Below are positions 1 to 64,000 of a stretch of 64,000 nucleotides of DNA, in pieces. The position numbers were made by a program, and so were the translations under genes. The DNA lies in NCBI RefSeq assembly GCF_003925875.1, contig NZ_AP019309.1, forward strand, positions 496,001 through 560,000, given 5' to 3'. Origin of the DNA: Intestinibaculum porci. GTDB taxonomy: Bacteria > Bacillota_I > Bacilli_A > Erysipelotrichales > Coprobacillaceae. A model generated the notes under the pieces. That model was not told the origin of the DNA, did not search any database, and worked only from the letters and a program-made list of their open reading frames with translations. The stretch's first letter is position 1; every line of letters starts with the position of its first letter.

Positions 1-748
1 TATTTTCACAAAGATCGAACAAATCGTCTATTTTAGCTTCCTTACAGCGATGCTTAGAGGCCTCGTAAGCCACATTAAAGACTTCATTTTTAGAAGATTT
101 AATGATATGATGTGCAGTAGGATATGCCTCTAAGATTGCAAGCGCAGTCGCAGAACGTATTGAGAAAACAGCGGTAAGCTCCGGGAAGAACTTTTCACAC
201 TGTGCACTCAGTCGATTGTATTCAGCATTTAGCTGTTTATTCAGCTGCTGATAGCGATGCGTCAGAATTTTTAGATTCGCATGTCCTTTTTTGTTGTTTT
301 CTTCGTTGTAATTAGGAGCTTTTTCAACATAACGTGCATCATCATCAGTTGCGCACATCTGTGCAATAGTCTTAGCGTCAAGTGGATCGGATTTGGCATA
401 TCCGTGTGCATCGCGCCACCTGTCAACGAATTTAGTATCCAGAAACTTAACTGCTTCACTTTCCTGGAGATGATCGCGTATATACATATAGACATTGTCA
501 GAGTACACGCCTGTTACTTCCATTGTGAAAAGAACGCTCAGGCAGTCTTCATCTTTGTAATGTCTAACGGTATCGAGGAACTCATCGACACCTGGCTTGG
601 TGAATTTAAACTTTATCGCCTTTCGAACAAATTTGGATTTAACATTTCTATCTCTGTTACGTTTATAAATGGCAGCATCTGCTTTGCCTTTAGAAACGTC
701 TAAACCGATAAATAAATCATATTGTTTTGAAAAGATATTGTTTTTCAC
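1..748 (-). CDS. IS110-family transposase, N-terminal part (runs off the window)
   Basis: Read on the minus strand from a GTG at 746-748, with GAGG about 9 bases upstream, the frame stays open to base 1, so about 249 N-terminal residues are visible. The protein opens with LFIGLDVSKGKAD, the first acidic motif of the DEDD (RuvC-like) IS110 transposases, followed by the family's MEVTGVYSDNVYMYI and KSDPLDAKTIAQ motifs and then a helical region. IS110 enzymes are recombinases that use a structured bridge RNA from the element's non-coding end. The C-terminal serine-containing domain would lie beyond the window edge. No start-to-stop ORF exists here only because the gene is cut by the window. Family assignment is confident; intactness is unknown. 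Confidence 0.88.
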   Translation of the reverse strand, partial: MKNNIFSKQYDLFIGLDVSKGKADAAIYKRNRDRNVKSKFVRKAIKFKFTKPGVDEFLDTVRHYKDEDCLSVLFTMEVTGVYSDNVYMYIRDHLQESEAVKFLDTKFVDRWRDAHGYAKSDPLDAKTIAQMCATDDDARYVEKAPNYNEENNKKGHANLKILTHRYQQLNKQLNAEYNRLSAQCEKFFPELTAVFSIRSATALAILEAYPTAHHIIKSSKNEVFNVAYEASKHRCKEAKIDDLFDLCEN

Positions 749-1069
749 GATAAGTACCTCATTTCATAAATTGATAGTAATTTGTTTTGAACTGCACCTC
801 TAAGCCAAGACAAACGCAACCTCGAAAATAAGAAGACAATGCAAACAAAGCTTCAACAAACTCATTAGGGTATAAAGAACTGTTTTGGCTGAGGAATAAG
901 TCTATGTGAAGCGGACATCCCATAGGGGCCGCAAGGAGAAAGAATACAACCTTAGGTTCAAAACAGAATCTATTATCCTGGATTTGAAGTGTATATTCAA
1001 ATCTAAAGAATCATCAATTATTAGCGATGATTCATTAATCAAATTACAAACATATTATACGAGGAGACA
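749..1069. other. IS110 non-coding end and flank; possible bridge-RNA region
   Basis: This gene-free stretch lies between the divergent IS110 transposase and the pilus adhesin. It contains several inverted repeats: a nested stem at 911-932 (GCGG/CCGC around CCC-ATA-GGG), a perfect 8-bp repeat GATTTGAA/TTCAAATC at about 981-1003, and GAATCATC/GATGATTC at about 1008-1033. In the IS110 group the bridge RNA is encoded upstream of the transposase, which is this position. IS110 elements lack terminal inverted repeats, so I cannot place the element/chromosome junction. Confidence 0.4.
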
Positions 1070-3280
1070 TTGAATGCTAAAACGAATGTGAAAAAAGATA
1101 CGACTGCTTTTGATACGAAAAGTTTTAGTACGTATGCATTAGTTGACAATGATAGAGATTGGGTTACATCTGTTAATACATATAAAATGGGGGCAGATGG
1201 TAAATATGAAAACAATCCTTCCACGACATTTACTGATGGTGACAATGTTAAATTTGAACTTTCATACTTTATTCCTGATGATACTTTTAAAGAAGAGGAG
1301 ACACCAAAACAGATCACTTATCAGATGCCAAAAGGTATAAACGTTTCCACTGAACAGAATGGTACTGTAGCGAATAAAAATGATCCAGCTCATCCTTTTG
1401 GTACATATAAGATTTCAACGTCTGGTCTAGTTACCGTTACTTTTAATGATGATAATTTTGATCCTACGGCATATTTTACAGGTTCCATAGAATTTGAAGG
1501 AAAATTAGATAAAAGTTCGAATGAAAACAAGGGTTCAGTAAACTTTCCAGGCGCAAGTACTGGCTCAACCATTACAATTAAAGATAAAGAAGATAAGCCA
1601 TCAGAAAATACCAGTGACATTAATGTAAAAAAAGATGGAGAATTTTCTGATGATAAGAAGTCTATCAACTATACAGTTACTGTTTCAACTACAAAGGGAA
1701 CTGCTGATACCGTTGATATTATAGATGAGGTTGGCTCGTTTCAAAATGTTGATTTAAACTATAGAAAAAATTTGAGGTTGGTAAGAAAAGATTCGAACGG
1801 ATATGAATATGGTGTGAATTATAATGTTTCATATGGGGAAAAAATATATGAAAACAACAAACCATATTTTGAGATAAAAGGTTTACCTAAATTAAGTGCT
1901 GGTGAATCCTATGTTCTCACTTACACAATGGATCTTACTGATCAGAAGAATTCAAATGGTGATGTATATGTTGATAACAATGCATATGCTAATTCTGGAA
2001 ATGTTCAAGTTTCTGCTTATAAGAGAATGCATTATGAAAGAATGATTAATAAATATGGATATCTTAGTGGTGCTGATACAATTCAATGGGTAGTTTCACT
2101 TAATGATGATCATAGAGATCTTAAGAATAATCGATATGTATTCTATGATAAACTACCTGAAGGTCTAAAATTAAAGGGCCAAATTCAAGTTTATTATATT
2201 GATGAAAGTCAAAATAATAAACTAATTGAGGTAAAAAATTTAGAGACTGCTTATAAAGGTAATACTTACATTACAGTTGATTTTTCAAAAGTAGATGAAA
2301 GTTTAAAAGATAAGAAATTTGCTATCTATTATGAGACGAATGCACCAAAAGTACCTAATGGTGAAACTGGAATTACGGTATCAAACACCGGGCAATTCTA
2401 TGGTCAAGATGGACACGATTATCATTCGACAGGAGAAGCTAAAGTAGGTTTATCTTTGACAAAATCAAAAGTTGGAAATCCACAATTAGCAGATGAGAAT
2501 AAAGATAAGGTTTCATTTAAATGGAAAGCAGAGGCTGATTTGGATGGTGAATCTAGAAAAAGTTTTACCTATAAAGATGTGATTGGAACTGTTTATCATC
2601 AAAATGGGAATGATAAAGTAGACGATAAAGATGTGAATCATTATGCGATTGCAAAAGAGCTTTATGAGCAATTTCACAAAAAGGGTGTAATGACTGTATC
2701 AGAATCGAAAACTTATAACGAGGGTGAAGATTATACATGGACACTGACTTGTTATGATAAAGATGGAAATACAGTTAATAATGAAAATACAACGACAAAA
2801 GTTAAATCTTTTGAAATAAAAGTTTCAGCTAAACCTGGTAAGGAGTTTAATCCAATAAAGTTTAAGATTGATGAATATACAACTTATAGTGATCTATCAA
2901 CGATGAATAATGGAATTGAATACACATTTCCTAACAAAGGTAACATAACACTAGATAATAGTAAATCTGTTGAGAGTACCGATGAGCAAAAATATACATA
3001 TACATATTATGGTAAATTCGTGAAGTCGGTAAGTAAAACTGGAGAAAACGCTAGTTATAGTTCAAAGCCAGTTAATGTTTCTGCTGACGAAATGAAAGAA
3101 ATAGATGGAAAGAAAGTACTCTTCTATCGCCTTTTGTTAACTATTGATAAAGATCAAAGTGGAGATTTTGTAGTAGAAGATCAATTGCCTTCTGGAATGA
3201 AATATGTAGATAAGTCACTTTTAGCGTATTTCTTTGATAATGAATATTCGTATCAGAAATCAAGGTGGAATAAAAAATAA
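1070..3280 (+). CDS. Pilus tip adhesin, N-terminal part (no signal peptide; frame broken at 3'end)
   Basis: Large extracellular adhesin fragment of 736 residues. The sequence is rich in beta-strand, Ser/Thr, Asn and Asp. It begins directly with an adhesin-type domain (residues about 40-160, with the ITYQMPKGI strand) and continues into repeated isopeptide-type beta-sandwich domains with phrases such as YDKLPEGL. No signal peptide precedes it: an in-frame stop lies at 1028-1030 and the only available start is TTG at 1070, with GAGGAG unusually close. The frame ends in an A6 tract (3272-3277). Adding one A joins it to the next frame, which carries the rest of the adhesin and the LPXTG anchor. 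The whole would be about 1393 residues. As it stands the product should be neither secreted nor anchored, unless slippage and an alternative start rescue it. Confidence 0.75.
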   Translation: MNAKTNVKKDTTAFDTKSFSTYALVDNDRDWVTSVNTYKMGADGKYENNPSTTFTDGDNVKFELSYFIPDDTFKEEETPKQITYQMPKGINVSTEQNGTVANKNDPAHPFGTYKISTSGLVTVTFNDDNFDPTAYFTGSIEFEGKLDKSSNENKGSVNFPGASTGSTITIKDKEDKPSENTSDINVKKDGEFSDDKKSINYTVTVSTTKGTADTVDIIDEVGSFQNVDLNYRKNLRLVRKDSNGYEYGVNYNVSYGEKIYENNKPYFEIKGLPKLSAGESYVLTYTMDLTDQKNSNGDVYVDNNAYANSGNVQVSAYKRMHYERMINKYGYLSGADTIQWVVSLNDDHRDLKNNRYVFYDKLPEGLKLKGQIQVYYIDESQNNKLIEVKNLETAYKGNTYITVDFSKVDESLKDKKFAIYYETNAPKVPNGETGITVSNTGQFYGQDGHDYHSTGEAKVGLSLTKSKVGNPQLADENKDKVSFKWKAEADLDGESRKSFTYKDVIGTVYHQNGNDKVDDKDVNHYAIAKELYEQFHKKGVMTVSESKTYNEGEDYTWTLTCYDKDGNTVNNENTTTKVKSFEIKVSAKPGKEFNPIKFKIDEYTTYSDLSTMNNGIEYTFPNKGNITLDNSKSVESTDEQKYTYTYYGKFVKSVSKTGENASYSSKPVNVSADEMKEIDGKKVLFYRLLLTIDKDQSGDFVVEDQLPSGMKYVDKSLLAYFFDNEYSYQKSRWNKK

Positions 3281-3498
3281 ACAGTAATTATGAATTTGTA
3301 TCAAATAATTCGGGAAAAGACCTTCCAGGGCTGGATGCTCCAAATGTTGAAGTTATCGAAAATGCTGATGGAACAGAAAGCTTAAAAATCACAATTAAAG
3401 ATGGATATGAAAAGGTAGATGACAAAGAAAATAAAGTAGACCAAATAATTGCTATAAAGTATCAAGCTCAGATATCTGATGAGTCTTATTGGAATGAT

Positions 3499-5250
3499 AT
3501 GACTAATACTGAAAAAACTTATACTAATACTGCAACATGGGGAGATTCAAAGTCTTCTCAGGAAACAACAGTTACAAGAACTGTCAAAGAAATTAGTAAA
3601 GGTGTTGAACAAAACGGAAGTAATTTAGAATATTCCCTTGAGATCAATCCGGCAGGAAAAGATCTTAATCCTGGTGCAGATACTTTGACGTTGGATGATA
3701 CATTAACTATTCCTAATGATGTGAAAGCTTATTTGGATTTAGAAAGCATCAAGTTATACAGATTTGATCATTCTAAAGATAAGCATAGAGGTGTAATTAT
3801 ATCTCCAAGCTTATATAAATTTAAATATGATAGCAAAAATCATAAGATTCATGTAGAACTGCAAGATCGAATGCCGTGTGTGTTAGTTTATACGTATACT
3901 ATTGTTGCTAACAAGAATGGCAATTATTATATTTCAAATAATGCTAATCTTGCAGGTGTATTCGATACTCAATATGGAGATAACTTTAATATTAATTTGT
4001 CCTCAGCATCAGGAAGCCAAAGTAAAGTTGTTTTAACTAAAGTTGATGAGGACAACAGTACAAAACTGTTATCTGATGCTGGATTTAGTATTGAAAAAAG
4101 AGAAAAAGTCGATGGAAAATGGACTTGGGTATGGCAAGATCCAAAGGATGTTGCGTCAACTCAGGCTCCAACAAAGGAAGTAACAATTGATCAAGACAGT
4201 CAAGTTAAGAAAAATGTATTGGTTACTGGAAGTGATAAGAATAAAGGTAAAATTTCGTTTACAAAGCTTAGTGAAAATGCGTTGTATCGAATTAAAGAAG
4301 TGTCTGCTCCAGAGGGTTATAGATTAAGTGATCAATATTATTATGTAATAAAAAAAGAAAAAGATGGTAATATAACCGAAGATAATTTAATAAATAACTT
4401 AGATACAGATGTAAAAAAAGAAATTGATGCGAGTCAAGATCAGAATAAAATTAAAAGCAAAATCAATTTCTTTGAGAGTACTGGTGGTTCATTCTATGTA
4501 TCAAATAAATATGCTAGATTGACTATTAATAAATCGTGGGTTGATAAAGATGGAAATGTGATAACTCCTACATCAAATGAAGTTAGTTTAAGCCTTTATC
4601 GATATAAGCTCTTAAACGAAAATTCTACTGTTAATGTAAAAGTGAATGTCACAAATCTTCAATATAAAAACGAGACATTTACTTTGACAAAAGGAAGTAA
4701 AATTATTGCGAAGATCACAGATATAAATGATCTGGGAACTATTAAAGATGAGAATGGTATTAATTATGGTAAGACATATGTGATGGGACCGTTTAGTTCT
4801 GATACTGATGTGAATATTTCAATTGAAAATGGTGGTTATAGTCTTAAGTTTGAATCCGTTGCTCCTTCTCCTATACTAGATAAAAATAATGGTGAATTCG
4901 TAGGAAATATCAAATTATTGAAAGACAAAAATTGGATATATTCAGATGATAATTTACCTTCCCAAGATGACAAAGGAAATAAATATGTATATGCAGTTAA
5001 GGAAACATCTATAAAAGGTGAATCTATGAGTGATTATAAAGTTATTTATATGGGTAACTATATACAAGCTGGTACGATTAATGTTACAAACCAGGAAACT
5101 GGTGATAAGAAATATACTCTACCATCAACTGGTGGTATAGGTACTAAGAAATATTATCTACTTGGAACGCTGCTAAGCATGCTAGGAGTAATATACATAT
5201 TAATGAAATTGGGAAAAGGAGGACTCTTTAGAAAAGAAGATCATTCTTAA
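3499..5250 (+). CDS. Pilus tip adhesin, C-terminal part with LPSTG sorting signal
   Basis: This is the continuation of the preceding adhesin in the -1 frame. The ATG at 3499 is only the first in-frame methionine: the frame is open from 3274 and homologous adhesin sequence runs from 3277. It contains a SpaA/Cna_B-type domain (residues about 175-300) with the conserved E-box motif IKEVSAPEGY, a second Cna_B-like domain starting near LTINKSWVDKDGN, and a C-terminal cell-wall sorting signal: LPSTGG, a hydrophobic helix (YLLGTLLSMLGVIYILM) and a positive tail. Such proteins are transpeptidated by sortase to pilin or peptidoglycan. The major pilin follows 75 bases downstream, presumably in the same operon. 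Confidence 0.8.
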   Translation: MTNTEKTYTNTATWGDSKSSQETTVTRTVKEISKGVEQNGSNLEYSLEINPAGKDLNPGADTLTLDDTLTIPNDVKAYLDLESIKLYRFDHSKDKHRGVIISPSLYKFKYDSKNHKIHVELQDRMPCVLVYTYTIVANKNGNYYISNNANLAGVFDTQYGDNFNINLSSASGSQSKVVLTKVDEDNSTKLLSDAGFSIEKREKVDGKWTWVWQDPKDVASTQAPTKEVTIDQDSQVKKNVLVTGSDKNKGKISFTKLSENALYRIKEVSAPEGYRLSDQYYYVIKKEKDGNITEDNLINNLDTDVKKEIDASQDQNKIKSKINFFESTGGSFYVSNKYARLTINKSWVDKDGNVITPTSNEVSLSLYRYKLLNENSTVNVKVNVTNLQYKNETFTLTKGSKIIAKITDINDLGTIKDENGINYGKTYVMGPFSSDTDVNISIENGGYSLKFESVAPSPILDKNNGEFVGNIKLLKDKNWIYSDDNLPSQDDKGNKYVYAVKETSIKGESMSDYKVIYMGNYIQAGTINVTNQETGDKKYTLPSTGGIGTKKYYLLGTLLSMLGVIYILMKLGKGGLFRKEDHS

Positions 5251-5325
5251 AATAAAATTATTTAAAAGAAATGTAGATTAAAGAAGAAAAGATTTAATAA
5301 TTTATGAAATAGGAGGGACAAATTT

Positions 5326-7065
5326 ATGAAACATTTCAAGAAATTCTTTAGTTATTTAGTTGCACTGACAATGGTATTGTCTTTAGCAGCATTCACTGGT
5401 GTGAAAGTACATGCTGAAAATGCTGCTGAAGCTACTACTTACACATTAACATTAAAAGGAACTGCAAAGGATCATACCTATGAAGCTTACCAGGTTTTCA
5501 AAGGTGATTTAAGCGGAGATACCTTATCAAACATTCAGTGGGGTACTGGTATTGATAGCACTAAGAAAGATAAATTAATTAGTGCTTTAAAGGGAGATAA
5601 TACATTAAAAGATAAATTTGGCAGTGTTACAGATGCTGCAAGCGTTGCAGAAGCTTTAGAAGGTGTAGCAAGCAATTCTGCTGAAATGGATGCGTTTGCT
5701 CAGGTTGTTGGACAGTATTTATCTACTACAAGTACAAGCAAATCATCTACTGTCAATGATAATAAAACTGAGATTACAGGTTTAGCTGCTGGTTATTATT
5801 TAGTAAAAGATAAAGATGGTTCTCTGGATGGAAAGTCAGATGCTTATACTAAATTTATCGTCCAGGTTGTTGGTAATGCAGAATCAGACATCAAATCAGG
5901 TGTACCTACTGTAGAAAAGAAAGTAAAAGATACAAATGATTCAACTGGTGAAACTTCTAATTGGCAGGATTCAGCTGATGCTGATTTTAATGATAATGTT
6001 AAATATAAAATCACTGGGACAATGCCTAGCAACATTGGCTCATATACATCTTATCAGTATATCTTTACAGATACTATGTCAAAGGGTTTAACATACAAGG
6101 CTTCAGATTCAGATAACAATGTTAAAAACTATGAGATTTACTTCTATGCAAACAAGGATGATGCAGCTAAAGATGCTAAGGTTAAAGGCGTTAATATTAC
6201 TGATTCATTTAAAGACAATGGTGAAGGAGAATCTGTAACAAACAGTAGCGATGCTAAATATAATGGTGGCAAAAAGTTTACTTGGACATGCAGTGACTTA
6301 AAATCAATTAATTCTTTAAAAGATGAAAAAGGTAATAGTAAGCTTACCGAAAATTCTGCTATTGTAGTTTATTATGAAGCAAAATTAAATGAAGGTGCTG
6401 CAATCGGTGCTGCAGGGAACCCTAATAAAGTTGATTTAACTTATTCTAATAACCCTAACAAGGGTGGCGAAGGTGAAACTGGTAAGACTCCAGAAGATAA
6501 GAACATCGTCTTCACTTATAAGTTAGATGTAAATAAATATAAAGATAACAAAAATGATGTAAATAATAAAACAGATGAAGCTGAATTCAAATTATACAAG
6601 GAAATTAAAGGAACAAATGATAAACCTGATAGTGTAAACGAGGTAACTTTAACTAAAGCTAACAAAGTTTATAGCGCAGTACGTCTTGATGATGGTGTAT
6701 ACATCTTACAGGAAACAAAGGCACCAGATGGTTATAACAAGATGGATGGATCAGTGAAATTTGGTTCAACAACTTATGAAAATGCTAAAGAATTTACAAT
6801 CAGTGCAAAACATGATACAACATCTGATGATCCTAAGTTAACTGAACTTACTGGTGGTAACGTAAAGTCTGGTGAAGCTACATTTACATTTACACCTGAT
6901 ACAAGTGCTGGTTTATTAACAGCTGATGTAGTAGATAAGAAAGGTTCAATCTTACCTTCAACAGGTGGTATGGGTACAACATTATTATATGTAGCAGGTG
7001 GTATCTTAGTAGCATGTGCTGCTGCATATGTAGTAATGAGTAGAAAACATTCTACTAATAAATAA
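5326..7065 (+). CDS. Major pilin (isopeptide-forming fimbrial backbone protein, LPXTG)
   Basis: Secreted, sortase-polymerised pilus shaft protein of 579 residues. A typical signal peptide (KHFKKFFSYLVALTMVLSLAAF, cleavage near VHAEN) is followed by an N-terminal domain, a middle isopeptide domain with NDNVKYKITGTMP and FTDTMSKGLTY, and a C-terminal Cna_B domain with the E-box LQETKAPDGYN. The protein ends in LPSTGG, a hydrophobic helix and SRKHSTNK. The start has a strong GGAGGG ribosome site at 5312-5317. Codon use is more uniform than in the adhesin upstream, as expected for an abundant protein. No pilin-class sortase gene is recognisable in the window, so the polymerase lies elsewhere or is the divergent protein at 9717. 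Confidence 0.9.
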   Translation: MKHFKKFFSYLVALTMVLSLAAFTGVKVHAENAAEATTYTLTLKGTAKDHTYEAYQVFKGDLSGDTLSNIQWGTGIDSTKKDKLISALKGDNTLKDKFGSVTDAASVAEALEGVASNSAEMDAFAQVVGQYLSTTSTSKSSTVNDNKTEITGLAAGYYLVKDKDGSLDGKSDAYTKFIVQVVGNAESDIKSGVPTVEKKVKDTNDSTGETSNWQDSADADFNDNVKYKITGTMPSNIGSYTSYQYIFTDTMSKGLTYKASDSDNNVKNYEIYFYANKDDAAKDAKVKGVNITDSFKDNGEGESVTNSSDAKYNGGKKFTWTCSDLKSINSLKDEKGNSKLTENSAIVVYYEAKLNEGAAIGAAGNPNKVDLTYSNNPNKGGEGETGKTPEDKNIVFTYKLDVNKYKDNKNDVNNKTDEAEFKLYKEIKGTNDKPDSVNEVTLTKANKVYSAVRLDDGVYILQETKAPDGYNKMDGSVKFGSTTYENAKEFTISAKHDTTSDDPKLTELTGGNVKSGEATFTFTPDTSAGLLTADVVDKKGSILPSTGGMGTTLLYVAGGILVACAAAYVVMSRKHSTNK

Positions 7066-7074
7066 TGACAAATC

Positions 7075-8115
7075 ATGAAGAGGTTATTTAGTATCTTATT
7101 GTCATTGTTACTTGTGGTACTGAATAGTCAGTCACTCTTACATGCTCAAGATCTTTCATCCCTGACAATTACTAAAACACAGTCAGGGATGAATGTGCAT
7201 CTTTACCAAATCGCAAGTATTGACAATGATCAATATAGCTATACAAAGGAATTTAGTGATGCAAAGAATACAAGTATTGATTTAAATAATCTCAAGACGA
7301 GTGAAGATTTAGCAGTGGCTGCACAGACTTTAAAAGGATATGCAGCTAATGTGAAAGGAAATGATCTTAAAGCTGATGGAGAAAGCTTAACTTTTTCTTC
7401 ATTAAGTAAAGGATTATATCTCTTACTGGTTGATGATTATACAAGTGGGAATACCACTTATACATACTTGCCATATCTCATTGCGATTCCACAAACTACG
7501 CAGGTAGAGTTATCTAAATATTCAACGACTGAGATCCATAAGTATTCACTTGTTAAGCATTGGGTCAATAGTACGAATACACCTGATTCTATCTTAGTGG
7601 ATTTATATAATGGTTCGACTTTAGAGAAGACCATTACATTATCAAATAGTAATAACTACTCTTATTCATGGACAACTGATACGACTAAGAATTATAGTAT
7701 CAAGGAACATGAAGTAGCTGGTTATAGTGCGAGTGTTGCTTCTTCTGAAAGTGATGGCATAATGTATTTTGTTTTAACGAATACTAAGAATACAACTACC
7801 ACAACAGAAAATAATGGCAATACACCTAACTATAACACCCCTAATAACAATACAACGAAAACGACGACTGGTAAGAAAACTACCACAACAAGTAATAATG
7901 GAAAAGATAACACGCCAACGTATAAGACAAAGACCACTACACCTACAAAAGCTACGACTTCAACAACTGGTGATCACGGTAGTGGAACAACGAATACGTA
8001 TGCTAATAAGAGAGTGAAGACCGGTGATGAAACACACATTGCGATCTATGTAATTTTAATGGCAACGGCGGGTGTTCTGTTAATCTTGGTTGGTCGTTTT
8101 ATGAGAAATGATTAA
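7075..8115 (+). CDS. Minor pilin / basal pilin-like surface protein
   Basis: Secreted surface protein of 346 residues, starting 9 bases after the major pilin stop, so co-transcribed with it. A signal peptide (LFSILLSLLLVVLNSQSLLHAQ) precedes a pilin-like N-terminal domain (residues 25-155, with SKGLYLLLVDDY), one Cna_B-like domain (about 156-245, with YSIKEHEVAGYSA), then a low-complexity Thr/Asn/Lys stalk (about 245-310) that could span the cell wall. The C-terminus has a sorting-signal layout (VKTGDE, hydrophobic helix, RFMRND), but the pentapeptide lacks the usual proline of LPXTG. A wall-anchored basal pilin is the likeliest role. Confidence 0.78.
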   Translation: MKRLFSILLSLLLVVLNSQSLLHAQDLSSLTITKTQSGMNVHLYQIASIDNDQYSYTKEFSDAKNTSIDLNNLKTSEDLAVAAQTLKGYAANVKGNDLKADGESLTFSSLSKGLYLLLVDDYTSGNTTYTYLPYLIAIPQTTQVELSKYSTTEIHKYSLVKHWVNSTNTPDSILVDLYNGSTLEKTITLSNSNNYSYSWTTDTTKNYSIKEHEVAGYSASVASSESDGIMYFVLTNTKNTTTTTENNGNTPNYNTPNNNTTKTTTGKKTTTTSNNGKDNTPTYKTKTTTPTKATTSTTGDHGSGTTNTYANKRVKTGDETHIAIYVILMATAGVLLILVGRFMRND

Positions 8116-8130
8116 TTGTTTTTGGAGATT

Positions 8131-8162
8131 TGAGAGGAAGTGATAAGCTTCCTCTTTTTGTG
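8131..8162 (+). terminator. Factor-independent terminator after the pilin genes
   Basis: An AGAGGAAG stem, a short loop, CTTCCTCT and a run of T close the pilin transcript. About 20 bases further on is a separate palindrome, GCGGTAATTACCGC, which may be a regulator site for the next operon. Confidence 0.75.
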
Positions 8163-8323
8163 TGCTTGCATATGCGGTAATTACCGCAGGAAAGCGAATG
8201 AAATGAGTAATAGATTTAATATCTTCATAGAAATGAAATATATAACAATGTAATTATTGAAAAGTATTTAAAATGAAATAAACATCATTATAATAGATCC
8301 TGTTGTGAACGATGGGAGGAATT

Positions 8324-8977
8324 ATGAGGAAAAGCTATATTAATAGAACGAGTAAGGCATATCGTAATGCCCAAAGATTAGGGAAAGTGAATGTTGAAAT
8401 ATTTACTTCTACCAAGGATTATTTAGAGCGGATGCACGAAGATTTTGATCATTACTTAGAAGTAGTAAAGGATCAGGTCAAAGAAGAATTGAAGGGATAC
8501 AATTGCTTTGACCTGATCCTCTATGAAGATAAGATCAAAAGAGAGAAGAAGAAAGCCAAAGGGGAGGCTTTTAAGTTAGCTTCTGAAATATTATTAGTTA
8601 TTGATCATGAATTGATTAATCGTTATCTGATTGAACAATGTGATTACTATCATAAACGTATTCCTTTAAAGGAATGGGATTATCCTTTATTGGATCACTA
8701 TGATCGTTATATGGAATATGTTCATAAAAAGCAGCTTCAGTTTGCAAATGTCTTTCTGCAGCATGTCATTCATAGCTTTCGTAATGACTTTATCAGTAAA
8801 CTGAAGCCAGAACAGTTATGTCTGCTTTATGAAGGATTGGCCTCAGCTTCACAGGACACTACTTATGGCGCTTATTACTTTATTTGTTTATTAAATGAAG
8901 TGGAAACGGTAATGCTAAGTGATCTGCATTACCTGCATAATATCTGCTTTCATGCCTGTCTGAAAGAGGTCTACTAA
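8324..8977 (+). CDS. Unknown helical protein, first of a pair
   Basis: I do not recognise a family. The ATG at 8324 is preferred over the one at 8312 because the GGGAGGA ribosome site overlaps the earlier ATG. The 217-residue product is soluble, rich in His, Tyr, Lys and Leu, predicted mostly helical, with a basic stretch near residues 70-80 (KREKKKAKGE) and no signal peptide or membrane helix. Its stop overlaps the next gene's ATG (TAATG), so the two are translationally coupled. The partner has similar length and composition and may be a diverged paralogue. They sit between the pilin genes and a LytTR regulator, which hints at a role in that regulon but proves nothing. Confidence 0.65.
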   Translation: MRKSYINRTSKAYRNAQRLGKVNVEIFTSTKDYLERMHEDFDHYLEVVKDQVKEELKGYNCFDLILYEDKIKREKKKAKGEAFKLASEILLVIDHELINRYLIEQCDYYHKRIPLKEWDYPLLDHYDRYMEYVHKKQLQFANVFLQHVIHSFRNDFISKLKPEQLCLLYEGLASASQDTTYGAYYFICLLNEVETVMLSDLHYLHNICFHACLKEVY

Positions 8978-9657
8978 TGGATCACATTGCTGATAGGATT
9001 AGAAATTACCATCATACCTGTATCTTAAGTAAACAGGATATCCACATCCACCAGGGATATCTAGATACCCCAGAAAGAAGAGATTATACCCTCTATCTCA
9101 AAAAATACCAAACTATACAATGCCCCTTTCCTCAGTTTATCAGTTATGTAGCCAGTGATATGGAACACTATGCGATGATTATTAATAACTATGCTTTATT
9201 TGTTTATCGACAGATTCTGATCTTAGAATTACCTGATTTAAAAGATGAAGCTTATGATATTCAAAAGACGATGATTAATATTGTTGAAGAAGAAATCATC
9301 AGACGCTTTTTACATGCCTTTCCTGCTGCGTCTTATGATCATTCTACCTTTTATATGGGTTACATTGTTTATGCTTTTTATCAGCGTGTTCATGCTACAT
9401 CAGCTTCTAAACATTTAGCGGATCTCTGTCAGTATTATCAGGAGATGGAAGCACCTTCTGCTTATTTATCATCTTTTTATAAACTGTTATTAGATAGTGA
9501 TCATGAATATTATCTTGCGATTAAGCAAGTCATTAAAGAGAGAATCATTAAACGGTGTGGTAAACTTCTTCATTTTTATTTCCCTAATGAGGATACCTTA
9601 AGTTCTTGGGAAGAGATGCTGTCAAAAATATACCACCGCTCACAGGAGATGTATTGA
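8977..9657 (+). CDS. Unknown helical protein, second of a pair
   Basis: This 226-residue gene overlaps the upstream stop codon by one base, indicating translational coupling. The soluble product has the same Tyr/His-rich helical character as its neighbour (for example HYAMIINNYALFVYRQ and LLLDSDHEYYLAIK) and no recognisable catalytic motif, signal peptide or membrane helix. The two proteins may form a complex, and they may be distant paralogues of each other. Function unknown. Confidence 0.65.
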   Translation: MDHIADRIRNYHHTCILSKQDIHIHQGYLDTPERRDYTLYLKKYQTIQCPFPQFISYVASDMEHYAMIINNYALFVYRQILILELPDLKDEAYDIQKTMINIVEEEIIRRFLHAFPAASYDHSTFYMGYIVYAFYQRVHATSASKHLADLCQYYQEMEAPSAYLSSFYKLLLDSDHEYYLAIKQVIKERIIKRCGKLLHFYFPNEDTLSSWEEMLSKIYHRSQEMY

Positions 9658-9716
9658 AGTATTCTTTCAATCTCATTATAATAAGGAAGGAAAACATCAA
9701 TGGGAAAGTGAGTGCT

Positions 9717-10205
9717 ATGAGAAAAGCTGTTAATCGGATTATTATGTGTTTAGGCTGTGTATGTATTATCATTGCGGCGACTTTATTTGTCTACAATAAA
9801 CACTTATTAGAAAAGAATTATACCAATGCCCATAACATCTATAAGAAGGCTGAGGCATTGATACCACCGGTGTATATATCGAGTACATCAGGGGATCTTT
9901 CGATCTATGGCTATTTGGTCCGTGCGACTGTTTCTAGTGCTCATCTCCAATGTGTTGTCGCCAAGGACCATGATTTGCCATACTATCATAAGAAGATGAT
10001 TGCTTTACCAGATTACCTCAAAGGGGATCTGCAGAAAGTCAGTATTGGAGAAACCATCATCTTACATAAAGTCAATGGCAAAAAGGTCACTTATAAAGTC
10101 ACTGATAGCGGACGTATTCCCTATAAAAACTTAACCTCAGTAGGGTTAACGATTTATTGTCAAACTAATGGCTATTGTTACTTTATAAGCAGTAAGAGGA
10201 TATAA
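9717..10205 (+). CDS. Membrane-anchored sortase-like protein, divergent
   Basis: The ATG at 9717 is chosen (162 residues; GTG at 9708 is possible) because the extension further upstream shows no ribosome site. Residues 8-26 form one membrane helix. The rest aligns by eye with class C sortases: VVAKDHDLP (His85) resembles the VITAHRGLP histidine motif; KVSIGETIILHKVNGKKVTYKV matches the following Gly-Asp strand pair; and GLTIYCQ (Cys148) sits where TLxTC is expected, followed by a C-terminal KRI. The conserved threonine before the cysteine is tyrosine here and the catalytic arginine is not evident. It may be a degenerate or regulatory sortase homologue. The pilin neighbourhood supports this, but the assignment is tentative. 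Confidence 0.5.
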   Translation: MRKAVNRIIMCLGCVCIIIAATLFVYNKHLLEKNYTNAHNIYKKAEALIPPVYISSTSGDLSIYGYLVRATVSSAHLQCVVAKDHDLPYYHKKMIALPDYLKGDLQKVSIGETIILHKVNGKKVTYKVTDSGRIPYKNLTSVGLTIYCQTNGYCYFISSKRI

Positions 10206-10220
10206 GAAAGAAGTGTAAAC

Positions 10221-10796
10221 ATGAATATCGCAATTATTGATCAGGATGAAAGTTTTTGTAATGAAGTAGAAGGGGCGGTCTTATCGAATGGCCATTACTC
10301 AACCTATAAGTTTCACTCTTCTCAGGATTTCCTAGGCTGTGAACAAACTTTTGATATGATTCTTTTAGATATTGAATCACCGGATACCGCAGAAATCTCT
10401 TTATCAGATCAGTTACGTGAGCGAAATACACCGATTGTGTATTTATCAAAAGAACATGATCATTTAAAGAAAACCTTATCCGGTTATCTCAAACATCTCA
10501 AAACTGACGAAATAGGTGATGTTCCTTTTACCAATATCACTTATATTGAAAGAAACCATAAAGATTTAGTGGTTCACTTAAGTGATGGTGAGAATACAGA
10601 AATCAAAGATGGTAAACACTATTTACATGATTTAGATGATCGCTTTATTAAGATCAATCATACCACTTATATCTCCTTAGACTTCTTAGAATCCGTGAAA
10701 TATAATGAAGCTATAGTCCATGGGGAAACCTTACACATTGGTCATCACCATGTGAAAGAATTACATGAAATTGTCAAAGATACTGCATCAAAATGA
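10221..10796 (+). CDS. LytTR-family response regulator with shortened receiver domain
   Basis: Predicted DNA-binding regulator of 191 residues. The N-terminus resembles a CheY receiver (IAIIDQDES, then the phospho-acceptor strand MILLDIE, then IVYLSKE), but it is shorter than the usual 120 residues, with the last helix and strand missing or compressed. The C-terminal LytTR domain (about 100-185) shows ITYIERNHKDLVVHL, FIKINHTTYISLDFLESV and a final helix. AgrA-like regulators of this type often control surface or competence functions. It is last in the run of genes that follows the pilins and is closed by two terminators. No histidine kinase is adjacent. Confidence 0.8.
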   Translation: MNIAIIDQDESFCNEVEGAVLSNGHYSTYKFHSSQDFLGCEQTFDMILLDIESPDTAEISLSDQLRERNTPIVYLSKEHDHLKKTLSGYLKHLKTDEIGDVPFTNITYIERNHKDLVVHLSDGENTEIKDGKHYLHDLDDRFIKINHTTYISLDFLESVKYNEAIVHGETLHIGHHHVKELHEIVKDTASK

Positions 10797-10868
10797 TGCA
10801 GTTTTATTATACCTGTTTGTTTTATTAGCCTCTATAAGCTAAGTTGTACGCTTATAGAGGCATCTTTT
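10784..10868 (+). terminator. Two consecutive terminators
   Basis: The first stem, ACTGCATC/GATGCAGT with an AAAA loop and TTTTATT tail, overlaps the end of the LytTR gene. The second is a 12-bp stem GCCTCTATAAGC/GCTTATAGAGGC (about 10829-10861) followed by ATCTTTTTT. Together they isolate the pilus region from the sirtuin operon. Confidence 0.85.
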
Positions 10869-10911
10869 TTATGATGGCATCAACTATTTAAACAAAAATG
10901 TAATAAAATGA

Positions 10912-10943
10912 TTGACAACTAATATGTAATAATATATATTACA
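10912..10943 (+). promoter_or_regulatory. Promoter and palindromic operator of the sirtuin-macrodomain operon
   Basis: TTGACA at 10912-10917, a 17-bp spacer and TATATT at 10935-10940 form a good sigma-A promoter. The 19-bp palindrome TGTAATAATATATATTACA at 10925-10943 covers the -10 box, the position expected for a repressor operator. A further half-site TGTAATA lies just upstream of the -35 box. Confidence 0.7.
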
Positions 10944-10963
10944 AGTAGAAAGCAGGTGATCTT

Positions 10964-11821
10964 ATGAGCATTCAAGAAGAAATCAACAAAGCTGATGCTG
11001 TTGTCATCGGTGCTGGAGCCGGGTTATCCACCGCTGCTGGTTTTACTTATTCAGGTTTACGTTTTTATAAATACTTTTCTGACTTCGCTAAGAAGTATGG
11101 AATTCAGGACATGTATTCAGGAGGCTTTTATCCTTATGAGGATTTAGAAACCTTCTGGGCCTGGTGGAGCAGAGCCATCTATATCAATCGCTACTTAGAT
11201 GCCCCGAAAAACACTTATGGTGTTTTATATGATCTTGTTAAAGATAAAGACTATTTTGTCTTAACCACTAATGTGGATCATCAGTTCCAGAAACATGGTT
11301 TTGATAAGCAGCGTTTATTTTATACGCAGGGGGATTATGGCTTATTCCAGTCTTCCAATCCTACTATTATGAAGACTTATGACAATAAGGAAATTATTGA
11401 AAAGATGTTAGAAGCCCAGGGCTTCATTAAAGTGAATGGAATCTATGAAGTTCCTCAAACCCCATTAAAGATGAGAATCCCAACGGAATTAATTCCTTAT
11501 TGTCCTGATGATGGCTTACCAATGAATACGAACTTACGCTGTGATGATACCTTTGTAGAAGATGCCGGCTGGCATGCAGCCTGCAAACGGTATAATGATT
11601 TTATTGATCATCATCAGCAGGGACGTGTTCTCTATTTAGAATTAGGGGTAGGGATGAATACCCCGATCATTATCAAATATCCTTTCTGGAAGATGACCAA
11701 AGCCAATCCTCAGGCTCGTTATATTTCCATTAACAAGGGGGAGGCTTATGCCCCTGCAGAGATTGCATCACAGTCATTATGTATTAATGATGATATCTTA
11801 CATGCCTTGGGAGGTGAATAA
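10964..11821 (+). CDS. Class-M sirtuin (SirTM), protein ADP-ribosyltransferase
   Basis: NAD-binding sirtuin-fold protein of 285 residues. The N-terminal GAGAGLSTAAGF is the sirtuin NAD loop, and VLTTNVDHQFQKHGF replaces the TQNID motif in the way typical of macrodomain-linked sirtuins, which act as ADP-ribosyltransferases rather than deacylases. The family's IPYCPDDGLPMNTNLRCDDTFVED segment is present, but the second cysteine expected in a CPxCG pair is aspartate here. The start has AGCAGGTG upstream. The macrodomain gene begins one base after the stop. In staphylococci and streptococci this pair sits with GcvH-L and LplA2; neither is nearby here. Confidence 0.9.
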   Translation: MSIQEEINKADAVVIGAGAGLSTAAGFTYSGLRFYKYFSDFAKKYGIQDMYSGGFYPYEDLETFWAWWSRAIYINRYLDAPKNTYGVLYDLVKDKDYFVLTTNVDHQFQKHGFDKQRLFYTQGDYGLFQSSNPTIMKTYDNKEIIEKMLEAQGFIKVNGIYEVPQTPLKMRIPTELIPYCPDDGLPMNTNLRCDDTFVEDAGWHAACKRYNDFIDHHQQGRVLYLELGVGMNTPIIIKYPFWKMTKANPQARYISINKGEAYAPAEIASQSLCINDDILHALGGE

Positions 11822-11822
11822 C

Positions 11823-12632
11823 ATGAATCAGGAAGAAAGAAGAATCTTTTTAATTGAATACTTATTACAGGAAGCTCATCAGCAACTCACCATCCCTAAG
11901 GATCCTGAAGATCAGTGGCATTTATTACGTGCTTTGTTCAATATCCGAGCACCGCAAAAAGCTTCTTCCTCTTTCTATAAGATCGAAGGGGAACTATTAG
12001 AAAGAATGACTCAGGACAAAGGAATTGTTGATGTCAATGATTTACCAGGTTCTTATAGCGATCCTCGTCTTTCTCTTTATCAGGGGGATATTACAAGACT
12101 GAAAGCGGATGCTATTGTCAATGCGGCTAATAGTCAGATGTTAGGGTGCTTCGCCCCTAACCACACCTGCATTGACAATTGCATTCATACCTTTGCCGGT
12201 ATTGAATTAAGAGAAACCTGCTTTGATTATATGTCTTCAAAGCCGGAAGGCTATGAAGAACCAACGGGGCAGGCGATGATTACCCCTGGTTATCATTTAC
12301 CAGCTAAGTATGTTATTCACACCGTTGGTCCAATCGTGAGAGGACGTCTTACTAAAACGCATAAAGATTTATTAAAAAGCTGTTATACATCATGTTTAGA
12401 TGCAGCAGATCGTTATCATTTAGAGAGTATTGTGTTTTGCTGCATAAGTACTGGTGTCTTTATGTTTCCACAGGATCAGGCTGCTAAAATTGCTATTGCA
12501 AGTGTACAAGAATATTTAGATAATCATCCTCATACTTCTATTAAAAAGGTTATCTTTAATGTCTTTAAAGATGATGATGCTTATTTATATGATACTCTTC
12601 TTAATAAAAAGATCACTGTGAGAGGTCATTAA
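11823..12632 (+). CDS. Zinc-dependent macrodomain ADP-ribosyl hydrolase (SirTM-associated)
   Basis: Predicted to remove the ADP-ribose that the upstream SirTM attaches. The start at 11823 has GGGAGG within the SirTM 3' end and a one-base gap, so it is coupled. The 269-residue protein has an N-terminal helical extension (about 1-70), then the macrodomain: LYQGDITRLKADAIVNAANS, the zinc-macro signature GCFAPNHTCIDNCIH with His and Cys ligands, AGIELRETC, TGQAMITPGYHLPAKYVIHTVGP and CCISTGVFMFP. This matches the Zn-Macro family that accompanies SirTM. It is followed by a long non-coding stretch. Confidence 0.9.
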   Translation: MNQEERRIFLIEYLLQEAHQQLTIPKDPEDQWHLLRALFNIRAPQKASSSFYKIEGELLERMTQDKGIVDVNDLPGSYSDPRLSLYQGDITRLKADAIVNAANSQMLGCFAPNHTCIDNCIHTFAGIELRETCFDYMSSKPEGYEEPTGQAMITPGYHLPAKYVIHTVGPIVRGRLTKTHKDLLKSCYTSCLDAADRYHLESIVFCCISTGVFMFPQDQAAKIAIASVQEYLDNHPHTSIKKVIFNVFKDDDAYLYDTLLNKKITVRGH

Positions 12633-12739
12633 TTTATTTCTTATGGATAGATCATCATCTTGCGTGTGCTTCACCTTGCTTTCATGGTTGAAGTGGAGAT
12701 AAGTGTATTTCAGGCTAGATAGAAAATTTCACTAAATTA

Positions 12740-12768
12740 TTGACATAGAAATGTGGTTTAAGTATAAT
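12740..12768 (+). promoter_or_regulatory. Strong sigma-A promoter for a small RNA
   Basis: TTGACA (12740-12745), 17-bp spacer, TATAAT (12763-12768): a consensus promoter with no open reading frame behind it, so it most likely drives the small RNA that follows. Confidence 0.75.
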
Positions 12769-12774
12769 AACCTC

Positions 12775-12838
12775 AATAGAACCAGCCATGCTTAGTCTTT
12801 CTTATGGAAGAATGCACAAACCGGCTGGTCTTTTTTGT
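12775..12838 (+). ncRNA. Candidate small RNA 1
   Basis: Starting about 7 bases after a consensus -10 box, this roughly 60-nt segment is closed by a stem of ACCAGCC (12781-12787) with GGCTGGT (12823-12829) and then CTTTTTT, the shape of a factor-independent terminator enclosing an internal hairpin. No reading frame is visible. A related copy lies 120 bases downstream (shared AGAACC..GGCA..GCTTAGTCTT core). I do not recognise the family. The spacer 12633-12739 before it shows nothing else clear. Confidence 0.5.
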
Positions 12839-12857
12839 TGAAAATAACTTTAACTTA

Positions 12858-12998
12858 GTGACATATAGGCGTCAAACAAGTATGTTGAATACCGGTAGAA
12901 CCCGGCAGGCTTAGTCTTCTTAAAGGTAAAACTTTATACCCTTATTAAGGGATTAGAATCAATTTCTTTTGCTTGGTAAATCCAGGCATTTTTTTGTA
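12858..12998 (+). ncRNA. Candidate small RNA 2, related to the first, with its promoter
   Basis: GTGACA (12858-12863), 17-bp spacer and TATGTT (12881-12886) give a weaker promoter in register with that of the first copy. The transcribed part shares TAGAACC, GGCA and GCTTAGTCTT with copy 1, then contains an internal hairpin (about GGTAAAACTTTATACC) and a final TTTTTTT run near 12998. The rest of the gap (12999-13299) is AT-rich with no recognisable gene. Confidence 0.4.
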
Positions 12999-13299
12999 TG
13001 TGGTTGTTACAATTAATAAATGTTCTCTTATCTATCTGTCCTGTTGATCTTTATCATCAATAGATTATGAGTGCTTTTAAGTGGAGACATTTAGTTGGCC
13101 ACTATTATGAGATTAGTAAATAATGAGATGCATTCTTTGGCGTTTCGTCGATTGTAACCAAAATGGGAAAAAGAAGTATAAAATCAATGGTAACTAGAGA
13201 AAGCAAAAAATAATTCACAAAAGCGAAAATAATAAAATGCAATTTTAGTGTTGAAATTGACAATATGTTTAATAGAACATATAATTGATTAGAAAAACA

Positions 13300-13932
13300 A
13301 TGTATACAATTGATTTCTACGATACTGCGGATGGAAAATGTCCTGTTGAGGATTTTTTAAAGTCACTTGATGACAAAATGCGTGCTAAAGCTTTTAGAAC
13401 AATTGATTTACTTGAAAATAATGGCCCTGAACTTCGTGAACCATACTCAAAAGCTTTAGATGATGGTATTTTTGAGTTAAGGGTTAAGCAAAGCTCTAAT
13501 ACAACTAGAATATTTTACTTTTTCTTTACTGGAAAGAAAGCAATTCTGACAAACGGGATTGTAAAGAAAACTCAAAAAACACCTAGGGCCGCGTTAAGAC
13601 AGGCAAAGAAATATCGATCTGATTACATAGGAGGAATTGTCATGACTAGCTATAAAGACTATAAACAAATGGCTTTACAGGACCCTGATTTCAAAGCTGA
13701 ATATGATAAGCTTCAAGAAGAGTATGATCTTATTCAGGAATTGATTGATGCCCGCAAACAACAACATCTGACTCAAAAAGAGCTTGCAATGAGAACTGGA
13801 ATTACTCAAGCTGATATTAGTCGAATCGAAAAAGGCTTAAGAAATCCAAGTCTCTCTACTGTGAAAAAAATGGCTCAAGGGCTTGGAAAGCAAATAAGAC
13901 TTGTTCCTGCAACAAAGAAAGTCAATTTATAA
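13300..13932 (+). CDS. HigB-HigA toxin-antitoxin, fused in one frame
   Basis: A 210-residue frame (ATG 13300; a TTG at 13285 is also open) holding two normally separate proteins. Residues 1-108 are a RelE/HigB-type (phage Gp49-like) mRNA interferase: IDFYDTADGKCPVEDFLKSL, ELREPYSKAL, LRVKQSSNTTRIFYFF. Residues 115-210 are the matching XRE antitoxin, with MTSYKDYKQMALQDPDFKAEYD and the helix-turn-helix LTQKELAMRTGITQADISRIEKG. A perfect internal ribosome site AGGAGG (13630-13635) precedes the antitoxin ATG at 13642, so free antitoxin can still be made. Usually the toxin stops before this point. The frame ends exactly where the Tn7-like end begins (13933). Confidence 0.85.
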   Translation: MYTIDFYDTADGKCPVEDFLKSLDDKMRAKAFRTIDLLENNGPELREPYSKALDDGIFELRVKQSSNTTRIFYFFFTGKKAILTNGIVKKTQKTPRAALRQAKKYRSDYIGGIVMTSYKDYKQMALQDPDFKAEYDKLQEEYDLIQELIDARKQQHLTQKELAMRTGITQADISRIEKGLRNPSLSTVKKMAQGLGKQIRLVPATKKVNL

Positions 13933-14325
13933 TGTATACGACTAATTTATTAGTTTCCTATATGCACCAATGTATGTGGCTTTGCTTAATAATTTGAGTG
14001 TTAAACTTATTTATTAGTTTAAATTGTCTAATGTGATGTGATTTAACAACAATATAATGAGTTTCCTTTTAACAATTACTTGTCGGAAGTGTTTTCTTAC
14101 AAGTGGTTCTTAATGAAAAATCAGTGATGATTTCAGGAATCTCTTCATTAAAATTAATCGCAAGGAATAATAGGAAAATGATCAATTTATGAATAATTAC
14201 CTGTTTTCTACGAAATTAATAATAAAGTCGGGGAAACTAATTAAATAGTACTAATTTTTAAAACAGTGAGCGATAAAATACCACTCACTGTCAACGAATA
14301 TTAAGTTTTTAATTTAAACTAATTA
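13933..14325. mobile_element. Internally deleted Tn7-like element (element 1)
   Basis: The first bases, TGTATACGACTAATTTATTAG, repeat the left end of the complete element at 15560, with similar spacing of the following TnsB-type sites. Bases 14121-14206 match the 3' end of tnsA (compare 15745-15825). Bases 14211-14262 match the right-end region of the complete element (compare 22561-22605: TTTTCTACGAAATTAATAA and GGAAACTAATTAA). The right terminus ACTAATTA abuts CCTTT, as in the complete element. So this is a left end, a stump of tnsA and a right end, with the genes lost. The left flank is TATAA, not CCTTT, so its original left junction is altered. A hairpin ACAGTGAG/CTCACTGT lies at 14263-14291. 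Confidence 0.7.
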
Positions 14326-14330
14326 CCTTT
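14326..14330. repeat. CCTTT junction 1
   Basis: Five bases CCTTT between the right end of element 1 and the left end of element 2; the same five bases recur at 15555-15559 and 22694-22698. Confidence 0.6.
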
Positions 14331-14341
14331 TGACTTCATCA

Positions 14342-14459
14342 AATTAAAAAGTTAATTAGAAAAAGGTTGTTTTTCTTTTTATTTGTTATGCTTGGTTTAA
14401 TTTAATAGTTAATATTTGATAATTTTAACAAAAACACAGGTTTAATTAAAAAGTTAATT
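14342..14459. repeat. Three direct repeats at the left end of element 2
   Basis: AATTAAAAAGTTAATT at 14342-14357 and 14444-14459, with a variant TTTAATTTAATAGTTAAT near 14396-14413. Spacing of about 50 bases resembles the arrayed TnsB sites of Tn7-type ends. Confidence 0.5.
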
Positions 14460-14596
14460 TTTAAAAAATGGCAATAATAGATCTACTGTTTATTTATTCA
14501 CTATTCTTGCATGTACATCTATTTTTTGTATAATCATAGCTAAGATAACTTGTGAAGGATAAACACTTTATCTTTTTTCTTTGGATTTGATAAAAA

Positions 14597-14628
14597 AGCG
14601 GAGTACAACGCAGGCATTGTACTCCGCT
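14597..14628 (-). terminator. Strong hairpin terminator
   Basis: A 12-bp perfect stem AGCGGAGTACAA/TTGTACTCCGCT with an 8-base loop. On the minus strand it is followed by TTTTTATC, so it would terminate transcription from the Abi remnant upstream of it. Confidence 0.75.
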
Positions 14629-14686
14629 AAAAACTATTGTTTTTGTTCACTAACGGCATTATACATGACACTTTCTAGGAAATCAA

Positions 14687-14995
14687 TTATTTTAGACACT
14701 TTCTAGGAACTATTATTTCTTTTGACGCTCCGTCTTTATAGATTTCATAATACATTGAGTACAATTTTATAAACTCTCCAAATGATAGCACTTCAATCAA
14801 TGCCCATATAGGCCATTGATTATCGTATTTATAAATCAAATCTGCACTAGCTGAATCATTCATTTTTCGTTTAATACTTTGATGATTTATACCACAAAAA
14901 AATTTAATATATTCGGCTATATTTGCGATATTTGAAGCACTTATTTCCACGAAAAAACTTAATATTGGATAAAATTGTATTTTTGTGAGTACCAC
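14687..14995 (-). pseudogene. Fragment of an Abi-like (Abi_2 family) phage-abortive-infection protein
   Basis: The readable part NQWPIWALIEVLSFGEFIKLYS matches the Abi_2/AbiD-F signature (PIWVLIEVLSFG...LSKLY). The family is usually about 300 residues; here only about 60 related residues remain. The upstream part of the frame (14890-14995) runs through repeat arms and is not Abi-like, so the gene is truncated. A direct repeat GACACTTTCTAGGA (about 14669 and 14694) lies at its 3' end. It was probably a defence cargo gene of a former transposon. Confidence 0.55.
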
Positions 14996-15483
14996 GAAAA
15001 AATTTAATATCGAACAAAAAGAGAGTATGAATCGTTTGATTAAAGCGATAACAAACGTAGCTATAATATCTAAAAGATTAGAATTTGAGATATCATTTTA
15101 GATCATGAAACTCAAAATAATTATACTGTTGATTACATATCATCATACATCTAACTTAAGAAAAATAGACCGATTTTCCTGTAAAAGGAGATCAGTCTAT
15201 TTGTTTTATTGGAAAATATGCTGATTATACATTGTATTTTAAATTTATGACCTTGATTAAAAAATGAGATCTTTCTTGTATTTAATTTATAAAGTATTTT
15301 GAAGATAGAATAGGATATATTTATTTAAAATGATTATCATAGCTTCTGTATTTACTCCATTTTGCAACATATTAAGTTTTTTAAAATAATCATTAAGTTT
15401 TTTCGTGGAAGAAAAAGGAGCTAAAAAGCTCCTAAAAATGAGTGATATTAAGTTTTATCGCGGTATATTAAATTATTTCGTGG
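14891..15483. repeat. Six-copy inverted array, three copies facing three
   Basis: Copies of CCACGAAAAAATTTAATAT occur on the plus strand at 14891-14910, 14947-14965 and 14991-15010, and in reverse orientation at 15392-15408, 15445-15463 and 15464-15483. A layout of three sites facing three is that of the two ends of a Tn7-like or Mu-like transposon, here only about 0.6 kb apart and without genes. The space between (15011-15391) contains no gene, only a terminator. Confidence 0.6.
15163..15212 (+). terminator. Hairpin terminator inside element 2
   Basis: AAATAGAC..TTTTCCT pairs with AGGAGAT..GTCTATTT (15163-15202), followed by TTGTTTTATT. A smaller hairpin AGGAGCT/AGCTCCT lies near 15416-15437. 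Confidence 0.65.
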
Positions 15484-15554
15484 AACTATTCACCCTCTCT
15501 AAAAAGTATTTAAAAAATTAAATTGCATTTAAAATTTTTTAATTGGCTGAATCA

Positions 15555-15559
15555 CCTTT
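15555..15559. repeat. CCTTT target-site duplication, left copy (complete Tn7-like element)
   Basis: CCTTT directly precedes the left terminus TGTATACGAC; the matching copy follows the right terminus at 22694-22698. Five bases is the duplication length of Tn7-type transposition. Confidence 0.7.
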
Positions 15560-15705
15560 TGTATACGACTAATTTATTAGTTAGTTTCCTATATACACCA
15601 ATATATGCGGCTTTTGTCCAATAATTTAGGCATTAGAACTAATTTATTAGTTTATGTTATATAACGTTATTGTGATTTAACAACAATATAATTAGTTTCC
15701 TTATA
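15560..15705. repeat. Left transposon end with three TnsB-type sites
   Basis: Reverse-oriented sites at 15568-15590 (ending TTAGTTTCCT), 15637-15654 (AACTAATTTATTAG) and 15690-15701 (AATTAGTTTCCT). Element 1 carries the same arrangement. Confidence 0.65.
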
Positions 15706-15716
15706 AAGTTTACCTA

Positions 15717-16412
15717 TCAAAATTTTTTATTTTCCAAGTATTTTTCAAATAAATCATCGGTGATGATTTCAGAAGCTTCTTCGTTAAAGTTAATCACTTG
15801 GGATAATGGGAAAATGATCGCCCTGTGAATAATCAAATGCTTTAAGAGCTCTTCTTTTGTTCGTACATTATCTTTATTCCAAAATTCAGAACAAATTTTA
15901 ATATTTATTGCTTCTCGTTTATTTACGAATTGATCAGTGAAAATGATTCTCCAAGGAATATTATGGGATTTCCAATACTGATATTCAATATAACATTTTT
16001 CAACTACTCTTCGATGTTTAACGGGATCGAGGGATTTACGTGATGATGTAACAAAATAAGCGATATAGTGACCGCTTTTATCCTTTACAAGAAGATGAGT
16101 GAGCATACGTTTTGTTCCGTGGTTAAATCTTTTATAACCAAGTGAGTCAGCAATATTATTTGTTTCATCAAGATTAAGTGGATACTGTTCGTAAACATCT
16201 AAAACATAATCCTTGTAGCGCAAGATAAGGTATGCATAAAACTGATTTAAACCTAAGAAATGCATAAGACGTCCTGATTTCCAGTCAGTAAAGCTGCATG
16301 TTGTATGTGAAGCTGTAGTGTATTCCTGGGACTGAATCCAAGCCTGATAGTATTCATCTATTGTATTCCTCTTTGCTTTTTCTTTGGCTTCTTCGCTCAT
16401 CTTTTTTGGCAT
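15717..16412 (-). CDS. tnsA: TnsA-like transposase subunit with lost nuclease triad
   Basis: Homologue of the Tn7 nuclease that cuts the 5' ends of the transposon (231 residues; 273 in Tn7). Clear landmarks are DWKSGRLMHFL, VLDVYEQYPL (Tn7 VLDIREQFPL), EKCYIEYQYWKSHNIPWRIIFTD (Tn7 EKLELERRYWQQKQIPWFIFTD) and a C-terminal helical TnsC-contact region. At the three catalytic positions of the Tn7 enzyme (Glu63, Asp114, Lys132) this protein has Gln57, His106 and Thr122, so cleavage is not expected. The start at 16412 has AGGAGG 10 bases upstream and overlaps the tnsD 3' end by 59 bases. In Tn7 tnsA is first in the operon; here it is last. Confidence 0.88.
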   Translation of the reverse strand: MPKKMSEEAKEKAKRNTIDEYYQAWIQSQEYTTASHTTCSFTDWKSGRLMHFLGLNQFYAYLILRYKDYVLDVYEQYPLNLDETNNIADSLGYKRFNHGTKRMLTHLLVKDKSGHYIAYFVTSSRKSLDPVKHRRVVEKCYIEYQYWKSHNIPWRIIFTDQFVNKREAINIKICSEFWNKDNVRTKEELLKHLIIHRAIIFPLSQVINFNEEASEIITDDLFEKYLENKKF

Positions 16413-18744
16413 TATTAATGATCCTCCTGAATTTCTTGATAATTTGAGGCTTAGTTATATATTTTTCAAAATCATCTGCTGAATAGTTATGATTTTTCAT
16501 GAATGTAAGGATTGTTTGGTCGATATCCCATCCAAAGCGATAGGAACTCTCTAAAAGACTAACCATTTGTAAGATTTGCCAGTTTTCTTCAGTAATAGTA
16601 AAGGCACATCCTTTAATTTTTATTGCTTTTCCATTAATTTTAAGATTGCGCCCGTGCAATTGTGATTCTTTATTAGTGATGATCATTGATATAACAGGTT
16701 TTTTCTGAATAATTCCTAAATTATATGCTAGCTCATCGCCATAATTAAAGCCAATATGCTGATTCTTTCTGTTAATGTACTTTTGATTGATGATATCATC
16801 AACTGTGATATAGCTATTATAGTAAGCGTATGCACCAGTGGTTATTCGTTTTAAAAATTTCTTTTCTATTAATTTCTTGAGATAGCTTTTCAACTGATTA
16901 GATGGGATTTGATTGAATGATTTTAAATCTTCAATAAAAATAATGTCACAGGCTTTATAGTGACCTTGAATATATCTTTTTAGTTCATCTTCTCTATTGG
17001 TATTTTGGTATTTATCTTTCCGCTCTAGAGGGAGAACAGTAGATGGTGTTGGCTTATTTAATTCCTGTAAGATCATCGCCTTGGTAAGAGTAACGCTTTC
17101 ATTGGTTTGAGTGTTTATGACTTTGTAACGCTCTTTTGATTTTTCGATCACTTTGTAAACACCAATTGATACCGTATTTACATAGGTGTAGAAAGTTGGA
17201 TCAGGCATTTGTTTCCGGCAGAATGGACATCTGGTACCTTGAAAGAAATCGCGAGGTAAGATGGTAAATTCCTTTTTGCACTTGTTGTGTTTTAATGTGA
17301 TAGGGGTATTCATATTCGTATAATTTCCCATCAATGTATATTCTGTACCAACGAGTTTTTTTAAATCTTGTTTGAAATCTTGATTTGATCTATTTCTTGG
17401 TGCTTTTTGATTACCACAAATGCGACAATAAGGATGCCTGGTATAGTTGATATATTTTGTGGTGAATGTTTTACCACATTCAGGGCAACGGAATGTAGCA
17501 TCAGTCTCAGTGCTATTAAAACGGATTAGTTTCATGGGCGTAATACGTTGCCTGGCTTGATCAATACTGATTTGTGAATTGCAAGGACAGCGTTTATGTT
17601 CAAAAAGGAAGTTGCGCGGTAAAATGGTATAAGTTTGACCACAAATAGTATGCTTGATAGTAACTTTTTTGCTTAATGATTCAAATGTTGATAAGACCTT
17701 ATATTCTCCATAGCCTGAGATTTCCACCATTCGTTTGAACATTTCATTCGGTGAGAGGTTTTGCAGACAAGTTGGGCATTCCCAGCCTTCTAAGAAAGCT
17801 TTTGGCGTGGTAAGAAAATGGGTGTTGCAGCAAATGTGTTCCATTTCAATTAAGTTTCGGCGAAATGGATAAAACACATGATAGCCTTGAGAAGCAACTT
17901 GTAATTCTCTGATCTCTTCTTGCTTATAACCAGGAATAGGAATGTTTTCCGGTTCAGGAAAACAAATATAAAGTAAAATAAGTGCATCAGCCCAATTAAA
18001 TTCAGAATAAGAGGGGAGGATTCTTTTACGGGTATACTCTAACGAGTTATGAATGAGTTTATCTAAGTGATTACTCACTAGACGATCTTGTAGTACATTT
18101 AATCCAATCGAATCAAAAGCATTTACTAAGGCAGGTTTTAAATCTTCAAGTGCACAGTCAAGTTGTTGGTTAGACATTTCTCTGATAAAATTGTCAAATT
18201 GTGGATTAGCGGGGGCTTCTAATGGCGCGAAGAGCTCGTATTCAAGCTCATGTCCTTTTGGCCCTGTATAAGTAATTAATTTACAATTATGCTTTTCACA
18301 CGTTGTAACAAAGGGAAGATTTTGAGACTTTAAATACCACCAAAAGCCATATTTTTGTTTCATTTCCTTTAAACATTCAGGACAAATTTTTAACTGAGTG
18401 ATAAATTTATTGGGAGTGTATTTCAGAGGATTATGTTGGTGAAAGCAATTGCCTAAGAGTGCACCTTGTTTTGCGGATACAAGTAATGGTGCAATTAAGG
18501 GATAGATTGTGGATTTAGAGAAGAATACTGACCAATCGAGTCCGTCAATATGAGAAAAAATATGGCCAAGATACTCAAAGGTATCGTATCGGAAATACGA
18601 TGGTCGTCCCATCATATTCCCGCCATTAATATAGTCCTTGAAATGGCTGGCATCAGGAAAGCCGTTAGTGGCTGATAAGCGTAAAATATATGAATAAAGA
18701 ATTTCATCATCCATTCGTTTTGGATTCAAAAGCATAAATCCCAT
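16354..18744 (-). CDS. tnsD: TnsD/TniQ-family target-site selector
   Basis: Sequence-specific DNA-binding protein that brings the transposase to its attachment site. The 796-residue size is of TnsD class, not short TniQ. N-terminus: LNPKRMDDEILYSYILRLS followed by the TniQ zinc motif ICPECL..CEKHNC (about 1-190). Residues about 300-510 carry at least four further zinc-ribbon units of the type CxxH/HxxC...CPxC (for example HNKCKKEFTILPRDFF then CPFC). The C-terminal third has a winged-helix-like segment. The start has GGAGG 8 bases upstream, inside the tnsC stop region. Long TnsD proteins normally read the 3' end of a conserved gene, which here would be nrdD. Confidence 0.9.
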   Translation of the reverse strand: MGFMLLNPKRMDDEILYSYILRLSATNGFPDASHFKDYINGGNMMGRPSYFRYDTFEYLGHIFSHIDGLDWSVFFSKSTIYPLIAPLLVSAKQGALLGNCFHQHNPLKYTPNKFITQLKICPECLKEMKQKYGFWWYLKSQNLPFVTTCEKHNCKLITYTGPKGHELEYELFAPLEAPANPQFDNFIREMSNQQLDCALEDLKPALVNAFDSIGLNVLQDRLVSNHLDKLIHNSLEYTRKRILPSYSEFNWADALILLYICFPEPENIPIPGYKQEEIRELQVASQGYHVFYPFRRNLIEMEHICCNTHFLTTPKAFLEGWECPTCLQNLSPNEMFKRMVEISGYGEYKVLSTFESLSKKVTIKHTICGQTYTILPRNFLFEHKRCPCNSQISIDQARQRITPMKLIRFNSTETDATFRCPECGKTFTTKYINYTRHPYCRICGNQKAPRNRSNQDFKQDLKKLVGTEYTLMGNYTNMNTPITLKHNKCKKEFTILPRDFFQGTRCPFCRKQMPDPTFYTYVNTVSIGVYKVIEKSKERYKVINTQTNESVTLTKAMILQELNKPTPSTVLPLERKDKYQNTNREDELKRYIQGHYKACDIIFIEDLKSFNQIPSNQLKSYLKKLIEKKFLKRITTGAYAYYNSYITVDDIINQKYINRKNQHIGFNYGDELAYNLGIIQKKPVISMIITNKESQLHGRNLKINGKAIKIKGCAFTITEENWQILQMVSLLESSYRFGWDIDQTILTFMKNHNYSADDFEKYITKPQIIKKFRRIINNAKKDERRSQRKSKEEYNR

Positions 18745-18747
18745 AAA

Positions 18748-20319
18748 CTATTCCTCCACGTGTTTCACGATTTCTTCATAGGCATTATTAATATCGAAAT
18801 ATGGCTTCTTTTTAGGAGAAGGTTTGACGCTTCCTTTGCGATTGTTGAGTTTTCTTAAGGCAAGTTTAATGATTTGATCATCGGTTGAGTTAGGGTTGTT
18901 GAGAAGGATACTGCTAACAGCGCTCTGGATATCCTTATAGGGAATATCATTTTCACTCGCAATTTTGTCAGTAATGTCATTGATTCTATTAGGAATAGAC
19001 GGAGGATCTTGATTCAGAATTGAACTTTTATTTTCTTCTTGAAGTGGCAATTCCTTTTCATACATTTCTTCAGAAATATAAGGATTATAATCAGTTTTAA
19101 TTCTTTGATTTGATTTTAAAGAACATGACTGTGCACATTGATAAATAAAATCAGAAGAGATTTCAGGTGGATTTCCATGGCTGGAAAGCTCCAGATAACG
19201 CTTATTCATTTCTTTATAAATAGCAATTGTTAAGCCGATTGTGCCTTTGGTTTGGCTAAAAAATAACTCCATCATTTCGCTAGTGAAATGAACTTTTGTT
19301 GTAAACCATTGGAATTGGGTGATTTGAGCAAGGATGTTCATATATTCATCGTGATTCTGACAATATTCTGAAGCATCAATATCTCGTCCGAATCTCCTGC
19401 ACATTTGCCAGGTAGGGAAAAGTTTCTCTTTATCTGATTGTGTTCCGACAATCGCTAATGCAACGCCAGTGCGGTTATTGAATGAAAGCAAACTTTCGAG
19501 TGTTTCCTTTCGCGTCGAGGTTTTAATAAACTCGATTTCATCCAGAATAATAATGCCAACTTTAAAAAGGGTACAAAGTCGCACTGCATAATCGAGTTTT
19601 TCATTGAGTTTTCGACATTTTTTCATTTGAAGATAGTAAGCCATAGATTCATCGTTGCCGATAGCAAGGTCAATTGCCTGGGCGATACTATCCCAAATTG
19701 CGGACATGTTTGTATTAGGCTGACAAACGATATATAAATAAGGAAGCTGGATGAACTGTTGAGGTGTTTGAGGATAGTGGATAATAACTTGAGGCAAATG
19801 AGAAAGTGCTAACTCAACAGCTTTGGACTTTCCACAGCCAGAAAGTCCAAGTACTGAAAAGCCGGGGTTACCTTCACTAATGGGAAAGCGAACGCGATAT
19901 TTTTCTGATCGCTCCTGTCCGCTGATTGATAATTTGATACCGCCAGATAAAGGATCAAAAATAAGTTTTCTGTTTTCATAAGCTCTTAACATACACCAAT
20001 AAATTTCTCGCTGCAGTTCATAATGCCACCGCATTGGAATAATCAATCGGTCAAGAGCATTAACGGAACTAAGCCTAAATTGAATAGGCATAGAGGCTAA
20101 CTTTTTGGGTGATGGGACTGTAATCATACGAAAGTTATCCATGGCTAATTCGTTTTGAGATAAATATAATGGTAATGCTTCAATGAGCGGATTGCCGTGA
20201 TAGACATCATTCATTTCACTTAAATCCATATATTCAGCATAGACTGCAGTAGATTGGGACAAATCATAGTCTTCATATAATTTGCTATCTGATTTGAGAT
20301 CCTTGTAATGATATTTCAT
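18748..20319 (-). CDS. tnsC: TnsC-like AAA+ ATPase, transposition regulator
   Basis: ATP-dependent matchmaker between the target-bound TnsD and the TnsA/TnsB transposase. The 523-residue protein has a Walker A GLSGCGKSKAVEL (about 153-165), a Walker B IIILDEIEFI (about 253-262) and a following sensor region ALAIVGTQSDKEKL typical of TnsC/TniB. The C-terminal 120 residues are charged and low in complexity and may contact TnsA/TnsB. The gene lies 21 bases after tnsB and ends four bases before tnsD, so the operon is tight. Confidence 0.92.
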   Translation of the reverse strand: MKYHYKDLKSDSKLYEDYDLSQSTAVYAEYMDLSEMNDVYHGNPLIEALPLYLSQNELAMDNFRMITVPSPKKLASMPIQFRLSSVNALDRLIIPMRWHYELQREIYWCMLRAYENRKLIFDPLSGGIKLSISGQERSEKYRVRFPISEGNPGFSVLGLSGCGKSKAVELALSHLPQVIIHYPQTPQQFIQLPYLYIVCQPNTNMSAIWDSIAQAIDLAIGNDESMAYYLQMKKCRKLNEKLDYAVRLCTLFKVGIIILDEIEFIKTSTRKETLESLLSFNNRTGVALAIVGTQSDKEKLFPTWQMCRRFGRDIDASEYCQNHDEYMNILAQITQFQWFTTKVHFTSEMMELFFSQTKGTIGLTIAIYKEMNKRYLELSSHGNPPEISSDFIYQCAQSCSLKSNQRIKTDYNPYISEEMYEKELPLQEENKSSILNQDPPSIPNRINDITDKIASENDIPYKDIQSAVSSILLNNPNSTDDQIIKLALRKLNNRKGSVKPSPKKKPYFDINNAYEEIVKHVEE

Positions 20320-20340
20320 GGAATGTCACATCCTTGCATG

Positions 20341-22512
20341 TTAATCTTTATATCCAAATTTCTTCAGGAATGCTTCTTTGAATTTTTCAGGATCCTCTTC
20401 ATCAATAACCTGAAATAAATCATTATCATTCTTGTTATTTTCTTTTGAGTATTCACTATTATTATCTTCGATTGTGGGATTGTCATTAGAATCGGGACTT
20501 GTTTCGTATAAACCAACAATATTTGCAAAACTGTGTTCTTTATTATCAATTTCTTTTTCAGTTTGAGAGTTTTTTCTGATTGCATTTGAAGCTGTTGGCG
20601 ATGGTGTACTATTACGTTGGTCTCTAATATCCTCTAACTGTTTGTTATAGGCAATACGTTTTTGAAGATTATCATGTCTATTTTTAGTGATTTGTTCACG
20701 ACTTCTTTTTTGATAGTTCATAAACATATCATAAGACATATTAGCATAATCCATTTGCTCAGGATATAAGGGATTAAGATGGGCTTGAAAAAGGACACCA
20801 TCGCGAATGTAGTAAATATTCCTCATGCTTGCTTCATCATAACGAATATCCATCTTTACTGTTTCCAAATTGTTTCTCATATATTTGATGAGATAATTAT
20901 CGGAATTGCACATGTAATGAAGGCCCTTGAAAACAATACCCTGTCTTCCCATGCTAGCTTTGGCAGGCTTCATAAGAGTCCAAATATATTGATTGACATT
21001 CATATGGATATATCGTGGAGAATTTTTTTCAGAATAGAATTTCCATAATTCAACAGGTGAAGCTGAAATGTTACGTTCTATCATTTCAGGAGAACGAAAA
21101 CGACTTTCAATGACGCGATTATTGTGATAAATGATATAGCTAACCATGATTTTTCGCATATCATCAATATTGAGACATGCTGTTTTCTTGTGATCAGAAT
21201 CATGTCTTTTAAGGATGAGTCCGCGTTTTTCAAAGGTATCTCCCATTGCTAAATTAAACTGGTGGAACTCTTTTTCAACGGTTCCTTTCATCGAGCCAGT
21301 CGCAGCTGGAACTAGCTGGATTGCAATATTTAATTCATGACATTTTCTTCTGAATTCTTTTGAGGTAAATTCGCTGCCACGATCGCATCTGAGGGTTCCA
21401 GGAAGAATATCTGTTGGCCATAAGTCATCACTTTCAAGTGTTAAATGAGTCTCTGCAAGTAATTGATCTCTTCCTTCTCTTTTAAGATTCATCATAACAT
21501 TAGAAACTGCTGCGTTAGAATTATCCTCAAAAGAGACGCTGCCAGAGATGATCATCCCGGTTAAGACATCAATAATCAAATACATATGCGCACGATTAAC
21601 TAATTTTTCAGGATCATTCTTACTTACTAAGTAAATATCGGTAGGGGTGGCATCAATATCACAGAGTTCTCCAGGATAAGTTAAGTCATTACGTTCTGTT
21701 CCAATGATTGCGCGATGATTATTTTGATATTCACGTGCGGATGTTCTGATAATTTGATATTCATTTTTGGAAATTTTCTTATTAACGAAATTATAGAATT
21801 GTCTCAAAGTTGGATATCTTCCCATCGGATAAAGCACATGATGGGCATTGCCATCCTCATCAATTTCGATGTTACAGTAATGTTTTCTGAGCATTTCTAC
21901 ATAAGCATCTTTTTTTGTTCCGCTATGGGTATGATTTTTGCGAATGGATTCCACCGCTTCATCCATGTTTTTAATATCTTTTTCCGTTAAAATAATGGCA
22001 AACTTCTCGCCGCTGATTGTTGTTCTGCCTGCAGGCGTTGAATATTTTTTGCGTCCTAGGGGAGCACCTCTTTGGTCAATTAGACTAGAAAGTTGGCAAC
22101 CGCTTCGAAGATATTTAATAATTATTTTTCTTAGATTTTGAATTGAAATCCCATATTTATTAGATAATTCTTGAAGAAAATGCTTATTACTTTTTTCTGT
22201 TAATTCTAAATAACCTGGTCCGTAATATTCATTGATTTCGTTAATTATATTTAGATTTCTTTCGTATCTTTGTTTTTGCTTAGGAGAGAGATCATCGACG
22301 TTTACTATCACTTGTGAAGGCTCGATTTTACGAAAGCTTCCGTTTTCTAGTGATGATAACACGGTTTCAGTTGGCTGTTGTATTAAGGTAAGAGTGAAAT
22401 TTGGTGAGGTATCCAGACAAAGAATAGTGATGTCGGTTGATACGTAAATGATAGCGTACTTATTATGATGAATGTCTACAATATGATCGCCTATTGAATA
22501 ATTTATAGACAT
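20341..22512 (-). CDS. tnsB: TnsB-like DDE transposase
   Basis: Catalyses 3'-end cleavage and strand transfer. The 723-residue protein has N-terminal DNA-binding helices (for example NKYGISIQNLRKIIIKYL, about 112-135), then an RNase H-fold integrase core with the triad LCDIDATPTD, LRCDRGSEF and GTVEKEF, with exactly 35 residues between the last Asp and the Glu. A mu-type beta-barrel domain and a charged C-terminal tail follow. The start has AGGAGG 8 bases upstream. It is the first gene of the operon, and its promoter would lie within the right transposon end (22513-22600), allowing autorepression by TnsB binding. Confidence 0.93.
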   Translation of the reverse strand: MSINYSIGDHIVDIHHNKYAIIYVSTDITILCLDTSPNFTLTLIQQPTETVLSSLENGSFRKIEPSQVIVNVDDLSPKQKQRYERNLNIINEINEYYGPGYLELTEKSNKHFLQELSNKYGISIQNLRKIIIKYLRSGCQLSSLIDQRGAPLGRKKYSTPAGRTTISGEKFAIILTEKDIKNMDEAVESIRKNHTHSGTKKDAYVEMLRKHYCNIEIDEDGNAHHVLYPMGRYPTLRQFYNFVNKKISKNEYQIIRTSAREYQNNHRAIIGTERNDLTYPGELCDIDATPTDIYLVSKNDPEKLVNRAHMYLIIDVLTGMIISGSVSFEDNSNAAVSNVMMNLKREGRDQLLAETHLTLESDDLWPTDILPGTLRCDRGSEFTSKEFRRKCHELNIAIQLVPAATGSMKGTVEKEFHQFNLAMGDTFEKRGLILKRHDSDHKKTACLNIDDMRKIMVSYIIYHNNRVIESRFRSPEMIERNISASPVELWKFYSEKNSPRYIHMNVNQYIWTLMKPAKASMGRQGIVFKGLHYMCNSDNYLIKYMRNNLETVKMDIRYDEASMRNIYYIRDGVLFQAHLNPLYPEQMDYANMSYDMFMNYQKRSREQITKNRHDNLQKRIAYNKQLEDIRDQRNSTPSPTASNAIRKNSQTEKEIDNKEHSFANIVGLYETSPDSNDNPTIEDNNSEYSKENNKNDNDLFQVIDEEDPEKFKEAFLKKFGYKD

Positions 22513-22591
22513 ACGCAGTACCTCCTGTAAGCGCTTGATTTTTTTCGATTGTAGTATAGCACTATTTTCTACGAAATTAATAAAAAAGTTG

Positions 22592-22693
22592 AGGAAACTA
22601 ATTAATTAGTAAAAAGGAAGAGCAATAATTGCCCTTCCTTTTATGATAGGAAACTAATAATTGTACAGGAAACTAATTAATTAGTACTAATTA
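22592..22693. repeat. Right transposon end with three TnsB-type sites and a hairpin
   Basis: Sites AGGAAACTAATTAATTAGTA at 22592-22611 and 22667-22686, with a shorter copy at 22648-22665. Between the first two is a hairpin AAAAGGAAGAGC/GCCCTTCCTTTT (22612-22642) that could terminate nrdD transcription and shield tnsB. Confidence 0.75.
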
Positions 22694-24852
22694 CCTTTGT
22701 ATACACGGTTGTCTAAATGAACGAAACGTTCTCCAATTTCCTGTGTGCGGCCTTTATTCCAGAAGTTATCACCAAGATAGCCACAGGTACGACGACATAC
22801 GTTTAATGTTTTATGGTTTCTGTTACCACAGTTAGGGCAGTACCATTCACCATTTTCATCAAGTAAGATTTCACCATCGAAACCACATTCCTGACAGTAA
22901 TCAGATTTAGTATTGATTTCCGCATACTGGATGGTGTCATACATATAGTTGATTAATTCTTTCATGGCTTCAAAGTTATTTGTCATATTTGTGACTTCGA
23001 CATAAGAGATAGCACCGCCAGAAGAGATGTTCTGGAATTTTGCTTCAAAGCCTAATTTAGAGAAAGCATCGATATGTTCACGAACATTAACGTGATAAGA
23101 GTTAGTAATATAGTCTTTATCAGTAACGCCAGGGACAATACCGAAACGACGTTTTAAGGTTCTTGCAAACTTATAAGTGGTAGATTCAGCTGGTGTACCA
23201 TATAAAGCGAAGCCTAAACCAGTTTCTGCTTTCCAGGTATCAACTGCTTCTCTTAAACGTTTCATAATAGCAGTCCCTAATTCATCACCTTCACGAGAAG
23301 TATGAGAAGTACCTAATAATGCTTCGACACATTCATATAAGCCAATATAACCTAATGAAATAGTAGAATAACGAGAATCTAATAATGCATCAATGGTTTC
23401 TCCTGGTTTTAAACGAGCGATGGCACCATACTGCCAGTGAATAGGGGAAACATCAGAGATGGTTCCTTTTAAGTTTTCATGTCTTAACATTAAAGCTTCA
23501 TAACATAATTCTAAACGTTCATCTAAGATCTTCCAGAAGGCATTTAAATTACCACGTGCGGATAAACCAACATCGGTTAAGTTTAATGTCACAACACCCT
23601 GGTTGAAACGGCCATACCATTTGTATTCTCCGTTTTCATCCTTGAAAGGAGATAAGAAAGAACGGCAGCCCATCGGACCGAAAACCTGACCTTCATAATT
23701 CTGTTTCATGATTTTAGCAGAGATGAAGTCTGGCATCATACGTTTAGAAACACATTTAACAGCTAAGTCTGTTAAATAACGATATTCACTATCATCTGGG
23801 ACATTGTTTTCATCTAAGACATATAATAACTTAGGGAAAGCTGGTGTAACATAAGCGCCTACAGGGTTCTTCATGCCGACATAACGCTGCTTTAAGACTT
23901 CTTCAATTAACATCGCGGTTTCTTTGGTATATTCAGGTTCTTCATTTAAATACATGAAGATCGATAAGAATGGTGCCTGACCATTAGTTGTGGAGAACGT
24001 ATTGATCTGATACTGAATCGTCTGCACGGCAGCTTTGATTTCATCCTTTAAACGGCTCTGAGCAATCTTTTCGATCTGTTCATCGCTGTAGCTGATGCCG
24101 ATTTCATGGCCTTCTTTTTCGACAGCTTTCTTATGCTTATTATAAGAAACACGTACGAATGGTGATAAGTGGGCTAATGAGATGGTCTGTCCGCCATACT
24201 GACCGCAGGCTACCTGCTGAACGATCTGGGTCGCGATGGTGGCTGCTGTCTGCAGTGATTTAGGGGTTTCAATTAACTTGCCGTTAATGACTGTGCCGTT
24301 GGCAAACATATCTTTTAAGTTCACCAGGCAGCAGTTAAACATCTTCTGAATAAAGTAATCCATATCATGGAAATGGATAATGCCATCATCATGCGCCTGG
24401 ACAATCTTTGTTGGCAACATCATACGACGACAGTAGTCACGGGAGAATTCTCCGGCGATCAAGTCACGCTGAGTGGCTAAAACGGTGGCATCCTTGTTGG
24501 AGTTTTCATCCATCGCTTCTTTATTGGTCTGTTTAACGATGCCATAGATTTCTTTATCAATAGTGTTTTCTTCTCTCTGGAATTCACGTACCTTACGATA
24601 ACCTTCATAAGCTTTCGCAGTTAAAACAGCGCCTTTATCAATTAACTTTTCAAAGACCTGACCTTCAATACGTGTGATATCAATGGCTTTGGCACCATTG
24701 TTAGTATGCCATTCTTCTATTTCACTAGCGATCTCATGAGCGATCTTTTCATCGACCATACCGCTGCCGTAGCGCATTGCTTTTAAGATCGCTTTCTCAA
24801 TTTTGCTGGCGTCAAATGGGACTCTTGACTTATCTCTTTTAATTACTTCCAT
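22687..24852 (-). CDS. nrdD: Anaerobic (class III) ribonucleoside-triphosphate reductase
   Basis: Makes deoxyribonucleotides under anoxia using a glycyl radical. The 721-residue protein has an N-terminal ATP-cone (VIKRDKSRVPFDASKIEKAI, about 1-95), the catalytic barrel with NCCLVNLKDMF and MGCRSFLSPF, and a C-terminal zinc site CQECGFDG/CPNCGNRN followed by the glycyl-radical motif RRTCGYLGDNFWNKGR. The last codons and TAG stop overlap the end of the Tn7-like element: ...AAA GG from the chromosome, T AAT TAG from the transposon. The activase NrdG, usually the next gene, is not in the window. Confidence 0.95.
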   Translation of the reverse strand: MEVIKRDKSRVPFDASKIEKAILKAMRYGSGMVDEKIAHEIASEIEEWHTNNGAKAIDITRIEGQVFEKLIDKGAVLTAKAYEGYRKVREFQREENTIDKEIYGIVKQTNKEAMDENSNKDATVLATQRDLIAGEFSRDYCRRMMLPTKIVQAHDDGIIHFHDMDYFIQKMFNCCLVNLKDMFANGTVINGKLIETPKSLQTAATIATQIVQQVACGQYGGQTISLAHLSPFVRVSYNKHKKAVEKEGHEIGISYSDEQIEKIAQSRLKDEIKAAVQTIQYQINTFSTTNGQAPFLSIFMYLNEEPEYTKETAMLIEEVLKQRYVGMKNPVGAYVTPAFPKLLYVLDENNVPDDSEYRYLTDLAVKCVSKRMMPDFISAKIMKQNYEGQVFGPMGCRSFLSPFKDENGEYKWYGRFNQGVVTLNLTDVGLSARGNLNAFWKILDERLELCYEALMLRHENLKGTISDVSPIHWQYGAIARLKPGETIDALLDSRYSTISLGYIGLYECVEALLGTSHTSREGDELGTAIMKRLREAVDTWKAETGLGFALYGTPAESTTYKFARTLKRRFGIVPGVTDKDYITNSYHVNVREHIDAFSKLGFEAKFQNISSGGAISYVEVTNMTNNFEAMKELINYMYDTIQYAEINTKSDYCQECGFDGEILLDENGEWYCPNCGNRNHKTLNVCRRTCGYLGDNFWNKGRTQEIGERFVHLDNRVYKGN
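22694..22698. repeat. CCTTT target-site duplication, right copy, inside nrdD
   Basis: On the nrdD strand these bases are AAAGG, the codons TAC AAA GGT near the C-terminus, so the target lies within the coding region. Confidence 0.7.
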
Positions 24853-25269
24853 ACGTATTTCTCCTTTTTAAAATGTATATAAAAAATAAATTAATAATTG
24901 TTATAAATACAGTGATAAACAGTCCTTGCTTATCGCTATACCCATTAAAACGCATAATAGTTGAAAATGCAACTACTTTTGTTTGTGAAAAAATAACAAG
25001 CTTTTTTAAAGCCTTTAAATAGGGGAGTAAAGACTTTTGTCATACTTTTTTCGCATATGATTCAACTTGTTATTATACAATTTTTTCAATAATAAGTTTA
25101 TGGCAAAGTAAGAGGAAATTGCTTCTAGACATTCAAATAAAAATGTCTAACTTACTTGAAATTCAAAGGAAAGCAAGCGCTTTTGTCGGATTATTATGAA
25201 TGAAATTGTTGAATACTAAAAAAGGAAGTTTTAAAATGAATGTGTAAAGATTGGAAAGGCGGTAATATT
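24853..25269. promoter_or_regulatory. Divergent control region between nrdD and the radical SAM gene
   Basis: A 417-base AT-rich gap with no gene. It includes a perfect 8-bp inverted repeat TAGACATT-(8)-AATGTCTA at 25126-25149, a candidate operator. nrdD has an AAAAGGAG ribosome site just upstream of its ATG. I see no clear NrdR box. Confidence 0.45.
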
Positions 25270-26751
25270 ATGAAAACTATGGAGAATATCTCTCATGCAG
25301 CACAAAGACGTGCTATGAGTCTTATTATTGATCACGTTTTAACAGGTCTTAAAAAGGATCGTAATAAAGAATACATTAAACTCATCGATATGGCTGAGAA
25401 GTTCTATGGGGACGGTTTTACGAAAGAACAGTATCAGGCAGCGAGAGATGCAGTGAATGATCCAAACAACCGTTGGATTAACTTTATCAATCAGGTGATT
25501 GATGAAACCAATCCACGCGTTGCCAAGATGACAGCTTTAAACTTAGGTTATGAAGCGTTCTTCAGAGGTACGAAGATGATTCGTCATAACCGTGAAGTTT
25601 ATAAATGTAATATTCCTTGGCTGATCTTATTTGATCCAACCACAGCCTGCAATATGCACTGTATCGGCTGCTGGTCAGGGACTTATGGACATAAAAACAA
25701 CTTATCTTTCGAAGATATGGATAAGATTGTCACTCAGGGGAAAGAACTCGGCGTTTATCTTTATATGATGACGGGCGGTGAACCACTCGTACGTAAGAAA
25801 GATATCTTAAAACTTGCAGAAAAACATAATGATGTTGAATTTGCCTTATACACTAACTCTACTTTAATCGATGAAGATTTCTGTAAAGAAGTTGTGCGTT
25901 TAGGGAACTTAACCTTCTTGTTATCCATTGAAGGTAATGAACATACCAACGATGAACGTCGTGGTGCCGGTCATTATCAGAAAGTCTTAGATGCGATGGC
26001 ATTACTGAGAAAATACGGGATTATCTTCGGGACTTCCGTATGTTATACAAGCCAGAATATCGATGCCGTTACTAGTGATGACTTCTTCAAATTCATTACT
26101 GAGCAGGGCGCACGTTATGGCTTCTACTTCCACTATATGCCAGTCGGAACAAACGCTGTACCAGAATTAATGCCTACGCCACAGCAGCGTAAATATATGA
26201 TTGATCGTATCCGTGAAGTGCGTTCACCAGATTACCCAATCAACTTCTATCCAATGGACTTCCAGAATGATGGGGAATACGTTGGCGGCTGTATCGCCGG
26301 TGGTCGTAACTACTTCCACATTAATTCCAATGGTGATGCAGAACCTTGTGTCTTCATCCATTACTCAAATACCAACATCCATGAAAACTCCATTCTGGAA
26401 ATGTTACAGAGTCCGATTTTCAAAGCTTATTATGATGGCCAGCCATTCAATAGAGATCATTTAAGACCTTGTCCAATGCTGGAAAACCCAGATAAGTTAA
26501 GAAAGATGGTTCATGAAACAGGGGCTCATGATACAAACTTAGAATCACCTGAATCAGTTGAACACTTAACAGCTAAATGTGAACCATATGCTAAGGCTTG
26601 GGCACCAGTAGCGGAAGAATACTGGAAGACACATAAACATCCACAGCCTAAGTATGAAAACTACAAACCAGAAAATAGAGATGATTATGCAACCAGCAAA
26701 TCTTATCTCTATGAAGAATACATGGCTGATCAGAAGAAAGCAGCTAAGTAA
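25270..26751 (+). CDS. Radical SAM protein with SPASM-like C-terminal cysteines
   Basis: Iron-sulfur enzyme that generates a 5'-deoxyadenosyl radical; the substrate is unknown. The 493-residue protein (start at 25270 after AAAGGCGG; an in-frame ATG at 25240 is also possible) has the cluster motif CNMHCIGCW near residue 120, the GGEP strand MMTGGEPLVRKKDI, and later cysteines in VGGCIAGG, EPCVFI and RPCPML that resemble a SPASM-type auxiliary cluster. A helical N-terminal region of about 110 residues precedes the core. It is not NrdG (too long, different motif), although it is divergent from nrdD. It stands alone between its promoter region and a terminator. Confidence 0.85.
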   Translation: MKTMENISHAAQRRAMSLIIDHVLTGLKKDRNKEYIKLIDMAEKFYGDGFTKEQYQAARDAVNDPNNRWINFINQVIDETNPRVAKMTALNLGYEAFFRGTKMIRHNREVYKCNIPWLILFDPTTACNMHCIGCWSGTYGHKNNLSFEDMDKIVTQGKELGVYLYMMTGGEPLVRKKDILKLAEKHNDVEFALYTNSTLIDEDFCKEVVRLGNLTFLLSIEGNEHTNDERRGAGHYQKVLDAMALLRKYGIIFGTSVCYTSQNIDAVTSDDFFKFITEQGARYGFYFHYMPVGTNAVPELMPTPQQRKYMIDRIREVRSPDYPINFYPMDFQNDGEYVGGCIAGGRNYFHINSNGDAEPCVFIHYSNTNIHENSILEMLQSPIFKAYYDGQPFNRDHLRPCPMLENPDKLRKMVHETGAHDTNLESPESVEHLTAKCEPYAKAWAPVAEEYWKTHKHPQPKYENYKPENRDDYATSKSYLYEEYMADQKKAAK

Positions 26752-26755
26752 TAAA

Positions 26756-26786
26756 GAAGAGTATCGCACCGCGATGCTCTTTTGCC
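26756..26786 (+). terminator. Terminator after the radical SAM gene
   Basis: AAGAGTATCGC/GCGATGCTCTT stem with an ACC loop followed by TTGCC. Confidence 0.75.
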
Positions 26787-26810
26787 TTTATGGAGCTGTT
26801 CATGTATAAT
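26782..26810 (+). promoter_or_regulatory. Promoter implying a leaderless mRNA
   Basis: TTGCCT (26782-26787), 17-bp spacer, TATAAT (26805-26810). The ATG of the acetyltransferase is at 26818, only 7 bases beyond the -10 box, where transcription would start; no ribosome site is present. Confidence 0.5.
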
Positions 26811-26817
26811 GTCTCCT

Positions 26818-27348
26818 ATGGAATTACTAAGAATAAATAAGCACAATCAAGATTATGCCTTTTTCAATGCCCTCAATCAGGAAGCGTTCCCTGATGAAGA
26901 ACGCTGGGATCTGCATCATGCTCTGCATTATCCCATTCCCGCTGATGTCATGGGCATCTATGATGCAGGCAAGCCAGTAGGCCTCTATATGGCTTTGTCT
27001 AATGAGAAAGCTGTCTATGTCTGTTATCTGGCAATTCACAAAGATTTACGTGGGCATGGTTATGGCTCAAAGGCTTTAAAATGTATTTGCGAGCACTATC
27101 AAGGCAAACAAATCTGTTTAGACTTAGAAAAACAGGACCCCAAAGCTGATAATGCCCACCAAAGAAAAATAAGAAAGGAGTTTTACTTACATAATGGGTT
27201 TTATGAAACCCATTATTCGATGAATTTCTGGGATCTCTCATTTGAATTACTTTGCTTTGATGCGCATTTTGATGCGGACCTTTTTAGAGAATTATGCGTC
27301 TATTTAACAACTGATGAGATTGATCCTCATATTATCTGGGAGGGCTAA
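26818..27348 (+). CDS. GNAT-family N-acetyltransferase
   Basis: A 176-residue acetyl-CoA-dependent acetyltransferase. The fold is recognisable from the substrate-side strand PVGLYMALSNEKAVYVCYLAIHKDLRG and the acetyl-CoA loop RGHGYGSKALKCI, followed by YLHNGFYET near residue 130. Met26818 is chosen because the upstream extension overlaps the terminator and promoter. The substrate is unknown. The AI-2E family gene starts one base after its stop, so the two form an operon. Confidence 0.8.
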   Translation: MELLRINKHNQDYAFFNALNQEAFPDEERWDLHHALHYPIPADVMGIYDAGKPVGLYMALSNEKAVYVCYLAIHKDLRGHGYGSKALKCICEHYQGKQICLDLEKQDPKADNAHQRKIRKEFYLHNGFYETHYSMNFWDLSFELLCFDAHFDADLFRELCVYLTTDEIDPHIIWEG

Positions 27349-27349
27349 G

Positions 27350-28477
27350 ATGAAAGAAGTCAAAAAATATCTGCCAGCCGGCTTTGTCGTATTTTTGCTT
27401 TATTTGGTTTATTTATACTGGAAACCGCTTATTGGTTTTATTGGCACCATTTTAGGCGCTGCCACGCCGCTTTTTATCGGCTTAATTATTGCCTATATCG
27501 TCAATGTCGTGATGATTCGCTTTGAAGCTTTATACAAAAAGATTTTCAAAGGCAAATGTGATGGCGCCAGACGTCCGCTTTGTATTATTCTTTCCTTTGC
27601 CAGTGTCATTGCCGTCATTGCTTTAGTCACGGCGATTGTTATGCCACAGGTTATCAATGCCGTCACGGTCATTGTGAAAAACGGTGCTTCCTCACTTACG
27701 CCGTATCTGAAAAAATTAGAAAAGTATCCGCAAATTGCGCAATATGCCCAAAGCCTGCAGGCGTCTTTAACCCATGCCTCAAGTTCTGTTTCTAAGCAGT
27801 CTTCGGATATTATTCATGGCGTTTTAACCGGGGCAACTGGTGCTTTTTCGAATGTTGTCAAAGCGATCAGTTCGGTTTTCTCTGTTTTATCAGCCTGCCT
27901 ATTTGGCTTCATCTTTTCTTTATATTTATTAGGTTCTAAAGAAAAGCTTCAGCATCAGTTAGGCATCTTAATCAAGACATACATTCCAAAAGGCTATGAT
28001 GGCATCTTACATGTCGCCAATGTCTTCAATCATGCCTTCTCTAACTTTATTGTCTGCAAAGCCATTGATGGCTTATCATTAGGTGTTATGACGACCATTG
28101 GCTGTCTGATCTTCCATTTTCCTTATGCCATCATGGTGGGGGTTATTATTGGTGTCACAGCTTTAGTACCAATTATTGGGGCTTATGTCGGAGCCGCTAT
28201 TTCAGCTTTCCTGATCTTTATCGCGAATCCTATCAAAGCGCTCTATTTCTTAATCTTCTATGTGATCCTCCAGCAGATAGATGATAATATCATTTATCCC
28301 CGTATTGTCGGTTCATCCTTAGGTTTACCAGCCATCTGGATCTTAGGGGCAGTCACGGTTTTTGGCGGCGTCTTTGGCTTTGTTGGCATGCTTATCGGGG
28401 TGCCAATTACGAGCGGTCTTTATACCTTATTAAAAGAAGATGTCATCAGAAGACGTCAAAAAGCGGAAGTCCAATAA
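27350..28477 (+). CDS. AI-2E family (TqsA/YdiK-like) transporter
   Basis: Polytopic inner-membrane protein of 375 residues in the AI-2 exporter-like superfamily. It has about eight membrane helices: two at the N-terminus (FVVFLLYLVYLYW and ATPLFIGLIIAYIV), one after the basic KCDGARR loop, a long extracytoplasmic helical region (about 105-170), and the conserved C-terminal block with ALVPIIGAYVGA and LQQIDDNIIYPRIVGSSLGL. Some family members act in sodium/proton exchange, so the substrate should not be assumed. The ATG follows GGGAGGG within the upstream gene. Confidence 0.9.
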   Translation: MKEVKKYLPAGFVVFLLYLVYLYWKPLIGFIGTILGAATPLFIGLIIAYIVNVVMIRFEALYKKIFKGKCDGARRPLCIILSFASVIAVIALVTAIVMPQVINAVTVIVKNGASSLTPYLKKLEKYPQIAQYAQSLQASLTHASSSVSKQSSDIIHGVLTGATGAFSNVVKAISSVFSVLSACLFGFIFSLYLLGSKEKLQHQLGILIKTYIPKGYDGILHVANVFNHAFSNFIVCKAIDGLSLGVMTTIGCLIFHFPYAIMVGVIIGVTALVPIIGAYVGAAISAFLIFIANPIKALYFLIFYVILQQIDDNIIYPRIVGSSLGLPAIWILGAVTVFGGVFGFVGMLIGVPITSGLYTLLKEDVIRRRQKAEVQ

Positions 28478-28488
28478 CTTCCGCTTTT
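28459..28488. terminator. Bidirectional terminator
   Basis: AAAAGCGGAAGT/ACTTCCGCTTTT stem with a 6-base loop, shared by the two convergent genes and overlapping both stop codons. Confidence 0.85.
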
Positions 28489-29593
28489 AAAATGCTTTTG
28501 AGGCAATCTCTTTGACTAGCTCTAACTTCTTCCACTGCTGGGCTTCACTTAACTTATTACCAATCTCACATGAGGCAAAGCCACATTGCGGGGATAAAGA
28601 TAATCGATCAGGATCAACATATTCACTTGCCTGCGTTAATCTTTGAATGACTTTTTCTTCATTTTCTAAGAATGGTGATTTCGTGGTAATTAACCCTAAA
28701 ACCACATGTTTATCTTTGGGGATATAGCGAAGTGGCGTAAAACCGCCAGAGCGTTCATCATCAAACTCTAAGTAGAAACCATCCACATGCTGCTTCGCAA
28801 AGACATAAGGGGCTACGGCATCATAAGCGCCGCTAGAGAAGTAGGTAGAATGATAGTTCCCGCGACAAATATGGGTATTGATCGTTAAATCATCAGGGGC
28901 CTGATCAATCACGGCATTATTAATATCAATCAGCGTATCCATATAAGCTGGTAATTCTTCTTGACTTAATCCGGTGAGGGATGAGGCGATCTGGGGATTC
29001 ACAAAGCCGCCCCAGGTGCAGTCATCAAACTGCACAATTCGGCATCCAGCCTCATATAAGTCCTCGATGACTTTGGTATAGCCGTTAATGATATCCTGAC
29101 GTAAATCTTCTAAGTCAGGATAATACTGCTTCGTGTTTTCTATTTCATCCTGTCCGGTAAAAATCGCATAGAACTGACCTGGGGCAGGGATCGTCTGCTT
29201 AGCCTGGGTTTGCTCATCACATAAGGCCTGGACAAATTTAAAATGATCCACAAAAGGATGATGATCCACAGAGATCTTGCCATCGATATGAACGCTATCA
29301 ATAATGGCGACTTCGCCATTAAATGTTTCATTGCCGCGTTCAATCTGATGATTAATCCCGTTAAAGTTCCAAATAAAGTCTAAATGCCAGGTCGCACGAC
29401 GGAATTCTCCATCAGTAATGACGTGATAGCCCGCTGCCTTTTCTTTAGCGACTAAATCACGAATGGCATTATCTTCCTGTAATTTAAGCTCTTCATAAGA
29501 GAGTTCTCCATTATTATAAGCAGCTCGTGCTTTTCTCAAATAGGCCGGACGTAAGAAACTGCCGACAAAATCATATTTATAATACTGACTCAT
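28487..29593 (-). CDS. MetE C-terminal-domain-like protein (cobalamin-independent methionine synthase family, YxjG type)
   Basis: A 368-residue stand-alone version of the zinc-dependent methyltransferase domain of MetE. Visible landmarks: VGSFLRPAYL at the N-terminus, the barrel strands GYHVITDGEFRRATW, CRIVQFDDCTWGGF, LTINTHICRGNYHSTYF (His and Cys zinc ligands), VLGLITTKSP and SLSPQCGFASCEIGN (zinc Cys). These short paralogues are thought to transfer methyl groups to homocysteine or related thiols; the methyl donor here is unknown. The start at 29593 is chosen from the GAAGG spacing. It is divergent from the YwaF-like gene. Confidence 0.88.
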   Translation of the reverse strand: MSQYYKYDFVGSFLRPAYLRKARAAYNNGELSYEELKLQEDNAIRDLVAKEKAAGYHVITDGEFRRATWHLDFIWNFNGINHQIERGNETFNGEVAIIDSVHIDGKISVDHHPFVDHFKFVQALCDEQTQAKQTIPAPGQFYAIFTGQDEIENTKQYYPDLEDLRQDIINGYTKVIEDLYEAGCRIVQFDDCTWGGFVNPQIASSLTGLSQEELPAYMDTLIDINNAVIDQAPDDLTINTHICRGNYHSTYFSSGAYDAVAPYVFAKQHVDGFYLEFDDERSGGFTPLRYIPKDKHVVLGLITTKSPFLENEEKVIQRLTQASEYVDPDRLSLSPQCGFASCEIGNKLSEAQQWKKLELVKEIASKAF

Positions 29594-29643
29594 GGACATA
29601 CCTTCTTTCTGTTTCGAAAGTATTATAAACCAGGTAGGAAAAT

Positions 29644-30312
29644 ATGTATAATACATATAAACTAGCTTTCGCTATAGGAAAAGATTATAATAAGAAACAG
29701 GTGAGGCTTATGTATTTATGTTTTGGTATGATCTTTTTTATGTTAGAAATGATCAAGCAATGTTTACTGATTCATGTCGGTTATAACATCTGGTATTTTC
29801 CCTTTCAGCTCTGCTCGATGCCGATTTATCTGAACCTGTTTTATGCGTTGACGCATAAAATAAAGTGTATTCCAACTTGGTTAGTAGATTATGGTTTATT
29901 AGGGGGCATAGCGGCCTTAATCGTGCATAGCGGGTTTACCGATACCCCTTATCTGTATATTACCATTCACGGCTATCTCTGGCATAGTCTGATGATCTTA
30001 GAAGCTTTACTCATTCTTTATAAGGGAGATTTTCATTTCAAAGCTTATGGTCATGCCGTTATGTTATTATTACTATTAGCATCAATCGCCGAAGTCATTA
30101 ATATCATGGCTCATCCCTATGGGGATTGCGATATGTTTTATATTTCCCCTTACCATTTAAGCTCACAGCCTATCTTTTCTCATATTGATCAGCTTATTGG
30201 CCGCCCTCTAGGCATTATCTTTTATCTGCTTTGCATGATGGCGGCAGGGGGAATCTTACATTTACTAGGAGGTCTTTACAATGCACATCGACGTCAAAAA
30301 TTACACTTATGA
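29644..30312 (+). CDS. YwaF/TMEM164-family integral membrane protein
   Basis: A 222-residue protein with about six or seven membrane helices. The motif WYFPFQLCSMPIYLNLFYAL matches the TIGR02206/YwaF family (His or Gln-Leu-Cys signature); later helices contain YITIHGYLWHSLMILEALLIL and a C-terminal YLLCMMAAGGILHLLG. Function is not established for the family. The ribosome site AGGTAGGA is 6 bases before the ATG. The 3' end overlaps the next gene by 32 bases. Confidence 0.8.
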   Translation: MYNTYKLAFAIGKDYNKKQVRLMYLCFGMIFFMLEMIKQCLLIHVGYNIWYFPFQLCSMPIYLNLFYALTHKIKCIPTWLVDYGLLGGIAALIVHSGFTDTPYLYITIHGYLWHSLMILEALLILYKGDFHFKAYGHAVMLLLLLASIAEVINIMAHPYGDCDMFYISPYHLSSQPIFSHIDQLIGRPLGIIFYLLCMMAAGGILHLLGGLYNAHRRQKLHL

Positions 30313-31171
30313 GGAGATGCCTGAATACAGTGATGTTATTCCTGGTGCTCATCATATCATCATGAATAAAAAGGAACTATCCTTAGAATATGTACCGGAT
30401 ATTATTTATGATGAAGACAACAACCTACATCTTTATATGATCATGCCTGGTGTCTTTCAGAAGCCTGATCATCGCTTTCCTTGTATTGTCTATGTCCAGG
30501 GGTCTGCCTGGCATAAGCAGCGCACCCAGGTAAAAGTGCCGTATTTAAGTGCTTTAGCGAAGCGTGGCTACATGATTGCAATCGTTGAATATCGCGATTC
30601 TTCAATCGCCCATTTCCCTTGCTGCATAGAAGATACAAAAAAGGCGATTCGCTATTTACAAAACAATCGTGATACTTATCATTTAACCGATGATTTTATC
30701 GTGGCGGGTGATTCCTCTGGCGGTCATACGGCAGCTATGACTGCAGTAACAGCCAATACGGGTTTATTTGGCGGGAAAGTTTCCATTAAAGGCTGTGTTG
30801 ATTTATATGGCGCGGTCGAATTAACCTTAGAAGATGGTTTTCCTACCACTCTGAATCACCAGCAGGCCGATTCTTATGAAGGCAAGTATGTCGGCTATGA
30901 TATTCGTGATCATTACCAAGAGGCGATCAAAGCCAATGTGAAAACCTATGCCCATGATTTAAATGTGCCGATGCTTATTGCCCATGGAACCAAAGATCGC
31001 TCTGTTTTCTGCCAGCAGTCGGTTAATTTATATGAAGCGCTTAAAAAAGAAGGAAAAGATGTCGATCTCTATCTGATTGATGGCGCTGATCATGGTGGCG
31101 CAGCGTTCTGGAGTGAAGAAATGATCAGCATCTATGATGCCTTTATGAAAAAGTGCTTAAACAAGCAATAG
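30281..31171 (+). CDS. Alpha/beta-hydrolase (BD-FAE/acetyl-esterase type)
   Basis: A 296-residue serine hydrolase of the alpha/beta fold. The N-terminal oxyanion strand IVYVQGSAWHKQRTQ replaces the HGGG motif, the nucleophile elbow is VAGDSSGGHTAAM (Ser about 146), and the C-terminal part gives MLIAHGTKDRSV (Asp) and DGADHGGAAFW (His). The 39-kDa-type carboxylesterase/bacterial feruloyl-esterase-like group is the best fit; no signal peptide, so cytoplasmic. It overlaps the upstream membrane protein gene, with its ribosome site (GGAGG) inside it. Confidence 0.85.
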   Translation: MHIDVKNYTYEEMPEYSDVIPGAHHIIMNKKELSLEYVPDIIYDEDNNLHLYMIMPGVFQKPDHRFPCIVYVQGSAWHKQRTQVKVPYLSALAKRGYMIAIVEYRDSSIAHFPCCIEDTKKAIRYLQNNRDTYHLTDDFIVAGDSSGGHTAAMTAVTANTGLFGGKVSIKGCVDLYGAVELTLEDGFPTTLNHQQADSYEGKYVGYDIRDHYQEAIKANVKTYAHDLNVPMLIAHGTKDRSVFCQQSVNLYEALKKEGKDVDLYLIDGADHGGAAFWSEEMISIYDAFMKKCLNKQ

Positions 31172-31218
31172 GCTTGTAATTTTAAAAGAGTTTGGTAAAC
31201 TAAAAACCGGTGAATACA

Positions 31219-31998
31219 ATGAATGAAGAGCAACTGATTACTTATTACAATAAGTTTAACGAAGATAAACGTTTAAAAACAAAACATGCCCGCGTGGAAT
31301 ATTTAACAGCCATGCATTATATCCATGAATGTTTAAGACAGACAAGCGGTAAGAAGATCTTAGACTTAGGGGCCGGAACAGGCGCCTATGCCTTGCCCTT
31401 ATTTGAAGAAGGCTATGATGTGACAGCCGTTGAACTGGTTAAACATAACTTACGGACAATGCAGATGAAAGCACCGCAGCTAGATGCCAGGTGGGGCAAT
31501 GCAATGGACTTAAGCGCTTTTGCGGATGACAGTTTTGATGTCATTTTAATGTTTGGCCCGATGTATCATCTGATTAGTCATGAAGATAAGATGACGGCTT
31601 TAAAGGAAGCCAAAAGAGTGATCAAAAAAGATGGCTTTATATTAATAAGCTATTGTATGAATGAATATGCCATTATTACTCATGGCATTAAAGAAGGCTT
31701 TTTAAAAGCGTCTGTTCAAGACAACCAGGTTGATGAGACCTATCATGTCCTCTCGGCGCCAGAAGATCTTTATAGCTATGTGCGTTTAGAAGATATCAAT
31801 CGTTTACAAGCGGAAGCGCAGCTTTCTCGCTATAAGATCATTGTCCAGGACGGAATGGCTGAATATCTTAAAAAAGAGATCAATACAATGGATGAAGAAA
31901 CCTTCACCTTAGTGATGGATTATCATCTGAAAAACTGTGAAAGACCAGAACTGTTAGGGTATTCCCGACATGTTCTCGATATACTAACAAAGGAGTAG
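31219..31998 (+). CDS. SAM-dependent methyltransferase (class I)
   Basis: A 259-residue Rossmann-fold methyltransferase. Motif I is ILDLGAGTGAYALPLFEEGY, motif II VTAVEL, and motif IV FDVILMFGPMYHL; the C-terminal half is the family's variable substrate part. ATG 31219 is preferred over the GTG at 31210. Its substrate is unknown. It is followed after 4 bases by a second methyltransferase, and both probably share a transcript. Confidence 0.85.
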   Translation: MNEEQLITYYNKFNEDKRLKTKHARVEYLTAMHYIHECLRQTSGKKILDLGAGTGAYALPLFEEGYDVTAVELVKHNLRTMQMKAPQLDARWGNAMDLSAFADDSFDVILMFGPMYHLISHEDKMTALKEAKRVIKKDGFILISYCMNEYAIITHGIKEGFLKASVQDNQVDETYHVLSAPEDLYSYVRLEDINRLQAEAQLSRYKIIVQDGMAEYLKKEINTMDEETFTLVMDYHLKNCERPELLGYSRHVLDILTKE

Positions 31999-32002
31999 AG
32001 AT

Positions 32003-32605
32003 ATGAGTGAAAAAAGAGAAGATCCAGGTTTCCCACAAGGGGAAGTCGGAGAGAGAATGTTAAAAAGGATGAATACATCCCATGCCCCATTAAGAGATTG
32101 GGGATTACCACATTATCAGTGGCAAGACCATTTACATATTTTAGATGTCGGCTGTGGCGGTGGCGCTACGATTAAGGATATGCTTGGCTATTCAAAAGGC
32201 AGTATTATTGAAGGCATTGATTATGCCGAGAAGTCTGTTGAACAGGCGAAGCTTTATAATGCCGAAGATTTAGGGACAAGAGTCTTCATTCAGCAGGCTG
32301 ATGTTGCCCATCTGCCAGGTGAAGATAACACGTTTGATTTAGTGACTGCCGTGGAAACTGTTTATTTCTGGCCAGATATCAAAGCAGCGATGAAAGAGAT
32401 TCTGCGTGTCTTAAAACCTGGCGGCCAGTTTATGATCCTCTGTGAAGGCAGTGATCCTGATCATTTAGACTGGCCTGAAATTGATACACCGCTCACGATC
32501 TATCGTCCAGAAGAACTCGTTACGCTCTTAGCGCAAAGCGGATATCAGGCTGCCTCTTATGATAAAGGCCCAGGACAGTTTATTTGTGTCATAGGACAAA
32601 AATAA
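32003..32605 (+). CDS. SAM-dependent methyltransferase (UbiE/small-molecule type)
   Basis: A 200-residue class I methyltransferase with motif I ILDVGCGGGATIKDML, GIDYAEKSVEQAK for motif II, and LVTAVETVYFWPDI then LRVLKPGGQFMIL, typical of Methyltransf_11/25 enzymes. Cytoplasmic. Unrelated in detail to the methyltransferase just upstream, with which it is coupled (4-base gap). Substrate unknown. Confidence 0.86.
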   Translation: MSEKREDPGFPQGEVGERMLKRMNTSHAPLRDWGLPHYQWQDHLHILDVGCGGGATIKDMLGYSKGSIIEGIDYAEKSVEQAKLYNAEDLGTRVFIQQADVAHLPGEDNTFDLVTAVETVYFWPDIKAAMKEILRVLKPGGQFMILCEGSDPDHLDWPEIDTPLTIYRPEELVTLLAQSGYQAASYDKGPGQFICVIGQK

Positions 32606-32613
32606 TAACTTTT

Positions 32614-32641
32614 AGTCAATCTGAAAAGATTGACTCTTTTT
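32614..32641 (+). terminator. Terminator after the methyltransferase pair
   Basis: AGTCAATCT/AGATTGACT stem with a GAAA tetraloop and CTTTTTG tail. Confidence 0.85.
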
Positions 32642-32757
32642 GTTTGTAAATATACAAAAAGTCATGTGAAATTTTTGAATATTGTATGAAAGTATTTTGT
32701 GCACGCTTACATTTGTGCTATAATAGTGCTTACATAAAAGAAGAAAGCGAGGATATT

Positions 32758-34350
32758 ATGGATCATACATTATTAAAACTCGGTATCTACAATGATACCG
32801 GGAAAGTACATTATAACTTAGGTGCGGCTGCCTTAGTCGAAGAAGCCCTCAAAAGAGGAGAAGGGATCTTAACTGATACCGGCGCTCTTTCTATTAAAAC
32901 AGGAAAATATACAGGCCGTTCGCCTGATGATAAATTTATCGTTGATACACCAGAAGATCATGATCATGTCAACTGGGGTGATGTCAACCGTCCGATGAGC
33001 GTGGACGCTTATAACGCTTTAAAAGAACGTATTATGACATATTTGGGAGATAAGGAATTATATGTCTTCCAGGGCTTTGCGGGAGCTGATCAGCGTTACT
33101 CACGTAAGTTCATGGTTGTCAATGAACGCGCCTGCCAGAACTTATTCATTCATCAGCTGCTGATTCGTCCTAACGAAGAAGAATTGGAAGAATATGGTGA
33201 TCAGGATTACACCATCTTAGCTGTCCCAGGCTTTAAGTGTGTCCCAGAAAGAGATGGAACGCACTCTGAAGCAGCCATTGTCGTTAACTTTGCGGATCAT
33301 ATGGTCTTAATTGCTGGAACAGAATATAGCGGCGAAATTAAGAAATCTGTCTTCACGGTCATGAACTATGTCATGCCATTAGAAGAAAATGTCTTACCAA
33401 TGCACTGTTCATGTAACATGAACCCGAAAACCAGAGGCACCGCTGTTTTCTTTGGTTTATCAGGAACAGGTAAAACAACCTTATCTGCTGATCCAAACCG
33501 TTTATTGATCGGTGATGATGAACATGGCTGGTCAGATGATCATGTCTTCAACTTTGAAGGCGGCTGCTATGCAAAATGTATTAACTTAACTCAGGATGGC
33601 GAACCTTATATTTATAACGCCATTAAATTCGGTGCTGAAGTCGAAAACGTCATCGTTGACCCAGTGACTCGAATCCCTGATTATTTCGATGGCACCATCA
33701 CTTTAAATACCCGTGTCGGCTATCCGTTAGAATATATCGATAATGCCATTACCCCATCGGTCGGGATTGCTCCTGATGTCGTTATTTTCTTAACCGCTGA
33801 TGCTTTTGGTGTTTTACCACCAATCTCTAAGTTAAGTGAAGAAGCTGCGATGTATCACTTCGTGACTGGCTTTACTTCTAAAGTTGCCGGAACAGAACGT
33901 GGCATCACCGAACCACAGCCAACCTTCTCAACTTTATTTGGGGAACCATTTATGCCATTATCACCTGATATCTATGCGAAGATGTTAGGGGAAAAGATTG
34001 AAAAGAACAATGTTCGCGTGTACTTAATCAATACGGGCTGGACTGGTGGTCCATATGGTGTCGGTCATCGTATGCGTCTGAACTATACCCGTGAAATGGT
34101 CACTGCAGCCTTAAATGGCGATATTGAAAAATCAAGATTCATTCATGATAAGCGATTCAATTTAGAAATTCCTCAGGAATGTCCAAATGTTCCACATCAT
34201 ATCATGAATCCAAAATCAACATGGCAGGATCGTCAGGCGTACGATGCGCAGGCTGATAAATTAGCGAGAATGTTTATGGAAAACTTTGAAAAGAAGTATC
34301 CACATATGCCTGAAGAAATCAAAAATGCCGGCCCTAAACCATTAGACTAA
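32758..34350 (+). CDS. pckA: Phosphoenolpyruvate carboxykinase (ATP)
   Basis: Interconverts oxaloacetate and PEP with ATP/ADP; in a fermenter it may run in the carboxylating direction. The 530-residue protein has the expected length and motifs: TGRSPDDKFIVD, the PEP-carboxykinase P-loop GLSGTGKTTLSADP (about 243-256), the metal-binding DDEHGWSDDHVFNFEGGCYAK and NTGWTGGPYGVGHRM. ATG 32758 has GCGAGGA upstream; a TATAAT box at 32719-32724 with TTGTGC 16 bases upstream gives a promoter. The gene is single, with terminators on both sides. Confidence 0.97.
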   Translation: MDHTLLKLGIYNDTGKVHYNLGAAALVEEALKRGEGILTDTGALSIKTGKYTGRSPDDKFIVDTPEDHDHVNWGDVNRPMSVDAYNALKERIMTYLGDKELYVFQGFAGADQRYSRKFMVVNERACQNLFIHQLLIRPNEEELEEYGDQDYTILAVPGFKCVPERDGTHSEAAIVVNFADHMVLIAGTEYSGEIKKSVFTVMNYVMPLEENVLPMHCSCNMNPKTRGTAVFFGLSGTGKTTLSADPNRLLIGDDEHGWSDDHVFNFEGGCYAKCINLTQDGEPYIYNAIKFGAEVENVIVDPVTRIPDYFDGTITLNTRVGYPLEYIDNAITPSVGIAPDVVIFLTADAFGVLPPISKLSEEAAMYHFVTGFTSKVAGTERGITEPQPTFSTLFGEPFMPLSPDIYAKMLGEKIEKNNVRVYLINTGWTGGPYGVGHRMRLNYTREMVTAALNGDIEKSRFIHDKRFNLEIPQECPNVPHHIMNPKSTWQDRQAYDAQADKLARMFMENFEKKYPHMPEEIKNAGPKPLD

Positions 34351-34353
34351 TTT

Positions 34354-34388
34354 AAAAAGGACAAGATCTCAAAATCTTGTCCTTTTTC
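34354..34388. terminator. Bidirectional terminator between pckA and the CDF gene
   Basis: AAAAAGGACAAGAT/ATCTTGTCCTTTTT stem, symmetric and T-tailed in both directions, between convergent genes. Confidence 0.9.
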
Positions 34389-35498
34389 TTAGTCTGAAAT
34401 ATCACTATCCATCGCCATAATAATGCGGTAATCAGGATATAACTCTTCGACATCACCATGGATATGATTGAATAAAGCCGGTCTGTCCTCGGCATCAAAG
34501 TCGATGATAATATCAAACTGAATCGTTTTTTCTTCTTCATTGACATAGAACCCATGCATCTGTAATACATGATCATGCCCCATCACACAGTCATGAATCT
34601 TATCTTCCATCTCTTTGATATGATTGTTAAGGGTATTGATTGAATAAACTCCAATCCCCGTTAAGAGCACATGATATTTTTCATAAATAGTGTGGGAAAT
34701 CTTACGTGATAATTCATCAATATCACGGGCGGTCATCGTATCAAGAACTTCAATATGAACACTCCCTAAGAAACGATCAACACCATAACTGTTTAAGACT
34801 AAGTCATAACTGCCATTGACACCATCAAAGCTATTAATCGTTTCCTTGATTTCTTTCGATAAGTGTGAATCAATACGTTCCCCTAAAATCTGTGATAAGG
34901 TATCTTTCAACAAATCAATACCACTCTTAATGATGATCGCCGCAATAATCGCCCCTAAATAAGCTTCCAAAGAAATATGGAAGAAGATATAGATGATCGC
35001 CGCTACTAAAGTCGTTACAGAGATAATGGCATCATTTAAAGCATCTTCTCCAGAGGCAATTAAGGAATTAGAATTCACTTTCTGACCTCTCTTTTTTACA
35101 AATAACCCTAAAAGTACTTTTACAACGACCCCAACACTGACAATGACTAAAGCAATAGTTTTATAGTCTGGGCTGCTTGGATGGAAAATACTTTTGATTG
35201 ATTCCACAAAGGCAGTAATACCAGCATAGAGAACGATACAGGAAATAATAGTAGCTGATAAATATTCAACACGTCCATAACCCATTGGATGTTTCGCATC
35301 AGGCGCTTTATTCGCGAGTTTCGTTCCGACAATAGTAATCACACTCGATAAGGCATCTGATAAGTTATTCACTGCATCCATAGTAATAGCAATCGAATGA
35401 GAAATCACGCCGACAAAAGCTTTAAAAGCCGCTAAAGCAATATTTGTAAGAATACCAATAATACTTGTTTGAATAATAATCGCATCACGATTTTGCAT
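34389..35498 (-). CDS. Cation diffusion facilitator (CDF) family metal exporter
   Basis: A 369-residue metal/proton antiporter of the cytoplasmic membrane with six helices in the N-terminal 215 residues and a C-terminal cytoplasmic ferredoxin-like domain (with an extension of about 90 residues that is long for the family). Metal-site motifs: ITMDAVNNLSDALSS on helix 2, HPMGYGRVEYL after helix 2, and ASGEDALNDAIIS on helix 5. The residue pattern does not let me choose between zinc, manganese and iron. The start at 35498 gives proper spacing to GGGAGG; the ATG at 35504 is too close. Confidence 0.9.
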   Translation of the reverse strand: MQNRDAIIIQTSIIGILTNIALAAFKAFVGVISHSIAITMDAVNNLSDALSSVITIVGTKLANKAPDAKHPMGYGRVEYLSATIISCIVLYAGITAFVESIKSIFHPSSPDYKTIALVIVSVGVVVKVLLGLFVKKRGQKVNSNSLIASGEDALNDAIISVTTLVAAIIYIFFHISLEAYLGAIIAAIIIKSGIDLLKDTLSQILGERIDSHLSKEIKETINSFDGVNGSYDLVLNSYGVDRFLGSVHIEVLDTMTARDIDELSRKISHTIYEKYHVLLTGIGVYSINTLNNHIKEMEDKIHDCVMGHDHVLQMHGFYVNEEEKTIQFDIIIDFDAEDRPALFNHIHGDVEELYPDYRIIMAMDSDISD

Positions 35499-35599
35499 AT
35501 GCATTCCTCCCTAATGATTGTGCACAATTAAGTATATCATTCTTTCTAGAAAATGAAAGAGACTCTTTTGTTTGTATAGTTAGTTATTAGGCAGTTATT

Positions 35600-35700
35600 G
35601 GGTGTTTTAATGTGTTATTGGGTGTTTTAATGTGTTATTGGGTGTTTTAATGTGTTATTGGGTGTTTTAATGTGTTATTGGGTCCTTATAATGTGTTATA
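35600..35700. repeat. 20-bp tandem repeat (VNTR-like)
   Basis: Four perfect copies of GGGTGTTTTAATGTGTTATT run from 35600 to 35679, followed by a degenerate fifth (GGGTCCTTATAATGTGTTAT). No reading frame crosses them. A terminator (AAGAGGC/GCCTCTT) lies at 35714-35740. Confidence 0.9.
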
Positions 35701-35747
35701 GGACGTTATTTAAAAGAGGCGGGAAAGATTCCTGCCTCTTATAAGAC

Positions 35748-36231
35748 TTACTTAATAATCCATTGACCAAATTTCTTTGAACCGATATGTTCAATTAAGT
35801 GTTTTGATTGTAATTTTCTAATGTGATATTACACTGCATCGATAGTCCAATTTAATTCTTTTGCAAGAAGAGCTTGAGTGAATTCTGGATGTACTTTTAA
35901 GGCACTTAAAATCTCATTTTCCTTATCAGTTTAATATAATGGAATTATGATGTGTTTCTGTTTTAATAGGGATAGTATGTGTATTTTCTCCTCTTGTCGC
36001 TGGATCGATGACACCAAATTGATCTGTCTCAAAAGGACGTCGGAAAAATGTGATAGGAAGAGCAATACGGGGGATACCGGATCCCTAGGATTCGAGTACT
36101 TGATCTTTAGAAAAAAACGACTACCCATGGATTATTCTTAATACCAAAACCAATGTCCCGTCAATGCCATTAGCGAAGGCGACTACAGTTTTTAAAATTC
36201 GTTTTGAACTTTTGAAATGATCCCAATTCAT
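35748..36231 (-). pseudogene. Decayed AlbA_2-type ATP-binding transcriptional regulator
   Basis: Pieces of an AlbA_2/divergent-AAA regulator can be read in shifting frames: the N-terminus MNWDHFKSSKRILKTVVAFANGIDGTLVLV, a middle piece GIPRIALPITFFRRPFETDQFGV, and a C-terminal winged-helix piece HPEFTQALLAKELNW, then QSKHLIEHIGSKKFGQWIIK. (Intact relatives end with a GSKKNGYW-type motif.) Several stops and large internal deletions reduce about 450 codons to about 160. It is dead. The tandem repeat and terminator lie just beyond its 3' end. Confidence 0.65.
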
Positions 36232-36310
36232 AGAGATGCTCCTCATATTTGTGATTGCGAATGAAAGAACTTATATTACTTTTATGATAGTACAAAAAAA
36301 GAAGAAAAAA

Positions 36311-36715
36311 CTATTTTTTCTTCTTCATTTCAGCGATTCTTGTTTTATTGTATTCGTTGTAGGCTTTCTTGAATTGTGGACTCATGGCAGAGGCTGAGAC
36401 ATTGGAAAGAATGATCGCAGTCACAATAATGATCGCCCAGGCTGCAATATGGTGAGCGAGTTTACGCGTTTTAAATAAAGGTAGTTTTTCTTTAAGTCCG
36501 CCATAATCTAATTCGACAAACAAACCAAAGCCAATCATAATATAGATAATAACTGAAGAGACTTTAAAAAGAATGCGATCCGCCATCGTCATAGCGTTGG
36601 CCACGGCAGGAGAGTAGATCTTCGCAAAGTCTGAATTATGTAAGACGGAAAAAGTCATAATTAAAGTCCCTAAAAAGGCAAACCAGATAATAAGTCGTTT
36701 AATGGAAATTTTCAT
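36311..36715 (-). CDS. Small membrane protein, unknown
   Basis: A 134-residue protein with three predicted membrane helices (LIIWFAFLGTLIMTFSVL, VSSVIIYIMIGFGLFV, AAWAIIIVTAIILS) and a basic C-terminal tail ending in MKKKK. The ribosome site GAGGAGG is 6 bases before the ATG, so it is very probably expressed. No family recognised. Confidence 0.7.
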   Translation of the reverse strand: MKISIKRLIIWFAFLGTLIMTFSVLHNSDFAKIYSPAVANAMTMADRILFKVSSVIIYIMIGFGLFVELDYGGLKEKLPLFKTRKLAHHIAAWAIIIVTAIILSNVSASAMSPQFKKAYNEYNKTRIAEMKKKK

Positions 36716-36809
36716 GTTATTCCTCCTCGTCTCTTATTCTATCATAAATGAAAGTGTATTCAAAAGACAATAAAACATGATACAATAGAAAAGAAATGGG
36801 GGAATGCAG

Positions 36810-37088
36810 ATGTTCATTAATGGACTTACAGGAGCGGTCATGATGATCGTCGCTTTAATATTCTGGTGGTATAAGATTTTATCCCATCCAACCTTTATTT
36901 TTATTATGTGTGTCCTGATTATTATGATGTTTGTCGGTGTTGGGGCTATTTATAATGCATATGAACCAGGGGATACACCAATTTATGTCAGTATTATAAG
37001 CAGTTACTGGCCAATTGTGGTTTCAAGTATTATTTCATTGATTGTGGTACCAATTCGTTTTAAGAAAGATGAAGAAAACAAAAAATAG
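36810..37088 (+). CDS. Small membrane protein, unknown
   Basis: A 92-residue protein with three predicted helices (GAVMMIVALIFWWYKIL, FIFIMCVLIIMMFVGVGAIY, WPIVVSSIISLIVVPI) and a charged C-terminus (KKDEENKK). ATG 36810 is chosen over 36804 because the GGGGGA ribosome site touches the latter. Function unknown. Confidence 0.65.
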   Translation: MFINGLTGAVMMIVALIFWWYKILSHPTFIFIMCVLIIMMFVGVGAIYNAYEPGDTPIYVSIISSYWPIVVSSIISLIVVPIRFKKDEENKK

Positions 37089-37217
37089 TTATATCTCTAT
37101 TAGATCAAAAAAATGTTGCTATAAATGTATTTAATATAAAACCACTTATTTAGGCAAAAATAGAAAAAATTGAGTGATTTTTAAAAGTAGTAACTTTAAA
37201 GATAAATGAAGACAATA

Positions 37218-37247
37218 AAAGAGATCTCTTTGTGTTGAGATCTCTTT
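37218..37247. terminator. Terminator downstream of asd
   Basis: AAAGAGATCTC/GAGATCTCTTT stem with an 8-base loop between convergent genes. Confidence 0.85.
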
Positions 37248-37255
37248 AAAGTACT

Positions 37256-38353
37256 TTATTTTTTAGTGATGAAGCCTTTAGCTTTTAATAATTCAGCACA
37301 TAAGACGCCGCCACCAGCTGCGCCACGGATGGTGTTATGAGATAAGCCGACGAATTTCCAGTCATAAACCTTATCTTCTCTTAAACGACCAACGGAAACA
37401 CCGAAGCCATTTTCATAGTTAACATCTAAGGTAACCTGTGGACGATTATCATCTTCTAAGTACTGGATGAACTGTTTTGGGGCATTAGGTAAACCTAAGC
37501 GCTGTGGTTCACCAGAGAATGATGTCATCGCATCAATTAACTGCTGTTTTGTAGGATTCTTTCTGAATTTTACGAAGACCGCAGCCGTGTGGCCATATAA
37601 TACTGGGACACGGATACACTGTGAAGTAATGGTAATGGTATCTTCACCAAGTGGAACAATTTCTTTCTTTTCATGATCGACATGACCCCATACACGTAAT
37701 GGTTCACGTTCTGATTTTTCTTCTTCACCGCCGATATAAGGAATAATATTGCCAACCATTTCTGGCCATTCCTTAAAGTTTTTACCAGCCCCGGAAATAG
37801 CCTGATAAGTCGTTACAACAACTTCGTAAGGTTCGAATTCTTTCCAGGCTGTTAAGACTGGTGTATAAGACTGAATAGAGCAGTTAGGTTTAACAGCTAC
37901 GAATCCACGTTTAGTGCCTAAACGTTCCTTCTGATACTGAATAACATCAGTTGCGTCTGGGTTGATTTCAGGAATAATCATTGGAACATCAGGGGTCCAG
38001 CGATGGGCGGAGTTGTTAGAAACAACAGGTGTTTCTGTCTTCGCATACGCTTCTTCAATTTTCTTGATTTCATCTTTACTCATATCAACTGCTGAGAAAA
38101 CAAAGTCAACCTGACTTGCGACTTCTTCAACGTCATTAACGTTGTAACAAACAAGATCTTTGACTGCGGCTGGAATAGGGGTATCCATCTTCCAGCGTCC
38201 GCTGACTGCTTCTTCATAAGTTTTCCCCGCACTTCTTGGGCTGGCAGCAACGGTTGTCACTTCAAACCAAGGGTGATTTTCTAATAATGCAATGAATCTC
38301 TGGCCTACCATACCAGTAGCGCCAAGAATACCGACTCGTAATTTTTCGCTCAT
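37256..38353 (-). CDS. asd: Aspartate-semialdehyde dehydrogenase (archaeal/fungal-type)
   Basis: Reduces aspartyl phosphate to aspartate semialdehyde in the lysine, threonine and methionine pathways. The 365-residue enzyme has the NADP loop VGILGATGMVGQRFIALL, the catalytic cysteine in VAVKPNCSIQSYTP, the QAISGAGKNF segment and a His in RVPVLYGHTAAVFV. Length and the PNCS context match the shorter archaeal/fungal type rather than the classic Gram-negative Asd. It stands as a single gene. Confidence 0.95.
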   Translation of the reverse strand: MSEKLRVGILGATGMVGQRFIALLENHPWFEVTTVAASPRSAGKTYEEAVSGRWKMDTPIPAAVKDLVCYNVNDVEEVASQVDFVFSAVDMSKDEIKKIEEAYAKTETPVVSNNSAHRWTPDVPMIIPEINPDATDVIQYQKERLGTKRGFVAVKPNCSIQSYTPVLTAWKEFEPYEVVVTTYQAISGAGKNFKEWPEMVGNIIPYIGGEEEKSEREPLRVWGHVDHEKKEIVPLGEDTITITSQCIRVPVLYGHTAAVFVKFRKNPTKQQLIDAMTSFSGEPQRLGLPNAPKQFIQYLEDDNRPQVTLDVNYENGFGVSVGRLREDKVYDWKFVGLSHNTIRGAAGGGVLCAELLKAKGFITKK

Positions 38354-38649
38354 TTTACTCTCCGTTTCATAAATATAAAATTTCTTTCCTTTATTTCGAA
38401 AAATAGAAAAGAATATATCGAGATATTCGGTAAAGACGAATAATCGATATCTTATGCAATATCATACATAAAAAAGACGCAAAATACAAGGAAATTGCGT
38501 ACTTTCTTTAAGGAAAATATACAGAGGGGGAGGGAAATGTTGGAAAAGTAAATGAAAGGGAGAAAAACGGATTTCAAATGCGGTTTTGAAAAACGTGTCT
38601 GACGCTTCTTCGCTATAATGGAGTCACAAAGAGAAAAGGAGTGACGACA

Positions 38650-39231
38650 ATGATCGAAAATTATTTAGAGTTAATGCATTTCACATTAGAAGATATGAAG
38701 GACTATTTAGAAGAGATCAGTGGCAGTGAAGAGGTGGAAGACTGCTTCTTAGAACGTCAGGTAAAGGCGTTTGTCGAGAAACATAAAAAAGAATACTTAG
38801 CCTACGCCTTAACGGCTTTGATGAACGCTCAAGGGGCGAGTGAAATGGAATATCATTTTGTGATGATCAATTACTTCTTTCATGGTGAAGAAGTGGTAGA
38901 GAAGATGAAGGCGGCTTTAAAACCACTCATCTTAGCGACCCAGAAACCTATTGCCATTTATCGCTTGTTACGTCATATTATGGACTTAGACTGTGCGAGT
39001 CTGATTGATGCCTTATATCAGGCCGGCTATCTCACTTTACAGCAGGCGGCTTACTTATGTCTGGTCGAGAAAAATATTGACTTAGCCTATACATATTTAA
39101 TGGCCTGTGATACGATGCCTAAAGAAGCCCTGCTTGATTATTTCCACTCTTATTCGACGACGGGCTATTATGCATTGAAGAAACACTTTAAGAAATCCGC
39201 AAAACTGTCTTTATCACTCGGCACTTATTAA
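38650..39231 (+). CDS. Unknown helical protein, operon partner of a WYL regulator
   Basis: A 193-residue soluble, all-helical protein with acidic N-terminal half (LEDMKDYLEEISGSEEVED). ATG 38650 is used since the GTG at 38641 overlaps the AAAAGGAG ribosome site. It is 12 bases upstream of the WYL-domain regulator, so both are co-expressed. No family recognised. The gap 38354-38649 on its left holds small inverted repeats (for example ACGCAA/TTGCGT near 38475-38500). Confidence 0.65.
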   Translation: MIENYLELMHFTLEDMKDYLEEISGSEEVEDCFLERQVKAFVEKHKKEYLAYALTALMNAQGASEMEYHFVMINYFFHGEEVVEKMKAALKPLILATQKPIAIYRLLRHIMDLDCASLIDALYQAGYLTLQQAAYLCLVEKNIDLAYTYLMACDTMPKEALLDYFHSYSTTGYYALKKHFKKSAKLSLSLGTY

Positions 39232-39243
39232 GGAGGGATCACG

Positions 39244-40230
39244 ATGGGGGAAAAGATGGCTGTCATCTTTGCGATCATCGCTTCGTCACCTGGCAAAGCG
39301 ATGGCTGGTAAAGATATCGCCAAAGCCTTGGATGCCCAAGGTAAGCATATGGATATGAAGACAATCTATAAAACAATCAGGGAAATCAATGCCTTCTTTT
39401 ATCCAGTCTTACAGGAAGATATGTTTGTGCCGATCCGCAAGGTCGGCTGGCAGTTAAGAAAAGAATACTTTGAAGATGGGCAGCTGCAGCTGCTCATCGA
39501 TGCCATCACTTATAATAAAGACTTATCTTATAATGAAAAGCAGGAACTGATTGATAAGCTCACATACTTTTCATCAGCTTCCCAGGAATCACGCCTGATT
39601 ACCCATGTGGAAAAAGATGAAAAACCTTTTTCTTTAATGTTAAACTTATCCGTCATTATGAAGGCCATTGCGACCCAGACGAATATTGCCTTTGAGTATG
39701 TCAGTTATGAGATTGATGAGAATCGCCATCCTTATGAAGTGGCTTCTACGCATGGCAATCATGGCACAACATATGTTGTTTCGCCCTATACGATTGTCTT
39801 ATCCAATAACCATTATTATATGATTGGTTACTTCTCATTACGTAAAAATTCCTTATCAATGTATCGGATCGATCGCATGCGCAAGGTCTTAACCCGCAAA
39901 GGCGCTTTCTATGATATTCGTGATTCTTATGATATTGATGACTATATCAGCCGCAGTTTCAATATGTTTGTCAATGGGGTGGAGACCGATTTAGTCTTAC
40001 ATTTCCATAAAGGTATTTTACGAGAAGTCGTTTCACGCTTTGGTGAAAATATCACTATTGAAAGCTTAAGCGGAGAATGGTATGAAGCGGTGGTTACAGC
40101 ACAAAGTTATTCTCGCGGTTTATTAAGCTGGTTACTTATGTTAGGCTCTCAGGTTGAAGTCGTTTCACCAAAGAGTATCCGTGAGGATATTCGCAAAGAA
40201 GTCGAGAAAACCTTAAAACATTACAAATGA
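39244..40230 (+). CDS. WYL-domain transcriptional regulator
   Basis: A 328-residue DNA-binding regulator. The N-terminal part is a helix-turn-helix (KAMAGKDIAKALDAQGKHMDMKTIYKTIREIN), and residues about 135-225 form the WYL domain (IAFEYVSYEIDENRHPYEVA, VVSPYTIVLSNNHYYMIGYF, YRIDRM), which binds nucleic acids or small ligands. A WCX-like C-terminal domain follows. The target is unknown; its co-transcribed helical partner at 38650 may be involved. Confidence 0.88.
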   Translation: MGEKMAVIFAIIASSPGKAMAGKDIAKALDAQGKHMDMKTIYKTIREINAFFYPVLQEDMFVPIRKVGWQLRKEYFEDGQLQLLIDAITYNKDLSYNEKQELIDKLTYFSSASQESRLITHVEKDEKPFSLMLNLSVIMKAIATQTNIAFEYVSYEIDENRHPYEVASTHGNHGTTYVVSPYTIVLSNNHYYMIGYFSLRKNSLSMYRIDRMRKVLTRKGAFYDIRDSYDIDDYISRSFNMFVNGVETDLVLHFHKGILREVVSRFGENITIESLSGEWYEAVVTAQSYSRGLLSWLLMLGSQVEVVSPKSIREDIRKEVEKTLKHYK

Positions 40231-40233
40231 AAA

Positions 40234-40258
40234 GGCGGTGCTGACGCACCGTCTTATT
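40234..40258. terminator. Terminator between WYL regulator and hom
   Basis: GGCGGTGC/GCACCGTC stem with a TGAC loop, overlapping the hom stop region. Confidence 0.75.
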
Positions 40259-41414
40259 TTTCGTCTCTGACTTTTAATAAAGTGTATTTCACACCTGAAA
40301 GCTGTAATTTTAAAGCATTTAAATTCTGCTTTGTAGTAATGTAGATATACTGATCATCCATCGAATAAGATTCTTCATAATCAATATCTAATGGCTGAGA
40401 AGAGCGGACATAGAAACGTGAGTCTTCAATTGGTGTAATGGCATCTGTATAGGTATAATCATGGGTCCATAATTCTTTATTATGGGTTTTCATGATATCT
40501 GATACGACAGCGCTGGCAGTCACATAACGGCCGGCCCCTTTGCCATAGAATAAGACGTTTTCGACATAGTCGCTGGTAATTTCAACAACGTTATAAGCCT
40601 GCATAACATTACCAACAATATCACTCATAGGCACTAAAGTAGGTGACACATCGATGCCGATCGAATTGTCTAACTTTTCTGCCTGAGCGATCAGTTTAAT
40701 ACGGTAACCAAGTTTTTTCGCATAATCCATATCCTGTTTTGTGACCTGACGGATACCCGTGGTATGGATCTTATCGAAGTCAAAGAAGATATGGAAAGCA
40801 TTCATTGCTAAAATAGCAATCTTATGCGCGGCATCAAAGCCATCTAAGTCTAAGGATGCATCAGCTTCCACGAAACCTAAGTCCTGCGCGATCGCTAAGG
40901 CTTCTTTGAAATCTAAGTTATCTGTTTCCATTAAGGTTAAGATGAAGTTTGTAGTGCCGTTGAGGATCCCTTCAATCTTCTTAATATTATTCGCAATTAA
41001 GCTTTCTTTTGCCGGTACGACAACTGGAATACCTCCGCCAACGGATGCTTCATAGAAAACATTGACACCTTTTTCTTTGGCTGCGGTAAAGATTTCCTGA
41101 CCATCATGAGCAAGCAATGCCTTATTAGCGGTTACGACATGTTTGCCTTTTTCAATGGCTCCCATAATAATTGTTTTTGCGAAGGTTAACCCGCCGATTA
41201 ATTCAACGACGACATCAACGCTTTCATCATCTAAGACATCATGGAAATCAGTTGTATAAATGACACCTTCAGGAAGACCAGGGTTTTCTAAGGCGCAGCC
41301 GTATTTGACAACGACTTCTTCACCAATTTCTTTTTCAAGTCTTTCTTTTTCTTTTGTCAGGATATCTAATGTACCAAAACCAACTGTACCTAGACCAACG
41401 ATACCTATAATCAT
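40254..41414 (-). CDS. hom: Homoserine dehydrogenase, without an ACT domain
   Basis: NAD(P)-dependent reduction of aspartate semialdehyde to homoserine, the step after Asd in the threonine/methionine branch. The 386-residue enzyme has the N-terminal loop IGIVGLGTVGFGTLDIL, VVTANKALLA, FYEASVGGGIPVV, ILNGTTNFILTLM and the catalytic region LGFVEADASLDLDGFDAAHK. Typical enzymes have a C-terminal ACT domain for threonine feedback (about 430 residues); here the C-terminus is short, with only a remnant-like YIYITTKQN strand. asd is nearby on the same strand but in a separate transcript. Confidence 0.94.
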   Translation of the reverse strand: MIIGIVGLGTVGFGTLDILTKEKERLEKEIGEEVVVKYGCALENPGLPEGVIYTTDFHDVLDDESVDVVVELIGGLTFAKTIIMGAIEKGKHVVTANKALLAHDGQEIFTAAKEKGVNVFYEASVGGGIPVVVPAKESLIANNIKKIEGILNGTTNFILTLMETDNLDFKEALAIAQDLGFVEADASLDLDGFDAAHKIAILAMNAFHIFFDFDKIHTTGIRQVTKQDMDYAKKLGYRIKLIAQAEKLDNSIGIDVSPTLVPMSDIVGNVMQAYNVVEITSDYVENVLFYGKGAGRYVTASAVVSDIMKTHNKELWTHDYTYTDAITPIEDSRFYVRSSQPLDIDYEESYSMDDQYIYITTKQNLNALKLQLSGVKYTLLKVRDEK

Positions 41415-41562
41415 AATAATACAAGTCCCCCTTTGCGTATTTACTTGTTTGATTCATTGTAACATTAACAAAGATGCACACACTTGTCAATTTCTTTTCA
41501 TGTGAATTCCTTATTATTAAATAATTAATCTCATTAATTTATCAAAAAGCTAAAAAAGAATG

Positions 41563-42357
41563 CTAAAAAAGTAATTCATCAATAGCATCAGACAACTGCG
41601 GCACGATATGGTTAGCCTGCTTTTGCACAGCGATTGGCGCGTAGTCAAAAGTAAAGGAATCATAAGCGGCCTGTAATAGCGGGAGATCATTGAAGTTATC
41701 ACCAATTCCGCATAAGTCTTCCTTATTAATATGGTAGTAATCACCAATTTGTTTGAGGGCATGACCCTTTGAGCAGCCTTTAGCGCAGACATCAATATGG
41801 ATATCATTGACATAGGCATTCACATAGTCGCCATAAGTCTTATTAATATAGGTAGCAAGGTTGACTGCCTGATTATGTTCACCACGGCGATAATGGAACG
41901 AAAAGGAAGGAATCTGCTGGGCCTTGAGATCATCTAACTGATCAATGAAGCGGATATTCTCTTTGGGCTGATTCTTCATTTTCTTATAGAGCGCTTTGAT
42001 GCTTTGTTTGAAATGATTGTTTTTGTCATTGAGCAAATACATGGCATTGCCATAAACCACTGAAACGTTCACTGGATAACGAGCATATATCTCTTTGACG
42101 ATTGCATAGGGAAACTGCTTTTCAAAAAGGACTTCGCCATCTTCATCGAGAATCAGGCCGCCGCTTAAGCAAATATAAAAATCATAATGGATATCGACAT
42201 TGGTGCTCGGTGCCACAATACCGTTATAAGAACGGCCGGTGCAGACGCCAAACTTATGACCGGCGGCCTGAAAAGTCTTAATAGCCTGGAGATCTTCCGC
42301 CTTGAACCCAGTGTGGAAATATAATGTATTGTCAAAATCACTTGCAAGTATTTTCAT
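41563..42357 (-). CDS. HAD-superfamily (Cof-type) phosphatase
   Basis: A 264-residue hydrolase of the IIB (Cof) subfamily: DFDNTLYFH with the nucleophile Asp, the second motif GVCTGRSY, a cap domain in the middle, and the C-terminal GCSKGHALKQIG and GIGDNFNDLPLLQAA motifs. Likely acts on sugar phosphates or related small molecules; substrate unknown. The promoter region lies between this gene and the V-ATPase operon. Confidence 0.9.
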   Translation of the reverse strand: MKILASDFDNTLYFHTGFKAEDLQAIKTFQAAGHKFGVCTGRSYNGIVAPSTNVDIHYDFYICLSGGLILDEDGEVLFEKQFPYAIVKEIYARYPVNVSVVYGNAMYLLNDKNNHFKQSIKALYKKMKNQPKENIRFIDQLDDLKAQQIPSFSFHYRRGEHNQAVNLATYINKTYGDYVNAYVNDIHIDVCAKGCSKGHALKQIGDYYHINKEDLCGIGDNFNDLPLLQAAYDSFTFDYAPIAVQKQANHIVPQLSDAIDELLF

Positions 42358-42575
42358 AGATTCACCTCGAAATCATTATAACATAGGATGAATCATTAGA
42401 AATGAGAATAAAATATCACGCATATAATTATGTCTCATATCGACTTTATTGTTTTAACATACGTAAAAAATATAGCAGGTTTGACTGTTATCGTTTACAT
42501 GGTTTTTTGGGTTTGAATTTTCCAAAACAAAGAGTTACACTGCATATGTAAATAAGAATGTAAGGAGGAAACTGT

Positions 42576-42887
42576 ATGGAAGAGTTGATTCAGGAAATCG
42601 TTGCGATTGACCATAAATGCGCTCAGGCTGTTAAAGATGCGGAAAAGAAAAAACAGGATGTATCTTTAAATATGGGCGATAAGAAAAAAGAAATTTATGA
42701 ATCATTCGTAGCTCAGTACCAGAAGACACTTGATGAAAAGAAAGCAGAGCTTCGCGCACAGATTGAAGCGCAGAAGAAAAGTGATGAAGAAGAATACAAT
42801 GCCTCATCACAGAAGCTCTCTGATCTTTATGCGCAGCATAAAGATGAATGGGTGAAAGAAATCGTAGAAAGATGTAAAGCGTCATAA
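42576..42887 (+). CDS. ntpF: V-type ATPase stalk subunit (G/H-like)
   Basis: A 103-residue, almost entirely coiled-coil protein rich in Lys, Glu and Gln (AEKKKQDVS, EKKAELRAQIEAQKKSDEEE), the character of the peripheral-stalk G/H subunit (NtpF, AhaH). It is the first gene of the operon, with GGAGGAA before the ATG, and its stop overlaps the next start. The 218-base gap upstream is the likely operon promoter region. Confidence 0.75.
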   Translation: MEELIQEIVAIDHKCAQAVKDAEKKKQDVSLNMGDKKKEIYESFVAQYQKTLDEKKAELRAQIEAQKKSDEEEYNASSQKLSDLYAQHKDEWVKEIVERCKAS

Positions 42888-43924
42888 TGAATTTTTCAAC
42901 CAATGCCGTTGCGTCTAAGGCAAAAGCAATGTATGCGCATCATATAACTGACGCGCAATACGAAGAACTCTTAAAAAGACGCAGTGTGAATGATGTCATG
43001 ACTTATCTCAAGAGTGAAACAGCTTATGCGGAAGCTCTTGAAGATGTCAAAGGGACCAACATTCACCGTGGAGAACTCGAAGCGCTGCTCGATGAAGAAG
43101 CGTTCATGAAGTCCTCAAAACTCATTCATTATGTACCCAAAAAAGACATTAAATTCTATTCATTAGGCGTCACACGGTTAGAAATTCGTCTAATTCTTAC
43201 AAAAGTAAGCTTGCTTAATAGCGATAACCATGAAAACTATGATATGGATCTTCCTGCTTATTTAGCAAAATATGCATCCTTTAATATTTATGGTTTGTTA
43301 AGTATCGACTCCTATCCGATGTTATGTGACTATCTCAAGAAGACGATGTACTATAACGATCTTGTTGAGCATATGCCAACAGATGATGATGAAAAAGTCG
43401 ATCTGAATTTGTTGGAATATGATTTAAAACGGACATATTATCATTATGAAGTTGAAACCGTAAAATCATTATTTAAAGGTCAGAAACAAAAAGATCTTCT
43501 AACGATGATCTATACCAGTATCGAGTTAGAAAATATCACTAAGATCTATCGTTTAAAACGATATTTCAAAGTTTCACCAGAAGTGATCAAACAGTCCTTA
43601 ATCATGGAATACTCACGTATTCCACGTAAGATGATGGATGAACTGATCGAGGCTAAGGATGTTAAGGAATTTCTGAAGCTATTAGCCGCTTCACCATATC
43701 ATCTGTATATAGATGATCAGGAATTCGTGTATATTGAATATCACGCTACCAAGATTTCTTATCATCTCGCCAAACGCTACATGCGGTTCTCAACCGATCC
43801 AGCATGCGTCTACATGGCTTTTCTGATTGTTCACGAATGCGAAATAACCAATCTGAAACATATTATTGAAGGTCTGCGCTATGGCGAAGACAGTGAACGC
43901 ATTAAAGCAATGCTGATTTATTAG
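42887..43924 (+). CDS. ntpC: V-type ATPase subunit C (central-stalk d-type subunit)
   Basis: A 345-residue, all-helical funnel-shaped subunit that joins the central shaft to the membrane ring. It matches NtpC/AtpC by length, position and pattern (YAHHITDAQYEELLKRRSVNDVMTYLKSETAYAE at the N-terminus and a C-terminal LIVHECEITNLKHIIEGLRYG). The start overlaps the preceding stop (TAATGA). In Enterococcus hirae subunit C follows E; here it comes early in the operon. Confidence 0.85.
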   Translation: MNFSTNAVASKAKAMYAHHITDAQYEELLKRRSVNDVMTYLKSETAYAEALEDVKGTNIHRGELEALLDEEAFMKSSKLIHYVPKKDIKFYSLGVTRLEIRLILTKVSLLNSDNHENYDMDLPAYLAKYASFNIYGLLSIDSYPMLCDYLKKTMYYNDLVEHMPTDDDEKVDLNLLEYDLKRTYYHYEVETVKSLFKGQKQKDLLTMIYTSIELENITKIYRLKRYFKVSPEVIKQSLIMEYSRIPRKMMDELIEAKDVKEFLKLLAASPYHLYIDDQEFVYIEYHATKISYHLAKRYMRFSTDPACVYMAFLIVHECEITNLKHIIEGLRYGEDSERIKAMLIY

Positions 43925-43941
43925 AAGTAGGGGGATTACAT

Positions 43942-54458: not shown

Positions 54459-54530
54459 AGATCAGTCTTTATGGAGGCTGATCTTTTTTTATATCAATAG
54501 AAAAAGCCTAGTCTTGTGAACTAGGCCCCT
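54459..54530. terminator. Pair of convergent terminators between amt and lon
   Basis: GATCAGTCT/AGGCTGATC with a TTTTTTT tail (54459-54490) serves amt. GCCTAGT/ACTAGGC (about 54506-54526), T-tailed on the minus strand, serves lon. Confidence 0.85.
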
Positions 54531-54555
54531 TTGTGTAAAAAAGGTATATCAGGAT

Positions 54556-56826
54556 TTAATCAATAATATGAGCTGCTTTTAAGACTTCATCGACATCTTC
54601 CACCGGATGAATATCTAAAGCATTTTTCACTTCATCCGCAACATCTTCTAAGTCTAAGACATTATCTTTAGGGATAAAGACGGTTTTGACGCCGGCTCTT
54701 TGGGCAGCCATCAGTTTTTCTGGTAATCCGCCAATTGGCATCACTTTCTGTCTTAATGAGACTTCACCAGTCATGGCAATGGTTGGATCAACGACTTTAT
54801 CATTGACTAAAGAGGCAAGGGCAGTGGTTAAAGTAATACCAGCTGATGGGCCATCTTTTGGCACTGCGCCTTCTGGAACATGGATATGTAAGTCATGATT
54901 TTCGAAGAGATCGGCCTTGTCAGGAAATTTCTCTTTCACAATTGAGATGGCAATCTGTGCCGATTCCTTCATGACATCACCTAACTGACCAGTAATAATG
55001 ACATTGCCTTTCCCTTTGGTTAAGGCTGTTTCAATAAAGAGAATTTCTCCGCCAACCTGGGTCCAGGCCAAACCAGTTACGATACCTGGCTGCTTTGTAT
55101 CGAGAATATGATCATGAATAATTGGCCGCATATCTAAGAAATGACGGATATTATCCGGCTTGACTTCTACTTTGTCTGCGCCTTTCACAATATCAACCGC
55201 GGCGACACGGCAAATCGTATCCATTCGTTTCTTGAGGCCACGGACGCCGGCTTCCATCGTATAGTCAGAGATAATCGCAGCAATCATGTCATCATCGATG
55301 ACTAACTGATCTTCTTTTAAGCCCATTTCGTTGCGCGCTTTTGGTAATAAGTGCTGGCGCGCGATCTGTTTCTTTTCTAATGGGGAATAGCCATTAAACT
55401 GAATGACTTCCATACGGTTTAATAATGGTTCAGGAATCGTATCAACCGTGTTGGCTGTGCAGATAAAGAACACATCAGATAAATCATAAGGGACATTCAT
55501 ATAATGATCAGTGAAAGAGAAGTTCTGCTCAGGATCTAAGACTTCCAGTAACGCACTGGCCGGATCACCGTTATACGAAGCGGATAATTTATCAACTTCA
55601 TCTAAAACCATAACGGGATTAGAAGAGCCGGCTTTATTAATGGCATCCATAATTCGACCTGGCATCGCACCGATATACGTACGACGATGCCCGCGGATAT
55701 CCGCTTCATCACGGACGCCACCTAAAGCGACACGGACATAATCACGATCTAAAGCTTTCGCGATCGACTGACCAATCGAAGTTTTCCCAGTCCCGGGAGC
55801 ACCGACGAATAAGAGGATCGAACCAGACTGTTTCTTATTGAGGTTCATAACCGCAATCTGCTGGAGAATACGCTCTTTGACTTTCTTTAAGCCATAATGA
55901 TCTTCGTCTAAGATCTTCTGGGCGCTATCTAAGTCAATCGCTTTGAAGCGTGATTTTTTCCAAGGCAGGCTGGTCATAAAGTCTAAGTAGTTATAGAGCT
56001 GACCATATTCAGGGGAGTTTTCACCTTCCTGTTTCATACGGTTCAACGCTTTACGCGCTTCCTGATCCGTTTCTTTATTCATCTTGGCATCATTTAATTT
56101 GATCTCAAACTTACGTACTTCAGAGACATTTTCCGGATGCATCTCATCTAATTCTTTCTGTAAGAATTCCATCTGTTTTTTGATCGCCTGTTCACGGTAA
56201 ACTTTCTGGTTTTCATTTTCCTGAGCGGTTTCCGCTTCAGAAGTGACTTTATAGATCTCTAAGTTTTCAAAAATCGCTTTTTCATAAAGACTGGTTCGCT
56301 CTTTTTTAGAATCCGTAGCCACAAAGGCATATTTATCTTCCGGTTCAATCGCTAACCAGGAAGAAGACATGGCAATGACATCAGCGATTGATTTTAAACG
56401 CATAATCCAGCTGCGGTAAATCTGTCCGCCCTGGAAATACTGCAGGGCATTAAGTAAACCATCCTTAACTCTCTTTAAGGCAGCTTTTTCTTCATCTGGT
56501 GTCAGATCATCGAGATCGGGACGTTCTGTCGTCTCTGCAAAGATCATGTGATTTTCTACAGTGACAGCTTTCACATTGACACGATCACTGGTTTTGATAG
56601 CAACGTAGTCATTGACATTGCTTTCAGTGACTTCGCCACTGACGCCAATCGCTTCAAAGCTATCGGCATTTAATTCATTATAAGGTGTATCATTCTTTTC
56701 AAAGAGAAAAACCACTTCAGCACCAGCCTTGGCCTCGACACCGGTCATTCTCTTATAGTATTCACGGCTTAAGTAGATGGTTGCGTGAGGGATCACGGCG
56801 ACATCATATACGGGAATTGTTAACAT
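54556..56826 (-). CDS. lon: ATP-dependent protease Lon
   Basis: Degrades misfolded and regulatory proteins. The 756-residue enzyme has the N-terminal substrate domain (about 1-190), coiled coil, the AAA+ module with P-loop FVGAPGTGKTSIGQSIAKAL and Walker B NPVMVLDEVDKL, and the C-terminal protease with the Ser-Lys dyad in PKDGPSAGITL and GGLPEKLMAA. The start at 56826 lies behind AGGAGG; the ATG at 56847 contains that ribosome site and is not the start. A CIRCE operator is 25 bases upstream, so HrcA control is predicted. Confidence 0.97.
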   Translation of the reverse strand: MLTIPVYDVAVIPHATIYLSREYYKRMTGVEAKAGAEVVFLFEKNDTPYNELNADSFEAIGVSGEVTESNVNDYVAIKTSDRVNVKAVTVENHMIFAETTERPDLDDLTPDEEKAALKRVKDGLLNALQYFQGGQIYRSWIMRLKSIADVIAMSSSWLAIEPEDKYAFVATDSKKERTSLYEKAIFENLEIYKVTSEAETAQENENQKVYREQAIKKQMEFLQKELDEMHPENVSEVRKFEIKLNDAKMNKETDQEARKALNRMKQEGENSPEYGQLYNYLDFMTSLPWKKSRFKAIDLDSAQKILDEDHYGLKKVKERILQQIAVMNLNKKQSGSILLFVGAPGTGKTSIGQSIAKALDRDYVRVALGGVRDEADIRGHRRTYIGAMPGRIMDAINKAGSSNPVMVLDEVDKLSASYNGDPASALLEVLDPEQNFSFTDHYMNVPYDLSDVFFICTANTVDTIPEPLLNRMEVIQFNGYSPLEKKQIARQHLLPKARNEMGLKEDQLVIDDDMIAAIISDYTMEAGVRGLKKRMDTICRVAAVDIVKGADKVEVKPDNIRHFLDMRPIIHDHILDTKQPGIVTGLAWTQVGGEILFIETALTKGKGNVIITGQLGDVMKESAQIAISIVKEKFPDKADLFENHDLHIHVPEGAVPKDGPSAGITLTTALASLVNDKVVDPTIAMTGEVSLRQKVMPIGGLPEKLMAAQRAGVKTVFIPKDNVLDLEDVADEVKNALDIHPVEDVDEVLKAAHIID

Positions 56827-56850
56827 TGTAAATCCTCCTTTTAGCACACT

Positions 56851-56876
56851 TTAGCACTCCACATAACGAGTGCTAA
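56851..56876. promoter_or_regulatory. CIRCE (HrcA) operator upstream of lon
   Basis: TTAGCACTC (56851-56859) and GAGTGCTAA (56868-56876) are a perfect CIRCE pair, but the spacer is 8 bases instead of the usual 9. A further partial half-site (TTAGCACAC) lies at 56841-56849. HrcA normally controls groESL and dnaK; here it would repress lon. Confidence 0.85.
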
Positions 56877-56893
56877 TCGCATTGATAAATAAA

Positions 56894-56965
56894 TGTTCCT
56901 CTCGGAACAACCTTGACATTTGTCTAGGTTACTTAAAGAATACTCTTAAGTTTGACATTTGTCAA
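56894..56965. promoter_or_regulatory. Three palindromic operators upstream of tetR-like gene
   Basis: TGTTCC-TCTC-GGAACA (56894-56909), then TTGACATTTGTCTA (56913-56926) and TTGACATTTGTCAA (56952-56965), the last a perfect 14-base palindrome and the former a one-step variant. Two copies 39 bases apart in front of a TetR-type gene suggest autorepression. The TTGACA halves also double as -35 boxes. Confidence 0.6.
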
Positions 56966-56990
56966 TGTTTTTAATAAAATTAATGCGGTG

Positions 56991-57482
56991 ATGAAAATGT
57001 ATCAGGGACATAATAAAACCGCCTGCTTATCCCAGCAGGCGATCAGTGAAGCGTTTTTACGCTTATTAGAAGAAGAGTCTTTCGATGAGATCTCAGTGAG
57101 TGAGATCTGTAAAGAAGCGGGGGTATCCCGGCAGACGTATTATTCGCTTTTTGGCAAGAAGGAGAATATTCTGCTTTATGAAATCTCTCGTCATTATCCT
57201 TTTCAAACCTGTGAAAAGGATTGTTCACCGCGTCATCTAAGCAGTCAGATCTGTGATTATTTAGATGAGAATGCGCGCTTTATTCAGCTGCTTATTGATC
57301 ATGACAGCGGTAATCTGCTTTATACAACCTTTTATGAATCGTTCTGTCATATCGAAAATGAATACGTTGCTTCGTTTATGGCGGGAGGTATGAGCAGTAT
57401 TATTCAGAAGTTTGTGGAGAAGGGGACGAGCCGCGCGGAAGTTGAAGAGATTATTGCCCAAATCTTTATTGATGCCAAATGA
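56991..57482 (+). CDS. TetR-family transcriptional regulator
   Basis: A 163-residue repressor. The N-terminal helix-turn-helix is clear (QQAISEAFLRLLEEESFDEISVSEICKEAGVSRQTYYSLFGKKENIL), and the C-terminal domain (about 70-163) is the family's variable ligand domain. The start could be ATG 56991 or 56997. It is divergent from lon. The ligand is not predictable, and no effector gene follows, since a terminator and an XRE gene are next. Confidence 0.85.
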   Translation: MKMYQGHNKTACLSQQAISEAFLRLLEEESFDEISVSEICKEAGVSRQTYYSLFGKKENILLYEISRHYPFQTCEKDCSPRHLSSQICDYLDENARFIQLLIDHDSGNLLYTTFYESFCHIENEYVASFMAGGMSSIIQKFVEKGTSRAEVEEIIAQIFIDAK

Positions 57483-57518
57483 AAAGGATAATAGGGACAT
57501 ACCTACTATCCTTTTTGT
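57483..57518. terminator. Bidirectional terminator
   Basis: AAAAGGATAATAGG/CCTACTATCCTTTT stem with a short loop, between the convergent tetR-like and XRE genes. Confidence 0.85.
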
Positions 57519-57523
57519 GAGAA

Positions 57524-57847
57524 TTATTTTTTTCTCCACAGTTTGATTGTCTTTAATAACTTGACTTTGTCTTTTTCTTCAAGCTTACGCACTTCATTGA
57601 GAATTTCGTAATCAATGCCGTTAGCGGAATAGTTTTCATCAGCGGTTCCCACTAAGTAATCAATGGATACACCGACAAGTTTAGCATAAGCCGCCAACTT
57701 GTGTAAACTCATGGCAATGCGGTTATTTTCGACATTGCTGACATAGCCTGGGGTTACGCCCAGGACTTGTGCGACCTGATTCTGAGTCAGGTGGTTTTGA
57801 ATTCGTAATTCTTTGATTGTTTCTCCTAAACGATAATCTTCATCCAT
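57524..57847 (-). CDS. XRE-family helix-turn-helix regulator
   Basis: A 107-residue phage-repressor-like protein: ETIKELRIQNHLTQNQVAQVLGVTPGYVSNVENNRIAMSLHKLAAYAKLVGVSIDYLVG is a complete XRE domain, followed by a short helical tail ending RKK. The start at 57847 has GAGGT 8 bases upstream. Target unknown; it may regulate itself. Confidence 0.85.
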   Translation of the reverse strand: MDEDYRLGETIKELRIQNHLTQNQVAQVLGVTPGYVSNVENNRIAMSLHKLAAYAKLVGVSIDYLVGTADENYSANGIDYEILNEVRKLEEKDKVKLLKTIKLWRKK

Positions 57848-58062
57848 ACTTTTAACCTCTTTTGTTTGTTTTGCTATAGTTATTATACATAATTTTAAGC
57901 GCTTTGAACACTTATTTGACAATTATTAAAAAAATAATTTTATTTGATGTATAGCATGCGGAGAAATCTCCGTAAAAAAGAGAAAAGGAACCGCTCTCTA
58001 AACTGGTACCATTGTCAAGGACTATTTATTGACAGTGACGACTTGTTTTCAGCTCACAAAGG

Positions 58063-58102
58063 ATGAGGGCAAGATTCAATTGAATCTTGCCCTCATTTTT
58101 TC
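58063..58102. terminator. Perfect 17-bp inverted repeat with T tail
   Basis: ATGAGGGCAAGATTCAA (58063-58079) is followed at once by its exact complement to 58096, and then TTTTTT. It acts as a terminator on the plus strand; it lies inside the outer IS. The gap 57848-58196 holds no gene otherwise. Confidence 0.75.
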
Positions 58103-58196
58103 GCTTCTATTCATCCATATCAGGAGTTTTATTGTACGACAAAAAGAACCACTTTACGTGATTTTTTAAACAAGAAGTGGATGACTTGATGTATTA

Positions 58197-59393
58197 TTAA
58201 TAGATTGCTCCTGTTCTGTTCACATACGATAGCTCTGGATAATTCTGCCAGTTTCTAGGATAGTACAGTGACTTGATCACTGAATCGGATGCCTTGGTTA
58301 GGAACTTGAGTGCTGTATTCGTATCAGCCAATAGCGTATCCAGTTTTTCTACTTCTTTCGTATTTTCGTCAATCAGTCTCTGTAGCTTATTGATTCGAGC
58401 TAGAATAACCTTCTGATCCTTCTGTACCACTTTGAAAGGATGCTGTTCGCTCTTATACTCATAAGATGATTCACCAGACTCGTTTTGCTTGCTTCTGCGT
58501 CGAGCTCTTTCAGCACGCGCTTGTTCGCGTCTGGATTCCAGTTCTTCCTGGGTGATGAGTTCTTTGGCTGAGACGCCGAAATAAACATCAGTCTGATAAA
58601 TGCCTTCAGTAATATAGCGATAGTATTCTTCAGGAGTCTGTCCTGCCAGATCATACTGAGGTATTACTGTATTATACTGTTCCATAAAGTTTTTGATCAT
58701 GGTTTCAACCGTATCAAAGTTAGGACATTTTTCAACTAATTCATTTAGAATAGATTTCATTCTTCCAAAAAAGCTTTCCATTGGCGCATTATCGAGGCTG
58801 TTTCCGCGTCTGGATACTGACTGAATGAAGCCGTCATCTTCTAGAATTTCTCTGAATTCGGTGGAAAGGTATTGAGAGCCGTTGTCTGAATGAATATAGA
58901 CATAAGGCTTTTTTCCATTTTCCTTCATGTATTTGCATGCCTTCTCAATTTCCTTTTCATGAAGATCCATCATCATGCAATAAGCTCTTTCAACGAGGGT
59001 AACGTCCATTCTTTTAGAAATATGCCATCCAAGAATTTCATTGGTAAATGCGTCCTTAAATACGCATAGATAAGAGATGTTTTTATTGCCGTTATAGGAA
59101 ATATAAGTGATATCAGTGAGAATAACCTTGCGCGGGTCTTGTCTGAAGTATCTTTTTACGTAATCGTTAACGTTATAATAAGGATGGTTGTATGTTGCCT
59201 GTCCCTTGTAGGCATCCTTATGGCGTAGGTTGGGGAACAAATTCAATTCCTGCATCAGACGCGTTACTTTTTTTTCACCAACCGGCTGACCATTGATATT
59301 AAAATGCATGCGAGTAAAAAGAGCACAGAATGTTCTTCGCCCAGGCACGAAGCCAAAGGTTTTGACGATATCAATCATCTTATCCTTTATCAT
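58197..59393 (-). CDS. IS3-family transposase OrfB, made by -1 frameshift with OrfA
   Basis: DDE integrase part of an IS3-type transposase. The rve core shows VILTDITYISYNGNKN (Asp), YIHSDNGSQYLSTEF (Asp) and NAPMESFFGRMKS (Glu), ending with QYNTVIPQYDLAGQTPEEYY. A long Lys/Glu coiled-coil tail of about 130 residues follows, unusual for IS3. Although an ATG at 59393 exists, the frame is open upstream through an HTH-like segment (DHPDVKISEACKIFEITSRKYRCW) to the A9G slippery tract (59610-59618), so the natural product is an OrfAB fusion starting at 59986. Confidence 0.85.
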   Translation of the reverse strand: MIKDKMIDIVKTFGFVPGRRTFCALFTRMHFNINGQPVGEKKVTRLMQELNLFPNLRHKDAYKGQATYNHPYYNVNDYVKRYFRQDPRKVILTDITYISYNGNKNISYLCVFKDAFTNEILGWHISKRMDVTLVERAYCMMMDLHEKEIEKACKYMKENGKKPYVYIHSDNGSQYLSTEFREILEDDGFIQSVSRRGNSLDNAPMESFFGRMKSILNELVEKCPNFDTVETMIKNFMEQYNTVIPQYDLAGQTPEEYYRYITEGIYQTDVYFGVSAKELITQEELESRREQARAERARRRSKQNESGESSYEYKSEQHPFKVVQKDQKVILARINKLQRLIDENTKEVEKLDTLLADTNTALKFLTKASDSVIKSLYYPRNWQNYPELSYVNRTGAIY

Positions 59394-59560
59394 CTCATCT
59401 TCGGTAGCCTTTTGAATCTGGCTGGCAGATGGATTTTCACGTTTTTTCTTCCAGCACCTGTATTTTCTTGAAGTGATTTCAAATATCTTGCAGGCCTCAC
59501 TGATTTTGACATCAGGATGATCTCTTATATACGTATCTGCGAGAAGACATTTATCTACCG

Positions 59561-59986
59561 CTATTTCTCGTTCTTCGATGATGATACCTTCACCAGCAGT
59601 TTTGAGCCCTTTTTTTTTACGACTCCAACAACTGTTTCCAGATAGTCAATGCGTGAATTAAGATAGTCAACCATTTCCTGATCGGAAAGATTGCCAACCT
59701 GATCACGCGGAACCATGCCGCTGACCTTCTTGGGCTTGCGTGCCTGTCCGCTGGCAGCGCGACCGGCAGCTGCGTAGGCGCGATCTTCTCCTAACGTGTT
59801 TACATCGTATCCGAGTGTCTTGTATGCCTTAATTGGTGACATGCCGCCATCCATCAGCTGTTTCATGCGGGCATAGAATTCCCTTGTGTAATAGATTCTG
59901 CCATCTGTTACCTTCTCAGTGTATTGGTTTTTAGAAGCCTCTTCTAAAGCTTTTTCCAGGTTAATCTGCTTATTTCTTTTTGCCAT
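59561..59986 (-). CDS. IS3-family OrfA (DNA-binding part)
   Basis: A 141-residue upstream frame of the same element: YYTREFYARMKQLMDGGMSPIKAYKTLGYDVNTLGEDRAYAAAGRA is a helix-turn-helix-type segment, and LSDQEMVDYLNSRIDYLETVVGVVKKK is a leucine-zipper-like helix leading into the A9G tract. The tract encodes KKK and contains A AAA AAG, the classic -1 slippery heptamer, so ribosomes can shift into OrfB. Confidence 0.8.
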   Translation of the reverse strand: MAKRNKQINLEKALEEASKNQYTEKVTDGRIYYTREFYARMKQLMDGGMSPIKAYKTLGYDVNTLGEDRAYAAAGRAASGQARKPKKVSGMVPRDQVGNLSDQEMVDYLNSRIDYLETVVGVVKKKGSKLLVKVSSSKNEK

Positions 59987-60032
59987 AATGCTTTCCTCCG
60001 CCTGATATGTATTTATTGGTGTCTGTAGTATA

Positions 60033-61916
60033 TCATGACAGTATCAGGTTGGCACGCGCTTTAGCTCTTTTTGTTGCAAGAGCCTTCGTTTTTTCATACT
60101 TATCAGTTTCCTTGGACATGTATAAATCAAACTGCTCAGGCGGCATGGCTTCAAGATACGATTCGTATTTCACGGGTGTCATTTTATTTCTTGTCCACTG
60201 TGGTCTCTCGTTGTTGTAGTATTCCACATAGGAAAGCACCATTTCCCTCAGCTCCTCAATGGAACTGCAGCTGGTATAGTCACATTCATCCTTGAAATGG
60301 CCAAAAAAGCTTTCCTGTGAACTGTTGTCTTCACAGATGCCTCTTCTGGACATTGATTCTCTGAATCCCAGCTCCTTTACCTTTTTCTGAAATGCTTCAT
60401 TGAGATACAGTGCCCCCTGGTCGCTATGGAAGATGGCATTATCGCGAAAGGTGTAGCGTTCAAGCTGCTTCAGCGTCTCCATAGTCATTGCCGAATCATT
60501 GTTTTCGCTCACCACGGCAGCTAATATGCGCCCTGTTACCGCATCTTTGACTGCTGAAAGATAGCCTCTGCCATTTGCTCCAAAAAACAGATAGGAAACA
60601 TCAGTGAGAATGTGCGTAAAAGGCATGGCCAGTCTGAATTTTCGTTTAAGAAGATTAGGGCACTTGTATTTTTCAAGATGCTCACGAGCAGCCTTAAGGG
60701 ACTGACGGGGAGCTCGAACTCCTGAATTAAGTCCATGCTTTCTCATCAGACGTGCTATTTTCTTAATTGAAAAGCTTTTGCCTGTAATCTCAGGCATCAT
60801 CATGTGGATAGTTCTCTTGCCTTTGGGATAGCCTTTGTAATTCATTGTATCAATAATGGCCCTGACCTCTTCTTCTTCATTCTGATTCCTTAGCTCTTCA
60901 TATCTGCCGTAGGCATCGTTTCTTAAAATAGAGTAGAAGGTGGATCTTGACAGGCCTGCTTCACTAATGATTTGGCTTAAAGGCATAATGTGACTGTCCG
61001 CTAACGAGTCAAGCATTATGAAGGCTTCTCTTCTTAGGCTGGCGCTAAGATCCCATATGCATTGGGATATAGACTTCAGAAAACAAGCCATTTTATTGTA
61101 TAGTGCCTCATAAAGATTTAGGGCAATGGCTTTGAATCGATCAGATGAGCCTGCCTCTAAATGAATGGAACATGTATGATCAGATTGAGTAATTTGCTTT
61201 TTTATGCGCTGTTTCGTGGAGATAGTAAGAATTGCAGAATCAATATCAAAGATTTTGAGAATATCATTAATGTGCATATCAGAGAAAATTGATGCCTCGC
61301 TGTAGAATACATCCGTCAGTTTGATTCTATGTGCAGTTATCCTTTCAACCATTGGGTGGTCTGTATATTCTTCGATTATATTCTGATCAAACGTTTGCTT
61401 TTCATGCGGCTCAATATCCCCGTCAAATACTCTTTTTAGCGCATGAATACGCTGATAGCCAATTCGTTCTGGATCAAAGCCATCTGATTTAAGGACATCC
61501 TCGATTGCCTGATCAGGATATAAGCTATAGAGCTTTTCAGTATAGTCTTTTGAAAATGAAATGCCACGACGTGCGCGAATGAATTTTCCGGTCGAGACGA
61601 GGAACTGATCATAGTTTTTATCTGTTTTATTACGTTTGGCAGAGTTACCCATACGTCCGTTAGTAGGTTTCCCATCGCGTTTAAAATTTCTTTGAATACG
61701 ACTAATAATTTGTGCGTTAAAGAGAGAGTAGTCAATGCCATTTTCCTTCATGACCTCTCTAATTGATGAAATGCTTTTATATTTAATCCATCTCTCCCAC
61801 ATCATGATCCTGAATTCATAGGTAAATGAAATACGATTTGATCTCACCAGTTTGACGAATTTATTGGCTGAAAGTATTTTAATGGCTTCATCAGATATTA
61901 CAGTTCCTTTAGACAT
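60033..61916 (-). CDS. Large single-frame IS3-like transposase
   Basis: A 627-residue DDE transposase. An N-terminal region of about 350 residues carries HTH-type segments (EFRIMMWERWIKYKSISSIREVMKENGI and MPLSQIISEAGLSRSTFYSIL). It is followed by an HTH_21-like region (YPKGKRTIHMMMPEITGKSFSIKKIARLMRKHGL) and the rve core with HILTDVSYLFFG, AIFHSDQGALYLNEAF and NSSQESFFGHFKDE. The frame has no frameshift site. The start at 61916 is preferred over upstream ATGs from the AAGG spacing. It ends close to the start of the smaller IS. Confidence 0.85.
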   Translation of the reverse strand: MSKGTVISDEAIKILSANKFVKLVRSNRISFTYEFRIMMWERWIKYKSISSIREVMKENGIDYSLFNAQIISRIQRNFKRDGKPTNGRMGNSAKRNKTDKNYDQFLVSTGKFIRARRGISFSKDYTEKLYSLYPDQAIEDVLKSDGFDPERIGYQRIHALKRVFDGDIEPHEKQTFDQNIIEEYTDHPMVERITAHRIKLTDVFYSEASIFSDMHINDILKIFDIDSAILTISTKQRIKKQITQSDHTCSIHLEAGSSDRFKAIALNLYEALYNKMACFLKSISQCIWDLSASLRREAFIMLDSLADSHIMPLSQIISEAGLSRSTFYSILRNDAYGRYEELRNQNEEEEVRAIIDTMNYKGYPKGKRTIHMMMPEITGKSFSIKKIARLMRKHGLNSGVRAPRQSLKAAREHLEKYKCPNLLKRKFRLAMPFTHILTDVSYLFFGANGRGYLSAVKDAVTGRILAAVVSENNDSAMTMETLKQLERYTFRDNAIFHSDQGALYLNEAFQKKVKELGFRESMSRRGICEDNSSQESFFGHFKDECDYTSCSSIEELREMVLSYVEYYNNERPQWTRNKMTPVKYESYLEAMPPEQFDLYMSKETDKYEKTKALATKRAKARANLILS

Positions 61917-62309
61917 AACAATTATTACCTTCATTACAAAAAATGGCACCATAGGTTAGGTGACATTACTGTCAATGTAATGTTCCTTTCTATGGTACCA
62001 TTTTACTCCAACAGTTCCTTTCTCCGTATAACATATTGTTATACTGTCCTTCTTCTTTTTGAGTACGATAACCAGTCGTACTCAACCACCTTTTCCATTG
62101 CCCTCTCTCGAGGACAACATCATTATAATATAAAATCGAGAAAAATCAATTGAAACACCCGAATTCCCAGGGAAAAAAAGGTGTTTCTGATTTTTATGCA
62201 AAAAGACAATTTGTTCGTGCAAATGAGATAAAAATAGCTTTTTCACTAGAAATAATATAGTTGTTTTTTAGGTCTGTTTGGATTATAGTAACCCATAGGA
62301 TGTGATGAT
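61917..62309. other. IS right end and promoter region
   Basis: A 393-base stretch without a gene. It holds the right end of the large IS (to about 62025), a perfect 10-bp hairpin TTGAGTACGA/TCGTACTCAA at 62059-62085, and an AT-rich leader for the next gene. Confidence 0.6.
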
Positions 62310-62858
62310 ATGTTTGGCAAAAAAGACATGCCTAGTTACGCTAAAGAGCGTGTAAAGTATAAAAGTGCACCAAAACGTTATAAAACGCGGACATCGCGAA
62401 AGCTGAAAAACTTTTATACGAATGGCTATAAACAGCCGAAGGAAAAACATGTGGATACGATTAACTTTAAAATCCCGCATGAAAAAATGAAAGAAAAAGC
62501 ACCACAAAAACAATATACGATAAATGATATGAGCCGGCAGGCCCGTAAAAGTCTTTATACGCATAAAGAAAAGAAACCGCAAACCGACAGTGCCAAAGGC
62601 ATTCGTTTCAAAGCAACACGTTCAATGGGTTCACTTTATAAAGGTAATGCCGTTAATGATCGCGTTGGCAATCATACTGATCCGGCCAGTAAGACAAAGC
62701 GTCGCTTAGCCTTTTATCGCAACTTCTATTTAGTTGTTTTAGCGATTGGCGTGATCGGCGAAGCGTTAGCGATCGCTTATCATAATACGGTGCCTATGAT
62801 TCTTTTTATCGTTTTAATTGTGATGGCAATCTATGGCAATTATACGTCTCATGAATGA
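62310..62858 (+). CDS. Membrane protein with basic N-terminus, unknown
   Basis: A 182-residue protein. The first 130 residues are strongly basic (SAPKRYKTRTSRKLKNFY, KEKHVDT, SKTKRRLAFYRN) and hydrophilic, followed by two membrane helices (FYLVVLAIGVIGEALAIAY and PMILFIVLIVMAIYG). Such a layout suggests a cytoplasmic, nucleic-acid- or phospholipid-binding tail anchored in the membrane. No family recognised. Ribosome site AGGATGTGATG upstream. Confidence 0.65.
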   Translation: MFGKKDMPSYAKERVKYKSAPKRYKTRTSRKLKNFYTNGYKQPKEKHVDTINFKIPHEKMKEKAPQKQYTINDMSRQARKSLYTHKEKKPQTDSAKGIRFKATRSMGSLYKGNAVNDRVGNHTDPASKTKRRLAFYRNFYLVVLAIGVIGEALAIAYHNTVPMILFIVLIVMAIYGNYTSHE

Positions 62859-62974
62859 TACCTCGGTATCATTTTTTATTTGGTCAATTATACCTTACAG
62901 GCATAAAGCATATCCATCTTAAGTATTATTCAAATGGATGAATTCTTCCTATAATGAAAGGGAGGAGGATGGTT

Positions 62975-63541
62975 ATGGAACTGAAAGAATACTTAGACAT
63001 TTTTAATAAAGGTGAGCCTGTTAAAGCTGGTTCAGAGGCGATGGCGATGAGTGATGTTTATACGCAGGAAGCGTTAAAGATCACGATGCAGATGAATAAT
63101 ACCTATCAGCCCCCGAGGGCATTACAAAAACTATTTGCTCAGCTCACAAATACCCCAGTCAATAAAACCCTGCGGCTCATTCCGCCGTTTTACACCGATT
63201 GCGGAAAGAATATTCATATTGGTAAAAATGTATTTATCAATACCGGCTGCACCATGCAGGATCAGGGTGGTATTGAGATCGGGGATGATGTGCTGATCGG
63301 CCATCATGCGACATTTGCGACGCTGAATCATGATCCGTCTCCAGAAAAGAGAGCGGATTTGATCCCGGCGCCGATTCATATCGGAAATAAAGTCTGGATA
63401 GGGGCCAATGTGACGATTACGCCAGGGGTCACGATTGGGGAAGGGGCGATTATCGCCGCCGGCGCTGTCGTGACGAAAGATGTACCGGCGCAAGCGCTAT
63501 TTGGCGGAGTGCCCGCAAAAATGATTAAGATGTTAGATTAA
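62975..63541 (+). CDS. Sugar O-acetyltransferase (maltose/galactoside acetyltransferase family)
   Basis: A 188-residue left-handed beta-helix acetyl-CoA transferase. Hexapeptide repeats run from about residue 75 ([39 protein letters not shown]) to [34 protein letters not shown], and the catalytic His lies in TLNHDP. The N-terminal Maa-type helix region precedes the repeats, and [12 protein letters not shown] at the end is typical. ATG 62975 is chosen from GGAGG spacing. It probably detoxifies unmetabolised sugars; acceptor unknown. Confidence 0.9.
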
Positions 63542-63598
63542 GGAAGGCCTTCTTCCTTTTTTTGCATGATAAAAATCCATCACCAAAAGGTGATGGAT
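63541..63598. terminator. Two terminators
   Basis: AGGAAG/CTTCCT with a TTTTTTTG tail (63541-63563) ends the acetyltransferase gene. ATCCATCACC-AAAA-GGTGATGGAT (63575-63598) has a T run on the minus strand side and ends the P-type ATPase gene. Confidence 0.8.
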
Positions 63599-63602
63599 GC
63601 TT

Positions 63603-64000
63603 TTAACGATGTTCACGGACAACTTTAATAATCTGAATGATAATGGTTGGAACCAGGGCTAAACTAATGACGCAGCCAACCTGGGTAGTGCTCATGGAAG
63701 CGACGCCAAACATATGCATAACAGCTGGGACAAACATCACTAACGCTAATAAGACAATCCCTGTTAAGAAGGCATATAAGCTCCACATATTACGCTTAAA
63801 GCCTAAAGTGAAGAGGGATTCTTCGGAGCGGCAGTTAAAGCCGTGTAATAAACGGGCTAACGTTAAAGTGGTGAAAGCCATTGAAGACGCCATCGTCGCA
63901 CTTTGTTTTAAGCCAAGATAGAAAGCGGTAATAACACAGATCGCAATAAGTAAACCTTGAGACATCATCAAAGTAATAAACTTTCGATCCATAATCCCCT
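63603..64000 (-). CDS. P-type cation (calcium-type) ATPase, C-terminal part (runs off the window)
   Basis: About 132 C-terminal residues of a cation-transporting ATPase. MASSMAFTTLTLARLLHGFNCRSEESLF is the signature of the cation_ATPase_C domain of SERCA/PMCA-like enzymes. Four membrane helices are visible. An internal ATG at 63992 is not the start, because the frame continues to base 64000. The catalytic domains lie outside the window, so the ion is not certain. Confidence 0.88.
   Translation of the reverse strand, partial: GIMDRKFITLMMSQGLLIAICVITAFYLGLKQSATMASSMAFTTLTLARLLHGFNCRSEESLFTLGFKRNMWSLYAFLTGIVLLALVMFVPAVMHMFGVASMSTTQVGCVISLALVPTIIIQIIKVVREHR

Follow-up and report, generated by a model that had tools for sequence, protein, structure and literature searches.

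The 3' end of nrdD, the anaerobic ribonucleoside-triphosphate reductase gene of Intestinibaculum porci, is followed by three stacked mobile elements, only one of which carries a full set of Tn7-like transposition genes. The window, a stretch of 64,000 nucleotides of contig NZ_AP019309.1 (positions 496,001 to 560,000), contains the following features at this locus.

13933..14325, strand not given: relic of a related element, with the far end, the end of tnsA and the inner part of the nrdD-side end
14326..14330, plus: CCTTT separating the relic from the 1.2 kb element
14331..15554, strand not given: 1.2 kb element without tns genes, with AAATTAAAAAG-type ends and an Abi_2 gene remnant
14687..14995, minus: Abi_2 remnant (PF07751) inside the 1.2 kb element
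15555..15559, plus: CCTTT separating the 1.2 kb element from the complete element
15560..22693, minus: complete Tn7-like element, 7.1 kb
15717..16412, minus: tnsA (PF08722), open frame with the catalytic residues replaced
16354..18744, minus: tnsD, 796 aa, target selector carrying an N-terminal TniQ domain (PF06527, E 1.2e-15); its relatives adjoin nrdD
16453..16992, minus: AbiEi/DUF6088-like domain of TnsD (about residues 585-764), putative DNA reader
18748..20319, minus: tnsC, AAA+ regulator (PF13401 and PF05621)
20341..22512, minus: tnsB, DDE transposase, aligned with Tn7 TnsB (7pik, E 7.9e-32)
22687..24852, minus: nrdD, host gene (PF13597, NF006732)
22694..22698, plus: CCTTT, the target duplication on the side of nrdD; 20 nt separate the start of the element from the His-Leu codons
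22714..22794, minus: last conserved nrdD codons (RRTCGYLGDNFWNKGRTQEIGERFVHL), conserved among the nrdD tails compared, putative TnsD recognition region

The tns genes of the complete element follow one another outward from nrdD as tnsB, tnsC, tnsD and tnsA, in agreement with a sequence-only reading made before this analysis. Beyond them, the element holds only two open reading frames of at least 80 aa, both antisense, and repeats of a putative TnsB-binding type are visible at its ends. TnsB retains the DDE triad, at the positions that we take to be catalytic in the 7pik alignment. The element called complete in that reading has indeed all four genes, although its TnsA lacks the catalytic residues. 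Q57, H106 and T122 occupy the aligned positions of Tn7 E63, D114 and K132, the last of which is paired with another window residue in a phmmer alignment, and all five aligned relatives carry E, D and K there. Our literature search returned no matching paper for these three Tn7 residues. Active TnsA nuclease residues, a feature not universal in the Tn7-like family, are missing from the window copy; the element is probably either immobile or restricted to copy-and-paste transposition. An intact frame and a match to Tn7 TnsA (1f1z, E 5.7e-14) would also suit a nuclease still active through other residues and an ordinary cut-and-paste element. The uniform E, D and K of the relatives makes this unlikely, as does a CRISPR-associated transposon whose TnsA mutant D90A gives more than 95% cointegrates (PMC8188705, excerpt).

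CCTTT stands on either side of the complete element, forming the perfect five-base target duplication that had been proposed, and also on either side of the 1.2 kb element, both boundaries of which were partly picked with CCTTT in view. The sequence-only reading placed the motif at every junction; it is present at 14326-14330, 15555-15559 and 22694-22698 and missing at the outer end of the relic, where the preceding bases are CAATTTATAA and the flank reads TATAA, leaving the oldest element without a matching duplication. With 206 copies on the two strands of the window and a mean of 161 in shuffled sequence, or about 0.16% per position, CCTTT is by itself weak evidence. For the complete element, the far end was set without it: the 23 bases from 15560 are those from 13933, and similarity starts there. 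A chance origin of the three boundary-defined copies is improbable. As first described, the 0.4 kb piece represents a deleted relative, with 77% identity between 13933-14197 and 15560-15833 and 90% between 14201-14250 and 22562-22611, and the ends of the 1.2 kb element do differ from those of the complete one. Its Abi_2 remnant, probably cargo, shows in part 97.8% identity over 179 nt with an open frame of 321 codons that lies in the nrdD-linked region of another genome, G018.

Comparison with relatives places other elements at the same point of nrdD. The distance from the His-Leu codons to the insertion is 20 nt in the window, G018 and G026, 21 nt in G001 (another species of the genus) and 19 nt in G076 (Lactimicrobium massiliense, of another family), and this spacing of 19-21 nt holds in four lineages independently of the position of the nrdD stop. 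In G001, a decayed TnsD lies directly past nrdD, with 40.7-57.5% identity in pieces and no TniQ part seen. The G076 element, ordered nrdD-tnsB-tnsC-tnsD-tnsA, sits between nrdD and nrdG; its ends lie on two contigs, 25 of 29 terminal bases match, and CTAAT, assigned post hoc as its duplication, is found on both sides. G118, from the same family as G076, has the order nrdD-tnsD-tnsA-tnsB-tnsC. A spacing of about 20 nt is not claimed for this genome, whose element ends are undefined and where the end, judged by eye with the spacing rule, would lie at the nrdD stop itself and not about 20 nt further on. The far end of the G026 element has no matching duplication by eye. Near nrdD, G018 and G026 also contain transposase-like open reading frames (by eye), and in G018 a tyrosine-recombinase-like fragment abuts a duplicate of the nrdD 3' end.

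Five-base duplications are seen in two lineages, and the sequence at the insertion point varies between species (GAAGG, AACGA, CTAAT and others on the nrdD strand), so that CCTTT is unlikely to be what is recognised. The sequence-only reading would have been refuted by an empty site lacking CCTTT, a rule that for this reason does not apply across species. The insertion-point sequence of Tn7 is likewise described as not conserved (PMC2918618, excerpt). By analogy with TnsD at glmS, which is treated in the same excerpt, we infer that TnsD reads the last conserved nrdD codons. It would then recruit TnsC on their downstream side, and TnsB would join the element ends 19-21 nt past the His-Leu codons, producing the five-base duplication, a geometry taken from the comparison. 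In both tns-bearing elements with two defined ends, it is the tnsB end that faces nrdD. In nrdD genes extended at the C-terminus, the insertion interrupts the frame, which then closes at a stop codon provided by the end of the element; in the window the stop does come from the nrdD-side end of the element (GGT AAT TAG). We are highly confident that a Tn7-like lineage has a fixed attachment site at the nrdD 3' end and uses it in this manner.

Surveys bear on the exclusivity of this association. Among 315 genomes of the order, 141 have the nrdD tail and 13 related TnsB loci were found, three of them beside nrdD; the gene was not found beside the other ten, for six of which wider flanks were read. 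A single TnsD protein gave no match to genome contigs, and a TnsD alignment gave two loci, those of G076 and G118. In samples of the class and phylum (395 and 392 genomes, E <= 1e-25), only stand-alone proteins of the C-terminal domain were recovered beyond the window genome (G343 and G512). Viral sequences yielded one weak match, and exact searches for the nrdD end and the element end matched no viral contig. Ten plasmid records matched, between query residues 265 and 578 in the middle of TnsD. Only four TnsD-nrdD pairs are known from these searches, one of them decayed. The 3' end of nrdD could instead be a general insertion hotspot where the Tn7-like elements came to rest with no reading of nrdD by TnsD, for example a place where insertions do little harm, and the recombinase-like and transposase-like sequences of G018 and G026 show that other DNA collects there. 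The near-constant distance in four lineages, the duplications in two and the fact that nrdD was not found beside the ten other TnsB loci make this explanation very improbable.

With a fixed attachment site, the recognised codons would survive each insertion, and the next element would land between nrdD and the earlier arrival. Repeated landing would build a stack with the youngest element closest to nrdD, and the decay of the stacked elements does grow with distance from the gene, as expected where each newcomer lands against it. A composite nature of the whole stack, or its origin by rearrangement from one insertion, with CCTTT repeated by coincidence or recombination, is most unlikely, a reading favoured by the relic without an outer CCTTT and by the partial import of the neighbouring island but opposed by this gradient of decay and by the end pair proper to every element, of two types meeting at CCTTT. 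The repeated use of one site, as originally suggested, is borne out by same-point insertions that reach further genera and a second family (G001, G018, G026, G076 and, with undefined ends, G118) and by the genomes with nrdG or a galM-like gene after nrdD.

Some relatives show nrdG or a galM-like gene after nrdD in place of an insertion. An nrdG-like gene follows immediately in 7 of 13 loci of the window's nrdD type, three being confirmed by tblastn, and in G009 a distance of 75 bp separates nrdD from a galM-like gene, the same two genes being 55 kb apart in the window genome. We rejected the idea that the elements pushed nrdG away in the window genome, as a galM-like operon already parts nrdD from nrdG in G009; in G076 the element may still have displaced nrdG. 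The island beside the window stack shares with G018 and G026 an nrdG-luxS-like pair at 92-98% identity and pilus-like genes at up to 81%, and by these identities is partly imported as a block.

The nrdD-linked TnsD proteins terminate in a full AbiEi-like (DUF6088) domain. The window domain aligns with stand-alone DUF6088 proteins over 178 columns (hhalign probability 99.9, E 4.3e-32), although a direct Pfam scan did not report DUF6088 in it. As a whole the AlphaFold model of TnsD is poor, with a mean pLDDT of 52.5, and only this domain was taken from it; the best Foldseek match of the domain is 6y8q, an AbiEi antitoxin. This antitoxin of type IV toxin-antitoxin systems (DUF6088, PF19570), homologous to the TnsD C-terminus, is unlike it a stand-alone protein, encoded in locus L064 next to an AbiEii toxin gene. 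The three TnsDs that combine TniQ with a complete C-terminal domain, from the window genome (G000), G076 and G118, are all found at nrdD, as is the decayed G001 copy. G082 has a half-TnsD without TniQ, bearing the distal part of the domain, on a contig different from that of nrdD. The DUF6088 profile was also tried on six further TnsD/TniQ proteins and the G001 remnant. The idea that TnsDs away from nrdD lack an AbiEi domain altogether was dropped, AbiEi-type winged helices being found in some.

A plausible role for the AbiEi/DUF6088-like domain is that of likeliest reader of the nrdD end. Trees of TnsA, TnsB, TnsC and the core of TnsD (five sequences) join the window to G076 with support of 96-100 and leave G118 unplaced. 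A Tn7-like lineage homing to nrdD with an antitoxin-like reader, landing in the last codons with a new stop and, in the window branch, copying and pasting through a dead TnsA, is a tentative picture that we consider doubtful as a whole, slightly more so since winged helices of this type were found in TnsDs not at nrdD.

The window element shares TnsA, TnsB, TnsC, TnsD and a five-base duplication with Tn7, whose attTn7 site downstream of glmS likewise lies a fixed distance past the conserved 3' codons of a housekeeping gene (PMC2918618, excerpt). It differs from Tn7 in its target, nrdD instead of glmS, in its gene order B-C-D-A, in having no fifth open reading frame of at least 80 aa on the tns strand, in the replaced TnsA residues and in the AbiEi-like domain of TnsD; its family also inserts inside the last codons of the target gene. 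Tn7-like elements at other sites, such as yhiN, comM, parE and tRNA genes (PMC11406308, excerpt), have as here a selector of the TniQ family with a diverse C-terminal region (PMC10293859, excerpt). The C200 element of G001 (L049) has the same tnsB-C-D-A core, with a tRNA-Thr gene behind its tnsA end. Its TnsD, 30% identical to that of the window, is shorter, stopping near the boundary of the winged helix that opens the C-terminal domain (aligned up to residue 645), and matches the DUF6088 profile weakly (hhalign probability 20). The excerpt of PMC11406308 does not give nrdD among its sites, nor was it named as a Tn7-family site in the main texts of the literature searched, and it looks like a previously unlisted one, as the sequence-only reading had surmised.

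DNA can land safely at the fixed attachment sites that Tn7-like elements use. The nrdD site, together with a reader domain putatively derived from an antitoxin, would offer a testable example of how a target reader is acquired, and the probably dead TnsA would be the equivalent in nature of laboratory mutants in which copy-and-paste replaces cut-and-paste. The 3' end of nrdD, a gene of anaerobic life, may also provide an insertion tool for bacteria of this order.

The window (496001-560000 of G000, a 3.21 Mb genome in a single contig, of an order that also includes Lactimicrobium massiliense, G076) carries three elements stacked beside nrdD:

22687-24852, minus strand: nrdD
15560-22693: complete Tn7-like element with tnsB, tnsC, tnsD and tnsA, in this order away from nrdD
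15717-16412: tnsA, an open frame with three presumed catalytic positions replaced
14331-15554: 1.2 kb element with ends unlike those of the complete element, carrying an Abi_2 remnant
13933-14325: 0.4 kb relic that combines the far end, the end of tnsA and the inner stretch of the opposite end

The element from which the relic derives was a relative of the complete one. The sequence-only reading had CCTTT at each junction of the stack; the word is present at all three junctions it named but absent at the relic's outer end, which reads CAATTTATAA. Because CCTTT is a common word, with 206 copies in the window on both strands, the case for an attachment site at the nrdD end depends on the element ends and on relatives. 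Next to the relic's outer end lies the stop codon of an open frame (13285-13932) that encodes both a Gp49/HigB-like toxin and an HTH antitoxin; to judge from an internal GGAGGA and ATG, the antitoxin may have a start of its own. At 15560-15567 the far end TGTATACG, read reversed beside AAAGG, looks like the nrdD end (GTATACAAAGG), possibly by coincidence.

Thirteen loci whose nrdD is of the window's type were compared (L004-L016). In seven, an nrdG-like gene begins at most about 40 bases past the nrdD stop (confirmed by tblastn in G020, G014 and G004, and judged from a near-identical start in G031, G021, G027 and G035). G009 and G016, both read by eye, have a hairpin and no recognisable element end behind nrdD. 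In the remaining four, those of G018, G026, the window and G001 (a different species from the window's genus), transposon-end-like repeats come immediately behind nrdD; in G001 they lead to a decayed TnsD whose overlapping continuation, contig C23, contains stop codons. In G018 (L047 8140-8520), a tyrosine-recombinase-like C-terminal fragment, recognised by eye, precedes a duplicate of roughly the final 140 nt of nrdD, together with another transposon-end repeat; this nrdD end may also be used by an integrase element.

A gene that we take to be galM-like is convergent with nrdD in G009, 75 bp apart. Its counterpart in the window's genome ends at 463689 and nrdD at 518687, leaving a 55 kb island where G009 has 75 bp. 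Part of this island looks imported, judging from identities: it contains another nrdG-luxS-like pair, which shares 92-98% identity with the G018 and G026 counterparts and lies beside pilus-like genes with up to 81% identity to those of G018 (the luxS and pilus labels are our presumption). Contig C1 of G000 carries two nrdG genes (455373-455876 and 482446-483003), each adjoining a luxS-like gene; the second pair, the one within the island beside nrdD, has its 92-98% identity to another genus.

The distance from the last base of the conserved His-Leu codons to the element is 20 nt in the window and likewise in G018 and G026, 21 in G001 and 19 in G076, the first element base in G018, G026 and G001 being set by spacing to an AAATT[A/C]AAAAG repeat that matches the end of the 1.2 kb element, not by a duplication. 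The nrdD gene is about seven codons longer in the window's family than in G076, where the stop immediately follows His-Leu and the insertion is downstream of it. Insertions in the window, G018 and G026 fall within the nrdD frame, and the element provides the stop: the window reads GG|T AAT TAG, and both G018 and G026 read GA|T AAA TAG. In G001 the nrdD stop lies just ahead of the element. Spacing is nearly constant despite the varying stop, so the distance tracks the conserved codons. Tn7 is described as inserting some 25 bp from the place at the glmS end where TnsD binds, with no particular sequence required where the element enters (PMC2918618).

Searched against 315 genomes of the order, the window's TnsD matched in nine of them (E <= 1e-12). 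TnsD with TniQ and the C-terminal domain adjoins nrdD in G000 and in G076 and G118, both of another family, and a decayed TnsD does so in G001. In G082, contig C14 encodes a C-terminal half that lacks TniQ, and nrdD is on C96; G124 has a fragment at the end of a contig and nrdD on a different one; G253 has a shorter TnsD, with no nrdD seen on its 5.7 kb contig; in G135 and G294 the match is solely to a stand-alone relative of the C-terminal domain. An extra, more distant TnsD lies away from nrdD in each of G000 and G001. The G082 half (L068 8159-9784) could be a pseudogene remnant or an independent use of the domain.

In G076 the gene order is nrdD, tnsB, tnsC, tnsD, tnsA, and the nrdD-side element end reads CATCTG-TAATAAGAAAGAAACTAAT|TGAGTTTTTACAATTCCAGAGTGG. 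The start of contig C7 has a stretch with ...CCACTTTGAAATTGTAAATATTCA|CTAAT, 56 bp upstream of the nrdG start codon. The two ends agree at 25 of 29 bases (19 at the next best position in the first 1,381 bases of C7), and the right flanking word occurs at two C7 positions, one of them this end. The match and the CTAAT flank thus show an element that separates nrdD from nrdG and is bracketed by a 5-base duplication; the ends lie on separate contigs, so we infer the bridge joining them. The nrdD-linked element of G118 (L067/L096) has a different gene order, D-A-B-C, and is followed by type I restriction-modification-like genes that are probably cargo.

As a control, a TnsB model built from the window, G076 and G118 (E <= 1e-30) found 13 loci in 9 of the 315 genomes. 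The three at nrdD are the model's own rows; the other ten, placed by position against nrdD matches (in drafts mostly a different contig), were not found there. G113 has no nrdD match in its genome, and G016, a single contig, has its TnsB locus 1.3 Mb away from nrdD. No nrdD was seen in the wider flanks of six loci (G225 C38, G113, G123, two further G000 loci and G001 C200); the other four of the ten, G225 C35, two in G084 and the one in G016, were placed by position. One end of the G001 C200 element is close to a tRNA-Thr gene. The window's genome has two more Tn7-like clusters (C1 1634000-1648000 and 2132000-2142000); in the latter, tnsB is split in two around a transposase-like ORF, and the cluster adjoins a gene that is presumably L,D-transpeptidase-like.

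TnsD residues ~585-764 are homologous to stand-alone DUF6088 proteins (hhalign probability 99.9, E 4.3e-32, 178 columns). PF19570 was found in all four stand-alone proteins scanned, one of which has an AbiEii toxin gene as its neighbour; in the window's own domain, scanned directly against Pfam, DUF6088 was not reported. The AlphaFold model of TnsD is poor overall, but mean pLDDT reaches at least 75 in 14 of the 18 ten-residue blocks of 581-760 (range 57-89), and AbiEi antitoxin 6y8q is the domain's sole PDB match at E <= 0.001. Among other selectors, the G001 remnant at nrdD retains the distal part of the domain (probability 92), as does the G082 half away from nrdD (95); in the second G000 TnsD, also away from nrdD, just the winged-helix part is present (92), the G001 TnsD linked to a tRNA gene shows at most a weak winged-helix match (20), and the G225 and G113 selectors, like that of the third G000 cluster, have no match to the DUF6088 profile (at most 1.2). 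This mixed picture indicates that the full domain with TniQ accompanies nrdD in the cases seen and that AbiEi-type winged helices are used more widely. We infer that the C-terminal domain reads nrdD.

Sites named for the Tn7 family include glmS, yhiN, comM, parE, tRNA genes and plasmid resolution sites (PMC11406308). The main text of PMC10293859 contains neither nrdD nor 'ribonucleo', and nor does that of PMC8649781; supplementary tables in this literature may hold site lists. Among the matches listed, no Tn7/TnsD paper carried nrdD or an anaerobic-ribonucleoside term, a Bordetella petrii paper paired nrdD and genomic-island terms (PMC9120033), and AbiEi occurred only in PMC8649781, which has AbiE in a cargo table.

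Since insertion leaves the codons presumably read by TnsD intact, each newcomer should land between nrdD and the prior arrival. From nrdD outward, the stack passes from four open tns frames to a cargo remnant and then to a deleted relic, a decay order that, in this one genome, fits arrival with the youngest nearest nrdD.

Five relatives aligned with the window's TnsA all have E, D and K at positions where it carries Q, H and T. Counted along the alignment, these positions correspond to Tn7 E63, D114 and K132, which we take to be catalytic; phmmer places K132 differently. The DDE residues of TnsB are retained. In a CRISPR-associated transposon, a TnsA D90A mutant gave over 95% cointegrates (PMC8188705). 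Together, these observations suggest that the window's element either copies via cointegrates or is stalled, and it is possibly a natural copy-and-paste Tn7-like element.
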